A stretch of 64,000 nt of DNA from Acidobacteriota bacterium (GTDB lineage: Bacteria > Acidobacteriota > Vicinamibacteria > Vicinamibacterales > CAVVIG01), in assembly GCA_003222395.1 (NCBI GenBank), contig QHWB01000039.1, forward strand, positions 62,001-126,000, read 5' to 3'. Below are positions 1-64,000 of this stretch, piece after piece (position 1 is the first letter of the stretch; each line of letters starts with the position of its first letter). Position numbers and translations under genes: made by a program. The notes below the pieces were generated by a model. That model did no database searches and had not been told where the DNA came from. It saw only the letters and a list, made by a program, of their open reading frames with translations.

Positions 1-568
1 GGCTGTGCTGGCTGGACACGACCACGGCGTCGACGCGGACGGGGCGCGCACCATCGTACTCGACCGTCACCTGCGACTTGCCGTCCGGACGGAGGTACTC
101 GAGGACGCCGTCACGCCGCGCGCACGAGAGCCCTTTGGCGAGCTTGTGCGCGAGCATGATCGGCATCGGCATCAGCTCGTCGGTCTCGGTGCACGCGAAG
201 CCGAACATCAATCCCTGATCGCCGGCGCCGCCGGTGTCGACGCCCATCGCGATGTCTGGCGACTGGCTGTGGACGGAGGAGAGAACGGCGCACGTTTCGG
301 CGTCGAACCCGAACTTGCCGCGGTTGTAGCCGATCTCGTTGATCGTCCCGCGAACCACTTCCTGAAAATCGACGTATGCGCTCGTCGTGATCTCGCCCGC
401 GACAACGGCCAGGCCGGTGGTGACGAGCGTCTCGCACGCGACGCGGCTCACCGGATCCTGTGCGAGGATCGCGTCGAGGATCGAATCTGAAATCTGATCG
501 GCGATCTTGTCCGGATGTCCTTCGGTGACCGATTCGGACGTGAACAAGTGCCGTCCCTTACGGCTCAT
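1..568 (-). CDS. metK: S-adenosylmethionine synthetase, N-terminal part (cut by window edge)
   Basis: Makes S-adenosylmethionine from methionine and ATP in the cytosol. The first ~189 residues are present. They begin [20 protein letters not shown], which holds the family's N-terminal [16 protein letters not shown] motif (methionine/ATP-binding His), followed by [21 protein letters not shown], another MetK signature (GAGDQG). The ATG at 568-566 is preceded by GGGAGGGAACTGC, a strong SD. The reading frame stays open to base 1, so the C-terminal half lies outside the window. The gene is downstream of xerD on the same strand with a 55-bp gap. I saw no SAM riboswitch in that gap, which is too short for one. 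Confidence 0.95.
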
Positions 569-623
569 GCAGTTCCCTCCCCGCTCTTTGTCTGGATGCC
601 AGAAACGGTTAAGTCTAACAGAG

Positions 624-1496
624 TCACGGTCGCGGGTGGAAGCGATCGTAGACCGTTCGCAGGCGCGCCTCGAGCACGTGCGTGTAGATCTGCGTCGTCG
701 AGAGGTCGGCGTGTCCGAGCATCAGTTGAATCGCGCGCAGGTCTGCGCCGCGCTCGAGCAGATGCGTCGCGAACGAATGGCGGACGACGTGCGGGCTCAG
801 CGTCCGCGGCAGGTTGGCTTTCCGTCCGTACTGTTTGAGCAGCTTCCAGAAGCCGACACGGCTCATCGGTCGGCCGCGCGTGTTGACGAAGAACGCGTCA
901 CACGCTCTGCGAACGAGCTTCGGCCGCGCCTCGCGCCGATAGCGGGCGATCCAGTCGGCGGCCTGTTCTCCGATTGGAATCAGCCGCTCTTTGTTACCTT
1001 TGCCGATGCACGTCAGGTACTGCTCCGCGAGATGGAGATCGGCGCCGCGCACGTTCACCAGTTCCGACACGCGCATGCCGGTCGCATACAGCAGCTCGAT
1101 CATCGCCCGGTCGCGGAGCCCCTTCGGCGTCGTCACGTCAGGCTGCGCGATGAGCACGTCGACGTCTTCGATTGAGAGAAACTTCGGCAGCGCGGGCCAC
1201 GCGCGCGGCGGACGCAGGTCGTCGGCCGGACTCGATTGAAGGCGCTGGTCGAGGACGAGAAACCGGTAGAACCCGCGCACCGCCGCGATCAGACGCGCCA
1301 CCGACCGCGGCGACAGGCCACGCCTCAGCTGCTGGCGGACGAATTCCTCGAGCGAGCGGCGATCGAGCGCTTCCACCCGCCGTCCCGCCCCGGCGCCGAA
1401 GGCGCGGAGCGCGGACAGGTCGCGTGCGTAGCTCTCGAGCGTGTGTTCGGCCAGCCGCCGCTCGACGCGGAGATGATCCAGATACGTTTCGATCAC
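624..1496 (-). CDS. xerD: tyrosine recombinase XerD/XerC type
   Basis: A 290-residue site-specific recombinase of the Xer type, expected to resolve chromosome dimers at dif. The N-terminal SAM-like DNA-binding domain ([18 protein letters not shown]) is followed by the catalytic domain with the first Arg in ATGMRVSEL, Lys in [10 protein letters not shown], His236 and Arg239 in [12 protein letters not shown], His262 in [10 protein letters not shown] and nucleophile Tyr271 in QIYTHV, so all the expected catalytic residues are there. Start taken at GTG 1496-1494 (VIETYLDHL), giving the usual family length. The frame stays open much further upstream, but that extension reads through murQ and has no family similarity. 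XerD versus XerC cannot be settled from one copy. Divergent from murQ. Confidence 0.93.
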
Positions 1497-1598
1497 GCGT
1501 CGATATGATAGTATTTGCGGTTCGTTTCCGCGCTCGCTCGAAGCCGCAGCGGACCGCTTCGGCCTTGGGCGGAGGCGGTTTGAGGGGCCGATCCAGAA

Positions 1599-2543
1599 AT
1601 GCCTGTCCGTTCGAAGTGGCAATCGCTTCCCACCGAGCAAATCAACCCGGCGACACTCGCCATCGACAAGCTGGCTCCCGCCGACATCGTCGAAGGGATG
1701 CTGAACGAAGACCGCAAGATGCTCGACGCCGTGCGGCGCGAGAAGGAGCGGATTTCCGTCGGCGTCGAGATCATCACGCAGGCGCTCCGCAAGAACGGCC
1801 GCGTCATCTTCGTCGGCGCCGGGACGAGCGGCCGGCTTGGCGTGCTCGAATCGGCCGAGATGCCGCCGACGTTCGGCACGAGTCCCGACCTCGTCCAGGC
1901 CATCATGGCGGGGGGCAGGGGTGCCATCCTCCGCGCGCGTGAAGGCGTGGAAGACAACTACGAAGAGGGCGCGCGGTCGATCAACCGGCTTCGGCCGACG
2001 AAGCGCGACATCGTCATCGGCGTGTCGGCGAGCGGCATGACGCAATTCGTCCGCGGCGCGCTGACGAGAGCACGGCGCGCCGGGTCGAAGATCATCTTCG
2101 TCACCTGCGATCCGCGGACGGAGCTGCAGACGTTCGTCGATCTCACGATCGCGCCGGCCGTGGGTCCCGAGGTCATCGCCGGCTCGACGCGGCTCAAGGC
2201 GGGCACCGCGACGAAGATGGTGCTGAACATGCTGACGACCGCGGCGATGATCAGAATCGGCAAGACCTACGGCAACCTGATGGTCGACGTGCAGATGGGA
2301 TCCGAGAAGCTCAAGGACCGCGCGCGCCGCATCATCACCATTGTCACCGGCCTCGAGTACGAGGACGCCGACAAGCTGCTGCGGCGGGCGCACTGGAACG
2401 TGAAGGCCGCGATCGTCATGCAGAAAAGCGGCGCGGGCTATCAGAAAGCGCTCGCGCGCCTGCGCCACGCGCACGATTTCGTCCGCGACGCGATCGGCGA
2501 GGACGTCGAGGAGCGATTGAAAGAGCTGCTCAAAGTCGGATGA
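1599..2543 (+). CDS. murQ: N-acetylmuramic acid 6-phosphate etherase
   Basis: Cleaves the D-lactyl ether of MurNAc-6-phosphate to give GlcNAc-6-phosphate and D-lactate, in cytosolic recycling of the cell's own or foreign peptidoglycan. The 314-residue protein has a sugar isomerase (SIS) fold with the motif IFVGAGTSGRLGVLESAE followed by MPPTFGTS, where the Glu in ESAEMPP matches the catalytic acid of MurQ, and a second SIS stretch with DIVIGVSASGMTQFVRGAL. C-terminal helical part LLRRAHWNVKAAIVMQKSG is typical. It is the first gene of a salvage block with nagB, a GlcNAc-kinase-like gene and two symporters. It converges on nagB, with a palindromic repeat in between. No NagA (deacetylase) is in the window. 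Confidence 0.95.
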   Translation: MPVRSKWQSLPTEQINPATLAIDKLAPADIVEGMLNEDRKMLDAVRREKERISVGVEIITQALRKNGRVIFVGAGTSGRLGVLESAEMPPTFGTSPDLVQAIMAGGRGAILRAREGVEDNYEEGARSINRLRPTKRDIVIGVSASGMTQFVRGALTRARRAGSKIIFVTCDPRTELQTFVDLTIAPAVGPEVIAGSTRLKAGTATKMVLNMLTTAAMIRIGKTYGNLMVDVQMGSEKLKDRARRIITIVTGLEYEDADKLLRRAHWNVKAAIVMQKSGAGYQKALARLRHAHDFVRDAIGEDVEERLKELLKVG

Positions 2544-2658
2544 CGCTCGGCTGAAAGCCTCGCGCTACGGCGTCTCCATGCCTCGCGTGTATCGCGCTCA
2601 TGTGTAGCGCGAGCCTTTCAGGCGAGCGCCTTTCAGGCGAGCGTCCTTCAGGCGGGCG
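2544..2658. repeat. CTGAAAGG-type palindromic element between murQ and nagB
   Basis: Left arm 2544-2568 (CGCTCGGCTGAAAG then CCTCGCGCTAC) and right arm 2604-2628 (GTAGCGCGAG then CCTTTCAGGCGAGCG) are inverted and nearly complementary. The right arm is followed by two further partial copies at 2629-2643 and 2644-2658. The same arms occur at 39820-39887, and the core CTGAAAGG makes up the array at 6863-7080. The element begins right after the murQ stop and holds the nagB stop, so the two convergent genes share it. A hairpin here could end transcription from both sides (inference). Confidence 0.8.
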
Positions 2659-3374
2659 CCTGCCGCTCGATCCAGCCACACTTCCGCATTCCGATGGAGC
2701 TGTAAGAACGACGCCGGGATCCGCGGCGTCACCGGCCCTTCGATCATTCGCGCCACGCATCGGGCCTTCATCGCGCCGGTCGCGATCAGGACCACGCGTC
2801 TCGCGTGAAGAATCGTCGCCATCCCCATCGACAGCGCCTCGCGGGGCACCGCGGTCGCGCGGTTGCCGAAGAGCGCGGCGTTGGCGCGGCGCGTCGCCAT
2901 GCTCAGGCGCGTCCGATGGGTCCGCGCGAACAGCGCACGCGCCGGTTCGTTGAACCCGATGTGGCCGTTCGATCCGAGGCCGAGAAGCTGCACGTCGACA
3001 CCGCCGGCGCGGGCGATCGCGTGCTCGTAGCGCGCGCACTCGCGCGCCGCATTCGGCGCCATCCCGTTCAACACATGAATGCGGCGGGTCGACAGGTTGA
3101 CGTGATCGAACAGGTGCCGGCGCATGAACGCGTAATAGCTGCACCGGTCGTGAGGCGCGATGCCGACGAACTCGTCGAGGTTGAACGTGGTCGCCCGGCT
3201 GAAATCGATCCGGCCGGCGCGAAACAACCGCACGAGCTCGCGATACAGCGGAATCGGCGTGCGGCCGGTCGGGAGCCCGAGGACGATCGTCGGATTGGCA
3301 GCGAGCGCGCGCGCGATGTCGGCGGCGAACGATCGGGCGACGGCCGCCGGCGTCGTGAAAACGCGAATGCGCAA
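2598..3374 (-). CDS. nagB: glucosamine-6-phosphate deaminase
   Basis: Turns glucosamine-6-phosphate into fructose-6-phosphate and ammonia. Motifs: LGLPTGRTPIPLY (phosphate-binding loop), TTFNLDEFVG (catalytic Asp region) and LLGLGSNGHIGFNEP (catalytic His region). Start taken at TTG 3374-3372 (LRIRVFTTP), which has AGGAAAGG upstream and lies 12 bp after the kinase gene's stop. An upstream in-frame start would overlap that gene. The last ~19 residues (ARLKDARLKGARLKGSRYT) are a short peptide repeat encoded by the CTGAAAGG element and are not part of the normal family C-terminus. They look like read-through into a repeat that has replaced the original stop. Cotranscribed with the kinase gene. 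Confidence 0.9.
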   Translation of the reverse strand: MRIRVFTTPAAVARSFAADIARALAANPTIVLGLPTGRTPIPLYRELVRLFRAGRIDFSRATTFNLDEFVGIAPHDRCSYYAFMRRHLFDHVNLSTRRIHVLNGMAPNAARECARYEHAIARAGGVDVQLLGLGSNGHIGFNEPARALFARTHRTRLSMATRRANAALFGNRATAVPREALSMGMATILHARRVVLIATGAMKARCVARMIEGPVTPRIPASFLQLHRNAEVWLDRAAGARLKDARLKGARLKGSRYT

Positions 3375-3385
3375 CGATGCCTTTC

Positions 3386-4324
3386 CTACGATTTGTAGCG
3401 CGGAATCTGGGCGCCGCCGCGCGCCTCGGCGAGCGCGAGCCACACGGCCCCGACCGCAGGCTCTTCATCGAGGATCTGCACCTGCCCTCGCGGCGCCACT
3501 TCCACGAGGCGGCGCGGCAGCTCGCGGCTGAGCCAGGGCACGACGCGGAAGATGCCGCCGGCGAGGAAGAACGTGAACAGATCGCCGCGCATGTTCAGCT
3601 GCGAGGCGACGGACCCGGCTGCGAGCACGAGCTCGTCGGCGGCGCGCTCGAGGATCCTCGTCGCCACGGCGTCGCCGAGCTCCGCCGCGCGTTCCACGAT
3701 TGGTCCGAGCGCCGCCACGCTCATCCGTGGCTGATCGCGGTCGTACACGATTCGGGGCAGCCGCGATTCGTCGTCGACGGCGAAGTGCGCCAGGATGTCG
3801 CCGCCGAGCTGCGTGGCCGGCCCGCGCCCGTCGGCGGCGCGCATCACCGCCGCGAGCGCCTCGCGGCCGATCCAGTAGCCGCTTCCCTCGTCGCCGATCA
3901 TGTGTCCCCAGCCGCCCGCGCGGGCCGCTTCACCGGCGGCGTTGCGGCCATAGACGATCGATCCGGTCCCGGCGATGATGACGATGCCCGGCGCATCCTG
4001 CGCGCCGGCGACGAGCGCGATGAGCGCGTCGTTGACGACGAGCACCCGCGACTTGTAGCCGATGCGGCGCATGATGGCGCGCACTGTCCTCGCTTCGTCT
4101 TCGCGATCGACGCCGGCGATGCCGAGGCAAATCGCCGCCGGCGTGATCGCACGATCGCCGATCGCCGTTTCCATCACCTCGTGCAGCACTTTCTCGACGC
4201 CGAGCTCCCCCGCCGCCAGCAGGTTCGCGCCAGGACCCCGCCCTTCGGACACGATCATCCCGCGCTCGTCGGCGAGCAGGCACACCGTCTTCGTTCCGCC
4301 CGCGTCGATGCCGAGCACGTGCAT
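3386..4324 (-). CDS. N-acetylglucosamine kinase-like ATPase (BadF/BadG family)
   Basis: A 312-residue sugar kinase of the ASKHA fold. N-terminal phosphate-1 motif GIDAGGTKTVCLLAD, phosphate-2/adenosine motif IVIIAGTGSIVYGRN and the NAGK-type signature GGWGHMIGDEGSGYWIGREA are clear. The family includes eukaryotic-type GlcNAc kinase and bacterial GlcNAc/MurNAc/glucosamine kinases. Next to murQ and nagB, the likely substrate is free GlcNAc, MurNAc or GlcN released from murein or chitin, but the sequence does not tell which. Start ATG at 4324. Divergent from the first symporter with only 85 bp between the starts, so the promoters and any operator must lie there. Confidence 0.85.
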   Translation of the reverse strand: MHVLGIDAGGTKTVCLLADERGMIVSEGRGPGANLLAAGELGVEKVLHEVMETAIGDRAITPAAICLGIAGVDREDEARTVRAIMRRIGYKSRVLVVNDALIALVAGAQDAPGIVIIAGTGSIVYGRNAAGEAARAGGWGHMIGDEGSGYWIGREALAAVMRAADGRGPATQLGGDILAHFAVDDESRLPRIVYDRDQPRMSVAALGPIVERAAELGDAVATRILERAADELVLAAGSVASQLNMRGDLFTFFLAGGIFRVVPWLSRELPRRLVEVAPRGQVQILDEEPAVGAVWLALAEARGGAQIPRYKS

Positions 4325-4409
4325 GAGATTTCGATTCTATGCTACTGTTCGGCGGTTTCATGAGCAGCGCAGTCGTCAGACGTACGGGTGCTGCGATAGC
4401 TGCGTCGCC

Positions 4410-5846
4410 GTGGTCCTGACCTGGATCGACTATCTCGTGATCGGCGGCTATCTCGTCGCGATCACGGCCTTCGGCTCGTATTTCGCGCGCTTTCAGAAGA
4501 CGACCCGCGACTATTTCCTCACCGGGCAGTCGGTGCCCTGGTGGGCGATCTGCTTCACGATCGTCGCGACCGAGACGAGCACCCTCACGTTCATCAGCGT
4601 GCCCGCCACCGCGTACGCGGGCAACATGACGTTCCTTCAGCTCGTCTTCGGATACATCGTCGGCCGCGTGCTGATCAGCGTGCTCTTCATTCCTGCGTAC
4701 TTCCGCCGCGAGCTGTTCACATCGTACGAGCTGCTGCAGCGCCGCTTCGGGCCGCGCGTCAAGAACGTGTCGGCGCTGATCTTTCTGGCGACTCGCGCGC
4801 TCGCCGACGGCATTCGCCTCTTTGCCACGGCGCTCGTCATATCGGTGGTCACTCACGTGCCAGTCACATGGGCCGTGCTCGTCATCGGCGGCGCCATGAT
4901 CGTGTACACGGTGCGCGGCGGCGCGTCGGCCGTCATCTGGACCGACGTCGTGCAGTTGTTCGTGTATCTGGCGGGCGCAGCCGTCGTCCTCGTATCGCTG
5001 CTTTCGTCGATTCCCGGCGGCTGGACCGAAGTCGTGCGCGCCGGATCGGCTGCCGGCAAATTTCGAGTATTCGACTTCTCCGCCTCGATCTCGCGGCCGT
5101 ACACGTTCTGGGCCGGCGTCATCGGCGGCGTCGCGCTGACGCTGTCGACGCACGGCACCGATCAGTTCCTCGTGCAGCGCCTGCTGTCGGCGCGGTCGGC
5201 GCGCGACGCGTCGCGAGGGTTGATTCTCAGCGGCCTGCTCGTGTTTGTGCAATTCGTGCTGTTCCTGCTGATCGGCGTCATGCTGTTCACGTACTATCAG
5301 CACGTGCCGCTTCCGCGCACGCTGGCGCGGAACGACGAGCTCCTGCCGACGTTCATCGTCACCGCCCTGTCTCACGGCGCCGCCGGCTTCATCGTCGCGG
5401 CGATCGTGGCCGCGGCGCTCTCCCCGTCGATCAACGCCATGGCCGCGACGACCGTGAACGATTTCTACACGAAGTACTGGCGGCCCGATGCCGACGAACG
5501 AACGCTGATGCGCGTCTCGCGCATGTGGACCGTCGTGTGGGGCGTCGCGCAGATTGGCGTCGCGATCGCCGCGCAGTGGATGCAGCAGTCGGTGCTCGAC
5601 GCGGGCCTCGCCGTGCTGTCGTACGCCGCCGGCCCGGTGCTCGGCGCCTTTCTGCTGGGAACGCTCGCGCGTTCGATTGACGAAGGCGCCACGTTCGGCG
5701 GCATGATCGTGGGGCTTCTCATGATGACCATCGTCTGGCAATGGACGCCGGCGGCGTTCACCTGGTACATCTTCATCGGCGCCGCGACCACTGTCGCCAC
5801 CGCATTTCTGATTCAGGCGGCGACTCGCGAACGCCGCACGGCATGA
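4410..5846 (+). CDS. sodium:solute symporter (SSS family), copy 1
   Basis: A 478-residue inner-membrane transporter of the SSS/SGLT family. It starts with a membrane helix (LTWIDYLVIGGYLVAITAFG), then the family's YFLTGQSVPWWAICFTIVA stretch and further hydrophobic helices consistent with about 13 spans. ETSTLTFISVPATAYAGN and STHGTDQFLVQRLLSA are typical family signatures. No ATG lies near the right place in frame. The start is taken at GTG 4410-4412 (VVLTWIDYLV), and no strong SD is visible. Its neighbours suggest uptake of an amino sugar or a muropeptide piece with sodium (inference). It overlaps the next gene by ATGA, so the two are cotranslated. Confidence 0.85.
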   Translation: MVLTWIDYLVIGGYLVAITAFGSYFARFQKTTRDYFLTGQSVPWWAICFTIVATETSTLTFISVPATAYAGNMTFLQLVFGYIVGRVLISVLFIPAYFRRELFTSYELLQRRFGPRVKNVSALIFLATRALADGIRLFATALVISVVTHVPVTWAVLVIGGAMIVYTVRGGASAVIWTDVVQLFVYLAGAAVVLVSLLSSIPGGWTEVVRAGSAAGKFRVFDFSASISRPYTFWAGVIGGVALTLSTHGTDQFLVQRLLSARSARDASRGLILSGLLVFVQFVLFLLIGVMLFTYYQHVPLPRTLARNDELLPTFIVTALSHGAAGFIVAAIVAAALSPSINAMAATTVNDFYTKYWRPDADERTLMRVSRMWTVVWGVAQIGVAIAAQWMQQSVLDAGLAVLSYAAGPVLGAFLLGTLARSIDEGATFGGMIVGLLMMTIVWQWTPAAFTWYIFIGAATTVATAFLIQAATRERRTA

Positions 5847-6877
5847 GCGGTTTCGCCGGGGCGCGCCGGGTACTCGCGGATGCCATCGGTTCACTCCTCT
5901 TTCCTGCAGCAACAGCAGAAGTCGGTGACAGCACGCGCACCCTCTGGCAGGACGCCCTCGGTACGCTCACCTTCGACGCCGACGCTCCCGAGACGCGCCT
6001 CGACACGCCTTTCGATCTCGCCTCGTTGACGAAGGTGATCGCGACGGCGACGGCGATGATGGATTGTGTGTCGAATGGCGCGCTGACGCTCGGCGCGCGC
6101 GTCGCCGAATTCTTCGACGACTGGCGGGGAGAGGATCGCGACTCGGTATCGATTCGCGACTTGCTCGAGCACGCGTCCGGCCTGCCCGGCCGTCTCGTGG
6201 ACGCGCCGCCGGAAGGACGCCGCGAGTTCGAGCACGAGATCTGCAAGGTCAGGCTGGAATACCCAGCGCGGGCCAGGTCGATCTACAGCGACCTCGGGTT
6301 CATTCTTCTCGGCTTCGTCGCGGAAAATCTCGGACGCGATTTGGCGACGGCGGTGGCGGCAATCGGTCTTCAGTCAGATTTGGCGTTCGATCTGCCGTTG
6401 GACGTGCGCCGCCGTACCGCGCCGACCATGCCAATGGACGACGATTTGCGGCGGGGCCGTCGGCTGACCGGCGAGGTGCACGACAGCTACGCGGCCGCGC
6501 TCGGCGGCGTCGCCGGCCATGCAGGTCTCTTTGGCACCGCCGCCGGCGTCGGCGTTTTCGCGCGGGCGATTCTGCGCGCCGCGCGAGGCGATGACCAGGG
6601 TCCGTTCTCGCCAGAGGCCGTCGCACAGTTCACGGCGAAGAGCACCGTGCCCGGAAGCTCGCGCGCGCTCGGGTGGGATACGATGCTCCCGACCTCGTCG
6701 TGCGGCACGAAGATGTCGGCCGCCGCGTTCGGTCACGTCGGCTTCACCGGGACGTCGCTCTGGATCGATCCGGAGCGTGATCGATATTTCGTGCTGCTCA
6801 CGAATCGCGTCTGCGGCGGGGGGACGCTCGACCAGATGCGCGAACTTCGTCGCGCTTTTCATGACGCGCTCGCCTGA
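5843..6877 (+). CDS. serine hydrolase of the beta-lactamase/AmpC fold, possible AmiE-type muramyl amidase
   Basis: A 344-residue protein with the SxxK motif in DLASLTKVIATATAMM, a Tyr motif in ARSIYSDLGFILLG (YSD in place of YxN) and a KTG-like box in HVGFTGTSLWIDP. There is no obvious signal peptide, so it may act in the cytosol, though the N-terminus is mildly hydrophobic. In Bacillus the murQ cluster carries AmiE, a beta-lactamase-fold N-acetylmuramyl-L-alanine amidase. The placement of this gene between two symporters beside murQ fits a similar job in muropeptide salvage, but that is inference. An esterase or D-Ala-D-Ala peptidase is possible. The stop codon TGA (6875-6877) lies in the first unit of the 18-bp array. 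Confidence 0.75.
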   Translation: MSGFAGARRVLADAIGSLLFPAATAEVGDSTRTLWQDALGTLTFDADAPETRLDTPFDLASLTKVIATATAMMDCVSNGALTLGARVAEFFDDWRGEDRDSVSIRDLLEHASGLPGRLVDAPPEGRREFEHEICKVRLEYPARARSIYSDLGFILLGFVAENLGRDLATAVAAIGLQSDLAFDLPLDVRRRTAPTMPMDDDLRRGRRLTGEVHDSYAAALGGVAGHAGLFGTAAGVGVFARAILRAARGDDQGPFSPEAVAQFTAKSTVPGSSRALGWDTMLPTSSCGTKMSAAAFGHVGFTGTSLWIDPERDRYFVLLTNRVCGGGTLDQMRELRRAFHDALA

Positions 6878-7071
6878 AAGGACGCGCTCGCCTGAAAGGA
6901 CGCGCTCGGCTGAAAGGACGCGCTCGGCTGAAAGGACGCGCTCGGCTGAAAGGACGCGCTCGGCTGAAAGGACGCGCTCGGCTGAAAGGACGCGCTCGGC
7001 TGAAAGGACGCGCTCGGCTGAAAGGACGCGCTCGGCTGAAAGGACGCGCTCGGCTGAAAGGACGCGCTCGG

Positions 7072-7080
<9 letters not shown>
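6863..7080. repeat. 18-bp tandem array, 12 copies
   Basis: Unit GACGCGCTCGSCTGAAAG repeated 12 times without gaps (S is C in the first two units and G in the other ten). Apart from that, the copies look identical. It covers the end of the hydrolase gene and the whole upstream region of the second symporter. Since 18 is a multiple of three, changes in copy number keep every frame. Each unit contains an SD-like AAAGGA, a CTG nine bases after it, and a TGA in the hydrolase frame. The CTGAAAGG core is the same as in the dispersed elements at 2544-2658 and 39820-39887. Confidence 0.95.
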
Positions 7081-8813
<1,733 letters not shown>

Positions 8814-8817
<4 letters not shown>

Positions 8818-9653
8818 CGTCCAGACCGTCCACGCGGCGATCCGGTCGGTGGTTGCGGCTGGAAAGGCGACGTGCCCGGGCCAAATCCGCCCGGACGTCC
8901 GGTACCGGGTCCACCTGGTCCAGTGCCGCGGCCCGGCGTCGTGCCGCGACCGCCGCCGAAACCGCCCGGGCCTGGTTGACCGGGGACACCGCCGCGCTGT
9001 CCGGGAACCGGCGAGCCCGGCGCCCCGCCTGCGCCCGGCGCCGCCACCTGCGCGACGTAGACGAACTGCCACTCGTTGTAGTGGTTGCGCCCGTTGTAGA
9101 CACGAATGGATTTGTCTCTGCTCTTGCTCGTCACGCCCATGATGCCGCCGCTCACTCCGCCAGGTGCGCCGGCCGTGGGAACTCCTGGTTGGGACGCCGT
9201 TGCGGCGCCACGTTGGGGCGTGGCGTCACGTTGGGGCGCCGTCGTGGCTCCACGTCCACCAGCGCCGCCTGCGGTCGGCATGGCGCCGGGTGTCGCGGAC
9301 GCCCCGGCAGTGCCGACGCCGATTCCTGCGTTCTGGCCCGCAACGATCGGAACGAAGTCGTCGTTCGTGACGGGATCCTTGAACTTCCTGCGCAGGAAGT
9401 GCTCGTTGACCAGGACGTCCAGGTTGGGCGGATACGCGTTTGCGTATTTCCGCTGGAACATGCCGATTGCGTGCGCGTACTGCATTCCGCGGAAGACGAG
9501 CTCCTCTTCGCGCTCCCGCTGTGTCATCTGCTTCCAGACCGGCATGGCAACGGTCAGCATGACGGCCATGATGCTCATGGCCACGAGCAACGCCGCCATT
9601 GCATATCCTTGCTCATGGCTGCACTGACTGTGTGCTTGACCCCGTAACTTCAT
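8814..9653 (-). CDS. type II secretion-like pseudopilin with Gly/Pro-rich tail
   Basis: About 279 residues. A short leader ending HEQG is followed by YAMAALLVAMSIMAVMLTVA, a type III signal-like helix, then EREEELVFRGMQYAHAIGMF and KYANAYPPNLDVLV, a pattern seen in GspG-like pseudopilins. The usual Glu at +5 of the mature helix is missing (Ala). The second half has low-complexity Gly/Pro/Thr stretches (GGAGGRGATTAPQRDATPQR) around a more normal segment GRNHYNEWQFVYVAQ. Start taken at ATG 9653, with a further in-frame ATG at 9680 also possible. It is separated from the rest of the secretion operon by the plus-strand PKD gene. Role as a minor pseudopilin is likely, but the missing Glu5 leaves this open. 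Confidence 0.75.
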
Positions 9654-9663
9654 GGGAATTAAG

Positions 9664-11271
9664 ATGTTTAGCGTCCTCATGGTAACACGTTTCCGATTCC
9701 TGAAGATTCTGGGTTTTGGTCTGCTTTCGGCCATCGCGACCGTCGCCTGTCAGAAGGTGCCGCTACTGGCGCCCTCCGGCTCGACGATCACGCTGACTTC
9801 GAGCGCCACCGCCCTTCCCGTCAACGGCTCGGCGCAGATCATTGCGCAACTGATCGAACCGTCTGGCACTCCGCCCCACTCCGGCACGCGCGTCTCCTTT
9901 ACGACGACGCTCGGGACGCTGGAGCCGGCCGATGTCGAGACGGACATCGGCGGCCGTGCGATCACGACATTCCGATCCGGAACGGCGAATGGAACCGCCA
10001 CCATCACGGCGATTTCCGGCGGCGTGAGCGCGAGCGGCAACAACGCGCTGAAAATCGCGATCGGCACGGCGGCTGTTGGTCGCGTCGTCCTGGCGGCGAA
10101 CCCGACCATCGTGCCGTCGACCGGTGGCGCCTCGACGATCACCGCGAGCGTGTTCGACATCAACGGCAACGCGCTGACCGCTGCTCCCGTCTCGTTCTCG
10201 ACGACGGCGGGATCGCTCGACACGCTCGTCGCGACGACGGATCAGAATGGTGCGGCCACGACGGTGCTGAGAACCGCCAATCAGGCCATCGTCACCGCGA
10301 GCGTCGGCGCTCAGGGCGGTTCGACCAGTGGTGGCGGTTCGGGCGGCGGTGGTACCACGACGCCCACAACGCCTGCGCCGAACACGTCGGGTCAGGCTTC
10401 GGCCACGATCACGATCAACGTGGCGGGCGCGCCGACACTGCTGATCACGCCGCCTACCACAGCGCCGACCGCAGGATTGCCGGCGACGTTCACGTTCGTC
10501 GTTACAGCCGCGGCGACCAACGGCAGCGCGATTCGGGACCTGACTGTCAATTGGGGCGACGGGCAGACACAGGATCTTGGCGCCGTCGTCGGCACCGCCA
10601 CCGTTTCACACGTCTATCGTGCGCCAGGCGCGTACACAATCACCGGGACGGTCACGGACAATTCGGGGAGCACGGTCCCCGTCTCGACCAGCGTGACCGT
10701 CAACCCGACCGCCCTGCCCATCACGATCACGCCGCCGACCACGCCGCCGGGCGCAGGTCTTCCGGCCACGTTCACGGTTGTAGTCGGGACGTTGCCAGCC
10801 GGCGACGCCGTACGCAACGTGCACATCGATTGGGGCGATGGATCAGGGCTGGACCTGGGCGCAATCTCGGGTAGCACTACGGTTTCGCACGTGTATACCG
10901 CTTCCGGCTCTTACTCGGTGACGGCTACGATTACCGACACCGGCGGCAACACGCAAACTGTCGCGACGTCAGTGACGGTGGTTGCAACCGCGTCGCCCAC
11001 GATCATCATCACCCCGACAAACGTGCCGACTGTCCACGCGGCGACGATGAACGTCACGTTCCAGATTCAGGTGACGGCTCCAACCGGCGTCGGAATTCAG
11101 GATGCGACGATCGATTTCGGGGATGGGACGGTTTCCGATCTCGGCGGTCTGAACGGCACCGTGACGATCCAACACCCCTACACGTCAGCGGGGTCAAAAG
11201 ACGTGAGGGTGACGGTGAAAGATACGCTGGGTCGAACGACGATCGGCTCGACCAGCATCACGCTGCCGTAG
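9664..11271 (+). CDS. secreted Big_1/PKD-domain lipoprotein
   Basis: About 535 residues. A signal peptide (VTRFRFLKILGFGLLSAI) ends in ATVAC, a plausible though not perfect lipobox. The mature part has two bacterial Ig-like (Big_1/invasin type) repeats (SGTRVSFTTTLGTLEPADVE; AAPVSFSTTAGSLDTLVAT), a Gly/Thr/Pro linker (near residue 230) and three PKD-like domains marked by WGDGQTQDLG, WGDGSGLDLG and FGDGTVSDLG. Such proteins act at the cell surface in adhesion or as substrates of secretion systems. The gene lies on the opposite strand inside the secretion gene group, so it may be a client (inference). Starts at 9652, 9664 and 9679 are possible. 9652 would overlap the divergent pseudopilin start at 9653. 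It ends before a hairpin at 11301. Confidence 0.8.
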   Translation: MFSVLMVTRFRFLKILGFGLLSAIATVACQKVPLLAPSGSTITLTSSATALPVNGSAQIIAQLIEPSGTPPHSGTRVSFTTTLGTLEPADVETDIGGRAITTFRSGTANGTATITAISGGVSASGNNALKIAIGTAAVGRVVLAANPTIVPSTGGASTITASVFDINGNALTAAPVSFSTTAGSLDTLVATTDQNGAATTVLRTANQAIVTASVGAQGGSTSGGGSGGGGTTTPTTPAPNTSGQASATITINVAGAPTLLITPPTTAPTAGLPATFTFVVTAAATNGSAIRDLTVNWGDGQTQDLGAVVGTATVSHVYRAPGAYTITGTVTDNSGSTVPVSTSVTVNPTALPITITPPTTPPGAGLPATFTVVVGTLPAGDAVRNVHIDWGDGSGLDLGAISGSTTVSHVYTASGSYSVTATITDTGGNTQTVATSVTVVATASPTIIITPTNVPTVHAATMNVTFQIQVTAPTGVGIQDATIDFGDGTVSDLGGLNGTVTIQHPYTSAGSKDVRVTVKDTLGRTTIGSTSITLP

Positions 11272-11300
11272 CCAAGGAAGATATTACGGAAGCGGATCAT

Positions 11301-11332
11301 CCGGAATCGGAGATCGTCTTTGCCGATTCCGG
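11301..11332. terminator. bidirectional hairpin between convergent genes
   Basis: CCGGAATCGG (11301-11310) and CCGATTCCGG (11323-11332) are perfect inverted repeats of 10 bp around a 12-base loop. It sits between the convergent PKD lipoprotein gene and the pseudopilin gene. There is no strong T run on either side, so termination is inferred from position. Confidence 0.6.
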
Positions 11333-11353
11333 GTCGCCTCCAATCGTTCGGGG

Positions 11354-11890
11354 TTACCAGTCGGCGTACTTCGTGCCGTCGAGAGCGGTTGCGTCCGAGC
11401 CGCTCTTGACGTCGTAGATTCCCGCTTCAGCCATGGGACTGTTCGGATCGGCCTCGGCGGGCACGGTCTGCCAGGTCGTCGCGCTCTTCGTGAACGGATC
11501 TTCCGGCATCGACCGCAGGTAGTGCTCGCTCACGAGCGCGTCGAGCGCCGACGGATACTGCCCTTTGTCCGCGTAGTACTGGTCGATCGCATCGCGCATC
11601 CGAAAGAGATCTTCCTTCAGGACCGCTTCTCTCGAATGCAGGACACTCGATCTGTACTGCGTCATCCCGATCGACGCGAGAACGACAATCAGCGTCAGGA
11701 CGACGAGCAGTTCAATAAGGGTGAAGCCCGACTCGGGAATTGGGTAATTGGATAATCGGGTAATCGGGTAATTGATTGGGTCATTGACCGAGGAATTGGA
11801 CGCGCGCGTACCGTGCCGGCGACCAATCGACCAATCAATTACCCGATTACCAGATGTCCCGATTACCAAATCCGTTTCCCAATTATCCAA
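11354..11890 (-). CDS. GspG-like pseudopilin with repeat-derived start region
   Basis: Mature part starts ESG/FTLIELLVVLTLIVVLASI, a canonical prepilin peptidase site with Glu5, followed by the GspG-like LKEDLFRMRDAIDQYYADKG and QYPSALDALV, and ends DGTKYADW, like its neighbour's DGTKYREW. It should be the major pseudopilin or a close relative. The start is the problem. The leader region lies in an octamer array, and no ATG, GTG or TTG occurs in the 47 codons before the cleavage site. The first usable codon is a TTG at 11890, giving an unusually long 55-residue leader. An ATT five codons before the site could also serve. Third pilin-type gene of the operon in this window. Confidence 0.8.
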   Translation of the reverse strand: MDNWETDLVIGTSGNRVIDWSIGRRHGTRASNSSVNDPINYPITRLSNYPIPESGFTLIELLVVLTLIVVLASIGMTQYRSSVLHSREAVLKEDLFRMRDAIDQYYADKGQYPSALDALVSEHYLRSMPEDPFTKSATTWQTVPAEADPNSPMAEAGIYDVKSGSDATALDGTKYADW

Positions 11891-11920
11891 TTACCCAATT
11901 ACCCAATTACCCAATTCACG
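11734..11920. repeat. octamer array (GGGTAATY / RATTACCC) in inverted halves
   Basis: Left part 11734-11799 repeats units such as GGGTAATT, GGATAATC, GGGTAATC. Right part 11831-11920 carries the opposite orientation, ending in four clean AATTACCC-type units. The two halves are inverted and could form an imperfect hairpin. The array runs from just after the stop of the upstream pseudopilin (11921) into the 5' region of the downstream pseudopilin gene. Confidence 0.9.
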
Positions 11921-12391
11921 TTACCATTCGCGATACTTCGTGCCGTCGAGCGCCTTGCCGTCGAACGTCGTATAGACATCGAAGACGTTCTGTCCACCCC
12001 AGCGCGTCGCGTCCGGCTTGTCCTGGTACGATCGCAGTCCCCATTCCTTGCCGCGCGTCATCGGATCGACCGGGACGTGGCGAAGGAACTTCAGCTTGCG
12101 GCCCGTTGCGTCGTTGGCCGCGCTGACGCCGTCGACGAGCGTCTGGAGATCGGGCGGGTAGTTCTCGCTGCCGACCTTGAGATCGAGCGATCCGATCTGC
12201 CCGAGGTCGGCGGCGTCCTTGTACTTGTCGATCGCGGTCCGCACCTCGCGCAGCGCGTGCCGCAGCTCCGCCTCGCGCGTCCGCTGCGCCGTCACCTTCG
12301 CGAGCGGCATCACCGCCGAGGCGAGGATCAGGATGATCGTCGTGACGACGAGCAGCTCCACGAACGTATACCCGGACGAATTCCTCTTCAC
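11921..12391 (-). CDS. GspG-like pseudopilin
   Basis: 156 residues with a short leader MKRNSSG and mature start YTFVELLVVTTIILILAS, which keeps Glu5. It continues KVTAQRTREAELRHALREVR and ENYPPDLQTLVDGV, and ends FDGKALDGTKYREW, the C-terminal pattern of calcium-binding GspG-type major pseudopilins in acidobacterial secretion loci. It forms the short filament that pushes substrates through the secretin. It follows the secretin gene by 31 bp on the same strand. The start ATG at 12391 is unambiguous because of the prepilin leader. Confidence 0.87.
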   Translation of the reverse strand: MKRNSSGYTFVELLVVTTIILILASAVMPLAKVTAQRTREAELRHALREVRTAIDKYKDAADLGQIGSLDLKVGSENYPPDLQTLVDGVSAANDATGRKLKFLRHVPVDPMTRGKEWGLRSYQDKPDATRWGGQNVFDVYTTFDGKALDGTKYREW

Positions 12392-12422
12392 GAACCCTCT
12401 AATCCCTAATCCCTGATCCCTG

Positions 12423-15128
12423 CTACTGAACGTTCACGATCACCGGCGCGAACCGCAGACCCATCGCCGCGCCGCCGGGTCCGGTCGCCGCGCCGCTTAC
12501 CGTCAGCGTGACGCTGCCGGGCGCGATCGCGTCGAACAGGACCGCCGCCAGCAGACCGGTTCCCGTCGCGCCGGTCGCGTCCGCTGCGCGCGCCAGCGTG
12601 ATGTCGATGCGGTTCCCGTTCACCTGCTGCGTGAAGGTGACGTTGACGCCGCCCGCGCGCATGAACGTTCCCTCGTTCACGCTGCGGACGCGGAGCTTCG
12701 TCGCGTCGAATGTCAGCGTCAGCGTGAGCGTCGAGAGGCGCGTCGCGTCGGTGATCGAAATCGGTACCGTGTATGGGCCGCCGCCGACGCGGAACGTCGG
12801 TCCCGGCGGCGACAGGATGATTTGCGCCGACCCGATGCCCGGCGTCGTCGTCGGACCAGGCGCCGCTGGCTCCGCGGCCGGAGGCGTCGCCGTCGTGGGC
12901 GCCGGCGTCGCAGGCGCCGTTGTCGGAGCCGCAGGCGCAGCGCCGGGCGGCGCTGGAGTCGGCGCCGGCTGCGCGGCCGGCTCCGCCGGGACGGCCACCA
13001 CATTCGGCGGCGTCTGTTGCTGCGGCTGCGGCACTGGGACAGTGCCGGGTACGGGCGTCGATCCGGGCGGCAGCGCCACAGGCTGCCCGCTCGGTCCTCG
13101 AATGGTGCCCGGCGTCGTCGAGCCGCCGTACGCCGGCTGCGCTCCTGCCGGAGGCGCCGCGGGCGTCCCGGGCTGCTGCGCCGCGACTTCGGCGGCTGCC
13201 GGCGGCGGCTGAATGAGCGGCGGCGGTCCGCCGACACCGAGGTTCTGCTGCGAGCCGATGTAGATCGGTTTCAGATCGTCTTCGGTGATCTCGTGCGAGC
13301 GGACGATATGAGGCGTCAGCAGCATGACGATGTCGGTTTGATCGTTCGTCACCTGATTGCGCGAGAACAGCTGGCGGAAGATCGGCAGGCGAATCGCGCC
13401 GGGAAACCCGCTGACCTGATTCTGTTCCTGCTCGAGCAGCAGCCCGGCGAGCAGGTTCGACTCGCCGTCGCGCAGCCGCAGGCGCGTCGTGACCTTGCGT
13501 TGCACGAACGACGGCACCGTGACGCCGGCGACGGTCTTGTCGGCGCCGACCTGGCTGTCGTCGATCGTGATGTCGAGCCGAATGTCGCCTTCGAGCGTGA
13601 CTATCGGCGTCATATCGAGGTTCACGCCGACGTCCTGGTACTGATAGGAGCTGAGCGGGTTGACGCCGGCGCCGCCGGTCGCAATCGGCGTATAGCTCGT
13701 GGAAATCACTGGAATCCGCTGACCGAGGTTCAGCGAGAGCTTCATCCCTTCGGCGCCGCGCAGCTGCGGCTTCGCCACGACCTTCGTGCGATTGTCGGAC
13801 TCGAGAAACCGCACGATCGCCGTCGGCACGGCGAGGTAGAAATCGGCGGTGCTGAACCCTCGCGAAATCGTGTTCAGGTTGAACGCCGGTGGCGAGGCGA
13901 CCTGCGTCGGCGAGGTCGACCGGCCGGTATTCGTCGACGTCGTGCCTCCGGTCGTACCACCCGCGGTGCCGACACCGGCCGTGACGCCTCCGGTGGCGCC
14001 GGGCGTCGCCGTGGTCGTCTGCGTCGTCGTTCCGCTCGGCGAGACCTCCGGCGAGAAAATGGCGCCGACCGCGTAATCGGTCAGGTTCAGCCCGTAGTCC
14101 TTCGCGCGCGAGCGGTCGACCTCGAGAATCTCGACGTCGATGACGATCTCGGCACGCGGCTTGTCGTTCTGCTGGATGATCCGCTCGATGATCTGCACGA
14201 CCGAGCTCGTCGCGCGGACGGTGATCGTGTTCGACGTCTTGTTGGCGACGATCGCGGGCTGCACGGCAATGCCGGGGAGCCGGATGATCGTGCTGAGAAT
14301 CTGCGTGAGCTCGGTCGCGTCCGCGTGCGAGACGTAGAAGGTGCGCACGACCTGCTCGTCGTACTGCGCGTGCTTGGGCGGCGTATCGGGAAAGACGAAG
14401 ATCGACCGCTCGTTGATCACCTTGTACGACAGCTGGTTCATCGTCATGATCTGATTGAGCGCCTGCTCGAGCGTCGCGCCGTCGAGCTGCACGGTGATCT
14501 GACGATCGGTGACTTCGCGGTCGTATGTGATGTTGATGCCGGTCACATCCGCGATCGAATTGAGGACGTCCTTCAGGCTCGTGTTGTTGTAGCGGATGCG
14601 CGGCAGCGGAGTCGTGAGGCTGATCAGCGCCGGCGGCTGCGACGCGGCGCGGGCGCGTTCGCGCATCTGTTCGATCTGCGGCCGCGGGCGCGCCGCCTCG
14701 ACGCGCTGGCGGATCGTTCGATCGAGCTCGGCCACCTTGGCGGTCGCCTGCCGATTGCTGGGATCGTACTCGCTCGCCTGACGGTACTCGCCGAGCGCCG
14801 CCTCGAGCTGATCCTTCTGCTCGAAGTCGCGCGCCTTGTCGAGATGCGATCTGGACGCGGCGATCATCGCGCGCTGCAGCGCGATCTTGTAGTTCGCGTT
14901 GTCGGGCGCCGCCTGCACCGCCTTGCGATACGCGGCGACGGCTTCGTCGAGGTTGCCCGCCTGCGAGGCGGCCTCGGCCTGGCGGAACGCCTTGCCGGCC
15001 ACGCATCCGGTCCCGAGGAGCGCAATCGTCAGCAGCGCAGCAATCGGCAATCTGCTGTCGGTCCCCCGGAGAGCTCGGGGCACCGTGAGCGTGTCGAAGC
15101 GTGCAATCAGCGATTTCAGCAAAATCAT
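12423..15128 (-). CDS. secretin (GspD/PilQ type) with N-terminal TPR and C-terminal cohesin domain
   Basis: 901 residues. Lipobox near Cys42 (IALLGTGCVAGKAF), then a TPR-like region (about 45-140; GNLDEAVAAYRKAVQAAPDN), an N0/STN domain (about 165-230; RIRYNNTSLKDVLNSIADV) and an N1-like domain, then the secretin core (about 430-610) with QLRGAEGMKLSLNLGQRIPV and ESNLLAGLLLEQEQ, ending near DIVMLLTPHIV. After a long Pro/Ala-rich linker comes a cohesin-like beta-sandwich (about 775-901; LTLTFDATKLRVRSVNEG). It should form the outer-membrane channel of the secretion machine. The added cohesin may bind a dockerin-like or surface partner (inference). Overlaps the upstream PilP-like gene by ATGA. 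Confidence 0.9.
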   Translation of the reverse strand: MILLKSLIARFDTLTVPRALRGTDSRLPIAALLTIALLGTGCVAGKAFRQAEAASQAGNLDEAVAAYRKAVQAAPDNANYKIALQRAMIAASRSHLDKARDFEQKDQLEAALGEYRQASEYDPSNRQATAKVAELDRTIRQRVEAARPRPQIEQMRERARAASQPPALISLTTPLPRIRYNNTSLKDVLNSIADVTGINITYDREVTDRQITVQLDGATLEQALNQIMTMNQLSYKVINERSIFVFPDTPPKHAQYDEQVVRTFYVSHADATELTQILSTIIRLPGIAVQPAIVANKTSNTITVRATSSVVQIIERIIQQNDKPRAEIVIDVEILEVDRSRAKDYGLNLTDYAVGAIFSPEVSPSGTTTQTTTATPGATGGVTAGVGTAGGTTGGTTSTNTGRSTSPTQVASPPAFNLNTISRGFSTADFYLAVPTAIVRFLESDNRTKVVAKPQLRGAEGMKLSLNLGQRIPVISTSYTPIATGGAGVNPLSSYQYQDVGVNLDMTPIVTLEGDIRLDITIDDSQVGADKTVAGVTVPSFVQRKVTTRLRLRDGESNLLAGLLLEQEQNQVSGFPGAIRLPIFRQLFSRNQVTNDQTDIVMLLTPHIVRSHEITEDDLKPIYIGSQQNLGVGGPPPLIQPPPAAAEVAAQQPGTPAAPPAGAQPAYGGSTTPGTIRGPSGQPVALPPGSTPVPGTVPVPQPQQQTPPNVVAVPAEPAAQPAPTPAPPGAAPAAPTTAPATPAPTTATPPAAEPAAPGPTTTPGIGSAQIILSPPGPTFRVGGGPYTVPISITDATRLSTLTLTLTFDATKLRVRSVNEGTFMRAGGVNVTFTQQVNGNRIDITLARAADATGATGTGLLAAVLFDAIAPGSVTLTVSGAATGPGGAAMGLRFAPVIVNVQ

Positions 15129-15697
15129 GATCCTGATAGTCGAATCGTCTGACGGCCGCGACCGTCGAGATATGCCATCTCAACGGATTCGGCGCCGATG
15201 CGCAAGATGCGATACCGGCCCGCGACCGGCTGGCCTTCGACGCCGTACATCGGCGGTCCGGCGCCGTCGGTCAGAATCGCGACCTTCGGCTTGCCCTCGC
15301 CCTGATCGATCACGCCGATGAATTTCAGCGTGATCGGCGGCGGTGGGGGCGGACCGGCGGGCGCGACGGCCGTCGGCGGCGGCATCACCACCGGAACCGG
15401 CGGCGGCGGCGGCGGCGGTGGGGCTTTCGGTTTGTACCGGAACAGATTGCGTTCCCCGTTCACCGGCTTCGGCCGATCCCCGCTGAGCGCGTAAAGATGG
15501 ACGTCGGGCGCCGACGGCCCGGCCGGCTTCTCGCCCGCCGACCCGACCGGCGCCACGCCTCGCGCGGCGGGCCCGCTCCTCTGGTTAGACGCCGAGGTCG
15601 GAGCGGCAGACGTCTGCGTCCACGTGCGATAGACGATGAACGCGAGCGCAATGGCGAGAAGGCCAAGGAGAATCTGACGGCGGCGCTCAGTTGCCAT
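15125..15697 (-). CDS. PilP/GspC-like inner-membrane connector
   Basis: 190 residues. One N-terminal membrane helix (ILLGLLAIALAFIVYRTW), a disordered Ala/Pro-rich stretch with a run of nine prolines, and a C-terminal domain (ITLKFIGVIDQGEGKPKVA, then GVEGQPVAGRYRILRIGAES) that resembles the HR domain of GspC or PilP. Such proteins link the inner-membrane platform to the secretin's N0 domain. It lies between pilO and the secretin gene, the usual place for pilP, and overlaps both by a few bases. The similarity is by pattern only, so the family is inferred. Confidence 0.75.
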   Translation of the reverse strand: MATERRRQILLGLLAIALAFIVYRTWTQTSAAPTSASNQRSGPAARGVAPVGSAGEKPAGPSAPDVHLYALSGDRPKPVNGERNLFRYKPKAPPPPPPPPVPVVMPPPTAVAPAGPPPPPPITLKFIGVIDQGEGKPKVAILTDGAGPPMYGVEGQPVAGRYRILRIGAESVEMAYLDGRGRQTIRLSGS

Positions 15698-16265
15698 TGG
15701 CCCCCAGTCGGTAGTACGTCGACAACTGGACGGTCAGCGTGAGCGGCTTGCCCGGCTCCGCCTGTGACAGCGCGATGTCGTCGATGATCACGAATTCAGG
15801 CGCGCTCTCGAGATCGTAGATGAAGTTGCGGAAATTCTCGTACTCGCCCTGGAACAGCACGTGCGAGACCATGCGTCCGAGGCCGGAGCTCTTCGACGCG
15901 TTTTCGTCGACCTCGGTGTGGCGCTCGGCGAACTTCACGTTCGCCTTCTTCGCGAGATTGGGCAGCGCGCCGTCCGTCAGCCGCCGCGCGGACGACATGT
16001 CGTTCGGCAGCACCTTGCCGTAGAACGTCGCGAGCTCCTCGTCGGCGCGCGTCGTGCCGGCGACGAGGCCCCGCGCCGCGGCGAGATCGGTTTCGGCCGC
16101 CTTCAGCGTGGCGGCGGCGCGCTCGGCGCGCGTCGCGGCGCCGGCCGACTTGACGCCCAGCGGATACACGACGAACGCGTAGACGGCGACGTTGACGAGG
16201 ATCGCGGCGACGAGCGGCACGATCGTCGCGCGCTTCTCGACGAGAATCCGGCGTCCCAGCGTCAT
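15687..16265 (-). CDS. pilO: PilO-like alignment subcomplex protein
   Basis: 192 residues. A single N-terminal membrane helix (ATIVPLVAAILVNVAVYAFV), a coiled coil (RAERAAATLKAAETDLAAAR) and a ferredoxin-like C-terminal part with GEYENFRNFIYDLESAPEFV and DDIALSQAEPGKPLTLTVQL, which is the PilO pattern. It pairs with PilN in the inner-membrane platform. Start ATG 16265 overlaps the pilN stop by ATGA, so the two are translationally coupled. Confidence 0.85.
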   Translation of the reverse strand: MTLGRRILVEKRATIVPLVAAILVNVAVYAFVVYPLGVKSAGAATRAERAAATLKAAETDLAAARGLVAGTTRADEELATFYGKVLPNDMSSARRLTDGALPNLAKKANVKFAERHTEVDENASKSSGLGRMVSHVLFQGEYENFRNFIYDLESAPEFVIIDDIALSQAEPGKPLTLTVQLSTYYRLGANGN

Positions 16266-16852
16266 GGCTGCGCCGCGCCTCCGCCGCGCGCGGCCGCCGG
16301 ACCGGGCAGGTAATTGCCTTCGATCTGCGCCTCGAACTCTCCCCGCTCGTTATAGCGCTCCTGGAGCGAGCGCACGCGCGTGAAGACGCCCGTCTGCTCA
16401 AGGTTGTTGTTGAACGTGTTGACGTCGTCGACGCCGCGCGCCACGACGGTGATGCCGATGATGGTGGCGTGGCTGCGATCGGTCCGCGGCCGGACGGACA
16501 CGATGCGCACCTCGTCGGGCAGCGTCGTTTCGAGACGGTTGAACAGCTCGGTCCAGGAAAAGGTGCGTCGATCGATCAATTCGTTGGCGACGCGCGCCTC
16601 GGTCGACTTGGATTCGATCTGCTTCGGATCGACCGTCGCGCGCAATCGGTTCGCCTGCTGGCGCAGGTCGGCCGCGCGCGCTTCGTCGCCCGACGCCTGC
16701 CTGGCGAGCTGCGTGTCGCTGCGCGAGTAGCGGAGGACGCGGCTGACGTTGAACGCCGTTGCCGCCAGGACGAGGAGCAGCGCGCCGAACAGCCACACGC
16801 GTACCGCGCGCTCGTTGTAGAACGGCCGGGTAGCGAGGTTGGTCTTAATCAT
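16262..16852 (-). CDS. pilN: PilN-like alignment subcomplex protein
   Basis: 196 residues. The cytosolic N-terminal tail MIKTNLATRPFYNERAVRVW contains the INLA/P-like PilM-binding motif typical of PilN (here TNLATRPF). It is followed by one membrane helix (LFGALLLVLAATAFNVSRVL), a coiled coil and a ferredoxin-like periplasmic domain (ELFNRLETTLPDEVRIVSVR). Together with PilM and PilO it makes the inner-membrane assembly platform. It follows pilM by three bases. Confidence 0.87.
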   Translation of the reverse strand: MIKTNLATRPFYNERAVRVWLFGALLLVLAATAFNVSRVLRYSRSDTQLARQASGDEARAADLRQQANRLRATVDPKQIESKSTEARVANELIDRRTFSWTELFNRLETTLPDEVRIVSVRPRTDRSHATIIGITVVARGVDDVNTFNNNLEQTGVFTRVRSLQERYNERGEFEAQIEGNYLPGPAAARGGGAAQP

Positions 16853-16855
16853 TTC

Positions 16856-17824
16856 TTATACAACGGCCTGGTCCCGATCCCGCAGGAGTAGCCCCACGAG
16901 CGGCGCGAGCGTGTCGAGCAGCGTCGGCGCCGCGGTGATCCGATCGGTGAGCGCGGCTGCCGCCCGCGGGTCGACCATCTCGACGGCCGTCGTCAACCGT
17001 TCTCCGATGCTTCGCCGCACCTCGTCGACGTCGGCCGCCGGCTGTGCACCGGTTCCCGCCGCGCCGGCCAGGATGACGCGGGCGAAGCCGGCGCCGCTCA
17101 GGCGATCTTCGTAGTACATCGCTGTCTGGTGCACGAGGTCCGCGAGCGTGCCGTCGGCGTCGGCGCCGCGATTGCGAAAGAAGATCATCGAGCGGCCGCG
17201 CATGATCGCGATCGACGCGTAATCGACCGCCACGTTCACGAGCAGCCAGTCGGCGTCCGGCACTCCCGGCGCGGCCAGCACGCTGTTGATCACGTTGAAC
17301 GTCGCGAGATCGACGAGTCCGGCGTACGCGCCGGCCTCGGCGCAAATCGCTTCGTACTCTTCGATGACGCTCCGCCGCGCGAGGGCGACGATGAACTCGT
17401 GCCCGCCGCCGGCCTGCAGGCCGCGGACGTAGCTGATTTGCGCCTCCTCGATCGTGAACGGAGCGGTCTTCTTCACCTGCCAGCGGATCAACTGCTCGAG
17501 GTCCTGCGCGCGCGTCGGCACCTGCTCGAAGCGGACCAGCGACACTTTGGCCACGACGTCCGGCACCACGAGGCCGATGCGGCGAGGCGCCCCGACGCGC
17601 TCGAGCACGCGCGCGAGCGCGCCGGCGACCGCGGCGCGATCGTGCAGGTTGGCGGCCGTCAGCGACGGCACGAGCGCGAGGTCGGGCAGCGGCTCGGCGG
17701 CGTGCGCCGCCACCACCGGCTGGCCGCCGCGCGTTTCGAGGCTCGCCGCCGAGACGCGGTTCGAGGCGAATTCGACCGCCACGTCGGGCGCAGGGGCTTC
17801 GCGCAGTGAGGCAAACAGGCTCAT
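16856..17824 (-). CDS. pilM: PilM-like cytoplasmic actin-fold protein
   Basis: 322 residues, an ASKHA-fold protein that binds the tail of PilN. Recognisable parts are RFEQVPTRAQDLEQLIRWQV with KKTAPFTIEEAQISYV, IEEYEAICAEAGAYAGLVDL, and LLVNVAVDYASIAIMRGRS, the last being the nucleotide-binding-type strand pair of PilM/GspL N-terminal domains. Presence of separate PilM and PilN, rather than a fused GspL, makes the machine type IV pilus-like. ATGA overlap with gspE. Confidence 0.85.
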   Translation of the reverse strand: MSLFASLREAPAPDVAVEFASNRVSAASLETRGGQPVVAAHAAEPLPDLALVPSLTAANLHDRAAVAGALARVLERVGAPRRIGLVVPDVVAKVSLVRFEQVPTRAQDLEQLIRWQVKKTAPFTIEEAQISYVRGLQAGGGHEFIVALARRSVIEEYEAICAEAGAYAGLVDLATFNVINSVLAAPGVPDADWLLVNVAVDYASIAIMRGRSMIFFRNRGADADGTLADLVHQTAMYYEDRLSGAGFARVILAGAAGTGAQPAADVDEVRRSIGERLTTAVEMVDPRAAAALTDRITAAPTLLDTLAPLVGLLLRDRDQAVV

Positions 17825-19461
17825 TCGACGAACGTGACCTTGTTGATCTCTCGCAGCGTCGTGATGCCGGACATCACACGCTCCACGGCCGACTCGCGGA
17901 GGAAGCGCATGCCTTCATCGCGCGCCGCTTTCTTGATTTCGGACGTCGGCTTCTTGTCGAGAATCATCTCGCGGATGTGGTCGCTGAGGTCGAGCAGCTC
18001 GCAAATCGCCATACGGCCCTTGTATCCGGTGCCGCCGCACTCGATGCAGCCGATCCCTTCGTAGAAGGTGTGCGTGTGCTCGAGCGCGAGGTCGAGTCCC
18101 GATTCCTCGAGCAGCGCCGGCGTCACCTTAGCGGGCCGCTTGCAGTGGTGACAGATGGTCCGCACCAGCCGCTGCGCCAGCACGCAGTTGAGCGCCGAGA
18201 CGAACTGGTAGGCCTCGACGCCCATGTTCAGGAAGCGGCCGAGCACGTCGAGGACGTTGTTCGCGTGGACGGTCGTGAACACCAGGTGCCCGGTGAGCGC
18301 CGAGTTGATGGCGATTTGCGCCGTCTCGGTATCGCGGATCTCGCCGACCATGATCTTGTCGGGGTCGTGCCGCAGAATCGATCGCAGCCCGCGGGCGAAC
18401 GTCAGCCCCTTCTTCTCGTTGATCGGAATCTGCGTGATGCCGCGCAGCTGGTATTCGACCGGGTCCTCGATGGTGACGATCTTGTCCTCGATCGATTTGA
18501 TCTCCGACAGGGCCGCATACAGCGTCGTCGTCTTGCCGCTGCCGGTCGGCCCGGTGACGAGGACCATGCCGTAGGGCTCGCGGATGTACTTCCGGAAACG
18601 CCGCAGCTCGTCCTCCGGGAAACCGAGGATGTCGAGCCGCAGCTCCGTGAACTGCTCGCTGATCGATTCCTTGTCCAGAATTCGGATGACGACGTCTTCC
18701 CCGTGCACGCTCGGCATCACCGAGACGCGGAAGTCGATCGTCTTGCCCGGCATCCGCATCTTGAAGCGGCCGTCCTGCGGCACCCGCTTCTCGGCGATGT
18801 CGAGCTCCGCCATCACCTTGATGCGCGAGATGATCGAGCTGTGGAACTGCTTGGCGATGGGACGCATCGCCGGCTGCAGCACGCCGTCGATGCGGTACTT
18901 CACGTGCACCGCGTCGTCCTGCGTCTCGATGTGGATGTCGCTCGCGCGCCGCTGAATCGCGGTGAAGATCGTCGAGTCGACGAGCCGGATGATCGGGCTC
19001 GCGTCGCTCGTCAGCTTCTCGACGGTCAGCGCCTCGTCGCCGCTCTCGTCTTCCTTGAGAATCTGCAGCTGGAAGCTTTCGGTCGCCTCTTCGAGCACCC
19101 GCTGCGAGCTCTCGCTTTTCTTGAGGATCGACTCGATCGCGCTCTTCGGTCCGACGGCGACCTTGATCGGCGTCGAGAGCAGAACGCCGAGCTCGTCGAT
19201 CATCGGCAGATCGGTCGGATCCGAGACCACGATCTCGAGCGTCTTCCCCACGCGGCGGTGTGGCACGAACCCGTAGCGCAGCATCAGATCGGCCGGAATC
19301 GATCGGAACAGATCCTGATCGATGCGGAATGTATCCATGTCGACGAACTCCAGCCGGTACCGCTCGGCGAGCCGCCGCGCCTGTTCGAGCTCCGCACGCT
19401 GGTCGGCGTCGGTGACCGCCGGAATCAGTTCCGGATGAAGTTCGGTGTTCGGTGTGGCCAT
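17821..19461 (-). CDS. gspE: GspE/PilB-family secretion ATPase
   Basis: 546 residues. Powers pseudopilus assembly. N-terminal MshEN-like domain (LRYGFVPHRRVGKTLEIVVS), then the ATPase domain with SDIHIET, Walker A VTGPTGSGKTTTLYAALS, Asp box TIEDPVEYQLRGI, Walker B DKIMVGEIRDTETAQIA and the His box LVFTTVHANN. The zinc-binding tetracysteine motif of GspE/PilB extension ATPases is present (ICHHCKRPA and IGCIECGGTGYKGR). No PilT-like retraction ATPase is in this window, which favours secretion over twitching. Confidence 0.93.
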   Translation of the reverse strand: MATPNTELHPELIPAVTDADQRAELEQARRLAERYRLEFVDMDTFRIDQDLFRSIPADLMLRYGFVPHRRVGKTLEIVVSDPTDLPMIDELGVLLSTPIKVAVGPKSAIESILKKSESSQRVLEEATESFQLQILKEDESGDEALTVEKLTSDASPIIRLVDSTIFTAIQRRASDIHIETQDDAVHVKYRIDGVLQPAMRPIAKQFHSSIISRIKVMAELDIAEKRVPQDGRFKMRMPGKTIDFRVSVMPSVHGEDVVIRILDKESISEQFTELRLDILGFPEDELRRFRKYIREPYGMVLVTGPTGSGKTTTLYAALSEIKSIEDKIVTIEDPVEYQLRGITQIPINEKKGLTFARGLRSILRHDPDKIMVGEIRDTETAQIAINSALTGHLVFTTVHANNVLDVLGRFLNMGVEAYQFVSALNCVLAQRLVRTICHHCKRPAKVTPALLEESGLDLALEHTHTFYEGIGCIECGGTGYKGRMAICELLDLSDHIREMILDKKPTSEIKKAARDEGMRFLRESAVERVMSGITTLREINKVTFVE

Positions 19462-19466
19462 CCTCT

Positions 19467-19517
19467 ATGTATCCGTTCAGGAAGAATTATCTATTCAGGA
19501 AGAATCATCCGTTCAGG
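19467..19517. repeat. 18-bp tandem repeat at the gspF-gspE junction
   Basis: Plus-strand units 19500-19517 (AAGAATCATCCGTTCAGG), 19482-19499 (AAGAATTATCTATTCAGG) and a partial one at 19467-19481. On the coding strand the first unit contains the last three codons and the TGA stop of gspF. The rest fills the whole gap to gspE. The unit differs from the 18-bp unit at 6863. Confidence 0.8.
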
Positions 19518-20716
19518 ACCGAGCTCAACTGGAACAGTGGCATGTAGAGCGCGAGCAGCAGTCCCGCGATCACCATCCCCATGATGACGAGCAATATCGG
19601 TTCGACGAGCGTGACGAATCGCTCCATGTTGGTGGCGATCTCCTCGTCGTAGAAATCGGCCACGGTGTTCAGCATGTCCTGCAGCGCGCCGGTCGATTCG
19701 CCGACTTCGGCCATCTTCACGGCGACTTCCGGAAAGACGCGGCGCGCTTCGAGCGCGCGCGCGAACGACTCGCCTTCCCGCACGCGGTTGCTGACGATCT
19801 CGAGCTGCGCCGCCATGTACTGGTTGCCGATCGACTTCGCGGCGATGTCGAGCGCATTCACCAGCGGCAGTCCGCCGCCGAGGAGCGTCGACAGCGTCCG
19901 CGCCATCTGCGACGTCCCGAACTTCCCCGCCACCTGCCCGAGCATCGGGACGGCGAGTATCAAGTGGTCGAACTTCGCCTTCTGTCCCGGCTGCCGAATC
20001 CACCCCAGGAACGTCACGACGGCAATGACAACGATGAGGACGAGCAGGAGGAATTGGGCCCGGACGAAATCGGAGACGCTAACGATGATTCTCGTGAGCA
20101 GCGGCAGCTCGGCGCCGAACGACGCGTAGAAGTCCGAGAACTGCGGGACGACTTTCAACACGATGATCGACACGAGGCCAAAGGCGAGCGTCACCAAAAT
20201 GGCCGGATACACGAGCGCCGAGATCGTCTTCCGCTTGAGCGTGGCGATGATCTTCGTGTACTCGACGTAGCGCCGGAGCACCGCGTCGAGGTTGCCGCTG
20301 CGCTCCCCCGCCAGCAGCGACGCCGTGTAGACGCTCGGGAACAGTTCGCCGTGCGACCCGAATGCGTCCGACAACGCGCTTCCCGCCCGCACTTTCTCGT
20401 GGACGTCGTCGAGCACGCCGCGAAACGTCGGCGTCGTGACGCGCCGCCTGAGGAGGTCGAGCGACTGGACGAGCGGCATGCCCGCTTTCAGCAGCGTCGC
20501 CAGCTCCTGGTTGAACACCAGGAATTCGCGCGTGTTGATCGCGGACCGTCGAGGCAGCCGCACCGACACCCCGGCAATCGCCCCCTTGGGCTGAAGCGAA
20601 AGGACGAACAGCCCCTTCTCTTCCAGCTCGTGGCGCAGCTTGGCTTCGTTGTCGGCGACGTACACGCCTTCGACGATTTCGCCGTTAGGTGACGCGAGTC
20701 TGCAGCGGAACTCCAC
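19505..20716 (-). CDS. gspF: GspF/PilC-family inner-membrane platform protein
   Basis: About 403 residues. Cytosolic start VEFRCRLASPNGEIVEGVYV, two T2SSF domains with NQELATLLKAGMPLVQSLDL and SQMARTLSTLLGGGLPLVNA, and three membrane segments (for example LVYPAILVTLAFGLVSIIVL and ILLVIMGMVIAGLLLALYMP). Start taken at GTG 20716, which gives the usual family N-terminus. A TTG at 20734 is in frame but less likely. A TACAAT -10-like box (20725-20730) lies just before it. The last residues NG and the stop are within an 18-bp repeat. Probably the first gene of the secretion operon. Confidence 0.92.
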   Translation of the reverse strand: MEFRCRLASPNGEIVEGVYVADNEAKLRHELEEKGLFVLSLQPKGAIAGVSVRLPRRSAINTREFLVFNQELATLLKAGMPLVQSLDLLRRRVTTPTFRGVLDDVHEKVRAGSALSDAFGSHGELFPSVYTASLLAGERSGNLDAVLRRYVEYTKIIATLKRKTISALVYPAILVTLAFGLVSIIVLKVVPQFSDFYASFGAELPLLTRIIVSVSDFVRAQFLLLVLIVVIAVVTFLGWIRQPGQKAKFDHLILAVPMLGQVAGKFGTSQMARTLSTLLGGGLPLVNALDIAAKSIGNQYMAAQLEIVSNRVREGESFARALEARRVFPEVAVKMAEVGESTGALQDMLNTVADFYDEEIATNMERFVTLVEPILLVIMGMVIAGLLLALYMPLFQLSSVLNG

Positions 20717-20806
20717 TGTCCTGAATTGTATCAACGATTGCTACGGTCCCCTTGACAGTTAAGACCGTGCATCGATGCGAAAGGCTGGGCGCGACTGCGC
20801 AGATTT

Positions 20807-21478
20807 TCAGCGACCGACGAGGTCGAGGATGCGGTTGACGTAGTTTCGCGTCTCCGGATACGGCGGGATCCCGCCGAATCGCCGGACCGCCGCCTCGCCG
20901 GCGTTGTACGCCGCCAGCGCGAGCTTCGGCTCGAACTGCTGCAGCAACGATTTCAGATACCTGATGCCGCCCTCGATATTCGACTGCGCATCGTACGGAT
21001 CGCTGACGCCGTACTGCCGCGCAGTCGCCGGCATCAACTGCATCAGCCCCATCGCGCCTTTTCGAGATCGCGCGTGCTCCTGATACGCCGATTCGACCTT
21101 GATCACCGCTCGAACGAGGTTCGCGTCCACGCCGTGCTTCGCCGAGATTTGATCGATGATGGGCGCGAAGCGCGCGCCGTAGTCCGGCACCAGGACGCCG
21201 CCAGTACCGTTGCCAGTCGCTCCGCCGTCGGTGGCGTCCGGCTTCGGTGCGTCTGTCTCCGGCTCCGGATACGGCACTTCGTCCGGCGCGATGTACGCCA
21301 CCACGGACGGCTCGGTCGCCATCTCGCCGCCGGTTCGAAGCGTCAGCACGAGCATGTCGCCTTCGATGCGATGCGATTTCACCGACATCGTCCGCCCGGT
21401 TCCGAAATACACGAGCTCCGCGCGCGCAGGCAGCGCGAACATCAAGACGCCGATCGCGGTCGCCAGGAGTGCTTTCAT
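20807..21478 (-). CDS. secreted lytic transglycosylase (Slt/MltC-type domain)
   Basis: 223 residues. Signal peptide ALLATAIGVLMFALPARA, a small DUF4124-like or unknown N-terminal stretch, and a C-terminal SLT domain (about 105-220) with the catalytic Glu in IKVESAYQEHARSRKGAMG, then LMQLMPATARQYGV and ALAAYNAGEAAVRRFGGIPP. It cuts the murein glycan chain, and might open the wall for the secretion machine encoded just downstream (90 bp), which is inferred from position. Overlaps the upstream lipoprotein gene by ATGA. Confidence 0.9.
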   Translation of the reverse strand: MKALLATAIGVLMFALPARAELVYFGTGRTMSVKSHRIEGDMLVLTLRTGGEMATEPSVVAYIAPDEVPYPEPETDAPKPDATDGGATGNGTGGVLVPDYGARFAPIIDQISAKHGVDANLVRAVIKVESAYQEHARSRKGAMGLMQLMPATARQYGVSDPYDAQSNIEGGIRYLKSLLQQFEPKLALAAYNAGEAAVRRFGGIPPYPETRNYVNRILDLVGR

Positions 21479-22374
21479 CGGGGATCGATGTAGGCATGGA
21501 ACACGCGGACGCCGAGTTCGCGCGGATCCTTGCTGGCCGCCGCGTTCAGCAGCGCAGGCACGAACGTCTTGTCGACGGTGATGTGGAGCTCGGCCATCTC
21601 GCCCGATCCCAGCCGAGTGGCGCTCAACGGGATTTTCCGCAAGCGCGATTGTCCAGCGTCGAGCGTGAACTCATCAACGATATTATTGCTCAGTCCGATC
21701 TGGACGTGCTGCGATTCGTGAAAGACGCTGCCGGGATTATCGACGTCGAAATAGAAGACGCAGTCTTTTCTCGGATTCTTGAAGGCAAGCAGCGCGTCCT
21801 TCTTCGTCCACTGCCACTCCACCGTCGCGTTGTGCTCGGCGACCTCTGCCGGGTGCCAGCCTTCCTTGAAGACCGTGAACACATTTTCGGTTTGCGGCTG
21901 AAGCTGCAGCCGCGAAACCTTGTACGCCCTCTGCCCGACGTCCTCGCCCGCCAGCGTCAGCCGTTTCTGATTGCTAACTGAATAGAGCCCGAGCTGAATC
22001 GACGCTTCGCCGACGTACGGATATACCGGGATGAATTCGGTCCGGGTGTACTCAATCGTCTGGCCCGGCTTCCACTGCGACGTCGGCACCGGCGGGTTGT
22101 GATCGAAGTTGAAGATCATCTCCTCATCGGTGTCGACGACGTGGACCATGACGCGATAGTCCTGATCGAAACGCGCGTCGTTGGCGACGACGAAGCGATA
22201 GGTGACGTCGACTGGGCTGCCGAGCGGCGCCTTGTCATGATTCAGCGTCAAACCGGGGGTCGCCACCGGCGGCGTCGGCGGTTCCTTCCGGCGGCACGCG
22301 CCAACGGCCGAGACGACCGCCACGACGACGACGACAGCAATCCACCGAGCGGCCTCAACCGGATGATCTCGCAT
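21475..22374 (-). CDS. lipoprotein of unknown function
   Basis: 299 residues. A hydrophobic signal ([16 protein letters not shown]) ends in a good lipobox, followed by a Pro-rich linker. The rest is mainly beta: it contains [20 protein letters not shown] and [20 protein letters not shown], which look like an Ig-like or transglutaminase-associated beta-sandwich, and a second sandwich-like half ([20 protein letters not shown]). I do not recognise a named family. It is divergent from the microcompartment gene, with 80 bp between the starts, and cotranslated with the transglycosylase. Confidence 0.7.
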
Positions 22375-22454
22375 ATGAATTGTGGTGTGCCTCCGATGAT
22401 AGTCGATTGCTGCATCTCACGCAATCTGCTAGAGTTCGCGCGCGCAGGAGAAAA

Positions 22455-22736
22455 ATGGCGGCTGAAGCGTTGGGAATGGTCGAGACTCGGGGCCTCATCG
22501 GGTCGGTTGAAGCCGCAGACGCCATGGTCAAGGCCGCCAACGTGACGCTGATCGGCAAGGAATACATCGGCGCCGGCTACGTGACCGTGATGGTGCGCGG
22601 CGATGTGGGAGCGGTCAAGGCCGCAACCGACGCTGGCGCCGCGGCGGCTCGCCGCGTCGGTGAGCTCGTCTCGGTTCACGTCATTCCCCGCCCGCACAGC
22701 GAAGTCGAACGAATTCTGCCTAAAGGATCAACCTAG
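22455..22736 (+). CDS. bacterial microcompartment shell protein, hexamer type (BMC-H)
   Basis: 93 residues, the normal size for a single-domain BMC protein of the EutM/PduA/CcmK family. It begins [20 protein letters not shown], then [38 protein letters not shown] and ends [19 protein letters not shown], all typical BMC features. Six copies form a flat hexamer that tiles the shell of a protein organelle. Start ATG 22455 has AGGAG four bases before it. An in-frame frame extension upstream has no family match. Next gene is an aldehyde dehydrogenase 58 bp away. No BMC-P pentamer or BMC-T trimer is in the window. Confidence 0.93.
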
Positions 22737-22794
22737 CCACCGCTGAGGAGCGGCAAGAGCCCTCCGTGTCCTCACCGGCGGCGAGTTCTCCCCC

Positions 22795-24561
22795 ATGGCC
22801 GAGCCCGCCGTTTCCCCTCAGTCCGATCGCGATCTCGCGTCGATTGCCGAGGCACGTGCGCTCGCCCGCCGAGCGAAGCAGGCGTGGCTCGAGCTCGCCG
22901 AGTTCGATCAGACGCGCATCGACGCGATCGTCGATGCGATGGCCGCCGCCGCCACGGCGCAGGCGGAGTCGTTCGCGCGCCTCGCCGTCGAGGAAACCAC
23001 CTACGGCGTCGTCGAAGACAAGATTCAGAAGAACCTGTTCAGCTCGCAGAAGGTCTACAACTTCATCCGCGCGATGAAGACCGTCGGGGTCGTCGCACGG
23101 GACAACGACCGCCGAGTGGTCGAGATCGCCGAGCCCTTCGGCGTCGTCGCCGCGGTTGTCCCGTCGACCAACCCGACGTCGACGGCGATCTACAAGATCC
23201 TCATCGCGCTGAAGGCGCGCTGCGCGATCGTCCTCAGTCCGCATCCCTCAGCCGTCAGGTGCATCACGCGGGTCGCCGAAGTCATGGAGGAGGCGGCGCG
23301 CAGGGCCGGCGCGCCCGCCGGATCGATCAACTGGATGTCGACGGTCACCCTCGAGGGGACGCAGGAGCTGATGAAGCACCGCGACGTTGCCGTCATCCTC
23401 GCGACCGGCGGCATGGGCCTCGTACGCGCGGCGTACAGCGCCGGCAAACCCGCGTACGGCGTCGGACCGGGCAACGCTCCCGCGTTCATCGAACGGACGG
23501 CAAACGTGAAGAAGGCGGTCCACGACATCATCGCCGGCAAGACGTTCGACAACGGCGTCCTCTGCTCTTCGGAGAATTCCGTCGTCGTCGACGAGCCGGT
23601 CGCCGCCGAAACCCGCAGCGAGTTCCAGGCGCAGGGCGGCTATTTCATGAACAAGGCCGAGATGGACGCGCTCGCGCGCATGCTCGTGACGCCGCAGCGC
23701 CTTCCAAACCCGGCGCTCGTCGGCAAGTCGGCCGTGGCGATCGCCGAAAAATGCGGAATCTCCGTTCCGTCGGACACTCGCGTCCTGCTCGCGCCGCTGG
23801 AAGGCGTCGGACGCGACTACCCGTTGTCGATCGAGAAACTATGCCCCGTCCTGTCCTACTACGTCGTCAAGGACTGGCGGGAAGGATGTGAGCGCTGCAA
23901 ACAGATCCTCCGGTACGGCGGGATGGGCCACACGATGTCCATCCACTCGCAGAACGACCAGGTCATTCTTGAATTCGGCCTGAAGAAGCCGGCGTTCCGC
24001 ATCGTGGTCAATACGCCGACGACGCACGGATCGGTCGGACTGTCGACGGGACTCGATCCGGCGATGACGCTTGGCTGCGGCGGTTACGGTGGGAACATCA
24101 CTTCGGACAACATCTCTCCGCGGCACCTGTTGAACATCAAACGGCTCGCGTACGAGGTATCGCCGGTCGTCAGCCGCTGGGATCGTCCCGGCGCGCGCGG
24201 CGGCAATGGTCAGGTGCAGACCGCGCCACGGCTGCCGTCGGCGCCACCGAAGCCGCCGCCGCCAGCCGGCATCAGCGCGGAGGCGCTGTCACGCCGGATC
24301 GACCAGTTCCTCGCCGCTCGCGGCTACCAGGGTCAGACTCGCAGTCAGACTGCCGGTCCGACCGCGGGTCAGGCCGGGAGTCAGACGGCCGCTCCCGCAC
24401 CAAACCAGGGTCCGCTCGACTTCGTGTGCGAGGACGATGTCCGCCAGGCGATTCAGTCAGGACGGAAGATCGTTGTCTCCGAACGCGCGATCGTGACGCC
24501 GGCCGCTCGCGATCTCGGCGAGCAGCATCGGGTATTCACAATTGCACCGTGGCGCGGATAA
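22795..24561 (+). CDS. CoA-acylating aldehyde dehydrogenase, microcompartment type, with C-terminal extension
   Basis: 588 residues. Core (about 1-465) resembles EutE/PduP-type acetaldehyde or propionaldehyde dehydrogenases, which turn an aldehyde, CoA and NAD into acyl-CoA and NADH. VVPSTNPTSTAIYKILIALK and GPGNAPAFIERTANVKKAV are typical, and the catalytic Cys257 is in FDNGVLCSSENSVVVDE. After about residue 465 there is a Pro-rich linker, a short helix (AEALSRRIDQFLAARGY) that may be an encapsulation peptide, a Gln/Ala/Thr linker, and a terminal motif (FVCEDDVRQAIQSGRKIV; TPAARDLGEQHRVF). This last part resembles segments in other microcompartment proteins (from memory). Probably cargo of the shell encoded just upstream. 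Confidence 0.9.
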   Translation: MAEPAVSPQSDRDLASIAEARALARRAKQAWLELAEFDQTRIDAIVDAMAAAATAQAESFARLAVEETTYGVVEDKIQKNLFSSQKVYNFIRAMKTVGVVARDNDRRVVEIAEPFGVVAAVVPSTNPTSTAIYKILIALKARCAIVLSPHPSAVRCITRVAEVMEEAARRAGAPAGSINWMSTVTLEGTQELMKHRDVAVILATGGMGLVRAAYSAGKPAYGVGPGNAPAFIERTANVKKAVHDIIAGKTFDNGVLCSSENSVVVDEPVAAETRSEFQAQGGYFMNKAEMDALARMLVTPQRLPNPALVGKSAVAIAEKCGISVPSDTRVLLAPLEGVGRDYPLSIEKLCPVLSYYVVKDWREGCERCKQILRYGGMGHTMSIHSQNDQVILEFGLKKPAFRIVVNTPTTHGSVGLSTGLDPAMTLGCGGYGGNITSDNISPRHLLNIKRLAYEVSPVVSRWDRPGARGGNGQVQTAPRLPSAPPKPPPPAGISAEALSRRIDQFLAARGYQGQTRSQTAGPTAGQAGSQTAAPAPNQGPLDFVCEDDVRQAIQSGRKIVVSERAIVTPAARDLGEQHRVFTIAPWRG

Positions 24562-24592
24562 TTTCGTAATTGCTGAGGCAGTTAGACTTAGG

Positions 24593-24621
24593 TTGACCGT
24601 GCTCGGTCGCTTTGCTAGACT
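24593..24621 (+). promoter_or_regulatory. sigma-70-like promoter for the MltD-like gene
   Basis: TTGACC at 24593-24598 and TAGACT at 24616-24621 with a 17-base spacer, upstream of the ATG at 24691, with the SD CGGAGGAGCGCCCAGG next to the start. Good match in spacing and in both boxes for the housekeeping sigma factor. Confidence 0.6.
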
Positions 24622-24690
24622 GACTCGGCCATAGAAGAAGCGGGGGCGCCCCAGCCCGCCCCGCGTGACGAACACGGAGGAGCGCCCAGG

Positions 24691-26442
24691 ATGCTTCGAT
24701 CCCAGTGGCAGCGCCCGCTTTTGATTGCGCTGTTTCCCTTCGCGATTGCCTGCGGTTCAAATTTGCGGTCTCAGGTCCACGCGGTCAGGCCGACGCCGGC
24801 CGCGACAGTCCCGACTCCGTCGACGGTCGCGGCTGAAGCTGCCCCGCCGTCGAACGTCGTAGCACAGAGCGCGCCGGTCGACGATCCGGTCGCGTCGCTG
24901 ATCGCAGTGTCCGAGCGTCACTTCAAAGCCGGTCAGACCGAGCTCGAGCAGGGGCATTTCGAAGCCGCCAAACAGGACTTCGACAAGGCGATAGAGGTGC
25001 TGCTCGAGTCGCCGTTCGGCGGTCGCACCGAACCCCGAATCCGCGAGCACTTCGATCGGCTGGTCGATCGCATCAGCACGTACGAAGTCCACGCGCTCGC
25101 AGCGGGCGACGGCTTTACCGAAAAGAAGTACGAGCCGGCGTCAATTGACGAACTCCTCGCGCTCTCGACAACGTTCGGCACGCCGGCCGCGACGCCGGAA
25201 GTCAAGGACGCCGTTCGGTCCGATCCGGCGAACCACGACATTCCGATCCCTCTGAACCAGCGCGTGCTTTCGTACATCGAGCTGTTTCAGGGACGGCTCC
25301 ACGACTTCATCGAGGAAGGCATGAAGCGCGGCAGCAAGTACCTGCCGATGATTCAGAACGTCTTCCGCGCCGAAGGGCTGCCGCTCGACCTCGCGTACGT
25401 CCCGCTGGTGGAAAGCGCCTTCAAGCCGAACGCTCTCTCGCGCGCGAAAGCAAAGGGTGTCTGGCAGTTCATGACCGGTACGGCCATCGAGAACGGCCTC
25501 CGGCGCGACTGGTACATCGACGAGCGCTCGGATCCCGAGAAAGCCACGGTCGCGGCGGCCAACTACCTGCAGACTCTGTCGAAGATCTTCAAGGGTGACT
25601 GGCACCTTGCGCTAGCGTCGTATAACGGCGGACCGGGACGCGTGCAGCGCGCGATGAAGCGAGCGAAGCTCGACGACTTCTGGCAGCTCTCCCGGCAGCC
25701 GAAGCTGCTGCCGCGCGAAACGCGCGAGTACGTCCCGATGATCCTCGCGGCGATTGTCATCGCACGTAACCCGGGCCAGTACGGTTTCGACTTCGAACCG
25801 GAGCCGGCGACCGCTTACGAGAAAATCACGCTGCCCCGGCCCGTCGATCTTCGACGCGTGGCTGAGTGGACCGACACCACGATTGATCAGATTCAGTTGC
25901 TCAATCCGGAGCTGCGGCGCTGGACGACGCCGATGCGCGACAACGATTACGAGTTGAAGGTTCCCGCGGGCACCGCCGAGGTTGTGCGCGCGCGCCTCGA
26001 CGAAGCGGCCGTGGCGGATCTCGCGTCGTTGAAGTACTACACGGTGAAGCGCGGCGACACGCTGCCGCTGATCGCCAAGAGGCTGCACGTCAGCAAAGCG
26101 GATCTCGCGGAAGCCAACTACCTGCCGGTCACCGCCCGCGTGGGGACCGGTCAGAAGCTGATGGTGCCGCACGAAGCCACCGTCCTGATGGCGGCACGCA
26201 CGGATCGTCCGGTGCCTGTCGCTGATGCGCGCCGCACGGTCGCCGAATCGGGCCAACTGGCCGATGCGACGCCGACCAATCGCGTGAAGGTGATCTACGA
26301 AGTGAAGCAGGGCGACACGCTCGCCTCGGTGGCTCGTCTCTTCAAGACGACCGTCGCATCGCTCAGAACGTGGAATCCGCGGCTCGCCGGCGATCGGCTC
26401 AACGCGGGTCAGCGCCTGACGGTTTACCGTCTGACGAACTAG
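24691..26442 (+). CDS. MltD-like membrane-bound lytic transglycosylase with LysM repeats
   Basis: 583 residues. Signal with lipobox (LFPFAIACGSNLRSQ, Cys21), a TPR-like segment (GHFEAAKQDFDKAIEVLLES), an SLT domain (about 200-330) with the catalytic Glu in LVESAFKPNALSRAKAKG, then VWQFMTGTAIENGL and WHLALASYNGGPGRVQRAMK, and two C-terminal LysM domains (about 448-495 and 532-580; YTVKRGDTLPLIAKRLHVSK and YEVKQGDTLASVARLFKTT) that bind the murein glycan. It cleaves peptidoglycan at the outer envelope face. Has its own promoter after the microcompartment locus. Confidence 0.92.
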   Translation: MLRSQWQRPLLIALFPFAIACGSNLRSQVHAVRPTPAATVPTPSTVAAEAAPPSNVVAQSAPVDDPVASLIAVSERHFKAGQTELEQGHFEAAKQDFDKAIEVLLESPFGGRTEPRIREHFDRLVDRISTYEVHALAAGDGFTEKKYEPASIDELLALSTTFGTPAATPEVKDAVRSDPANHDIPIPLNQRVLSYIELFQGRLHDFIEEGMKRGSKYLPMIQNVFRAEGLPLDLAYVPLVESAFKPNALSRAKAKGVWQFMTGTAIENGLRRDWYIDERSDPEKATVAAANYLQTLSKIFKGDWHLALASYNGGPGRVQRAMKRAKLDDFWQLSRQPKLLPRETREYVPMILAAIVIARNPGQYGFDFEPEPATAYEKITLPRPVDLRRVAEWTDTTIDQIQLLNPELRRWTTPMRDNDYELKVPAGTAEVVRARLDEAAVADLASLKYYTVKRGDTLPLIAKRLHVSKADLAEANYLPVTARVGTGQKLMVPHEATVLMAARTDRPVPVADARRTVAESGQLADATPTNRVKVIYEVKQGDTLASVARLFKTTVASLRTWNPRLAGDRLNAGQRLTVYRLTN

Positions 26443-26546
26443 GCCGAGTAGACGTCCGGCTGAAGCCGGATACCACATCGGACCATCGGCGTCGACAGAT
26501 CGATTGGAGGGCCGCCTTAGCGCGGTCCTTCGTCGTCATATACCAG

Positions 26547-28199
26547 ATGAGGCGCGCGGCCTCGTTGTTCGTGCTTCTCGGCGCAGCGGCGCTGCACGCG
26601 CAGCCTCCGCCTCCTCCTCCACCACCTCCTCACGACGCGTTGCAGACAAGACCGCTTACGGGAACGGGCACCATCCGCGGCCGCGTGATCGCGGATGACG
26701 GGGATGAACCGCTGCGCAAGGCACGCGTCGTCATCGGCGGTCCGACGTCGATTCCTCCTGGCTTCACCGACGACCAGGGACGATTCGCGTTCACGAAGCT
26801 TCCGGCCGGACAGTATGCGTTGACCGCGCGGAAGGCCGGGTACGCCGCCGCTGCGTTCGGCTCCCGTCACCCGGGCGAACCGCCGATGCGCATCGATCTG
26901 GCGGCCGGCGGGACCGTCGACGGCGTCGACGTTCGCATGATGCGCGGCGCCGCCATATCGGGCCGTCTCGTCGACGAATTCGGCGAGGCGATCGAGAACG
27001 CGGCCGTCTTTGCGGAGCGGGTCGTCCGTGTCGCGGGCCGAACGAGCACGACATCGCAGGCCAGTACGCTGAGCGACGATCTGGGCGAGTACCGCCTCGG
27101 CGGTCTGCCTTCGGGCACCTATGTCGTCATCGCACGCGTCGCGAGACCGCCGATGATTACGGCCGCAGGCGGCACGATAGTGTTCGGTGGACCGGACGTT
27201 GCGCGATCACGCACGTACTATCCGGGCGTCGTCGCACTGGCAGCCGCGCAGCGAATCGACGTGCAGACCGGCGAGGAACGTTCGGCAGTCGACTTCGGCG
27301 TGCTCGCCGCTCGCGCGCTCGCGCGGCTGACGCTGTCGTTCGTCGACGCCAAGGGCAACCCGACCGACGCCATTTCAACGCTGTCATCCGGCGATTCCGA
27401 CGCCGGCGGCGTCACGATCGGGATTCCATCCATGGGCACGAGGACTTCGACCCGCGTCGAGCCGGGCACGTGGATGGTTTACGCGACCGGCGCAGCCGGC
27501 GTCGGCATCAGCAGCGTGACGATCGGATCCGACGACGTGGCGATGACAATGGCGCTGACCAAAGGAGGGCGGATCAGCGGACGGGTAATCGCCGATGGTG
27601 GACATCTCCCTCCGGGAGCGGCGGTCGAGATTGAAGCGCAGCCGTCGACGGTGTGGATGCAGCCGTTGCTCGCCCGCGGGTCGATCGCGCGCACGGGCTC
27701 GGACGGTGCGTTCCAGTTGAAGGACTTGCTCGGCGCTCGCCAGCTGCGGGTTCGCTCGGCGCCGCCGGGATGGCTGACGAAAGCGATCCTTTACGACGGC
27801 CGCAGCCTGCTCGACGCCAGCATCGAATTCAAAGGCGGCGAGGAGCTCTCCGGCGTCCAGGTCGTCCTCACCGATCGACATGCCGAATTGAGCGGCATCG
27901 TCGTGGACGCTCGGCAGACGCCACTCCAGCGATACTCTGTCGTCGTGTTTCCGGAAGACGAGCAACTGCTTCGCGACCCGCGGCGGCTTGCGAGGCTGGT
28001 GCGTCCGAACCAGGCGGGACAATTTCGGATCGACGACTTGCTTCCCGGAACGTACTGCGTCGCCGCCGTATCCGACGTGGACAGCTCGCAGTGGCTGAAC
28101 GCAGACTATCTCGCACGATTCCGGCCGATCGCGATCCGGATCGCGGTAGCGGAATCTGAGAAAAAGAACGTCGTCCTGTCGCTGGTCGACACGCCATGA
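26547..28199 (+). CDS. secreted carboxypeptidase-regulatory-like protein, paralogue 1
   Basis: 550 residues. Signal peptide RRAASLFVLLGAAALHAQ followed by nine prolines, then repeated carboxypeptidase-regulatory-like (CarboxypepD_reg) beta-sandwiches with TIRGRVIADDGDEPLRKARV, GRFAFTKLPAGQYALTARKA, AAISGRLVDEFGEAIENAAV and LGEYRLGGLPSGTYVVIARV. Proteins of this kind are abundant in acidobacteria and are of unknown role. They may bind sugars or mediate adhesion. Start ATG 26547. Its end overlaps the next paralogue by ATGA, and the two share layout and motifs, so they are a tandem duplication. Confidence 0.85.
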   Translation: MRRAASLFVLLGAAALHAQPPPPPPPPPHDALQTRPLTGTGTIRGRVIADDGDEPLRKARVVIGGPTSIPPGFTDDQGRFAFTKLPAGQYALTARKAGYAAAAFGSRHPGEPPMRIDLAAGGTVDGVDVRMMRGAAISGRLVDEFGEAIENAAVFAERVVRVAGRTSTTSQASTLSDDLGEYRLGGLPSGTYVVIARVARPPMITAAGGTIVFGGPDVARSRTYYPGVVALAAAQRIDVQTGEERSAVDFGVLAARALARLTLSFVDAKGNPTDAISTLSSGDSDAGGVTIGIPSMGTRTSTRVEPGTWMVYATGAAGVGISSVTIGSDDVAMTMALTKGGRISGRVIADGGHLPPGAAVEIEAQPSTVWMQPLLARGSIARTGSDGAFQLKDLLGARQLRVRSAPPGWLTKAILYDGRSLLDASIEFKGGEELSGVQVVLTDRHAELSGIVVDARQTPLQRYSVVVFPEDEQLLRDPRRLARLVRPNQAGQFRIDDLLPGTYCVAAVSDVDSSQWLNADYLARFRPIAIRIAVAESEKKNVVLSLVDTP

Positions 28200-29782
28200 T
28201 CGCGGTCGTGTTATCGCTGCTGCTGCTCGATCAGCCACCTCGGGCGCCCGCGGCCACGGCCACCATCCGCGGCCGCGTCATGCGGACCGATGGTCATCCG
28301 CTCCCGCATGCGACGGTCCGATTGACGATGGCGTTCGGGCCGATCGTCAACGAGACGACCGCGGATGAAGACGGCGTGTTCGAATTTGCCGACGTCAGAC
28401 CCAATCAGTACCGCCTCGCCGCGAGCAAGTCCGGCTACGTCACGCTCGAGTTCGGCCAGGCGCGCGCGTCGATGCGAGGCGAGGTCGTCGCCGTCAAAGA
28501 TGGCGAGACACGCGAGCGCGTCGACTTCGTGCTGCCGCGCCATGCCGCGATTGCCGGACGCATCGGCGACGAGAACGGCGATCCCGTCGAAGGCGCAAGC
28601 GTGAGCGTGCAGCAGATTCGATTCGCGAACGGGCGCCGGCAGCTCGCCGCCGTGCCGGGGCTCAATGCGCGCCGCACCAACGATCTCGGACGTTACCGCC
28701 TGTTCGGTCTCCAGCCAGGCGACTACGTCGTCGCCGCATCGGTGGGCCAGGTCGGCACAGACGATCTTCCCGGGTACGCGACGACGTTCTTTCCGGGCAC
28801 GCCGAACCCGGCCGAGGCGCAGCTGGTGCGCGTCGGCATCGCCGAGGATGCGTTCGGCGTCGACTTCGCCCTCACGCCGGTGAAGACCGCGCGAATCATG
28901 GGCACGACGCTGACATCGACCGGCGAGCCGTTTCAGGGCGGCATCCGCATGCGCGCGAGCCGGCGATCGGCGACGGCCGGCGCGGACGTCGGCGCCATCA
29001 CGAGAGCCGACGGCACCTTCGAGTTCCCGAACGTGCCAGCAGGGGAGTACGTCCTCGAGGGATCCAAGAACAACGAGCTCGGATGGCAGGTTGTGTCGGT
29101 AAACGGCACGGACCTCGAAGGCGTCGTCGTTCAGACGATGCCGGGCTCGGACATCTCCGGGCGCGTGACGTTCGAAGGCGCAGCAACGCCGAATCGGCGC
29201 CGGCTCGAGCTCGCCGCCATCCCGGCCGATTCGGATTTTGCGGGACGCGGCGCCGCACAGGCGGATATCCACGACGACTTCACGTTCCATATCGGTCCGG
29301 TGCTCGGTCCTCGACGGCTGCGGCTGGCGCGCGCTCCGGCAGGCTGGATGCTGAAGGCGATCCGGCTGGACGGTCAGGACGTGACCGACGCCGTGATGGC
29401 ATTCGGCCGGCCGAATCAATCGCTCCGAGACGTCGAGATCGTCCTCACGGATGTCGTCACGCATCTGTCCGGCCGCGTCGCCGATTCGCGCGGCGCGCCA
29501 GCCGCGGACTGCACGGTCATCGTGTTTCCCGTTGACGAGGATCGGCGATATGACGGGTCACGATTCTTCGCAACCGTGCGCCCCGCGCAGGGTGGCGCGA
29601 TCGATCTCGCGGGATTGCCGGAGGGCACCTACTTCGTATCGGCCGTCGATCGACTACCGGAAGGATCGGGAATCAGCGAAGATGCCTGGCAGGATCCTGA
29701 ATTACTCGAGAGGGCGGCGCGAAAGGCGGTGCGCGTGACGCTTCAACAAGGACAAACAGTGTCGGTGACGCTGCGTCGGTAG
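28196..29782 (+). CDS. secreted carboxypeptidase-regulatory-like protein, paralogue 2
   Basis: 528 residues. A short hydrophobic N-terminus (MIAVVLSLLLLDQPPRAPA) then the same repeated domains as its neighbour: TIRGRVMRTDGHPLPHATV, GVFEFADVRPNQYRLAASKS, AAIAGRIGDENGDPVEGASV, LGRYRLFGLQPGDYVVAASV and the later HLSGRVADSRGAPAADCTVI. The signal peptide is shorter than usual, but the ATGA overlap supports this start. Transcription probably ends at the hairpin directly after the stop. Confidence 0.82.
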   Translation: MIAVVLSLLLLDQPPRAPAATATIRGRVMRTDGHPLPHATVRLTMAFGPIVNETTADEDGVFEFADVRPNQYRLAASKSGYVTLEFGQARASMRGEVVAVKDGETRERVDFVLPRHAAIAGRIGDENGDPVEGASVSVQQIRFANGRRQLAAVPGLNARRTNDLGRYRLFGLQPGDYVVAASVGQVGTDDLPGYATTFFPGTPNPAEAQLVRVGIAEDAFGVDFALTPVKTARIMGTTLTSTGEPFQGGIRMRASRRSATAGADVGAITRADGTFEFPNVPAGEYVLEGSKNNELGWQVVSVNGTDLEGVVVQTMPGSDISGRVTFEGAATPNRRRLELAAIPADSDFAGRGAAQADIHDDFTFHIGPVLGPRRLRLARAPAGWMLKAIRLDGQDVTDAVMAFGRPNQSLRDVEIVLTDVVTHLSGRVADSRGAPAADCTVIVFPVDEDRRYDGSRFFATVRPAQGGAIDLAGLPEGTYFVSAVDRLPEGSGISEDAWQDPELLERAARKAVRVTLQQGQTVSVTLRR

Positions 29783-29785
29783 ACG

Positions 29786-29816
29786 ACAGGGCAAAGGTCT
29801 TGTCCCTTTGCCCTGT
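29786..29816. terminator. bidirectional terminator hairpin
   Basis: ACAGGGCAAAGG (29786-29797) and CCTTTGCCCTGT (29805-29816) are perfect 12-bp inverted repeats around a 7-base loop, between the convergent paralogue 2 and coiled-coil genes. No clear T run, but the stem and position fit a terminator for both strands. Confidence 0.75.
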
Positions 29817-29827
29817 GCGTTCCTCAG

Positions 29828-32563
29828 CTAGGCTCCTGCGGCCGCCGTCTTCTTCGTGTCTTCGCCGGCGGTGCGGGTTCGCAGCTGCTTGATTCCCTGC
29901 TCGATCCGTTCGGCCAGCTCACGCTCGTGCTGGAGCGTGCGCAGCGTATTGCGCGCCTCCTGGAGCATGAAGTCGAGCTGCGCCACCTTCTCGGCCACGT
30001 GATCGATGACCGCCTTCTGTTCCCCGAGCGTTTCGAGGTTGATCCGCACGTCGTCGAGCACGTGGACGATGGCGTTCGTCTTGGTCTGCACTTCGTCGAC
30101 GAGCTTGCGGCGTCCGTCGATGAACGCAATCCGCTCGTCGGTCTCCGCGATGCGCGACAGGAGGACGTCGACCTGGTTCTTGAGCGCCGCCACGTCGTTG
30201 CGATGGTCGGTGACGTGCACGAGGTCGGCCTTGCTGCGCGCGCTGATCTGGTGAACGATGTCGACTTCGGCCTTGACCGCGTTGATCAACTGCTCACGGC
30301 TTGCGATTGATGCGATGTTCTTGTCGAGCTCGGTGGCGAGCAGCTTGATCTCCGCCAGGCGCGTCTCGACGGCTGCGAGCTTCTTCTCGCCGAACGCGAC
30401 CTGCGATCGCCGCGCCTCGAGCTGCTTAAACATTGCTTCTGCGCGCGCGAGCTGATCTTCCGACGCCTGGATCTGGCTCACCGCGTCGCGCTGCCGGCCC
30501 TGGACGCGATCGAGCTCCGCGATCATCTCGTCTTTCATCTTCGCCGACCGCGCGAGCTCCTCGGCGAGCGTCTGCATCTGCCGCGACCGCTCGCCCACTT
30601 CGTTGGCGACCGCGCGGCTTGCCGCGACCAGATCGGCGTACCGCTTCTCGCTGTCGATCACCACCGCTTCGTTGAACTCCAGCGAGGCGATGCGCCCTTC
30701 GGCCGCGGCGATGTCGCCGCGCAGCCGGTCGACGGCGTTGACGAGCGGCACGAGCGTGTTCTCGAGCGCGCGCACCGCTTCGAGCTTGTGCTGCGCGTCC
30801 TCCATTTGCGCCCCGAGGCCGTCGAGCGCCGTCTTGACGGTTTCGAGCTCCGCGCGCCGCGCGAGCTGCTCCTGCAGCTTCTGATCGACTTCGCCGCTCA
30901 GCGTGTTGAGCCCGTTCAGCCGGCCTTCGAATTTCTCGACGAACGGCAATCGCGCGGTGACGCGCGACAGCTGCGCGTCGAGCTCCGCGACCGACTCGTG
31001 GAGGCGGGTGGCCTTCTGCGTCCCCTCGTCGACGAGCTTCAGCTTGCCGAGAATCGCGTCCATCTTCGCCTCGAGCTCCGGCGCCTGCAGCGCGAACGAG
31101 CCCATGCGATCGCCGAACGCCTCGAGCGCGAGCCGATCCGACCCGAGCTTGTCGGCGAGCTTCGCCGCCTCGGCGTGAGACTTGTAGAAATCCTGGATCT
31201 CCTTGCGGAGCGCGTCGAGGTCCTGACGGCTCTGGCGCAGCGCGTCCATCTGCCACGACGTGCGCTTCGAGAGCTCGTCGACCTGCGCCAGCCGCTCGCG
31301 CATGGTCTCGAGCGAGAGCTGCTTCTTCGTGAGATCGTCGGCCTGCACGAACAGCGATTCGAAGCGCTTCGAGAGCCCGTCGACCTTCTGCGTGAGCTCG
31401 ATGAGGTTCTTGTCCTTGGCGGCGAGTCCGAGCATGCGCGATTCGGCCTCGGCGACCGAGCTCTGGAGCGCGCGCATCCGCTCCTCGAATGCCTCGAACT
31501 CCTTCTTGCGGACGGCGAGCGTGTTCACTTCGGTGCGCACCGCCTCGAGCATCAGCTTGCTGTCCTTCTCGAGGCGCGCGTTCTCGCGCTGGAACTCCTG
31601 ATTCAGTTTCGCCGCGGCTTCCATCCGCGAGACGCTGTCTTCCGACAGCTTCTCGATCCGGGAGATCGTCTCCTCGGCCTTAGCCGCCTGCTTCATCCCT
31701 TCGTTCAACTTGCCGATCTGGACGTCCATGGCCCAGACCATCTCGTTGACGCGGTTGGCCTGGACGACCGCGTGCTCGACGGCGTGCTGCTGGCTCTCGA
31801 GCGCCTTGGCTTTGTGGGAAACGTGCTCGGCGAGCGCGTTCAGCGCTGTCAGTCGCTCTTCGGTGCTCTGGCTCAGCTCGTGCAGCCGCGCAAGCGGTCC
31901 GAGCTTGTTCTCCACTTCCTTGACGGTCGCCATCGCCGCGGTCGTGTCCTCGCGCGCGGCGCGCGAAGTGTCGCGGATCTTGTCGTAATCCTGCGTCAGC
32001 GTCGCGGAAACGAGCCGGATCTGATCGAGGTCGGTCCTGAGCGTCGTCGCGTGGGCGACCGACTGCTTCACGTCGTTCTCGGCCTCGCGAAGCTGGGTGC
32101 GCATCTCTTCGAGGGCGGAGCGTTCCTTCTTCAACGTGTCGATCGTCGCCTGCGTCTGCAGCGCCTGGGACGAGAGATGCTGCACCGCCTCGCGGTGCTT
32201 CTGCAGCTCGCCGTCCGGACCGATGGCTTTCTGCGTCGTCTGCTCCGCCTGTCGGGCGGCTTCCTTCAGCGCCTGGATGCGCTTGTCGACTTCGGCCAGC
32301 TCCTTGGTGCGATCGTCGAGCGTCGCAAGCCGCGCTGCGATGTCATCGAGCCGCGTGGTGATGCTGGCCGCCGTGTCGGTCACCTGTTCGAGTGACTTGG
32401 TCATCGGCGTCAATTTGGCGGTGCGCGCGGTCAGCGCGGTGAGCATCGCGCTCAGAGCGCCGCGCTCCTCTTTGGCCGACGCAATGAGCAGTTCGAGCTC
32501 TTCGGTCTGCTTTTGCGCCTGCTTGCCCGTCCCGCCGGTCATGTTCTTGAAGGCGTCCAGCAT
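29828..32563 (-). CDS. large coiled-coil protein of unknown function
   Basis: 911 residues with almost continuous heptad-rich sequence rich in Ala, Glu, Lys, Leu, Arg and Gln (for example TKELAEVDKRIQALKEAARQ and SRMEAAAKLNQEFQRENARL). I saw no membrane helix, signal peptide, Walker motif or methyl-accepting glutamate pattern, so it looks cytosolic and is not an SMC ATPase or a chemoreceptor. The N-terminus MLDAFKNMTGGTGKQAQKQT may be a short non-coiled head. Start ATG 32563 has CGGAGCGACCGAAC before it. The gene stands alone between a terminator and the synthase-like gene. A structural, bactofilin-like or envelope-scaffold role is possible but not shown. Confidence 0.75.
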   Translation of the reverse strand: MLDAFKNMTGGTGKQAQKQTEELELLIASAKEERGALSAMLTALTARTAKLTPMTKSLEQVTDTAASITTRLDDIAARLATLDDRTKELAEVDKRIQALKEAARQAEQTTQKAIGPDGELQKHREAVQHLSSQALQTQATIDTLKKERSALEEMRTQLREAENDVKQSVAHATTLRTDLDQIRLVSATLTQDYDKIRDTSRAAREDTTAAMATVKEVENKLGPLARLHELSQSTEERLTALNALAEHVSHKAKALESQQHAVEHAVVQANRVNEMVWAMDVQIGKLNEGMKQAAKAEETISRIEKLSEDSVSRMEAAAKLNQEFQRENARLEKDSKLMLEAVRTEVNTLAVRKKEFEAFEERMRALQSSVAEAESRMLGLAAKDKNLIELTQKVDGLSKRFESLFVQADDLTKKQLSLETMRERLAQVDELSKRTSWQMDALRQSRQDLDALRKEIQDFYKSHAEAAKLADKLGSDRLALEAFGDRMGSFALQAPELEAKMDAILGKLKLVDEGTQKATRLHESVAELDAQLSRVTARLPFVEKFEGRLNGLNTLSGEVDQKLQEQLARRAELETVKTALDGLGAQMEDAQHKLEAVRALENTLVPLVNAVDRLRGDIAAAEGRIASLEFNEAVVIDSEKRYADLVAASRAVANEVGERSRQMQTLAEELARSAKMKDEMIAELDRVQGRQRDAVSQIQASEDQLARAEAMFKQLEARRSQVAFGEKKLAAVETRLAEIKLLATELDKNIASIASREQLINAVKAEVDIVHQISARSKADLVHVTDHRNDVAALKNQVDVLLSRIAETDERIAFIDGRRKLVDEVQTKTNAIVHVLDDVRINLETLGEQKAVIDHVAEKVAQLDFMLQEARNTLRTLQHERELAERIEQGIKQLRTRTAGEDTKKTAAAGA

Positions 32564-32648
32564 GTTCGGTCGCTCCGTGTCTTTCAGTTTTGTTATTCGA
32601 TGGTAAGGCGCTCAAGAATAATGCAGTTGGAGTATCGGCGTCGACGCG

Positions 32649-34757
32649 TCAGTTGATCAGTCCCCTGTGCAGGATTGCACGCGGCTGCATCGCCGACAGC
32701 AGGTAGAAGACCCCGGCGACCGCGAGCAGCAGGTTGAATCCGATCACCAGCGAAAGCGATTCGGCCAGACCGCCGAACATCGCCCCGGCGATGTTGGACG
32801 CGAAATCGGTGTCTGGAGCCGCCGACGCCCTGAACGCGGTCGCGAACACGATTCCGGCGAAGAACACCGGCACGAACACGATCGCGCTCGATACCGCCAC
32901 GCGAACCGCGCCCGGGAGGTCGAGGAACGTGTTCATCGGGACGACGGCGGCGACCGCGAGCGAAGCGAGCAGCAGCACGTAGGGGGGCCACACGCGTTCT
33001 GGCCTGACCAGCAGCACGAACACATTGCTGCAGAGAATCATCACGAGGATTGCAGAGAAAACGATCACGTTCACTATCCACGTCGCGCCAAACAGCAGCG
33101 CGAGGTGCACCACTCCCTTCGTTTCGATCAACATGAAGCCGGCGCCCATGAAGAACATCCGCCAGTTCGGCCGCCGTCGATCGCGGGGAACAACGAATGC
33201 GATCAGCGCCATCGAGATCGCGGCCATGACGAGCATGCCGCGGATGTTCAGCGCGGGAATCACACGGTCGCGAAGATACAGAAAGGGCCAGTCGTCGGTC
33301 GGCACCAGCTCGCCTGGACGAACATCCACCGCGGCGGGTCGGATGTCGCGCGCCTGGAGGCGCAACGGATCGGCCGCCAGGCGATCGCGTATGCGCGCCA
33401 GCCTCGAAGCATCCGCGCTGGCGAGGATGAAGGTGACGATGCTTTGCGTCGCCTCGTCTGGCACGAAGCGCGGCCGGTACGGCATCGCGATGACGACCGG
33501 TTCGGCGCGAAACACCTCCGTGATCATCTTATCGAGCCGTCCCACCAGCCACCCTTGACGGTAGGCGTTGTACGCCGCGAACACGCCGCCTGGTTTCAGG
33601 TGCGCGGCCACGGCCTCGAACGCCTCTCTGGTGAACAGGAAACTTTCCAGGCGGATGCTCGAGTAGCCCGAATGCAGCACGAGCGAATCGACGAGCGCGT
33701 AGACGATCAGATCGTATTTCTTGCCGCTGCGCCTGACGAAGCTGCGGCCATCGTCGATGTAGACCGTCACGCGGCGGTCGTCGTACGGGTGCTCGGGATG
33801 ATCGCGCTTGCCGATCGCGAAGATGGCCGGATCGATTTCCACCGCGTCCACGTGGCCGACGCCTGACTGCAGAGCAGCCGCGACGTCGTTGCCGGAGCCG
33901 GCGCCGACGATGAGGACCTCATCGAACGGCGCCGCGCCTGATTCTTTGTTGAGGATGTGCGGCAGCAGATACCCGGGCCCGGTCTTGGCGACGCCGATCA
34001 TCTGCTGGTGGCCAATGTTGTTCGTGGAGATGAGGCCCCCGATCGGCTGATAACTGATCTTGTAGTACGGCGACCAGATCGTCTGGAGCCCGGGCACGTG
34101 CGCCGCCAGCGCGACGAGCAGGAGTACGGCGATCTGCGAGTAGACCTGCAGCGCGTCCCAGTGCGGGACGAACGACAGGCACAGCGCGAGGGCGATCGCA
34201 AACCAGATTTCAGGCGGCGCCTGCGCGTACGACAGCGCCGTGAACGCGCCGATGCCGGCCAGGCTGCCCGCGATGTTGAGCGTGTACGCGGCGATCCGAT
34301 CGGCGATGTTGTCGAGCGCGCGTCCCATCTCCTGACCGAGCCCGACGAACGACAGCGCGATCGTCGCGAAGAACAGCCCGGCGATCGCTTCGACGGGAAT
34401 CTCGAGTCGGGCCACGTCGCGCGGGTTGTATTCGGTGCCGAAGTAGATCTGCTGCGGCGATCGCTGGCGTCCGACGTCGACGGCAATCTGCCCCACGTAC
34501 GTGTAGACGTACCAGACGCCCAGCGCGAGCACGACGCTCAGGAGCAGCAGCGGAATGACCGTCGTGACGAGCGGCCGTCGATCGCGGGCCGCGAGGCAGC
34601 CCACCGACATCCCGAGAAACGTCGCCAGCAGCACCACGTTGGTGAAGAAGGTCAGGAACACGACGGTGCTGCCGAACCAGCGGATGCACGCGAGCTCCAG
34701 AAAGAGGATCAGGAAGCTGACGCGAAAGAGTCGCATGCCCGCGTAGTTATCGCCCAT
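32649..34757 (-). CDS. polytopic membrane protein with spermidine synthase-like methyltransferase-fold domain
   Basis: 702 residues. An N-terminal membrane part of about seven helices (VSFLILFLELACIRWFGSTV; VVFLTFFTNVVLLATFLGMS), a central Rossmann domain (about 270-450) with DEVLIVGAGSGNDVAAALQS, VDAVEIDPAIFAIGKRDHPE and DDGRSFVRRSGKKYDLIVYA, as in spermidine synthases, and a C-terminal set of about five helices. Polyamine synthase activity is not assured, because many such membrane fusions lack a known substrate. Start ATG 34757, or 34736 (MRLFRVSFL). Divergent from comM. Confidence 0.82.
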   Translation of the reverse strand: MGDNYAGMRLFRVSFLILFLELACIRWFGSTVVFLTFFTNVVLLATFLGMSVGCLAARDRRPLVTTVIPLLLLSVVLALGVWYVYTYVGQIAVDVGRQRSPQQIYFGTEYNPRDVARLEIPVEAIAGLFFATIALSFVGLGQEMGRALDNIADRIAAYTLNIAGSLAGIGAFTALSYAQAPPEIWFAIALALCLSFVPHWDALQVYSQIAVLLLVALAAHVPGLQTIWSPYYKISYQPIGGLISTNNIGHQQMIGVAKTGPGYLLPHILNKESGAAPFDEVLIVGAGSGNDVAAALQSGVGHVDAVEIDPAIFAIGKRDHPEHPYDDRRVTVYIDDGRSFVRRSGKKYDLIVYALVDSLVLHSGYSSIRLESFLFTREAFEAVAAHLKPGGVFAAYNAYRQGWLVGRLDKMITEVFRAEPVVIAMPYRPRFVPDEATQSIVTFILASADASRLARIRDRLAADPLRLQARDIRPAAVDVRPGELVPTDDWPFLYLRDRVIPALNIRGMLVMAAISMALIAFVVPRDRRRPNWRMFFMGAGFMLIETKGVVHLALLFGATWIVNVIVFSAILVMILCSNVFVLLVRPERVWPPYVLLLASLAVAAVVPMNTFLDLPGAVRVAVSSAIVFVPVFFAGIVFATAFRASAAPDTDFASNIAGAMFGGLAESLSLVIGFNLLLAVAGVFYLLSAMQPRAILHRGLIN

Positions 34758-34868
34758 TCCCCGCCCGTCTCCATGTCAGAAACTGCAACGACCTGGTCCG
34801 CGATTCACGGCAAGTGCCTGAAATGCCGATCGAGCCATGTTGAGACGCGTCTTGCAACGTGTCGGGCG

Positions 34869-36446
34869 ATGCTGGCCAGTCTCAGAACGGTGGCGCTGTT
34901 CGGTCTCGACGCCTGTCCCGTGCACGTCGAAGTCGACGTGTCGTTCGGTTTTCCGTCGTTCACGATGGTCGGGCTGCCCGACGCGAGCGTGCGTGAGAGC
35001 CGCGACCGCGTGAAGTCGGCTATCAGGAACTCGGGGTTCGACTTTCCGCCGCACAGAATCATCGTCAATCTGGCGCCGGCCGACGTGCGAAAGGCGGGCG
35101 CGTCGTTCGACTTGCCGATCGCGCTCGGCATCCTCGCGGCGAGCGGCGTCGTCGAGCGGCGCCACATCGCCGACCTCATTCTGCTCGGCGAGCTGTCGCT
35201 CGACGGATCGATTCAGGCGACGCGCGGCGTGCTGCCGATCGCCGTCGCCGCGCGCCGCGATCGTCTCGCCGGGCTGCTGCTGCCGGCATCCAACGCCGCC
35301 GAAGCCGCGATTGTCGAAGGCGTCGACGTCGTGCCCGTGTCGTCGCTCGTCGAAGCCGTCCGCGCGTTGAACGACCCCGCCGCCTTTCGTGCGTCGCTCT
35401 CGACTCGTCCCGCCCGTCCTGCGGTTACAGCCTCTCCCGCCCATCCAGCCTCTCCCGCCTTTCCTGCCCCTCCTGCCCCTCCTGCCCGCGCCCTGCCCGA
35501 TCTCGCCGACGTGCGCGGTCAACTGCTCGCGCGCCGAGCGTTGGAAGTGGCAGCCGCCGGCGGTCACAACGTGCTGCTGGTCGGACCGCCCGGCGCCGGC
35601 AAGACGATGATGGCGAGGCGCATGGCCGGCATCCTGCCGCCGCTGACGTTCGAGGAGGCACTCGAGGTGACGGCGGTGCATTCGGTGGCCGGCCTCCTGG
35701 GACCCGGCGGTACTCTGCTCGTCGAACGTCCGTTCCGCGCGCCGCATCACACCATCTCGAACGCGGCGCTCGTCGGCGGCGGCTCTCAGCCGCGGCCGGG
35801 CGAAGTCAGCCTCGCGCACCACGGCGTGCTCTTTCTCGACGAAATGCTCGAGTTCAGCCGCCACGTCCTCGAGGTGCTGCGTCAACCGCTCGAAGAAGGG
35901 TACGTCGCGATTGCACGCGCGGCCCGCACCGCGATCTTCCCCGCTCGCTTCATGCTGGTGGGTGCGATGAACCCGTGTCCGTGCGGTTTTGCCGGCGACT
36001 CGATGCGCGAGTGCCGCTGCACGCCGCAGCACGTCGCCCGCTATCGCAGCCGGCTTTCGGGACCGCTGCGCGACCGCCTCGATTTGACGGTGGACGTGCC
36101 CGCGCTGCCGCCCGAAGCGCTGGGGTCGGGATCGGATGGAGAAGCATCCGCGTGCGTCCGCGCGCGCGTCGTCGCCGCGCGCGAGCGCCAGCGGATGCGA
36201 TACGGCGACGATCCCCTTCTGACGAACGCCGCGCTCACGCCGTCGCTGATGTCGAAGCATTGTGCGCTCGACGGCCGCGGCGCGCGTGTGCTCGTGGCGG
36301 CCGTGCGGCAGATGTCGCTGAGCGCGCGTGCCTACGATCGGGTGAGGAAAGTCGCACGCACGATCGCCGATCTCGCTGGCGACGAGCGCGTCGCAGCAGA
36401 TCACATTGCCGAGGCGCTTCAGTTCCGGATGTCGGCCGACGGGTAA
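34869..36446 (+). CDS. comM: ComM/YifB-family AAA+ ATPase (Mg-chelatase-like)
   Basis: 525 residues. ComM is a hexameric helicase that promotes branch migration during natural transformation. N-terminal Lon-protease-like domain begins LASLRTVALFGLDACPVHVE, with VNLAPADVRKAGASFDLPIA. Central AAA+ has Walker A LLVGPPGAGKTMMARRMAG, RPFRAPHHTISNAALVGGG, Walker B VLFLDEMLEFSRHVLEVLRQ and the zinc-finger-like NPCPCGFAGDSMRECRCTPQ. The C-terminal domain ends LAGDERVAADHIAEALQFR. Between the domains (about residues 180-212) lies a repetitive Pro/Ala/Ser spacer. Start ATG 34869 matches the family N-terminus. Upstream in-frame codons have no family match. Confidence 0.92.
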   Translation: MLASLRTVALFGLDACPVHVEVDVSFGFPSFTMVGLPDASVRESRDRVKSAIRNSGFDFPPHRIIVNLAPADVRKAGASFDLPIALGILAASGVVERRHIADLILLGELSLDGSIQATRGVLPIAVAARRDRLAGLLLPASNAAEAAIVEGVDVVPVSSLVEAVRALNDPAAFRASLSTRPARPAVTASPAHPASPAFPAPPAPPARALPDLADVRGQLLARRALEVAAAGGHNVLLVGPPGAGKTMMARRMAGILPPLTFEEALEVTAVHSVAGLLGPGGTLLVERPFRAPHHTISNAALVGGGSQPRPGEVSLAHHGVLFLDEMLEFSRHVLEVLRQPLEEGYVAIARAARTAIFPARFMLVGAMNPCPCGFAGDSMRECRCTPQHVARYRSRLSGPLRDRLDLTVDVPALPPEALGSGSDGEASACVRARVVAARERQRMRYGDDPLLTNAALTPSLMSKHCALDGRGARVLVAAVRQMSLSARAYDRVRKVARTIADLAGDERVAADHIAEALQFRMSADG

Positions 36447-36470
36447 GCGTTTCCTGCCTTCGCTCTTCGA

Positions 36471-36493
36471 GCTGCGGCGCGGCGCGCCGCAGC
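36471..36493. repeat. perfect GC palindrome between convergent genes
   Basis: GCTGCGGCGCG and CGCGCCGCAGC are 11-bp inverted arms around one central G, between the comM stop and the hydrolase fusion stop. The adjoining stretch to 36530 is a GC-rich segment with further short inverted motifs (GCGCCGAAGGCGC). It may act as a terminator for both genes (inference), but it also looks like part of a dispersed intergenic repeat. Confidence 0.55.
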
Positions 36494-36529
36494 GCCGAAG
36501 GCGCGGAGGCGGCAAGACGAGAGTCGGCT

Positions 36530-38722
36530 TCAGCCTCGATCGAGCAGCGTCGACAGCGCGCGTGAGTCTCCGGCCGGCGGCGTGATGACAAGGCCGGTCA
36601 TGCTCAGCGTCCCCTTGTCGAGGGCGCGCGCGAGGAGGTCGAAGCACTCGAGGCAGTGGGCGCGAAGGGCGAAGGCCGCCGCCACGAAACCCGCGTCGGT
36701 GACGCTGGCGCCGTGATCGAGCAACAAGCGAACGGTGGCCGCGTCGCCGACGTTTGCCGCTTCGACGAGCGCGCTGGTCGGATTGTTGAGGCGTCCCGCT
36801 TTCAGTGACGCGCTGGCGCCGTAGTCGAGCAACATCTTCACGACGGACGCGCCGCCGCGACGGCCGGCCGCAACGAACAACGCCGTCTTCCCGTGATCGG
36901 ACTGGATGTTCGGGTCGGCGCCGTACTCGAGAAGCAGGCGCGTCTTCGCGTCATCGCCGGCCGACCACATGAGCGCTGTCGCGCCTGCGTCGTTTGTCGC
37001 GTCCGGATCGGCGCCTTCGTCGAGCAGACGTTGTACTTCAGCGACGTCGCTGTACAGCACCGCGCGCATCAGGGGCGGTGTCGGAAGCGCCGGCGTTTCT
37101 CCAGCCGCTTCGTCGGGCCATTCCGCTCCCCGATCGATCCATTCCTTGATCGCGGCAATCTGTTCTGCCGCGAGCGGTCCCGTGGGCGGCATCTGCATCC
37201 CGAACCGGTTGCCGATCAGCCGCTGATACAACCGGCTCGCGGCGCTGTCGCCGCGACCGATGACCGGTCCGGTGCCGCCACGCATCGCGTCGGCGCGCCG
37301 ATCGAGGCGGAACCCGTTTTGATGAATCGACGGTCCGTGGCAGCCGTAGCAGTTCTGCCGGAAGATCGGCTGCACGTCGCGGACGAAATCGACGCCGGCC
37401 TGCGGCGCAGACGATGGCGCCGGCTTGATCGTCAGACCGCCGGGATCGTTCGGCCGCAGTGGATCGGTGAACGTCATTCCCGCGTTGCTCAAGTCGCCTT
37501 CGACCTCGTCGCCGTGCGGCTTCGTCCCCTGCCGCACCCACTTCACCAAATCGTCGAACGCTCTGATCTGCTCCGTCTGACTGAAGCCGCAGTGTCCCGC
37601 GATGCGATAGATGCGCTGGGCGAGGAGCTTTTCGTTTCCCGTTGCCGCGACAGCGCGCTTCAAGACCTGTTGCAGAAAGATCGGCACGAACAGATCACCG
37701 GTGCCGTGCATGGTCAGCAGCGGCCGCTCGATCCTGCCGTCGAATGGCGCGACTTCTTCGTACGGCGTCTTGTCGCCGCGGTACTCGGGATCGGCCGTCT
37801 TGCGTCGGACACGCTGGTTCAGACTGTCGCTCGTAAGCCCGAGGCCGCCGTCGATCGCGTACCTGATGTGCGTGGTCGTGACGGCGCGATTCTGCGGCGT
37901 GACGATGCCGGCGAGCGCCGATCCGCTGATGTTCGCGGTGAAGCGTCCTCCAGACGCGAGTCCTTCGAGGGCGAACGGCCGCGGTCCGCCGCTGATCCGG
38001 ATTTCGACGCTGGCGAGTTGGCGTCCCTTTTCCGTGTAGTCGGGCGGCTCGCCCAATTGCTCGACGATCTTCGCCGTGTCCTGCCGGATCGAATCGGACT
38101 TGAACTCGACGCCGGTAATCGCTTCGGCGCCGGCGCCGACGGCGGCGTAAAAGTCGAACAACTCCGGTCCAGCGGGACACATCGCGAGACCGCCGGCAAA
38201 CGCGGTTGGAAATTCGTGCAGACCGAGAATCGTGACGTGTCCGCCCATCGACGTGCCGGTCAGATACGTGCGCTGCGGTGCGCGGCCGCCGTTCGATTTC
38301 GTGAACAGCTCGACGAGCGCCATCGTGTCGACGAGACCTTGCCCGGGCACGTAGCCGTTGCACCGGTAGCTCGACGCGGCCCAGGCGAATCCTTCTCGGA
38401 CGAGATGTTCGCGGATGGTGTGGTTGCCGACGCGCAGGCTGGATCCGTTCTGCCCCTGGTTGGCCACGTAGCCGTGAGCGTAGAGCACGAGCTCGCCGTT
38501 CCAGTTGTCGGGAATCTCGATGCGGTAGAGTCCGCCGTCGTACCTGCCGAAGAACGCCTTCGCGCCGGCGAGCGGTTCGAACGCTGCCTCGCCGTACTGC
38601 CATTCCTGTTGCGGGCACGGCACCGGTTTGATGCCGGGTTTCCCGAGAGCGTTCGGCCGTGTTGTGAGCGCGGCGGCGACGCATGCGCAAGCAGCGGCGC
38701 CGATCAGAGCACGGATGCGCAT
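36530..38722 (-). CDS. secreted alpha/beta hydrolase - cytochrome c - ankyrin fusion
   Basis: 730 residues. Signal peptide RIRALIGAAACACVAAALT, then an alpha/beta hydrolase domain (about 35-410) with the nucleophile elbow TYLTGTSMGGHVTILG (Ser near 158), LLTMHGTGDLFVPI (acid) and GHCGFSQTEQ (His). Next a planctomycete-type cytochrome c segment (about 440-540) with the haem motif QNCYGCHGPSIHQNGF and the distal region RFGMQMPPTGPLAA. Last, ankyrin repeats (about 550-700; LLDEGADPDATNDAGATAL; TRLLLEYGADPNIQSDHGKT). The reading frame ends right after an ankyrin-like ALSTLLDRG, at a stop lying in GGCTGAAGCCGA, a sequence that also appears at about 26454. The protein may be cut short. Role unknown; an extracellular, membrane-tethered redox or ester hydrolase assembly is a guess. 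Confidence 0.82.
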   Translation of the reverse strand: MRIRALIGAAACACVAAALTTRPNALGKPGIKPVPCPQQEWQYGEAAFEPLAGAKAFFGRYDGGLYRIEIPDNWNGELVLYAHGYVANQGQNGSSLRVGNHTIREHLVREGFAWAASSYRCNGYVPGQGLVDTMALVELFTKSNGGRAPQRTYLTGTSMGGHVTILGLHEFPTAFAGGLAMCPAGPELFDFYAAVGAGAEAITGVEFKSDSIRQDTAKIVEQLGEPPDYTEKGRQLASVEIRISGGPRPFALEGLASGGRFTANISGSALAGIVTPQNRAVTTTHIRYAIDGGLGLTSDSLNQRVRRKTADPEYRGDKTPYEEVAPFDGRIERPLLTMHGTGDLFVPIFLQQVLKRAVAATGNEKLLAQRIYRIAGHCGFSQTEQIRAFDDLVKWVRQGTKPHGDEVEGDLSNAGMTFTDPLRPNDPGGLTIKPAPSSAPQAGVDFVRDVQPIFRQNCYGCHGPSIHQNGFRLDRRADAMRGGTGPVIGRGDSAASRLYQRLIGNRFGMQMPPTGPLAAEQIAAIKEWIDRGAEWPDEAAGETPALPTPPLMRAVLYSDVAEVQRLLDEGADPDATNDAGATALMWSAGDDAKTRLLLEYGADPNIQSDHGKTALFVAAGRRGGASVVKMLLDYGASASLKAGRLNNPTSALVEAANVGDAATVRLLLDHGASVTDAGFVAAAFALRAHCLECFDLLARALDKGTLSMTGLVITPPAGDSRALSTLLDRG

Positions 38723-38897
38723 ATCGATCTCCCCGGTCCGCGCATAGTACCAGACTCAACTGTATCGACCGGTAAACTTTCGTCGCTTGTTCGCCGCGAG
38801 GATTTGCGTGTTTGTGGCCGATATGCCTTGTGATAGAGTTTGCGAACTTCGGACGCGGCGGCTTTTCGCGTCCATCCCCTTTAATCGCAAGTTGTTA

Positions 38898-39809
38898 ATG
38901 AAACCTCACCGGTATACGGTGATTATCGCGGACCGCTCGAGCGGCGCTGTTCGTCGCGTAACGATCAGTCTGCGTCCGTTTTTCGCGGCGACTCTCGGCA
39001 TCTTCGCGCTGCCGGTTCTCATCGGGCTCGGCGCCAAATGGAGCGCACGAACCGAAATCGGGGATCTTCAGTTCACTAATGCCGCGCTGGAGATCGAGAA
39101 CGGCAGCTACCGCGCGGCCACCGGCGAGCTGACCACTCAGATCCAGTCGCTCGAAGGCGTCATCAACGAGCTCGGCGCGCGCGCCGAAGTCGATCCCGCC
39201 CAGGCGCGAGCGATGCAGAAGCTGCCGGCCGTCGTTAAAACCAGGGCTGCCGGAGGATCGCCGACCGCGACGATGTCGGAGCTCAGCCGAGTACCGCTCG
39301 CGTCGCCCGAAGACACGTTCGGTGTACTGCGCGATCTGCTCCACGGACTCGAGAGCCGGTTGCGCATCGTGCGTAAGGACGTCGAAGTCCGCGAGGCGCT
39401 CGCGGCGGCGACGCCGTCGATCTGGCCGGCGCACGGCTGGCTGACCGGCACGTTCGGCGGCCGCAGCGATCCGTTCACCGGCGAGCCCGGCTTCCATCAG
39501 GGCCTCGACATCTCGACGGAAAAAGGTCAGCCGGTTTACGCCACCGCGACCGGCGACGTGACGTCAGCCGCGTACACAGGCGACTACGGAAATCTCATTC
39601 AGCTCGACCACGGATTCGGATTGACGACGCGCTACGGTCACCTGAGCGCGTTCGCGGTGAAGCCCGATCAGCACGTCCGGCGCGGCGACGTGATCGGCTA
39701 CGTCGGATCGACCGGTCGATCGACCGGCGCGCACGTGCACTACGAGATCCTCGCGAACGGCAAATTGATCAACCCGCTGCAGCTCCTCACGCAACCCGCC
39801 ACTCGATAG
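38898..39809 (+). CDS. M23-family metallopeptidase (murein endopeptidase-like)
   Basis: 303 residues. N-terminal cytosolic or membrane-proximal part PHRYTVIIADRSSGAVRRVT, one membrane helix (FFAATLGIFALPVLIGLGAK), a coiled coil (SYRAATGELTTQIQSLEGVI) and a C-terminal LytM/M23 domain with zinc ligands in FHQGLDISTEKGQPVYAT and TGAHVHYEILANGKLINPLQ (HxH). The catalytic pattern HxGLD and HVHYE is complete. It cleaves or binds peptide cross-bridges near the inner membrane, like MepM or EnvC. Start ATG 38898 chosen by the family N-terminus MKPHRYTVIIAD. Divergent from the fusion gene. Confidence 0.88.
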   Translation: MKPHRYTVIIADRSSGAVRRVTISLRPFFAATLGIFALPVLIGLGAKWSARTEIGDLQFTNAALEIENGSYRAATGELTTQIQSLEGVINELGARAEVDPAQARAMQKLPAVVKTRAAGGSPTATMSELSRVPLASPEDTFGVLRDLLHGLESRLRIVRKDVEVREALAAATPSIWPAHGWLTGTFGGRSDPFTGEPGFHQGLDISTEKGQPVYATATGDVTSAAYTGDYGNLIQLDHGFGLTTRYGHLSAFAVKPDQHVRRGDVIGYVGSTGRSTGAHVHYEILANGKLINPLQLLTQPATR

Positions 39810-39819
39810 CGCGCCATCC

Positions 39820-39887
39820 GGTAGCGCGAGGCTTTCAGCCGAGCGTCGCCGCGAAGCGATTCGCTCGCCTGAAAGGCTCGCGCTACC
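39820..39887. repeat. CTGAAAGG-type palindromic element before secA
   Basis: GGTAGCGCGAGGCTTTCAGC (39820-39839) and CTGAAAGGCTCGCGCTACC (39869-39887) form almost perfect inverted arms, extended by CCGAGCG and CGCTCGC. It matches the element between murQ and nagB. It ends about 50 bp before the secA start, and the TACAAT at 39901-39906, just after it, could be a secA -10 box. Confidence 0.85.
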
Positions 39888-39939
39888 GCGGGCGCTACGC
39901 TACAATCGAAGGATACCTGGGCTTCAGTCTTCACCATAG

Positions 39940-42903
39940 ATGCTCGATACCCTTCTCGCCAAAGTCGTCGGAACCCAGAACGAACGCGAACTGAAACGGC
40001 TGCGCCCGATCGTGGCGCAGGTCAACGCCCTCGAAGCGTCCGTTCAGGCGCTGTCGGACGAGCAGCTGCGCCGCAAGACCATCGAATTCCGGCAGCGATC
40101 CGGCAATGGCGAGACCCTCGATGAGCTGCTGCCGGAAGCATTCGCCGTCGTCCGAGAGGCGGGACGCCGCGTGCTCAACATGCGGCACTTCGACGTGCAG
40201 CTGATCGGCGGCGCGGTTCTCCACAAGGGCAAAATCGCCGAGATGAAGACGGGCGAAGGCAAGACGCTCGTCGCCACGCTTCCGGCGTATCTCAACGCGC
40301 TCGAAGGCAACGGCGTCCACGTCGTCACGGTGAACGACTACCTCGCGCGCCGCGACTCGGAGTGGATGGGCAAGATCTACCGCTTCCTCGGCATGACCGT
40401 CGGCGTCATCCAGCACGAGCTGACGGACGCGGAGCGGCAGGTCGCATACGCCGCCGACATCACGTACGGGACCAACAACGAGTTCGGGTTCGACTACCTG
40501 CGCGACAACATGAAGTTCGAGCTCGCGCACTACGTGCAGCGCGGGCATCATTTCGCAATCGTCGACGAGGTGGACAGCATCCTCATCGACGAAGCGCGCA
40601 CGCCGCTCATCATCTCCGGCCCGGCGGAGGAATCGACCGATCTCTACTACGAGGTCGATCGGATCATCCCGCGGCTGAAAGCGGGTGCTGTTGTTCGGGG
40701 CGACACGAAGGCCGAAGAACGCGAGGCGCTCGAAGCCACCGGCGATTTCATCGTCGACGAGAAGCACAAGACGGTCACGCTGACGGAAAGCGGTACGGCG
40801 AAGGTCGAACAGATGTTGATCCACCGGTTGAACGGGGGCCACATCTACGACCTCGAAAACGCCCACGTCAAGCACCATGTCGACCAGGCGCTGCGCGCGC
40901 ACACGATCTTCCACCGTGACGTCGACTACATGGTGAAGGATGGAGAAGTCGTCATCGTCGACGAGTTCACCGGTCGCCTGATGCCGGGCCGGCGCTGGAG
41001 CGACGGACTGCACCAGGCGGTGGAGGCGAAGGAGAAGGTCAAGATCGAGCGCGAGAATCAAACGCTCGCGACGGTCACCTTCCAGAACTACTTCCGCAAG
41101 TACGGCAAGCTCGCCGGCATGACCGGCACCGCCGATACGGAAGCCGAGGAGTTCGCGAAAATCTACAAGCTTGACGTCGTCGTGATCCCGCCGAACCGGA
41201 CGCTGCGCCGCATCGAGAATCCGGATCTCGTGTACCGCACCGAGCGCGAAAAATGGGATGCGATCGTCACCGAGATCATCGACGAGCACAAGAAAGGCCG
41301 CCCGGTCCTCGTCGGCACCGTGTCAATCGAGAAGTCGGAAAAGCTGTCGACGATGCTCGATCGGCGCGGTCTGAAGCGCGGCACGACGACGGGCGGCGGC
41401 GCCGACAAGCACGTCGTGCTGAACGCGAAGTATCACGCCCAGGAGGCCGAGTTCGTCGCGCAGGCGGGGCGGCAGGGATCGGTCACGATCGCGACCAACA
41501 TGGCCGGCCGCGGCACCGACATTCTCCTCGGCGGCAACCCCGAGTTCATGGCGCGCCAGCAGTGCCTCGCGGAAGAGATCGCCGAGCGGCTGCCGAAAGG
41601 CGAAGAGCGGTTCGTCGAGGACGAGCACTACGTCTACTTCTATCACCTGGACGGCTTCTATCGCGTGCCGAAAGAGGCCTACCAGCGCATCTTCGAGCAC
41701 TTCAAGAAACAGACGGACGTCGAGCACGATCAGGTCGTCGACATCAGCGGCCTGCACATCCTCGGCACGGAGCGCCACGAAGCACGACGCATCGACAACC
41801 AGCTGCGCGGCCGCGCCGGCCGTCAGGGCGACCCGGGTTCATCGCGGTTCTACCTGTCGCTCGAAGACGACCTGATGCGGATCTTCGGATCGGACCGCAT
41901 CTCGGGTCTGATGCAACGCCTCGGCATGGAAGAAGGGGTGCCGATCGAGCACGGGATGGTGACGAAGGCGATCGAGCGGGCGCAGAAGCAGGTCGAGGCT
42001 CAGAACTTCTCCGTCAGAAAACATCTGCTCGAGTACGACGACGTGATGAACAAGCAGCGCGAGAACGTCTACGCGCTGCGCCGCCAGATCCTCGACGGGC
42101 AGATCAAGCTGCAGGACGAGGAGGGCGGTGAAGAGGTCCTGAACACGCGCGAGTACCTGATGCTGCTCGCGGAAGACATCCTCGACGCGCTCGTCGATAC
42201 CTACGCGGCCGCCAATGCCGACTTCGAACAATGGGATCTCGAGGGGTTGAAGCGCGAGGTTTCGCGGGTCTTCGCGATCGACACGGCCCCGCTCGATTTC
42301 AGCGACCGCACATCGGGCGAGATCCGCGATCAGCTGTGGGAGCTCATCGTCGCGTCGTACGACGAGAAGGAAAAGCTCGTCGGCCGCGAAGTGCTGCAGC
42401 GCGTCGAGCGCGACATCATGCTGCAGATCGTCGATCAGCAGTGGAAGGATCACCTCTACAGCCTCGACCATCTGAAGGAAGGCATCGGGCTGCGCGGCTA
42501 CGGTCAGCGCGACCCGCTCGTCGAGTACAAGAAGGAGAGCTTCGCGCTGTTCCAGGCGATGAAAGAGCGCGTGGACGAGGAAATCGTCCGGTACCTGTGG
42601 TGGCTCCGACCGATTCTGAGCGAAGAGGCGCCGCAGGTCCGCCGTGCGGCGCCGCGGCGGGCGCCGCTCATCATGAACAATCCGTCGAGCGAGTCGGCGA
42701 CCGCGTCGGTGTTCGGCGCGCCGCGATCGGCCGCGACGGCTACGCAGGCGCCGCCGCGCGCGAGCGGCCCCCAGCCGGCGCGCGTCGGCGGCGACGACAT
42801 CGTGAAGACGGTCCGCCGCGAGGAGCCGAAGGTCGGCCGCAACGAGCCGTGTCCGTGCGGCAGCGGGAAGAAATACAAGAAATGTCACGGCGCAGCGGCA
42901 TGA
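39940..42903 (+). CDS. secA: preprotein translocase ATPase SecA
   Basis: 987 residues. The motor that pushes precursor proteins through SecYEG. NBD1 has Walker [20 protein letters not shown] and [18 protein letters not shown] (Walker B), the preprotein cross-linking domain follows, and NBD2 has [19 protein letters not shown] and [22 protein letters not shown]-terminal Pro/Ala linker leads to the zinc-binding [15 protein letters not shown] (SEC-C). Length is slightly longer than the E. coli protein. Start ATG 39940 ([20 protein letters not shown]) is the family N-terminus. Monocistronic or with guaB, 79 bp on. Confidence 0.97.
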
Positions 42904-42964
42904 TCACGACGAAAGACGCGAAAGCACGCACACGAACCCCGACATGTTTTTCGTGTTTTCGTGA

Positions 42965-44506
<1,542 letters not shown>

Positions 44507-44518
44507 ACGACTCGTTCG

Positions 44519-44935
44519 TCAGCTTACCGCGATCGTCCGCGCGTCGCCGTCGCCGTGTGTGATTCGCACGGCAATCGCGCGCTCGTAGTGCGGCCGCGCC
44601 AGCTTTTCCGCCCACTCGATCGCGAGCACGCCCCTGTCGGCAATTTCATCGAGGCCGAGGTCGTCAATCTCGCGCGGATCGTTCAAGCGGTACAGGTCGG
44701 CGTGGAACAACGGGAGCCGTCCACCACGATACTCATGGAGCAGCGTGAACGTCGGACTGCTCACCTCCTCGCGCTGAACGCCAAGTCCTTCTGCCAGCCC
44801 GCGTACGAACGCGGTCTTCCCTGCCCCGAGATCACCGTACAGCAGAATCACGTCGCCGGCCGAGAGCGTGCGCGCTAACTCGCGCGCGACCGCCACTGTT
44901 TCCACTTCCGACGTCGTTCTGTACGTCTCTAACAC
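44519..44935 (-). CDS. tsaE: tRNA threonylcarbamoyladenosine biosynthesis ATPase
   Basis: 138 residues. Works with TsaB and TsaD to make t6A37 in tRNAs that read ANN codons. Walker A is LLYGDLGAGKTAFVRGLAEG, switch region EEVSSPTFTLLHEY, and LFHADLYRLNDPREIDDLG with IEWAEKLARPH are family signatures. Full length. The last ten bases before the guaB stop are shared with no overlap. TsaB and TsaD are not in the window. Confidence 0.95.
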   Translation of the reverse strand: MLETYRTTSEVETVAVARELARTLSAGDVILLYGDLGAGKTAFVRGLAEGLGVQREEVSSPTFTLLHEYRGGRLPLFHADLYRLNDPREIDDLGLDEIADRGVLAIEWAEKLARPHYERAIAVRITHGDGDARTIAVS

Positions 44936-44990
44936 TGTCGCGACTGTATTGGTGACGTTCTCTTCTGGATGCGCGCGGGCACTACGGTGC

Positions 44991-45035
44991 GAGCGCGTCA
45001 GCGCGTGGGGTCGGGCCCCACGCGAGTAAAAAATG
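44991..45035. repeat. GCGTGGGG/CCCCACGC palindromic element, copy 1
   Basis: CGCGTGGGG (45002-45010) and CCCCACGCG (45016-45024), a 9-bp stem with a 5-base loop, preceded by GCGTCAG and followed by AGTAAAAAATG. Nearly the same block stands upstream of gcvP (52731-52775, opposite strand) and, more diverged, gcvH (53241-53285, opposite strand). In all three the ATG-side end faces a gene start. Confidence 0.85.
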
Positions 45036-45104
45036 CTTAGTTGTGGAAGCCGATTCCTCGCATGCGTTTGTGACGATCTGTTCCAGAAATGCTATCGTCT
45101 TTTC

Positions 45105-45407
45105 GTGCGCCTGCTGCCGTTGGTCGTCGTTGCCACGATTGCGCTCTCCTGCGGATCGCCGGCGGCGCCCGACGTTCCCGCCGGCGCCGTTCGCGTGACC
45201 GGCGTCGTGCACTTCTACTCGCTCGAAGGCGGCTTCTGGGCGGTTCGCGGCGACGACGGCGTGATTTACGATCCCATGAATGGCCTGCCGACGGCGTTTC
45301 AACGAGAGAACCTGCGCGTGACGATGATCGTCAACATCCGCTCTGACGTCGGCGGCATTCACATGGTGGGGCCGATCGTCGAAATTCTCCAGATCGAGGC
45401 GATATGA
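45105..45407 (+). CDS. small lipoprotein of unknown function
   Basis: 100 residues with the start at GTG 45105 (VRLLPLVVVATIALSCGSPA), which gives a clean signal with a lipobox-like ALSC. The mature part (VRVTGVVHFYSLEGGFWAVR; GDDGVIYDPMNGLPTAFQRE; LRVTMIVNIRSDVGGIHMVG) matches, from memory, a small conserved family of secreted OB-like proteins that occurs in many phyla and has no known role. An upstream ATG at 45033 would place 24 extra residues before the signal and starts exactly at the end of the palindromic element, so it is less likely. ATGA overlap with the DinB-like gene. Confidence 0.7.
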   Translation: MRLLPLVVVATIALSCGSPAAPDVPAGAVRVTGVVHFYSLEGGFWAVRGDDGVIYDPMNGLPTAFQRENLRVTMIVNIRSDVGGIHMVGPIVEILQIEAI

Positions 45408-45895
45408 CTTCAGTCACATTGAACCCGTACGCCACGCACCTGGGCACGCGCGCGCCGCGCGACGTCATCGAGACGACCACGCTCGAGCTCCATCGCCTCG
45501 CCGGCCGAATCGGCCCGGCGCGGATGACCGCGGCGCCGGCGCCCGGGAAGTGGAGCGCGCGCGACATCCTGTGTCATCTCGCCGACTCCGAAATCGTGTT
45601 CGCCTTCAGATTCCGCCAGGCGCTCGCCGAGGATCACCACGTCATCCAGCCGTTCGATCAGAATGGCTGGGCGCGAACCTATCCGGACGGCGACGCGAAC
45701 GCCGCGCTCGCGACGTTCGAGGCCTTGCGGAACTGGAACGTGGCGCTGCTGAAGGCGCTTCGGCCCGAGCAGCTGTCGAAGCGCGTCACACATCCCGAGC
45801 GCGGCGAGATGACGTTTCAGGCTGTGGTCGAGACGATGGCGGGCCACGATCTCAATCACCTCAAGCAGCTGCAAGCGCTCGTCGGGCAGCCCTAA
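45404..45895 (+). CDS. DinB-family metal-dependent protein
   Basis: 163 residues. A four-helix-bundle DinB/YfiT-like protein with metal-ligand histidines in ARDILCHLADSEIVFAFRFR and in VETMAGHDLNHLKQLQ. Members of this superfamily act on bacillithiol, mycothiol or DNA-damage related thiols. The substrate here is unknown. APGKWSARDIL is a characteristic entry helix. Cotranscribed with the small lipoprotein gene. Confidence 0.88.
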   Translation: MTSVTLNPYATHLGTRAPRDVIETTTLELHRLAGRIGPARMTAAPAPGKWSARDILCHLADSEIVFAFRFRQALAEDHHVIQPFDQNGWARTYPDGDANAALATFEALRNWNVALLKALRPEQLSKRVTHPERGEMTFQAVVETMAGHDLNHLKQLQALVGQP

Positions 45896-45913
45896 AGGGC
45901 CGCGCTACGGCCG

Positions 45914-47491
45914 TTACGATTCGTTCTTCTCGACAACTCTGCGGCGCGCGGTCAGCTCGAGGACCGCGTCGCCGATGTGCGCGGCCAGATCGGCCGCCGT
46001 CATCGAGACCTCTCCTTCATCCGCTTCGGCAAGATCGCCCGCCATGCCGTGGAGGTACACGGCGATCTTGCAGGCCGCTTCGGCGTCGAGCAGCTGCGCG
46101 AGCCACGCGGCAATCATGCCGGTGAGGACGTCGCCGGTTCCGCCGGTGGCCATGCCCGGATTGCCGGTTGGATTGATGAACACCTTTTCGTCCGGCGTCG
46201 CGATGAGCGTGCGGTGTCCCTTGAGCACGACGTACACGTGATGCGCCGACGCGAAGTTCCGCGCGATCTCGAGACGGCTCGCCTGCACTTCGTGGGTCGA
46301 CATCCCGACGAGGCGCGCCATCTCGCCCGGATGCGGTGTGATGATGACGTCGCGGCCGTCGCGTCCCGACAGCCGGTCGGGCTCGCCGCTGAACGCGTTG
46401 AGACCGTCGGCATCGATGATGAGCGGCGCGGTGGCGCGATCGACGAGCTGCCTGATGCAGTCGCGCGTTGCGCGCGCCTGTCCCAGTCCCGGTCCGATGG
46501 CGATGACATCGCGCGCCATCTCCATGAGCCGATCGACGTTCCCGGGCGACACGCCGTCCTCGCCATCGTCGAGAGGCTCGGTCATGTACTCGGCGCCCAT
46601 CGCGGCCACGACGGCCTGGATCGATGCCGGCGTGGCGACGGTCACGAGTCCGGCGCCGGAACGAAGGGCGCCGACGGCGGCGAGGTGCGCGGCGCCTGAC
46701 TTGCCGCGCGATCCGGCGACGATCAGGACGCGGCCGTAGTCGCCTTTGTGACTGTCGGACGCGCGCGGCGAAACGATCTCGCGCATGGCGGTGCGCGTCA
46801 GCAGATCGACTCGCGGTCCCTCGACGGCTTCGATCACCTCGACCGGAATCCCGATGTCGGCGATGACGATGTCGCCGGCCTGCGTTTCGCCGGGCGGCAG
46901 CACCAGCGGCAGTTTCGGCGCAGCGAGCGTCACCGTGAGCGTCGCCTCGATCGAAGGGCCGATCGGCTTGGGCGAATCGGCCGACAACCCCGACGGCAGA
47001 TCGATGGCGACGACCGGAATGCCTGACGCGTTGACGTCGGCGATGACCGACTCGATCAGCCCGCTGACCGGCGACTTCAGTCCTGTTCCGAAGATCGCGT
47101 CGACGATGAGCGTGCAGTCGCTCACCTCGGAAAAGTGCAGCTCCCACGCCTGACTGTCGGCGATCTCGACGACGGTCACGCCGAGGCGGCCGAGGATCTC
47201 GAGGTTCACCCGGGCGTCGCCGCGCACATCGGCGACGCCGCCGAGCAGGAACACCGCGACGTCGACGCCGCGCTGCACCAGGGTGCGCGCGACGACGAAG
47301 CCATCGCCACCGTTGTTGCCGCGGCCGCACAGCACGCCGACCTGGCGTTCGAGCAGGTCGGCGTACATCGCCTCCATCGCGGCGACCGCCTGACGTCCCG
47401 CGTTTTCCATGAGCACGAGCGACGGGATGCCGATGTCGTCGATGGTGCGCTTATCGGCTTCGCGCATCTGGGCGGAATTCAGTACGCGCAT
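45914..47491 (-). CDS. nnr: bifunctional NAD(P)HX epimerase / ADP-dependent dehydratase
   Basis: 525 residues. Repairs hydrated NADH/NADPH. The N-terminal YjeF epimerase domain (about 1-215) has LMENAGRQAVAAMEA, VLCGRGNNGGDGFVVARTL and VDAIFGTGLKSPVSGLI. The C-terminal kinase-like dehydratase domain (about 225-515) has VLIVAGSRGKSGAAHLAAVG, DVIITPHPGEMARLVGMST and NPGMATGGTGDVLTGMIAAW. Both domains are complete. The start ATG 47491 is followed upstream at once by a heptamer repeat array (47496-47602), so its promoter lies inside or beyond the array. Convergent with the DinB-like gene. Confidence 0.95.
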   Translation of the reverse strand: MRVLNSAQMREADKRTIDDIGIPSLVLMENAGRQAVAAMEAMYADLLERQVGVLCGRGNNGGDGFVVARTLVQRGVDVAVFLLGGVADVRGDARVNLEILGRLGVTVVEIADSQAWELHFSEVSDCTLIVDAIFGTGLKSPVSGLIESVIADVNASGIPVVAIDLPSGLSADSPKPIGPSIEATLTVTLAAPKLPLVLPPGETQAGDIVIADIGIPVEVIEAVEGPRVDLLTRTAMREIVSPRASDSHKGDYGRVLIVAGSRGKSGAAHLAAVGALRSGAGLVTVATPASIQAVVAAMGAEYMTEPLDDGEDGVSPGNVDRLMEMARDVIAIGPGLGQARATRDCIRQLVDRATAPLIIDADGLNAFSGEPDRLSGRDGRDVIITPHPGEMARLVGMSTHEVQASRLEIARNFASAHHVYVVLKGHRTLIATPDEKVFINPTGNPGMATGGTGDVLTGMIAAWLAQLLDAEAACKIAVYLHGMAGDLAEADEGEVSMTAADLAAHIGDAVLELTARRRVVEKNES

Positions 47492-47495
47492 CTAG

Positions 47496-47602
47496 TAGCT
47501 ATCGGCTATCAGCTATCGGCTATCAGCTATCGGCTATCGGCTATCAGCTATCGGCTATCAGCTATCGGCTATCAGCTATCGGCTATCAGCTTTCGGCTGT
47601 CG
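47496..47602. repeat. heptamer array (GCTATCR), about 15 units, with degenerate flank
   Basis: Units GCTATCG and GCTATCA, mostly alternating, start four bases upstream of the nnr start codon. A degenerate stretch with CAGCTGA and GAGAGCTGATCACT type repeats continues to about 47703. No other gene is seen in the 253-bp gap between nnr and the aminotransferase gene. The same heptamer (AGCTATC) occurs at 49601-49675 and inverted at 49791-49816. Confidence 0.9.
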
Positions 47603-47744
47603 GCATCAGCTGACACCGGTCAGCTGAAAACTGAGAACTTGCAGCTGAAAGCCGATCGCTGAAAGCTGATCACTGAGAGCTGATCACTGAGAGCTGATAG
47701 CGTACGTTGCGGCGAGAATAGCATACGCAGTACGCTTTTCCGCG

Positions 47745-48653
47745 ATGGCCGCCACTGTGAACGTCAACGGGCGCGTGTTCGATCAGGAGCACGCGGCCAT
47801 CTCGGTCTTCGATCACGGGTTTCTGTACGGCGAGGGCGTGTACGAGACGCTGCGGACCTATAACGGTCAGCCGTTCCTCTTCGATCGCCACATGCGGCGC
47901 CTGCGCAACTCCGCCGGCATGCTCGCCCTTCCGGTGCCGCTCGACGACGAGCAGATCTCCGCGCGGTTCCTCGACACGATGCGCGCGGCCGGTCTTGGTG
48001 CACACGGCGGCGCCCCCGCGCGCGAGGCGTACATCCGCATCCTCGTCACGCGCGGCGTCGGCGAGCTCACCTACGATCCCGCCGCAACGCCGAACCCGTC
48101 GATTGTCGTCATCGTGAAGCCGCACGTGAGCCCTGCCGCCGACGCGTTCGAGCGCGGCGTGAAGGTGGCGCTCGTGCCGATTCTGCGGAACCACCCCGGC
48201 ACGGTGAACCCGCGGATCAAGTCGAACAACCTGCTGAACAACGCGCTGGCGATGCAGGAGGCCTACCGCCGCGGCGGATTCGAAGGCGTCATGCGCAACT
48301 ACCGCGGCGAGCTCGCCGAATGCACGCAGTCGAATCTCTTCATCGTGAAGGACGGCGCGGCGCTGACGCCGCCGATCGAGGCCGGACTGCTGCCAGGCAT
48401 CACGCGCGAGTTCCTCTTCGAAGTCGGCGCCGAGCACGGCATTCCGGTGCGCGAAGCGGTGCTGCGCGACGACGATCTCCTGGGCGCGGACGAAGCGTTC
48501 CTGACGAGCACCACGCGCGAGGTCGTGCCGATCGTGCGGGTCGACGATCGCACGATCGGGTCGGGCGTGCCTGGCCGTATCACCCTGGAGCTGCTGCGGC
48601 GCTTCCGGGAAAAGGCGGACCGACTGACGCGCGCCGTCGCGCATGCCCGGTAG
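47745..48653 (+). CDS. class IV PLP aminotransferase (branched-chain / D-amino acid / 4-amino-4-deoxychorismate lyase family)
   Basis: 302 residues. The family signature VFDHGFLYGEGVYETLRTYN and HMRRLRNSAGMLALPV are clear. PLP-binding Lys is in VNPRIKSNNLLNNALAMQEA. ELAECTQSNLFIVKDG, TPPIEAGLLPGITREFLFEV and DEAFLTSTTREVVPIVRVD complete the fold. Could be a branched-chain aminotransferase, a D-amino acid aminotransferase or an aminodeoxychorismate lyase. The family motifs alone do not separate them, and no pathway neighbours help. Overlaps the SGNH gene by 11 bp. Confidence 0.88.
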   Translation: MAATVNVNGRVFDQEHAAISVFDHGFLYGEGVYETLRTYNGQPFLFDRHMRRLRNSAGMLALPVPLDDEQISARFLDTMRAAGLGAHGGAPAREAYIRILVTRGVGELTYDPAATPNPSIVVIVKPHVSPAADAFERGVKVALVPILRNHPGTVNPRIKSNNLLNNALAMQEAYRRGGFEGVMRNYRGELAECTQSNLFIVKDGAALTPPIEAGLLPGITREFLFEVGAEHGIPVREAVLRDDDLLGADEAFLTSTTREVVPIVRVDDRTIGSGVPGRITLELLRRFREKADRLTRAVAHAR

Positions 48654-49725
48654 AACCGGCCGCATCCTGCTCCGCGTCGTCCTGGTCGTCACCATGACGG
48701 CGGCTGCCCTCGTCGCCGCCGAGCTCCTCGCACGCTTTCAATTCCGTCGCGCGCAGTCGAGCGGCCGCGCCGGCGATTTCATCGCCCGCCGCGCCGGCGG
48801 TCCGTCGTACCGATCCAACAGCCTCGGCTTCCGCGATCGCGAGGTTCCTCCCAAATCGCCCGACCGCTACCGCATCGCCGTGATCGGCGACTCGTTCGCG
48901 TGGGGACAGGGCGTCGAGGAGCGCGACCGCTTCTCGAATCTGCTCGAGGAATTCCTCGGTCCGCGGTACGAAGTCTTCAACTTCGGCCGGCCCGGCAACA
49001 ACATGCCGGAGCATCTCGAGGTGCTGACGCAGGTTCTGACCGTCGAGCCCGATTTCGTGCTGCTGCAGCTCTACATCAACGACTTCGAGACGCCGTCGAT
49101 GGCACGCCCGCAGGCGTACCCGCTGCTGCCGGCTTCGCTAGAGCGCCGGGTGGAAGGATCGTCGCTCATCTATGACATGGCGCGCGCGCAGTGGACGAGG
49201 ATTCAGGAAGCGATCGGTCTGACGGAAGGCTACGTGCACTACATGGAGCGGAATCTGCGCGATCCCGACGCGCCCAACGCCAAGAAAGCGTACGGACAGC
49301 TGCGCGAGTTCTTCGAGCGCGCCCGAGCCGCCGGTCTTCCCTCCGGCGGTGTGCTCTTCCCGGCGCCCGACGCGCTCGGCCCGAACGGACGCTCGTATCC
49401 GTTCGGGTACCTTCACGAAGGCGTCCGCCGCGTCTGCGCTGACGAAAACGTGCGCTGCCTCGACCTGCTTCCGCAGTTTTCGACGTATCGCGATCCGCGC
49501 ACGATGTGGGTGAGCCCGTTCGACGCGCACCCGAACGCGATCGCGCACCGGAAAGCGGCGATGGAGATCCTGCGGGCTTTCAGTGCTGTCTGGCAGCGTC
49601 ATCAGCTATCAGCTATCAGCTATCAGCTATCAGCTATCAGCTATCAGCTATCAGCTATCAGCTATCAGCCAGCTATCAAGCGTCAGGTATCAGTCAGCTC
49701 CCCGCTATCAGCTTTTAGCCCTTAA
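48643..49725 (+). CDS. membrane-anchored SGNH-fold hydrolase with repeat-encoded C-terminus
   Basis: 360 residues. One N-terminal helix (LLRVVLVVTMTAAALVAAEL), then an SGNH hydrolase domain with YRIAVIGDSFAWGQGVEERD (GDS, catalytic Ser), a Gly motif in EVFNFGRPGNNMPEHLEVLT, Asn in LLQLYINDFETPS and the DxxH dyad in VSPFDAHPNAIAHRKAA. The expected end comes near WQR. After this the frame reads straight into the heptamer array and gives a 7-residue repeat (QLSAISY), three times, then a random tail to the stop at 49725. The tail is encoded by repeat DNA and has no family counterpart, so the real stop may have been lost. Confidence 0.83.
   Translation: MPGRTGRILLRVVLVVTMTAAALVAAELLARFQFRRAQSSGRAGDFIARRAGGPSYRSNSLGFRDREVPPKSPDRYRIAVIGDSFAWGQGVEERDRFSNLLEEFLGPRYEVFNFGRPGNNMPEHLEVLTQVLTVEPDFVLLQLYINDFETPSMARPQAYPLLPASLERRVEGSSLIYDMARAQWTRIQEAIGLTEGYVHYMERNLRDPDAPNAKKAYGQLREFFERARAAGLPSGGVLFPAPDALGPNGRSYPFGYLHEGVRRVCADENVRCLDLLPQFSTYRDPRTMWVSPFDAHPNAIAHRKAAMEILRAFSAVWQRHQLSAISYQLSAISYQLSAISYQPAIKRQVSVSSPLSAFSP
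49601..49675. repeat. heptamer array (AGCTATC), about nine units, inside the SGNH gene
   Basis: Perfect tandem AGCTATC units followed by a short degenerate block. Three heptamers make 21 bases, so the array codes for a 7-residue repeat in any frame. The array at 49791-49816 is in inverted orientation, so the two could pair in a transcript that crosses the gap between the SGNH gene and gcvP. Confidence 0.95.
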
Positions 49726-49790
49726 TCCGCTTTCGTCGACGCGGAATGAGCTGCGCCGGGAGCCCGAAAGGTAAGAGAGCTGAAACCTGA

Positions 49791-49816
49791 CAGCTGATAG
49801 CTGATAGCTGATAGCT
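49791..49816. repeat. heptamer array, inverted copy before the gcvP stop
   Basis: CAGCTGATAGCTGATAGCTG then ATAGCT: nearly four copies of GATAGCT, inverse of AGCTATC at 49601. It covers the gcvP stop region and, with the array in the SGNH gene, forms the arms of a potential long hairpin between convergent genes. Confidence 0.85.
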
Positions 49817-52733
49817 AAATAGGCAGCGCGTGGCGGTCGCCGGACACGTACTCCGCGATCGGCGGGCAGGAGCACATGAGATTCCGATCGCCGTACGGAT
49901 TGTCGATGCGTCCGACGCTCGGCCAGTGCTTGTGCGCGCGGACGAATGGCGCGGGAAAGGCGGCCTGCTCGCGCGAGTAGCGGTGAGGCCAATCGTCGGA
50001 TGCGACGGCGGCGGCGGTATGCGGCGCGTTCTTGAGCGGGTTGTCTTTCCGATCGAGCTTGCCGTCGATGATCGCCTGAATCTCCTGGCGGATCGCGATC
50101 ATCGCCTCGCAGAACCGATCGAGCTCGTCCTTCGATTCGCTCTCCGTCGGCTCCACCATCAGCGTGCCGGCGACCGGGAACGAGACCGTCGGCGCGTGAA
50201 ATCCGAAATCCATCAGGCGTTTGGCCACGTCCGTCTCGTCGACGCCGCTCGCCTGCTTCAGCGGGCGGAGATCGAAGATCATTTCGTGCGCCACCCGTCC
50301 GTTCGCCCGCGTGTAGAGCACCGGGTAGTGCGACTCGAGGCGGGACTTGATGTAGTTGGCGTTCAGAATCGCGTAGCGCGTCGCATCGGTCATGCCGTCG
50401 CGGCCGAGCATCTTCATGTAGGCGTACGAAATCAGCAGGATGCTCGCGCTGCCCCATGGTGCGGCCGACAGCGCGTGGATGGCGCGTGTCCCTCCGGTCT
50501 TCACCATCGGATGTCCCGGCAGGTACGGCGCGAGGTGCGCGGCGACGCCGATCGGTCCCATGCCCGGGCCGCCGCCGCCGTGCGGGATGCTGAACGTCTT
50601 GTGCAGGTTGATGTGGCACACGTCGGCGCCAATCGCAGCCGGGCTCGTGAGGCCGACCTGCGCGTTCATGTTCGCGCCGTCCATGTACACCTGGCCGCCG
50701 AACTGGTGAACGATCGAGCAGACGTCCTGGATGCTCTCTTCGAAGACGCCGTGCGTCGACGGGTAGGTGACCATCAGCGCCGCGAGGCGACGGCTGTGCT
50801 CTTCCGCCTTCCGCCGCAGATCGTCGACGTCGATGTTCCCTTCGGTCGTACTCGAGACGACGACCACGCGCATCCCCGCCATCACGGCGCTGGCCGGATT
50901 CGTGCCGTGCGCCGACGCGGGAATCAGCACGACGTCGCGCGACGCGTCGCCGCGATCGCGGTGATAGGCGCGAATCACCATCAGCCCCGCGTACTCGCCC
51001 TGCGCGCCTGAATTCGGCTGCAGCGACACCGCGGCGAAGCCGGTGATGGCGGCAAGCATCGACTCGAGCTCTCGAAATACGTCGAGATACCCCGACGCCT
51101 GATCGATTGGCGCGAACGGGTGAAGCCGCCCGAACTCCGGCCATGTGATCGGCAGCATCTCCGCCGCCGCGTTCAGCTTCATCGTGCACGAGCCGAGCGG
51201 AATCATCGACGTGTCGAGCCCGATATCCTTCCGCTCGAGGTTGCGGACGTAGCGCATCATCTCCGTTTCCGAATGATGCTTGTTGAACACCGGGTGCGTG
51301 AGAAACGGCGACGTCCGAACCAGCCGGTCGGGTAGGGCGAGTGGGTCTGGCAGGTCGCGTGGGAAAGCGGGGACTGCTTTGCCCACGCCAGCGGCGAATG
51401 CTGCGACGAGATCCCTGATGTCTCCCTCGTCGACCGTTTCATCGAGCGCGACGTGGATCGTGCCGTCGTCGCGATAGCCGAGGTTGATCCTGGCGGCGAG
51501 CGCGGCGTCGCGAATCTGCGCGACCGCCTGCGCGCCGCTGGCAACTTCGAACCGCGGCGTATCGAAGTACGCCTCGTTCACCTGCCGGACACCGATCTTC
51601 CCGAGCGCGGTTTCGAGCAGCCGCGCGTAGGCGTGCACGCGTGTCGCGATCCGCATCAGCCCCTTTGGTCCGTGGTAGACGGCGTAGAGCCCGGCGATAT
51701 TGGCCAGCAGCGCCTGCGCGGTGCAGATGTTCGACGTCGCCTTTTCGCGCCGGATGTGCTGCTCGCGCGTCTGCAGCGCCATGCGATAGGCGGTATTCCC
51801 CTGCGCGTCGACCGAGACGCCGATGATGCGTCCCGGCGCCTGCCGGACGTGCTTCTCCAGCGTCGCGAAGAACGCGGCGTGCGGACCCCCGTACCCGAGC
51901 GGGACACCGAACCGCTGTGAGTTGCCGTACACGACGTCTGCACCGAGGTCGCCGGGCGGCGTCAGCAGTACGAGGCTGAGAAGGTCGGTTCCGACGGCAA
52001 CGGCCACTCCCAAACGCTTCGCCCGCGCGATGAAGTCTCTCAAGTCATAGACGCACCCGGCTTCGTCTGGCGATTGAACGAGGGCGCCGAACACACGGTC
52101 GCCAAACGGCGCCGTCTTGAAGTCGTCCCAGGGAGCCGTGACGAGCTCGATGCCCAACGGCTCGGCGCGCGATCGCAGGACGTCGAGCGTCTGCGGGTAC
52201 ACCGACTGCGAGACGAAAAATTGCGCCGGGCCGACGACCGCGTCGATGCGTTTCGCCTGGACGCGGTGCAGCATCGTCATCGCCTCGGCGGCGGCGGTCG
52301 CCTCGTCGAGGAGCGACGCGTTCGCGACCTCCATGCCAGTGAGGTCGCGCGCCATCGTCTGAAAATTGAGGAGCGCCTCGAGCCGTCCCTGGGCGATCTC
52401 GGCCTGGTACGGCGTGTATGGCGTGTACCACCCGGGATTCTCGAGCACGTTGCGCAGGATCACCGCCGGCGTGATGCAGTCGTAGTAGCCGCGTCCCAAA
52501 TACGAGCGGAACACCCGGTTGCGCGAGGCGATCCGCCGAAGATCGCGAAGGAACTGATATTCGCTCTGACCGTCGGGCAGGTCCGGCGGCTGCTTCAGAC
52601 GGATGCGCGGCGGGATGGCCTCGTTGATCAGCGAATCGAGCGAAGACGCGCCGGCGACCTTGAGCATCTCGTCGCGTTCGGCTTCGTCGGGCCCGATATG
52701 GCGGGATTGGAACCGTTCGTGATCGAAAACCAT
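49815..52733 (-). CDS. gcvP: glycine dehydrogenase (decarboxylating), P-protein
   Basis: About 972 residues, single-chain P-protein of the glycine cleavage system. It decarboxylates glycine with PLP and passes aminomethyl to the lipoyl group of GcvH. Typical parts are [50 protein letters not shown] and the PLP Lys in [20 protein letters not shown]. Start ATG 52733 ([20 protein letters not shown]) is the family N-terminus. Longer in-frame starts are unneeded. The palindromic element before it ends exactly at this ATG. Downstream of gcvH in the T-H-P order. Confidence 0.97.
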
Positions 52734-52775
52734 TTTCTTATTCGCGTGGGGCCCACCCCCACGCGCTGACGCCCT
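52731..52775. repeat. GCGTGGGG/CCCCACGC palindromic element, copy 2 (before gcvP)
   Basis: CGCGTGGGG (52743-52751) and CCCCACGCG (52757-52765), a 9-bp stem with 5-base loop. On the coding strand the block reads GCGTCAGCGCG, stem, GAATAAGAAAATG, ending in the gcvP start. It closely matches copy 1 at 44991. Confidence 0.85.
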
Positions 52776-52851
52776 CGCGCCGTCGCGCCCGGGCGTATCC
52801 GGAACAGAACGTCGCAGCATGACTCTACCGCGACGGCGGGCCTGAAGTGTG

Positions 52852-53226
52852 CTACTTGATCAAGTTCTGATACTGTGACGCGTCGAGGAGTCCGCCCGTC
52901 TCGCCGGGGTTGGTCAGCTTGATGACGATCATCCAGTTGCCGTGCGGATCGGAGTTGACGGTCTCTGGTTTGTCCTTCAACGCGGTGTTGATCTCGGCCA
53001 CTTCTCCACTCACCGGCGAGTACAGCTCCGAGACCGCCTTCACCGACTCGATGGTGCCGAACGACTGTCCCTGCTTCAGCTTCACGCCCACTTCGGGCAA
53101 CTCGACGTACACGACGTCGCCCAGCTGCTGCTGCGCGTAATCCGTGATGCCGACCTTGCCGCGATCGCCGGCGATGTCGATCCATTCGTGATCTTTCGTG
53201 TACTTGAAGCCAGCCGGGTACGCCAT
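52852..53226 (-). CDS. gcvH: glycine cleavage system H protein
   Basis: 124 residues. Lipoyl carrier of the glycine cleavage system. Lipoylated Lys63 lies in [39 protein letters not shown] and [19 protein letters not shown] complete the family fold. Start ATG 53226 has GAGGACATA before it. An earlier ATG-like triplet lies in the repeat block before it, but this start gives the proper N-terminus. Between gcvT and gcvP, gap of about 118 bp to gcvP. Confidence 0.97.
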
Positions 53227-53240
53227 TATGTCCTCGTCAA

Positions 53241-53285
53241 CATTTTCCTATGCTCGCGGGGCCCCACCCCCGCTCGCTCTCACTC
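53241..53285. repeat. palindromic element, diverged copy 3 (before gcvH)
   Basis: On the coding strand it reads GCGAGCGGGGGTGGGGCCCC then GCGAGCATAGGAAAATG, closely similar to copies 1 and 2, with a shorter stem (GCGGGG/CCCCGC at 53256-53261 and 53268-53273). It lies in the 79-bp gap between gcvT and gcvH, about 15 bp before the gcvH ATG. Confidence 0.7.
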
Positions 53286-53305
53286 GGCGGCGCCGCTTCG
53301 CGGCG

Positions 53306-54442
53306 CTACCCTCCGGCGCCTCGCTCGGGCCGCGGGCGCTTATAAAAAGGCAGCGGAACGACGCGCGCGCGTGTGCGGCGGCCGCGGATGTCGACGTCGA
53401 ACTCGGTGTCGGGCGCGATGTGTTCGACCGGCAGGTACGCCATGCCGATCGCCTTCTTGAGAAACGGCGTCTGCGTGCCGCTCGTCACCGTTCCCGCTTT
53501 CGCGCCATTGATGTACGCGTCGTAGCCGTGGCGGGCGATGCCGCGGTCGATCATCTCGAAGCCAACGATCCTCCGCCCGATGCCGCTCGCCTTCTGCTCC
53601 CGCAGCGCGGCGGCGCCGACGAAGTCGTCCTTCTTCCAGCCGACGATCCATCCGAGGTCCGCCTCGAGCGCGGTCGTCGTCTCGTCGATGTCGTTGCCGT
53701 GGAGGCGCATCGCCGCCTCGAGGCGCAGCGTGTCGCGCGCGCCGAGGCCGCACGGGATGACGTCGGTCGCTCGTCCCGACTCGAGAATCGCCTGCCACAC
53801 GCGGTCCGCCGACTGCGGCGGGACGAAGACCTCGAAGCCGTCCTCGCCAGTGTACCCGGTGCGCGAGATCGTCGCGCGGACGCTGGCGACTTCGCCGTGC
53901 GAGAACCAGTAGTACTTGATCGAGTCGAGCTCCACGGCGGTCAGCGGCTGCAGGACCTCCTTCGCGGCCGGACCCTGGATGGCGAGCAGCGCGTAGCGCG
54001 AGCTCGCGTCGACGGCCACTGCGTCGCCGACCGGTTTGATCTGCTCGGCGATCCACGCGTAGTCCTTCGCGATGTTGCCCGCGTTGACGACGAGCAGGAA
54101 GTGCGCGGGCGCGAGGCGGTACACGAGCAGGTCGTCGACGAAGGTTCCGCGCGGCGACAACAGCCCGGAGTATTGCGCCTGTCCGGCCTGCAGCCGGCTG
54201 GCGTCGTTCGACGATATGCGTTGAACGGCGGCGAGCGCGTCCCTGCCGGCGATCTCGATCTCACCCATGTGGCTGACATCGAAGAGCCCGGCGCGCGTGC
54301 GCACGGCCATGTGCTCTTGGACAATGCCGGAGTACTCGACCGGCATGTCCCACCCGCCGAACGACACCATCCTCGCGCCCGAAGCGCGGTGGCGAGCGTT
54401 GAGCGGCGTCTTCCTGAGAGGAGCTTCGGTGGCCTGTTCCAT
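53306..54442 (-). CDS. gcvT: glycine cleavage system T protein (aminomethyltransferase)
   Basis: 378 residues. Transfers the methylene group to tetrahydrofolate and releases ammonia. It has FGGWDMPVEYSGIVQEHMAV, GLFDVSHMGEIEIAGRDAL, GYTGEDGFEVFVPPQSAD and the C-terminal barrel (GTVTSGTQTPFLKKAIGMAY). Start ATG 54442 (EQATEAPLRKTPLNARHRAS). First gene of the gcvTHP group. No glycine riboswitch was recognised: the gap upstream is 76 bp to a gene on the same strand, too short for a tandem glycine aptamer. Confidence 0.96.
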   Translation of the reverse strand: MEQATEAPLRKTPLNARHRASGARMVSFGGWDMPVEYSGIVQEHMAVRTRAGLFDVSHMGEIEIAGRDALAAVQRISSNDASRLQAGQAQYSGLLSPRGTFVDDLLVYRLAPAHFLLVVNAGNIAKDYAWIAEQIKPVGDAVAVDASSRYALLAIQGPAAKEVLQPLTAVELDSIKYYWFSHGEVASVRATISRTGYTGEDGFEVFVPPQSADRVWQAILESGRATDVIPCGLGARDTLRLEAAMRLHGNDIDETTTALEADLGWIVGWKKDDFVGAAALREQKASGIGRRIVGFEMIDRGIARHGYDAYINGAKAGTVTSGTQTPFLKKAIGMAYLPVEHIAPDTEFDVDIRGRRTRARVVPLPFYKRPRPERGAGG

Positions 54443-54518
54443 TGAGCGGCGCGTGGATGACGCCGGAACAGGTAACGGTACTATGCGCTTTCGCGCGCGG
54501 TCAAGAATCGTCGCCCGC

Positions 54519-55631
54519 TCATCGCACGACGACGTTGTCGAGCCCCATGGGGTTCGCACAACACACGGCTGCGGCATTCGTCAGGCGAATGAGCAGCGTA
54601 TCGATGGGCGTCCTCGACTGGCCGCTGGCGATGGTCGCGAAGTTGCCGAACGTGTTGCCCTGGCGGCCGGAAACGACATAGACCGTCGCCGATTTGGCGA
54701 TTCCCGTAAACACATATGGGATCGGCGTCGTGCTCGAATACAGGTCGACCGACTGGAATTGGAATGTTGCGCCGCCGGCGGTGATGCGCACCTCGCCGTC
54801 GGTCGAGACGCCAGCCGGCGTCGAAAACTGGATCGACGGCCCCGGCTTCCCGTAGCTGCTCGCGAACCAGTCGGCAGCCGTGGTCACGATCGAGAATCCC
54901 GATTCGCTGTAACTCGCCACCGCGCCGCTCGCGTCGGTAAACCTGATGATCACGGATCCCGGGGACGGCGTCGGCTCCGGCGTCGGCGTCGGTAGCGGCG
55001 GCGTGGGCGTGCCGACCGTCCGCGTCATGACGATGTTGACCCGCGCGTCGCCGCCGATTGGAACGGACCACGTGCTCGTCAGGTAACTCGTCGCCGAAGC
55101 CTGGATGGCCGTCGTGTCCGAGCTGACGCCGCTCAGCGTGTAGTTGCCGGAGGCGTCGCTGCGCGTCGACATCCCGGCACTCGGCCCGTTGAACGCCACG
55201 ATGAGAATGTTCGGGAGGATGCCGCGTGACGTGGCGTCGGTCACGGTTCCGGAGATCGTCCGCGTGCTGATTTGCAGCGCGAGGCCGAGCGTCGAGTCGA
55301 CGCGCAGGTCGATCCTTTGCGTCGACGTCCCGTATCCCTTCGCGCTCGCCTGCACGGTGAACGTGGCGGCGGTCAAGCCCGACAGGGTGTAGTTCCCGTT
55401 CGCGTCGGAGATGGCGGCCTTGTTGACGTCGGGCCCATCGAGAACCTGGACGAGAGCGCCGCCAATCGCGCGTCCGCTCTGCTGATCCGTGATGCGACCA
55501 CTCAGCGTGAATGTCTGTGCGACCGGCGTCGAAGGGTTCGTCGGATTGGATGGTGACGCAATCGTGGAGTGATCACCGCCACAGGCGGTCCAGCAACCGC
55601 ATATCGCGATGAGCACGGCCAGACGCTTCAT
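54519..55631 (-). CDS. lipoprotein with carboxypeptidase-regulatory-like repeats
   Basis: 370 residues. Signal with lipobox (LAVLIAICGCWTACGGDHS), then two CarboxypepD_reg-like beta-sandwiches (LSGRITDQQSGRAIGGALVQ; ISGTVTDATSRGILPNILI, each with an ANGNYTLSG or ASGNYTLSG turn), a short Thr/Pro linker (TPPLPTPTPEPTPSPG), and a C-terminal domain of about 150 residues of unknown family. Start ATG 55631 follows GGCGGG. It is 76 bp upstream of gcvT on the same strand, possibly a chance neighbour. Confidence 0.8.
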   Translation of the reverse strand: MKRLAVLIAICGCWTACGGDHSTIASPSNPTNPSTPVAQTFTLSGRITDQQSGRAIGGALVQVLDGPDVNKAAISDANGNYTLSGLTAATFTVQASAKGYGTSTQRIDLRVDSTLGLALQISTRTISGTVTDATSRGILPNILIVAFNGPSAGMSTRSDASGNYTLSGVSSDTTAIQASATSYLTSTWSVPIGGDARVNIVMTRTVGTPTPPLPTPTPEPTPSPGSVIIRFTDASGAVASYSESGFSIVTTAADWFASSYGKPGPSIQFSTPAGVSTDGEVRITAGGATFQFQSVDLYSSTTPIPYVFTGIAKSATVYVVSGRQGNTFGNFATIASGQSRTPIDTLLIRLTNAAAVCCANPMGLDNVVVR

Positions 55632-55711
55632 CCCGCCAATTGTACGAACGTTCCGGCACGCGGTAAACGGGTCGCGTGTCCGAGTGCAGCTCAACGGCGG
55701 CTCGCAACAGG

Positions 55712-55921
55712 TCAGAAATCGCGCCGCGAACCGTTGTCAACGCGTCTTCGCAGATTGACGTAGAGAACCGCCGCGCTCACGAGCAGGAGCAACGCGATGC
55801 CAACTGCGTACAACAGGCGCTTGGAGGCGCCCGCCACGACGAGCATCGGGGCGATGCCTCCAAGCACGAGGAATACGACGATGCCGCCGGCGATCACCTC
55901 AAGCAGTACACGCAGCAGCAT
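55712..55921 (-). CDS. small two-helix membrane protein
   Basis: 69 residues with start at ATG 55921. Two hydrophobic helices (VLLEVIAGGIVVFLVLGGIA; LLYAVGIALLLLVSAAVLYV) with a short loop and a basic C-terminus (NLRRRVDNGSRRDF). No family recognised. It overlaps the preceding secreted protein gene by 23 bp, so it is translated with it. Whether the small protein is real depends on that overlap. Function unknown. Confidence 0.55.
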   Translation of the reverse strand: MLLRVLLEVIAGGIVVFLVLGGIAPMLVVAGASKRLLYAVGIALLLLVSAAVLYVNLRRRVDNGSRRDF

Positions 55922-56636
55922 ATGAGCTTCTTGCCGCCTTCGGACGTGGCGCCGAAGAACCGTTGCACGCCCAGAACCACGCCCAGGCCGCTTCGGCGCG
56001 AACCACATATTCGATGTCGCACGACCAGGCCGCCGTGAACTCCCACCAGGCGAGCCGCTGACGACAATCGACAAAGGCGTTCGCGATATTGATGGCGGAT
56101 ATCGAGTACTGCCCCCAGCATTCGTCCGGCGTCAGGATGCGCCGCAGCCGGCCGCCGGATTTGAAGCCGACCCCGAAGGGCGCCGGCGGCGGGACGTCCG
56201 CGCCGTGGTGTTTGCGGACGTGATCCGTATGACGTCGCAGCGCCGCCCGATCACCGGTCAGAAAACCGATGACCGTGCCTGCCAAACGGATCGTTTCGCC
56301 ATCGCTCGTCTCGTCAGCTTCGGTGGCGCGGGCCAGCCGCTGGAGCGCCTTCGCCGCAGCCGATGAGGCGAGCATCTGCGCCACTTGCGCCATGCTTTCA
56401 GGGTTGTCGACCGACCGCGTCTCGAAATTCCGCGTCACGCGGATGGCACGTGTCGCGTAGTCGATTTCGATCGTGACGACGTCGCCGCTTTTGTGGACGA
56501 TCGTCAGGCTCGTTCCGTCGGCCGCTGCAGTTTTCGTCATGTGCAGATCGGACGTGATCCGCTGCCAATGCTGCGCGTGAGCCGTCGCGGCGGTCGTCAG
56601 CGCGACCGCCACCGTTGCCAACACCCGTGTCACCAT
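55899..56636 (-). CDS. secreted protein of unknown function
   Basis: 245 residues, start ATG 56636 with a good SD (GGAGAGGGGGCATCC). Signal peptide TRVLATVAVALTTAATAHAQ, then a region with TIEIDYATRAIRVTRNFETR and a long helical part rich in Ala, Arg and His. The C-terminal part holds several Trp and four Cys residues (ECWGQYSISAINIANAFVDC; WEFTAAWSCDIEYVVRAEA), which suggests disulfides. No family recognised. It lies directly downstream of the AAA+ regulator gene with a hairpin in between. Confidence 0.6.
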   Translation of the reverse strand: MVTRVLATVAVALTTAATAHAQHWQRITSDLHMTKTAAADGTSLTIVHKSGDVVTIEIDYATRAIRVTRNFETRSVDNPESMAQVAQMLASSAAAKALQRLARATEADETSDGETIRLAGTVIGFLTGDRAALRRHTDHVRKHHGADVPPPAPFGVGFKSGGRLRRILTPDECWGQYSISAINIANAFVDCRQRLAWWEFTAAWSCDIEYVVRAEAAWAWFWACNGSSAPRPKAARSSYAAACTA

Positions 56637-56650
56637 GGATGCCCCCTCTC

Positions 56651-56671
56651 CGCGGGCGCCTTGCGCCCGCG
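56651..56671. other. hairpin in the leader of the secreted-protein gene
   Basis: CGCGGGCG (56651-56658) and CGCCCGCG (56664-56671) form an 8-bp stem with a 5-base loop, just before the SD of the gene starting at 56636. It could affect translation or mRNA ends. Function is a guess. Confidence 0.4.
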
Positions 56672-56729
56672 CCGAGGTGAACGCGCGACTTCGCAGCAGT
56701 TCGCACTGCCCTGTCTCGTTCACGATATT

Positions 56730-56748
56730 GGCCGGAGACAACCCGGCC
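56730..56748. terminator. possible terminator after the AAA+ regulator gene
   Basis: GGCCGG (56730-56735) and CCGGCC (56743-56748) form a 6-bp GC stem with a 7-base loop, immediately after the regulator's stop codon (56752). There is no good U run, so termination is uncertain. Confidence 0.35.
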
Positions 56749-56751
56749 GTC

Positions 56752-58194
56752 TCATTGCGGCGTCTCCACGCCGACCCTTTCGAGCGCGTCCGCCTCCTCG
56801 CTCGCGGCCGGTTCGGCCACACCCGCGCCGGCGGCGGCCGCATCGTCGAGAGCGTCGCGCAGATACGCCTTGAGCGTGTGATAGCTGATGCCGAGGACGC
56901 CCGCGGCCCGACGTTTGTTGCCGTCGCAGCGCTCGACCATCAGCCGCACGTAGCGCCGCGCCCAAACGCGCAGCGTGTCGTTGCGCGCGAACGACGGGCC
57001 GAGCGCAGTCCCGTGCCATCCGCGCACCGGCGGCGGCAGATCGTCGAGCCCGATCACGTCGGATTCCGCGAGCGTGACTACGCGTTCCATCACCCGCTCG
57101 AGCTCGCGCACGTTGCCGGGCCAGTCGTACGTGATCAACGCATCGTTCACAACCGTCGACAGCCGCAGCGCACGCGTCGATCGGTGACGCGCCAGAAAGT
57201 ACTCGGCCAGCTCGACGATGTCGGCTTTCCGTTCTCGCAACGTCGGCACGCGCACGTCGACGCCGCTCACGCGGTAGAACAGATCCGGACGAAAGAGCTG
57301 TCGGTCGACCAAAGGCAGCAGTCCGCGATTGGTCGCGGCGATGATGCGGATGTCGACCCGGTGGGTGCCGTTGCCGCCCACGCGCTCGACGGCGAGATCC
57401 TGAATGGCGCGCAGCAGCTTCGCCTGGGCCGACAGCGAGAGATCCGATACTTCGTCCAGGAACAGGGTTCCGCCCTCCGCCGCCTCGAACTTCCCCCTCC
57501 TTCCGCGTACGCCCGTGGCCGTGCGGTCCTCGATGCCGAACAACTCCGCCTCGAGCAGCGTCTCGACCAGGGCGGCGCAGTTGATCGCGACGAACGGACC
57601 GTTCCGCCGCCGGCTCAAATCGTGAATCTGGCGCGCGACGAGCTCCTTTCCAACGCCGCTCTCGCCTTCCAGCAGAATGGTGAAATCCGTCGCGGCCACG
57701 CGCTCGATCGTGGCGCGCAGCGCCTGGATGACCGGGGTCGATCCGATGAGCGGCGCCGCGCCGTCGCGGCGGGGCCGCACTGCCGGATAGAGACCGCTGC
57801 GCGAGAGCTGCAGCCGCGATCGCTCGATCTCGAGCACCAGCGCGCCGAGATGCGCCGCAACACCGAGGACCTGAAAGTCCCACTCGCCCAGGCCGCAAGC
57901 CGGATCGAAGATCGCCTCGAGCTGCCCGTGAAGCCCGGGCTCGATGCCGGGCACTTCGAGGGCGACCGACTCCGCGCCACGACCCGTCGCGCCGTCGGTG
58001 CGAGCGAGCCACCGGCTGCCGGCTTCGCGCAGTTGGACTGCGCGCACCGGTACCATCCGTCGCAGCATCTCCTCGAACGTCCCTCGAATGAGCGAGATAT
58101 CGTGGCGGCGATCGATGGATCGCGCCAGCGCGCCCAGAAGATCGCCGAAGGCCTGACGTCGATCGCGCCGGCGTGGACTGTGTGTCGCGGTCAT
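56752..58194 (-). CDS. AAA+ Fis-type transcriptional regulator lacking the GAFTGA loop
   Basis: 480 residues. Start ATG 58194 has AAGGAG seven bases before it. N-terminal part (about 1-160) is a GAF-like sensor of unknown ligand. The AAA+ domain (about 165-390) has LLEGESGVGKELVARQIHD (Walker A), ELFGIEDRTATGVRGRRGKF where sigma-54 activators carry GAFTGA, GGTLFLDEVSDLSLSAQAKL (Walker B) and AATNRGLLPLV, YDWPGNVRELERVMER. A Fis-type HTH follows (NKRRAAGVLGISYHTLKAYL). Without GAFTGA it should not open sigma-54 promoters in the usual way. It sits at the end of a cluster with ComEA-like, pseudopilin and PilZ genes. Confidence 0.88.
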   Translation of the reverse strand: MTATHSPRRRDRRQAFGDLLGALARSIDRRHDISLIRGTFEEMLRRMVPVRAVQLREAGSRWLARTDGATGRGAESVALEVPGIEPGLHGQLEAIFDPACGLGEWDFQVLGVAAHLGALVLEIERSRLQLSRSGLYPAVRPRRDGAAPLIGSTPVIQALRATIERVAATDFTILLEGESGVGKELVARQIHDLSRRRNGPFVAINCAALVETLLEAELFGIEDRTATGVRGRRGKFEAAEGGTLFLDEVSDLSLSAQAKLLRAIQDLAVERVGGNGTHRVDIRIIAATNRGLLPLVDRQLFRPDLFYRVSGVDVRVPTLRERKADIVELAEYFLARHRSTRALRLSTVVNDALITYDWPGNVRELERVMERVVTLAESDVIGLDDLPPPVRGWHGTALGPSFARNDTLRVWARRYVRLMVERCDGNKRRAAGVLGISYHTLKAYLRDALDDAAAAGAGVAEPAASEEADALERVGVETPQ

Positions 58195-58303
58195 CGCGTC
58201 GCTCCTTATTGGTGTGGCGCCGCGAGAACCAAATCCGATGCCATGAGCCGCGATCGGCAATTGCTCGGAAAACGCGCGCGATCCGCTGCGAGCGCGCGCC
58301 ATC

Positions 58304-58654
58304 TCAGATGACCTCGGGGGAAGCTTGTTCCCGCCGTTCGTCGACGAACCACGGTAGATATTGATCGAACACGATTGCACCGCGATAGCACACGGCCGGC
58401 CGAAGCCGCACGACGGCGCACCGCACCACGCGCCCGCGCATGCTGATGCGATCGTTCTTCGTCCGCATCTGCAGTTCCACCGCCCCTCCAGGCAACAGGC
58501 GATGCTCGGTGTCGACGAGCGCGCCGCCCGCGGACACGTTCAACAGCACCGCGCTGTGTCCCGGCCTGACGTGGGCCGACACCACGCCGTGGTCCTGCAC
58601 GCCTCGGCGGCGCGCGGTGAGGCGGCGGTCGGCGTGCACGTCGTCGCTGTTCAT
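58304..58654 (-). CDS. PilZ-domain protein (c-di-GMP-type)
   Basis: 116 residues. A lone PilZ-like domain: basic motif DRRLTARRRG near the start, and the second motif in NVSAGGALVDTEHRLLPGGA (N-x-S-x-G-G type), which together make the c-di-GMP binding pattern, though the first motif is RRLTARR rather than a strict RxxxR. Start ATG 58654 overlaps the pseudopilin stop by ATGA and has GGAG before it, so it is preferred over 58666. It may sense c-di-GMP to control the filament or secretion system. Followed by the AAA+ regulator at a 109-bp gap. Confidence 0.85.
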   Translation of the reverse strand: MNSDDVHADRRLTARRRGVQDHGVVSAHVRPGHSAVLLNVSAGGALVDTEHRLLPGGAVELQMRTKNDRISMRGRVVRCAVVRLRPAVCYRGAIVFDQYLPWFVDERREQASPEVI

Positions 58655-59226
58655 ACCGGTCTCCATTCATGCGACCGCGCGTCGAACTTGAGCAGACGCG
58701 TTTTGCCGGTGGTACCGAAGATTCGGATGACGTACTGCGTTCGCCGGCTGCGAATGTAGATGCTTCCCGCAGACGAAGTGCCTTTGGCCGTGAACGTGGC
58801 CATGTCGCTCACACCGAGCCGGATAGGGTCGTTGCCCGGCGCCGGCACACCGGCATCGACTGCCGGCAGCCCGTCGAGGGTTCCGAAATCGGTGTCGCGG
58901 AAATTGTCGGTCAACCGCTCGGGCCCCGACAGCAGCCGATCGACGCCATTCGCGATGTCCGCCGAGCGGATGCCGTTCCAGTTGCCGTCGACATACACCG
59001 CAAAGGCGTAGCCGGCAGGCGTCTTGGTGAATTTCACGGCGACCTCCGCCGAGCGCATTACGGCTTCCATCCGCGCGCGTTGAAGGCGCGCGGCCATGTA
59101 TCGCGCGGCGCCCGTCGCGCGGAAGTCGTCCAGCGCCGCCAACATCTGCGGGACGGCTACGCCGCTCAGCGTGGCGACCAGGCCCACGACGAACATCACT
59201 TCGACGATCGAATACCCGGCCGCCAC
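58651..59226 (-). CDS. GspH-like minor pseudopilin
   Basis: 191 residues with start at GTG 59226, after an SD-like GAGGGTACC. The leader is just MAAG, then YSIVEVMFVVGLVATLSGVA with Glu5. The remainder (LQRARMEAVMRSAEVAVKFT; AGYAFAVYVDGNWNGIRSAD) is the pattern of GspH/FimT minor pilins. Longer in-frame starts would put the prepilin leader far from the N-terminus, so they are rejected. Together with ComEA-like and PilZ genes, it may be part of a DNA uptake or secretion system. Overlaps PilZ by ATGA and follows the ComEA-like gene by 11 bp. Confidence 0.83.
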   Translation of the reverse strand: MAAGYSIVEVMFVVGLVATLSGVAVPQMLAALDDFRATGAARYMAARLQRARMEAVMRSAEVAVKFTKTPAGYAFAVYVDGNWNGIRSADIANGVDRLLSGPERLTDNFRDTDFGTLDGLPAVDAGVPAPGNDPIRLGVSDMATFTAKGTSSAGSIYIRSRRTQYVIRIFGTTGKTRLLKFDARSHEWRPV

Positions 59227-59237
59227 GGTACCCTCGT

Positions 59238-59585
59238 CTACAACTGCGGCTGATGGTCGTGGTCGGTCTTCGCCGTCGCGACCGACAGGTGCGGCTTCAA
59301 CTTGAGGAAGTTCTTCTCTCCCACGCCGCGTACATTCATCAACTCCTCGATCTTCTTGAACGGTCCGTTCTTCTGCCGGTACTCGACGATGCGTTCGGCG
59401 GTCTTGGCGCCGATGCCGGGAAGCGTCTGCAGCTCGGTGACCGATGCGGTGTTGATGTTGACGGGTCCGGTGACGGCGGGCTTCGCCGTCGAACGGCCGC
59501 TGCTCCGGCTCTGGGCAGTGGCCGTCTGCGGCTGCGCCGCAATCAGCGACGCGAGGGCGACGATCGACAGAACGGTACGCAACAT
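59238..59585 (-). CDS. secreted ComEA-like helix-hairpin-helix protein
   Basis: 115 residues. Signal peptide LRTVLSIVALASLIAAQPQ, a Ser/Arg linker and a C-terminal HhH domain with VNINTASVTELQTLPGIGAK and ERIVEYRQKNGPFKKIEELM, RGVGEKNFLKLKPHL, as in ComEA, which binds incoming DNA in the periplasm. It ends in a His-rich HDHQPQL. SD AAGGAGG precedes ATG 59585. It is the first gene of the pseudopilin-PilZ-regulator cluster. The 254 bp upstream (to 59840) show no gene, hairpin or strong promoter to my eye. Confidence 0.87.
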   Translation of the reverse strand: MLRTVLSIVALASLIAAQPQTATAQSRSSGRSTAKPAVTGPVNINTASVTELQTLPGIGAKTAERIVEYRQKNGPFKKIEELMNVRGVGEKNFLKLKPHLSVATAKTDHDHQPQL

Positions 59586-59839
59586 ACACAGTCCTCCTTC
59601 TGAGGTGAAAGGCTCTGGGGAGTCGCGCGCACGCCGCGGGGGAAGTCGGGCCCCGCAGGTCGATACGTCCCGAATCGACCAGAGCCGGCGAGGAGGACGG
59701 CAAGAGCAGCGCCGAGCGCTGCGTTCAGAGGCGTCGCGGTAAGTCGCTCGTCGATGAGGAGATCATCACGGCGTCGACGCGAGGAATGATTTGAGGCCCG
59801 GTTGACGAAGAAAAATGACGCCGCCTGTTGACGGCCGCG

Positions 59840-61810
59840 TCAGGGCAGGTAGTCTCTCGGCACGAACTCCACGGCAACGGCAGTTCCCACGATTCCGGCC
59901 GCGCGTTGCGCGGCGTCGGCGCGGCGCCAGGTCAGGTAAACCGCGTCGGGCTCGGCGCGCGGACCGCACGCGATCGCGAGTTCTTTGTCGTTTCCGTATG
60001 CCGCGAGCTCCACGTCTTCCATCCGCTTCGCAACGGCGACGATGACGCGCGAGCCGACGCGAAGGCTGAATCGAACGCCGCTTGCCCCGCATTCGATCGA
60101 CACGAGCTCGCCGTAGGCGCGCTCCTCGCCGGTTCGAACCTTGCGCAGCCTGAACGTCGGCAGCTTGCTGTCGTCCGGCGTCGGCAGCCGCGGCGGAATC
60201 GACGTGGCCGCCGTCGGATCGGCGCGAGCGTCGACGACCGCCTCTCGCAGCGCGGCCTCGTGTGCCGCCGCCTCACGCGCTGCCGCCTCGCGAGCCGCTG
60301 CCTCGCGCGCGCGCTGCTCCGCCACCGCCCGTTCGTGCTCGTCGAGCCGATCGAGCAGCGTCCGTGCGCGGCTCGCGACGGCCTCGTCGGTCTTCACCTG
60401 CGCGAGATCGGCCAGCAGCCGCCGCCCTTCCGCGCTGTCGTTCTGCCGAACGTAGATCTGGGCGAGCTGGATGCGGTAATCGAGCCGCCCCGGCGCCAGC
60501 GCCATGGCGCGCCTCGTCGCATCGCGCGCTTCGGGCAGCCTCACGTCGAGCACCAGATCGGCGTACGCGAGCCATGCAAGCGCCGATGCCGACTGCGGGT
60601 TGACGGCGAGCGCGCGCGTCAGCGCTGCGTACGCGCGCTCGGCCGACGCCTTCTCCTGCGCTTCCGACTCGCCTTCACGCCGCAGGAGCGTCAGCGCGTA
60701 TGTGTACTGCGCAATGAAATCGTCCGGCGCGAGCGCCGCCGCTTTCTCGAGCGGCGCCCACGCGTCCGATTTGCGTTCCTGGCGGACGCGCAGCAGCGCG
60801 AGCGCGAGCTGCGCCTGCGCGACGTCGGGTCCCGCGGCGGCCGCTGCTTCAATCCGCACCGCGGCTTCGTTGATCCGTCCCACGCGCATCTGCACGTCGC
60901 CGAGGCGCGCTTCGGCTTCGGCGGCGGAGATCGTCCGCGCGCGCTCGGGCTCGTCGACGTCGACCCGATCGGCGAGCACAAACGTGAGGGCGCTGAACGT
61001 CGGCCGGGTGACGTATCGCAGCAGCTCGGTGTCCATCTCCTTCAGCGACACGCCGGTGGCGTCGACGAATGCCTTCTCGCTCGGCGTGCCGGCTGCGACC
61101 GCCGTCAAATACCGGTTGACGATCGACGCGCCGTTCGGCCGTTCCATCAACAGGTAGTGCGTCAGCGCCCACGACTCGGCGTAGAAGATCGAGCGGCGCT
61201 CGCCCTCGTTGTACAGCGCCGACGTCTGGTCGACGGCCAGCAACTGCGCGACCGGCAGGAGACGCTCGCGCAGCAACTGCACGTGTCGGGCGATCGGACG
61301 TCCGATGTCCGCCTGCCGTCCGCCGTTCTTCAACGCGAACGTGCTGTAGTACTCGGCGAGCCCCTCGTTCAGCCACACGGGAACGTCGCGCACGGCGGTG
61401 TGGACGAGCAGGTGCGCGTACTCGTGAAAGATGATCGCGGACGATTCCGCGTACCGTGCCAATCCGGCCACGATGATGCTCACATCGTCGGACGAACCGC
61501 AGTGACAGTAGCCGCCGACGACGGCGGGCTTGCCGTGATACAGCGGGACGAACGGCTTCAGCGCGTTCTCGTCGTCGAACAGGTAGACGAGCGTCGGCAT
61601 CGGCAGCGGCTGCTTCGCGCCGCGAAACAGGTTGCCGACCACCATGCGGAACTGTTCGATTTCGATGGCTGCCTCGCGCAGCGCTTTCGCCGATTGCTGT
61701 CCGATGACGACGACGTTCGGACCGCGGATCAATTGCCAGGAACGGGCTGCCGACGCGCTCGAAGCGCCGACGCTGAGGGCGAGGAGGAGCGTCGCGAGAA
61801 TGCGGCTCAT
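59840..61810 (-). CDS. secreted DUF1570-like metalloprotease with TPR repeats
   Basis: 656 residues. Signal peptide SRILATLLLALSVGASSASA. A peptidase domain (about 20-290) has the zinc motif in SAIIFHEYAHLLVHTAVRD (HEYAH) and PVWLNEGLAEYYSTFALKN with the downstream Glu, as in gluzincin DUF1570 proteins. TPR-like repeats follow (about 300-490), then an Ala/Glu/Arg tandem repeat (REAAAREAAAREAAAHEAA, near residue 500) and a C-terminal domain of about 120 residues. Substrate unknown. Periplasmic or outer-membrane-face location expected. Start ATG 61810 fits the signal. Follows the epimerase gene by 67 bp on the same strand. Confidence 0.8.
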   Translation of the reverse strand: MSRILATLLLALSVGASSASAARSWQLIRGPNVVVIGQQSAKALREAAIEIEQFRMVVGNLFRGAKQPLPMPTLVYLFDDENALKPFVPLYHGKPAVVGGYCHCGSSDDVSIIVAGLARYAESSAIIFHEYAHLLVHTAVRDVPVWLNEGLAEYYSTFALKNGGRQADIGRPIARHVQLLRERLLPVAQLLAVDQTSALYNEGERRSIFYAESWALTHYLLMERPNGASIVNRYLTAVAAGTPSEKAFVDATGVSLKEMDTELLRYVTRPTFSALTFVLADRVDVDEPERARTISAAEAEARLGDVQMRVGRINEAAVRIEAAAAAGPDVAQAQLALALLRVRQERKSDAWAPLEKAAALAPDDFIAQYTYALTLLRREGESEAQEKASAERAYAALTRALAVNPQSASALAWLAYADLVLDVRLPEARDATRRAMALAPGRLDYRIQLAQIYVRQNDSAEGRRLLADLAQVKTDEAVASRARTLLDRLDEHERAVAEQRAREAAAREAAAREAAAHEAALREAVVDARADPTAATSIPPRLPTPDDSKLPTFRLRKVRTGEERAYGELVSIECGASGVRFSLRVGSRVIVAVAKRMEDVELAAYGNDKELAIACGPRAEPDAVYLTWRRADAAQRAAGIVGTAVAVEFVPRDYLP

Positions 61811-61876
61811 CGATCAAAAATGGAAGCGCATAGCGCTTCCCGAGACACGCATTCTCCCCGAGCGCAGGCTGGTTGT

Positions 61877-62827
61877 CTAGCGTCCGGCGGTCGCCGCTGC
61901 TTCGGCGCGGCACCAGTCGAGAGTGTGCTTCAATCCTTCTTCGAGGCTCACAATCGGCTGGTAGCCGAGGAGCGTTCTGGCCTTCGTGATGTCGGCCTGC
62001 GAGTCGCGCACGTCGCCGGCGCGCTCTTTCTCGTAGATCGCCTGGATGTTCGTGCCGACGATGCCGTTCATCACGCGCAGGAGGTCGTTGAGCGAAATCC
62101 GCGTGCCGCACGCGACGTTAATCACTTCACCCGCAGCGTCGGGCGCTTCCGACGCGCGCAGCACGCCGTCGACGACGTTCGCGACGTAGGTGAAGTCGCG
62201 CGTCTGCGCGCCGTCGCCGTAAATCGTCGGCTGACGCCCTTCGAGCAGCGCCGTCGAGAAGAGCGAGATGACGCCCGAGTACGGCGATCCCGGATCCTGC
62301 CGCGGGCCGAACACGTTGAAATAACGAATCGTCACGGTCTCGAAGCCGTACAGACGTGTGAACATCTGGCAGTACTGTTCCGCGACGAGCTTCTGCAGCG
62401 CGTACGGGGACAGCGGATTCGGCGGCATGTCTTCGCGCTTGGGCAGCGTCGGCGTGTCGCCGTACACGGACGAGGAGCCGGCGTACACGAGCCGTCGGAC
62501 GCCGGCGTCGCGCGCGGCAACGAGAATGTTCAGCGAGGCATCGATGTTCGCGCGGTTCGACGTGATCGGATCCTTCACCGACCGCGGCACCGACGGAATG
62601 GCCGCCTGGTGCAGGACGTAATCCATCCCCTCGACTGCCCGCGCGGCGACATTTGTCTCCGCCAGGTCGCCCTCTAAAAACTCCACGCCAGAAATGTGAT
62701 CGAGATTGCGACGCTTGCCCGTGATCAGACTGTCGACGACGCGGACGCGGTGCCCGCGGCGGACCAGCTCCTCCGCGAGGTGGGATCCGATGAAGCCGGC
62801 GCCGCCGGTAACGAGATAGCTCGCCAT
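61877..62827 (-). CDS. NAD-dependent sugar-nucleotide epimerase/dehydratase (GalE/WbpP type)
   Basis: 316 residues, start ATG 62827. Extended SDR with MASYLVTGGAGFIGSHLAEE (GxxGxxG), the second NAD motif VVDSLITGKRRNLDHI, LVYAGSSSVYGDTPTLPKRE, and the YxxxK catalytic pair in LSPYALQKLVAEQYCQMF. YFNVFGPRQDPGSPYSGVI and ACGTRISLNDLLRVMNGIVG support a UDP-N-acetylglucosamine or UDP-glucuronate type 4-epimerase. The frame continues upstream as a 258-bp open stretch that resembles the N-terminus of a VOC protein (see separate entry). Confidence 0.88.
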   Translation of the reverse strand: MASYLVTGGAGFIGSHLAEELVRRGHRVRVVDSLITGKRRNLDHISGVEFLEGDLAETNVAARAVEGMDYVLHQAAIPSVPRSVKDPITSNRANIDASLNILVAARDAGVRRLVYAGSSSVYGDTPTLPKREDMPPNPLSPYALQKLVAEQYCQMFTRLYGFETVTIRYFNVFGPRQDPGSPYSGVISLFSTALLEGRQPTIYGDGAQTRDFTYVANVVDGVLRASEAPDAAGEVINVACGTRISLNDLLRVMNGIVGTNIQAIYEKERAGDVRDSQADITKARTLLGYQPIVSLEEGLKHTLDWCRAEAAATAGR

Positions 62828-63085
62828 AGTGATGAGGTCGGAAGCAAAATGCTGGCCGGCCATCAGCATCGAGTCGCCGATGCGCACCTCGAAGTGCGTG
62901 CCGGTTTTCGAGCGGAACGTGAGCTGCGCGTCGAAGGCGACGCGGAGGAACTCGATGAGGCGTTCGACTCCGGGCACCGCGAGGTAGGGTGCGACCACAT
63001 CAATAGCACTTCGGCGTCTGGAGAACGTCCTCTCGGAAACGAACGGAGAGCTCGCCTGGTGTTCGTCGAGCGTCACTTCTTCCAC
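62828..63085 (-). pseudogene. VOC/PhnB-like N-terminal fragment fused in frame to the epimerase
   Basis: From a GTG at 63085, an 86-residue stretch (DVVAPYLAVPGVERLIEFLR; VAFDAQLTFRSKTGTHFEVR; IGDSMLMAGQHF) resembles the start of a glyoxalase/PhnB-like VOC protein, where the first beta-alpha-beta unit and IGDSxLM are standard. It reads without a stop into the epimerase ATG. Either it is a remnant of a gene cut off and joined to the epimerase by deletion, or part of a longer epimerase N-terminus. The lost VOC C-terminal half makes the remnant reading more likely. Confidence 0.55.
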
Positions 63086-63284
63086 ATCCTCGGATCGAAA
63101 CTGAATCGCACCGAGACGACATTCACCGGAAGCGCGACTTGGCTTCGACAGGCACTACGGTCGTGATGCTCACCAGAAGGTCGAGCATTAGCCGGCTCAC
63201 GGCGTCGCCTCGACCGTGATCGAAGCTCAACGAGATGACGCCATGCCGATTATTTCAAACGCGGCAGCTACGAGAAAGCGTTAA

Positions 63285-63306
63285 GGGTGACCCTCTCGGA
63301 TCACCC
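63285..63306. terminator. possible terminator after the PEP-CTERM gene
   Basis: GGGTGA (63285-63290) and TCACCC (63301-63306) form a 6-bp stem with a 10-base loop about 10 bp after the PEP-CTERM stop codon on the minus strand. The remaining 200 bp to 63085 hold no gene I can support. A short minus-strand frame ending VPVEAKSRFR at about 63136 may be a fragment. Confidence 0.35.
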
Positions 63307-63314
63307 AGGTTGGA

Positions 63315-64000
63315 CTAGCTGGTCTTGAACCGGCGAATCAGCACGCCGCCGAGGCCCGTGCCGAGCATCAGCAGGGTCGCCGGTTCGGGTGTTGGCGAAG
63401 GCGACGGGGCATTCGACAGGCTGAACGTGAACGTATTCGTTTTCGACTCGGACAATGTTCCGATGCCACCCAGGTTCGCGCCCGCCTCGGCATCGAACGC
63501 ATATTGACCGGCGGGAAGGATGCCGGACTCCATGATGCTGCGAGTGTCCAGGCCGAGGAAACTGAATAGCATTCTGGTGTTCGGGGTCGCCGGTGAGGCA
63601 AAGAGAATCGCTTGCCAGACGCTTCCCTGGCCGTTGCCGGTGAAGTCGCCTTCAAACGTGAACTGTTGCGGCGCGGTCAACGCGAAGCCCACCACGAACG
63701 CCGAAAATCCGTTTGCGCGAGCGGTCACCAGGGCCGTGCCTTGTGTACTTGCTGATGCCGTCGCGGTTCCTGAGAACACGCGACCATCGGAAGATACGCC
63801 ACTGATCAACGTTGCCAAGCTGGATGCACTCGCGCCAGCCGAACTGAGCATTGAAGAAGCGACGATGTTCCCGCTGCCTTGCTGTTCGTCGTGCGTATGT
63901 TGCACCGGCAGAACAAGGGAGGCGTCGGTGACGACGTGCTGAGTAAGAGACACGATCGTGACCGGGTCGGCTGATCCCGTCCCTACTCCCACCAGAAGCA
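63315..64000 (-). CDS. PEP-CTERM secreted protein, N-terminus beyond the window
   Basis: At least 228 residues, open to the window's right edge. The C-terminus carries the sorting signal: TPEPATLLMLGTGLGGVLIR followed by basic RFKTS, preceded by a Ser/Pro linker. This tag is recognised by an exosortase, not present here. The mature part is Ser/Ala/Gly/Thr-rich beta sequence (ASASSLATLISGVSSDGRVF; GFALTAPQQFTFEGDFTGNG) and looks like a choice-of-anchor or extracellular matrix domain. Signal peptide should lie outside the window. Confidence 0.85.
   Translation of the reverse strand, partial: LLVGVGTGSADPVTIVSLTQHVVTDASLVLPVQHTHDEQQGSGNIVASSMLSSAGASASSLATLISGVSSDGRVFSGTATASASTQGTALVTARANGFSAFVVGFALTAPQQFTFEGDFTGNGQGSVWQAILFASPATPNTRMLFSFLGLDTRSIMESGILPAGQYAFDAEAGANLGGIGTLSESKTNTFTFSLSNAPSPSPTPEPATLLMLGTGLGGVLIRRFKTS

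Follow-up and report, generated by a model that had tools for sequence, protein, structure and literature searches.

A Cytochrome–Ankyrin Protein Fused to a Predicted Ester Hydrolase in Two Related Acidobacteria, with Separate Genes in a Relative

Why should a hydrolase, a haem-binding segment and a set of ankyrin repeats be carried by one protein that appears to be secreted? The question is raised by a gene in the draft genome of an Acidobacteriota bacterium (G000; 7.74 Mb in 118 contigs), which lies at positions 36530-38722 on the reverse strand of the 64,000-nucleotide stretch analysed here (hereafter, the window) and belongs to a 443-kb contig. The original prediction had correctly seen one apparently secreted chain with a Ser-Asp-His hydrolase, one CYGCH haem segment and ankyrin repeats; indeed, a single frame of 730 amino acids with no internal stop encodes them, and the modules find matches in Pfam. 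The explanation that we favour, with a probability of about one half, is that neighbouring genes from a periplasmic ester/alcohol oxidation operon were fused and that the copy in the window was later truncated.

The gene is read in the reverse direction through all of its modules. Residues 1-28 or so (38639-38722) look like a signal peptide as read from the sequence, and the N termini of the relatives are also hydrophobic. The alpha/beta hydrolase module (about residues 36-424, 37451-38617), as delimited by Pfam, alignment and a structure model, is followed by a linker containing KPAPSSAPQAG (residues 425-443, 37394-37450), which was recognized by comparison with the related genome G005. Pfam and alignment then place a PSCyt1-type cytochrome c module at about residues 444-548 (37079-37393), and Pfam and comparison with relatives place ankyrin repeats at 36533-37075, the final repeat being cut by the stop codon at 36530-36532. 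The four motifs GTSMGG, HGTGDLF, GHCGFSQ and CYGCH are all present, and the GC content at third codon positions is 0.78-0.84 across the hydrolase, cytochrome and ankyrin modules. In NCBIfam, the protein has eight matches, all far below the cut-offs, and a simple scan of 36380-38900 found no sigma-70-like promoter. Contacts between the domains are left aside here, because the structure model of the whole protein has a mean pLDDT of 56.4 (8 rows).

The N-terminal module is apparently a secreted protein part and is predicted to be an ester hydrolase. Conservation of its triad had been proposed as a check, and it held in an alignment of 13 rows, for which relatives were chosen from the bacterium's own family out to Bacillus, Pseudoxanthomonas and Cesiribacter: the nucleophile Ser158 (GTSMGG; 38249-38251), Asp343 (HGTGDLF; 37694-37696) and His377 (GHCGF; 37592-37594) are invariant in 13/13 rows. 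Left out of this alignment were L027 (a near-copy of L026), a broken copy in G022 without the Ser region, and weaker or interrupted matches in G024, G059, G004 and G015. Also invariant are Cys182 (38177-38179) and Cys378 (37589-37591), the latter adjoining the catalytic His. Tannases have a CS-D-HC motif, in which one Cys precedes the Ser and another follows the His. The HC half is present in the window protein, but Thr157 precedes Ser158 and no Cys stands before the Ser in any of the 13 rows; Cys182 and Cys378 might pair as a disulfide, like a displaced form of the tannase link.

In Pfam, Peptidase_S9 reaches the hydrolase module above its cut-off (E 2.7e-7), and Tannase, Hydrolase_4 and Esterase match it below theirs; for the tannase/feruloyl esterase family (PF07519), the window protein scores 21.0 bits against a gathering score of 29.8, and a Bacillus relative (L025) scores 30.7. 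The AlphaFold model of the module has a mean pLDDT of only 58.4 (below 50 at residues 186-325 and better in the core), but it still matches the alpha/beta hydrolase fold with Z up to 20.4 in VIA-align, where the Pyrococcus esterase Pf2001 comes top (rmsd 3.2, 232 residues aligned) and PETases rank among the first (Z about 19). The lowest E-values in Foldseek, about 3e-10, belong to feruloyl esterases (C and B among them), with lipases and MHETase close behind, and the feruloyl esterase and MHETase matches have TM-scores of about 0.3-0.4 and rmsd of about 10-14. The module is like tannase, feruloyl esterase and MHETase in its Ser-Asp-His triad, in the Cys right after the catalytic His and in the low Foldseek E-values, but unlike them in the low TM-scores, in the Tannase score below the cut-off and in having no Cys before the nucleophile. 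Among plasmid records, 27 relatives of the hydrolase were found, all below 60% identity, and the best names among the 12 listed were "alpha/beta hydrolase" and "o-phthalyl amidase."

The second module matches PSCyt1 (PF07635) over residues 458-515 with an E-value of 1.4e-11 and 45.2 bits against a gathering score of 22. Its CYGCH (residues 458-462, 37337-37351) is a predicted haem site, and a Met follows downstream in QMPPTG (Met511, 37190-37192); this residue is kept in 4/4 orthologues and 3/3 paralogues aligned and is a candidate for the distal haem ligand. The repeats match Ank_2 above its cut-off over residues 551-640 (E 6.4e-19) and Ank (PF00023) in four stretches with 60.8 bits against a cut-off of 21.1. 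In G005, the corresponding protein is longer: its 716 residues comprise the PSCyt1 cytochrome, the ankyrin repeats, a second CXXCH (CVSCH) and a squalene-cyclase-like toroid, and the same order is seen in G017. The toroid stretch matches squalene-hopene cyclase domains just above the cut-off in both G005 and G017. The gene that follows the cytochrome gene in G005 (L031:3-1058) has no match in Pfam and NCBIfam.

Would the join be a one-off of a single assembly? The original prediction had named this as a point to check, and the three-domain fusion is found, again in frame, in G017. A family search matched 12 of 27 genomes at E<=1e-3, and nine of these have a close orthologue of the hydrolase with 64-72% identity to that of the window (G000, i.e., the window's genome, and G001, G005, G008, G016, G017, G020, G022 and G023). 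The hydrolase is fused in two of the nine, G000 and G017; the frame in G017 runs for 1157 amino acids up to the contig end, contains two CXXCH and extends over the G005 partner as far as residue 702/716. In G005, the hydrolase (453 amino acids) and the cytochrome-ankyrin protein (716 amino acids) have a gene each; 15 bp lie between the two, and the second gene opens with a signal-peptide-like sequence of its own. The gene layout in an Acidobacteria MAG (JANYHS010000350.1, L024) agrees with G005. The second gene in G023 starts as in G005 and then runs off the end of its contig; in the same genome, contig C27 opens with an identical stretch and has a deletion and a frame change inside the ankyrin repeats (L125, L081). 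By tblastn, no cytochrome-ankyrin gene was found beside the hydrolase in the fetched regions of G001, G008, G016, G020 and G022. The orthologue in G022 (L037 2279-3342, G022:C496) is a broken copy, in which the frame changes and the nucleophile region is gone, as part of a gap of about 80 residues.

At the class level, 22 of 193 genomes match a profile of the 13 rows at E<=1e-20, and frames of more than 600 amino acids occur in G000 and G017 only. An even sample of the phylum gave 44 matching genomes out of 396 with a sole further frame of this size, in G206; the 763-aa frame was considered as a sign of a wider fusion and rejected, as it reads by eye as a hydrolase relative without CXXCH or ankyrin part. 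When 46 loci with hydrolase relatives (a few covering the same place twice, and most with flanks of about 1.5 kb) were searched by tblastn with the cytochrome and ankyrin parts of the window protein, the best cytochrome match had an E-value of 0.13 and one ankyrin match reached 1e-5 (L026); a CXXCH preceded by P-x-hydrophobic was found in one of these loci (L039), where it is not cytochrome-like by eye. The fusion is real, shared by two related Acidobacteria, and local. In the literature searched, which left most subscription papers beyond its reach, this architecture was not found described by title or abstract.

Where the separate genes of G005 have a stop codon, a gap of 15 bases and a new signal-peptide-like start, each fused gene has a short linker, which reads KPAPSSAPQAG in the window protein and KPSSQPQAAAQAR in that of G017. 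Both look like the result of an in-frame loss of the stop codon and most of the second signal peptide. The hydrolase gene is near genes which we take to be M23 and secA in eight of the nine genomes and stands directly beside the M23 gene in six; in G005 and G023, a gene for a PQQ-type alcohol dehydrogenase stands between them, and the contig of G022 does not reach M23/secA. In the hydrolase tree, the window groups with G017 and G020 (82/80), G005 groups with G023 and G022 (90/93), and all six form a clade (100/99); a clade of the window and G017 alone is rejected (p 5e-5), and with a far outgroup the grouping of the window, G017 and G020 is unresolved. The cytochrome tree unites G017 and G005 (99/97), the ankyrin tree unites the window and G017 (94/91), and the SecA tree unites G017 with G005 and G023 (96/90). 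Also, a two-residue insertion in the cytochrome module is common to G017 and G005, as against the window and G023. Recombination between neighbouring modules is a possible reason for the disagreement among the cytochrome, ankyrin, hydrolase and SecA trees. A single fusion would be permitted by the hydrolase tree, but the cytochrome and SecA trees both speak against one that the window and G017 have in common, so that there may have been one fusion or two.

Compared with the G017 protein, the window copy lacks its C-terminal part. It ends at LLDRG inside an ankyrin repeat that goes on in G017 and G005, roughly 400 amino acids before the end of the partner in these genomes, and has neither the second haem nor the toroid; this truncation is a feature that the original prediction did not mention. 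When the missing end was sought in the window genome with the G005 protein, none of the 27 matches extended past residue 401 of 716; the window gene itself covers G005 residues 20-321, and the other matches are paralogues or repeats. Downstream of the fused gene lies a convergent gene, presumably comM. We then counted the changes found only in the window and only in G017, module by module. The numbers are 34 and 37 for the hydrolase (392 columns), 17 and 8 for the cytochrome (104 columns, p 0.11) and 29 and 12 for the ankyrin part (183 columns, p 0.012), and the ankyrin part differs in rate from the hydrolase in the window copy with p 0.029. The faster change fits relaxed constraint on the ankyrin part, although the effect is a modest one and, given the conflict among the trees, recombination may have distorted it.

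What had the hydrolase and the cytochrome to do with each other before they were joined? A PQQ-alcohol-dehydrogenase-like gene is located directly upstream of the hydrolase gene in G005, G023 and G022, and in G006 a PQQ-type gene is at the same place, with the contig ending inside it and M23 on its other side. TIGR03075 scores above its cut-off for both copies tested (G005 and G023), and among solved structures the G005 protein has its best matches in the quinoprotein ethanol dehydrogenases 6zcv (E 3e-103) and 6zcw (E 4e-102). A vicinal Cys pair, GTGNP and RPGDN are present in 4/4 PQQ-type copies and GVAGGE in three, being absent in G022; the copies in G022 and G006 have one and two internal stops, respectively. 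In the text available for PMC12997753, vicinal Cys pairs are tied to electron transfer to cytochrome c550. By E-value, nonetheless, the best NCBIfam match of the G005 quinoprotein is "acido-empty-quinoprotein group A" (537.2 bits, below the cut-off of 650), and its binding of PQQ is not certain because this match is nearly level with the PQQ family (535.8 bits). Neither of the genomes with the fusion (G000 and G017) has a PQQ-type gene at this locus; also, the window protein has no match to a PQQ propeller, and there is no room for such a gene between the fused gene and the M23 gene.

The unfused gene order suggests a relay from esterase to alcohol dehydrogenase to cytochrome. In the unfused form (G005, and G023, whose third gene is damaged), one strand carries in succession the genes for a PQQ-type alcohol dehydrogenase, an apparently secreted hydrolase and a dihaem cytochrome-ankyrin-toroid protein; the hydrolase would cut an ester outside the cytoplasm, the quinoprotein would oxidize the alcohol thus freed, and the cytochrome would hand the electrons on to respiration, with the ankyrin repeats and the toroid perhaps holding the partners together. 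Hydrolysis followed by oxidation by partner proteins is plausible on these grounds. In G017 and the window genome, neither the stop codon nor the second signal peptide is left, which puts hydrolase and cytochrome on one chain; the window copy would afterwards have lost the second haem and the toroid. The order of events that we infer as most likely is, therefore, operon, fusion and then truncation in the window genome. The hydrolase of the window protein should still work as an esterase and is most likely the working part of the protein, and what is left of the haem part probably amounts to a remnant or to a minor carrier with a single haem. A full-length fusion as in G017 could also serve as a single-chain hub, which would set an alcohol free by cleaving an ester and then take up the electrons from the oxidation of that alcohol by a quinoprotein; we consider this rather unlikely, but if true, ester cleavage and respiration would be physically coupled at the cell envelope.

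The reading closest to the original prediction, in which the haem domain regulates the hydrolase on the same chain or is chemically coupled to it, is improbable. It would be consistent with the intact modules in one open frame, with the conserved triad, CXXCH and QMPPTG Met, and with the similar linkers in two genomes, but the proteins are separate in G005 and separate at the start in G023, the ankyrin part of the truncated window copy is changing faster than the hydrolase, and the fusion occurs in only 2/193 genomes of the class. The same observations, together with the five genomes that have a close hydrolase and no adjacent cytochrome gene, count against a redox-linked hydrolase of a new class, as predicted; a link between ester cleavage and redox chemistry within one chain is not supported, as what stands behind it is co-occurrence. 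A redox setting has indirect support from the PQQ-dehydrogenase-like gene beside the unfused pair, a gene that the window locus lacks.

The truncation and the faster change of the ankyrin part fit a different possibility, namely that the cytochrome-ankyrin tail is a decaying passenger, an adjacent gene joined by a deletion and now being lost. The frame break in the G023 gene agrees with this, and so does G020, which has no cytochrome gene beside the hydrolase even though the hydrolase tree places it with the two fused genomes. We regard such decay as the less favoured explanation, however, in that the 730-aa frame is open with its CXXCH and Met kept and its third-position GC at 0.78-0.84, and a nearly full-length fusion is retained in G017. 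Much the least probable is an artefact, in which two genes were joined or a 3' end was lost in a draft assembly. All the genomes are indeed drafts, several relatives also have frame breaks, and a single assembly is the source for the lost 3' end; we nonetheless reject a false join of two genes, because G017 has the same in-frame join, the linkers are alike and no trace of a signal peptide remains between the modules, and the gene lies in a 443-kb contig. Fusion of operon neighbours followed by truncation accordingly remains our preferred account.

How does this protein compare with known systems? In the accessible part of a study on Verrucomicrobia (PMC5615132), the PSCyt haem domain is joined to other modules including protein-interaction domains, in proteins predicted to be periplasmic or cytoplasmic; planctomycete-type cytochromes are described as numerous in some of these genomes, where their functions are not known. 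The window protein is alike in having a PSCyt haem domain fused to other modules, but the partners named there are PSD, CBM, Big_2, WD40 and F5/F8 instead of a hydrolase and ankyrin repeats, and "ankyrin" and "esterase" have 0 occurrences in the main text available for that study. The gene order in G005 and G023 resembles that of the quinoprotein ethanol dehydrogenase PedE/ExaA with its cytochrome c550 (PedF/ExaB), in that such a dehydrogenase gene is close to a c-type cytochrome gene; the acceptor candidate here is, however, the dihaem-ankyrin-toroid protein, the hydrolase gene lies in between, and the window locus has no dehydrogenase. In type II quinohaemoprotein alcohol dehydrogenases (1kv9, 1yiq), cytochrome c is fused to a periplasmic enzyme, and these two structures are among the PDB matches of the neighbouring gene in G005. 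Their cytochrome is on the dehydrogenase itself, whereas that of the window protein is on a hydrolase, which has no redox chemistry; the PQQ propeller that marks this class is found neither in the window protein nor at its locus, and G005 and G023 have one encoded next to the hydrolase. The window copy matters less than the partner set because it is truncated. A cytochrome gene that follows esterase and PQQ-type dehydrogenase genes, and that is fused with the esterase in two genomes, gives a concrete set of partners and raises the question of whether the cytochrome-ankyrin protein is the electron acceptor of the quinoprotein.

PQQ-type genes are common in the family, with matches in 25 of 27 genomes, and one that lies nearby for this reason carries less weight here than it might in other genomes. 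At E<=1e-60, a PQQ-type alcohol dehydrogenase query finds 19 matches in the window genome, which also has many open frames with cytochrome or ankyrin sequences; both sets look expanded. Around the paralogues of the cytochrome-ankyrin gene, eight regions of 5 to 14 kb (L117-L124) contained no PQQ-type match at E<=1e-5. One paralogue in G005 is followed by a glucose/sorbosone-dehydrogenase gene (PF07995); in this cluster on G005:C73 (L116 81-8028), the further genes encode a protein that matches cytochromes weakly, another that has no match, and a PQQ-propeller/cytochrome protein.
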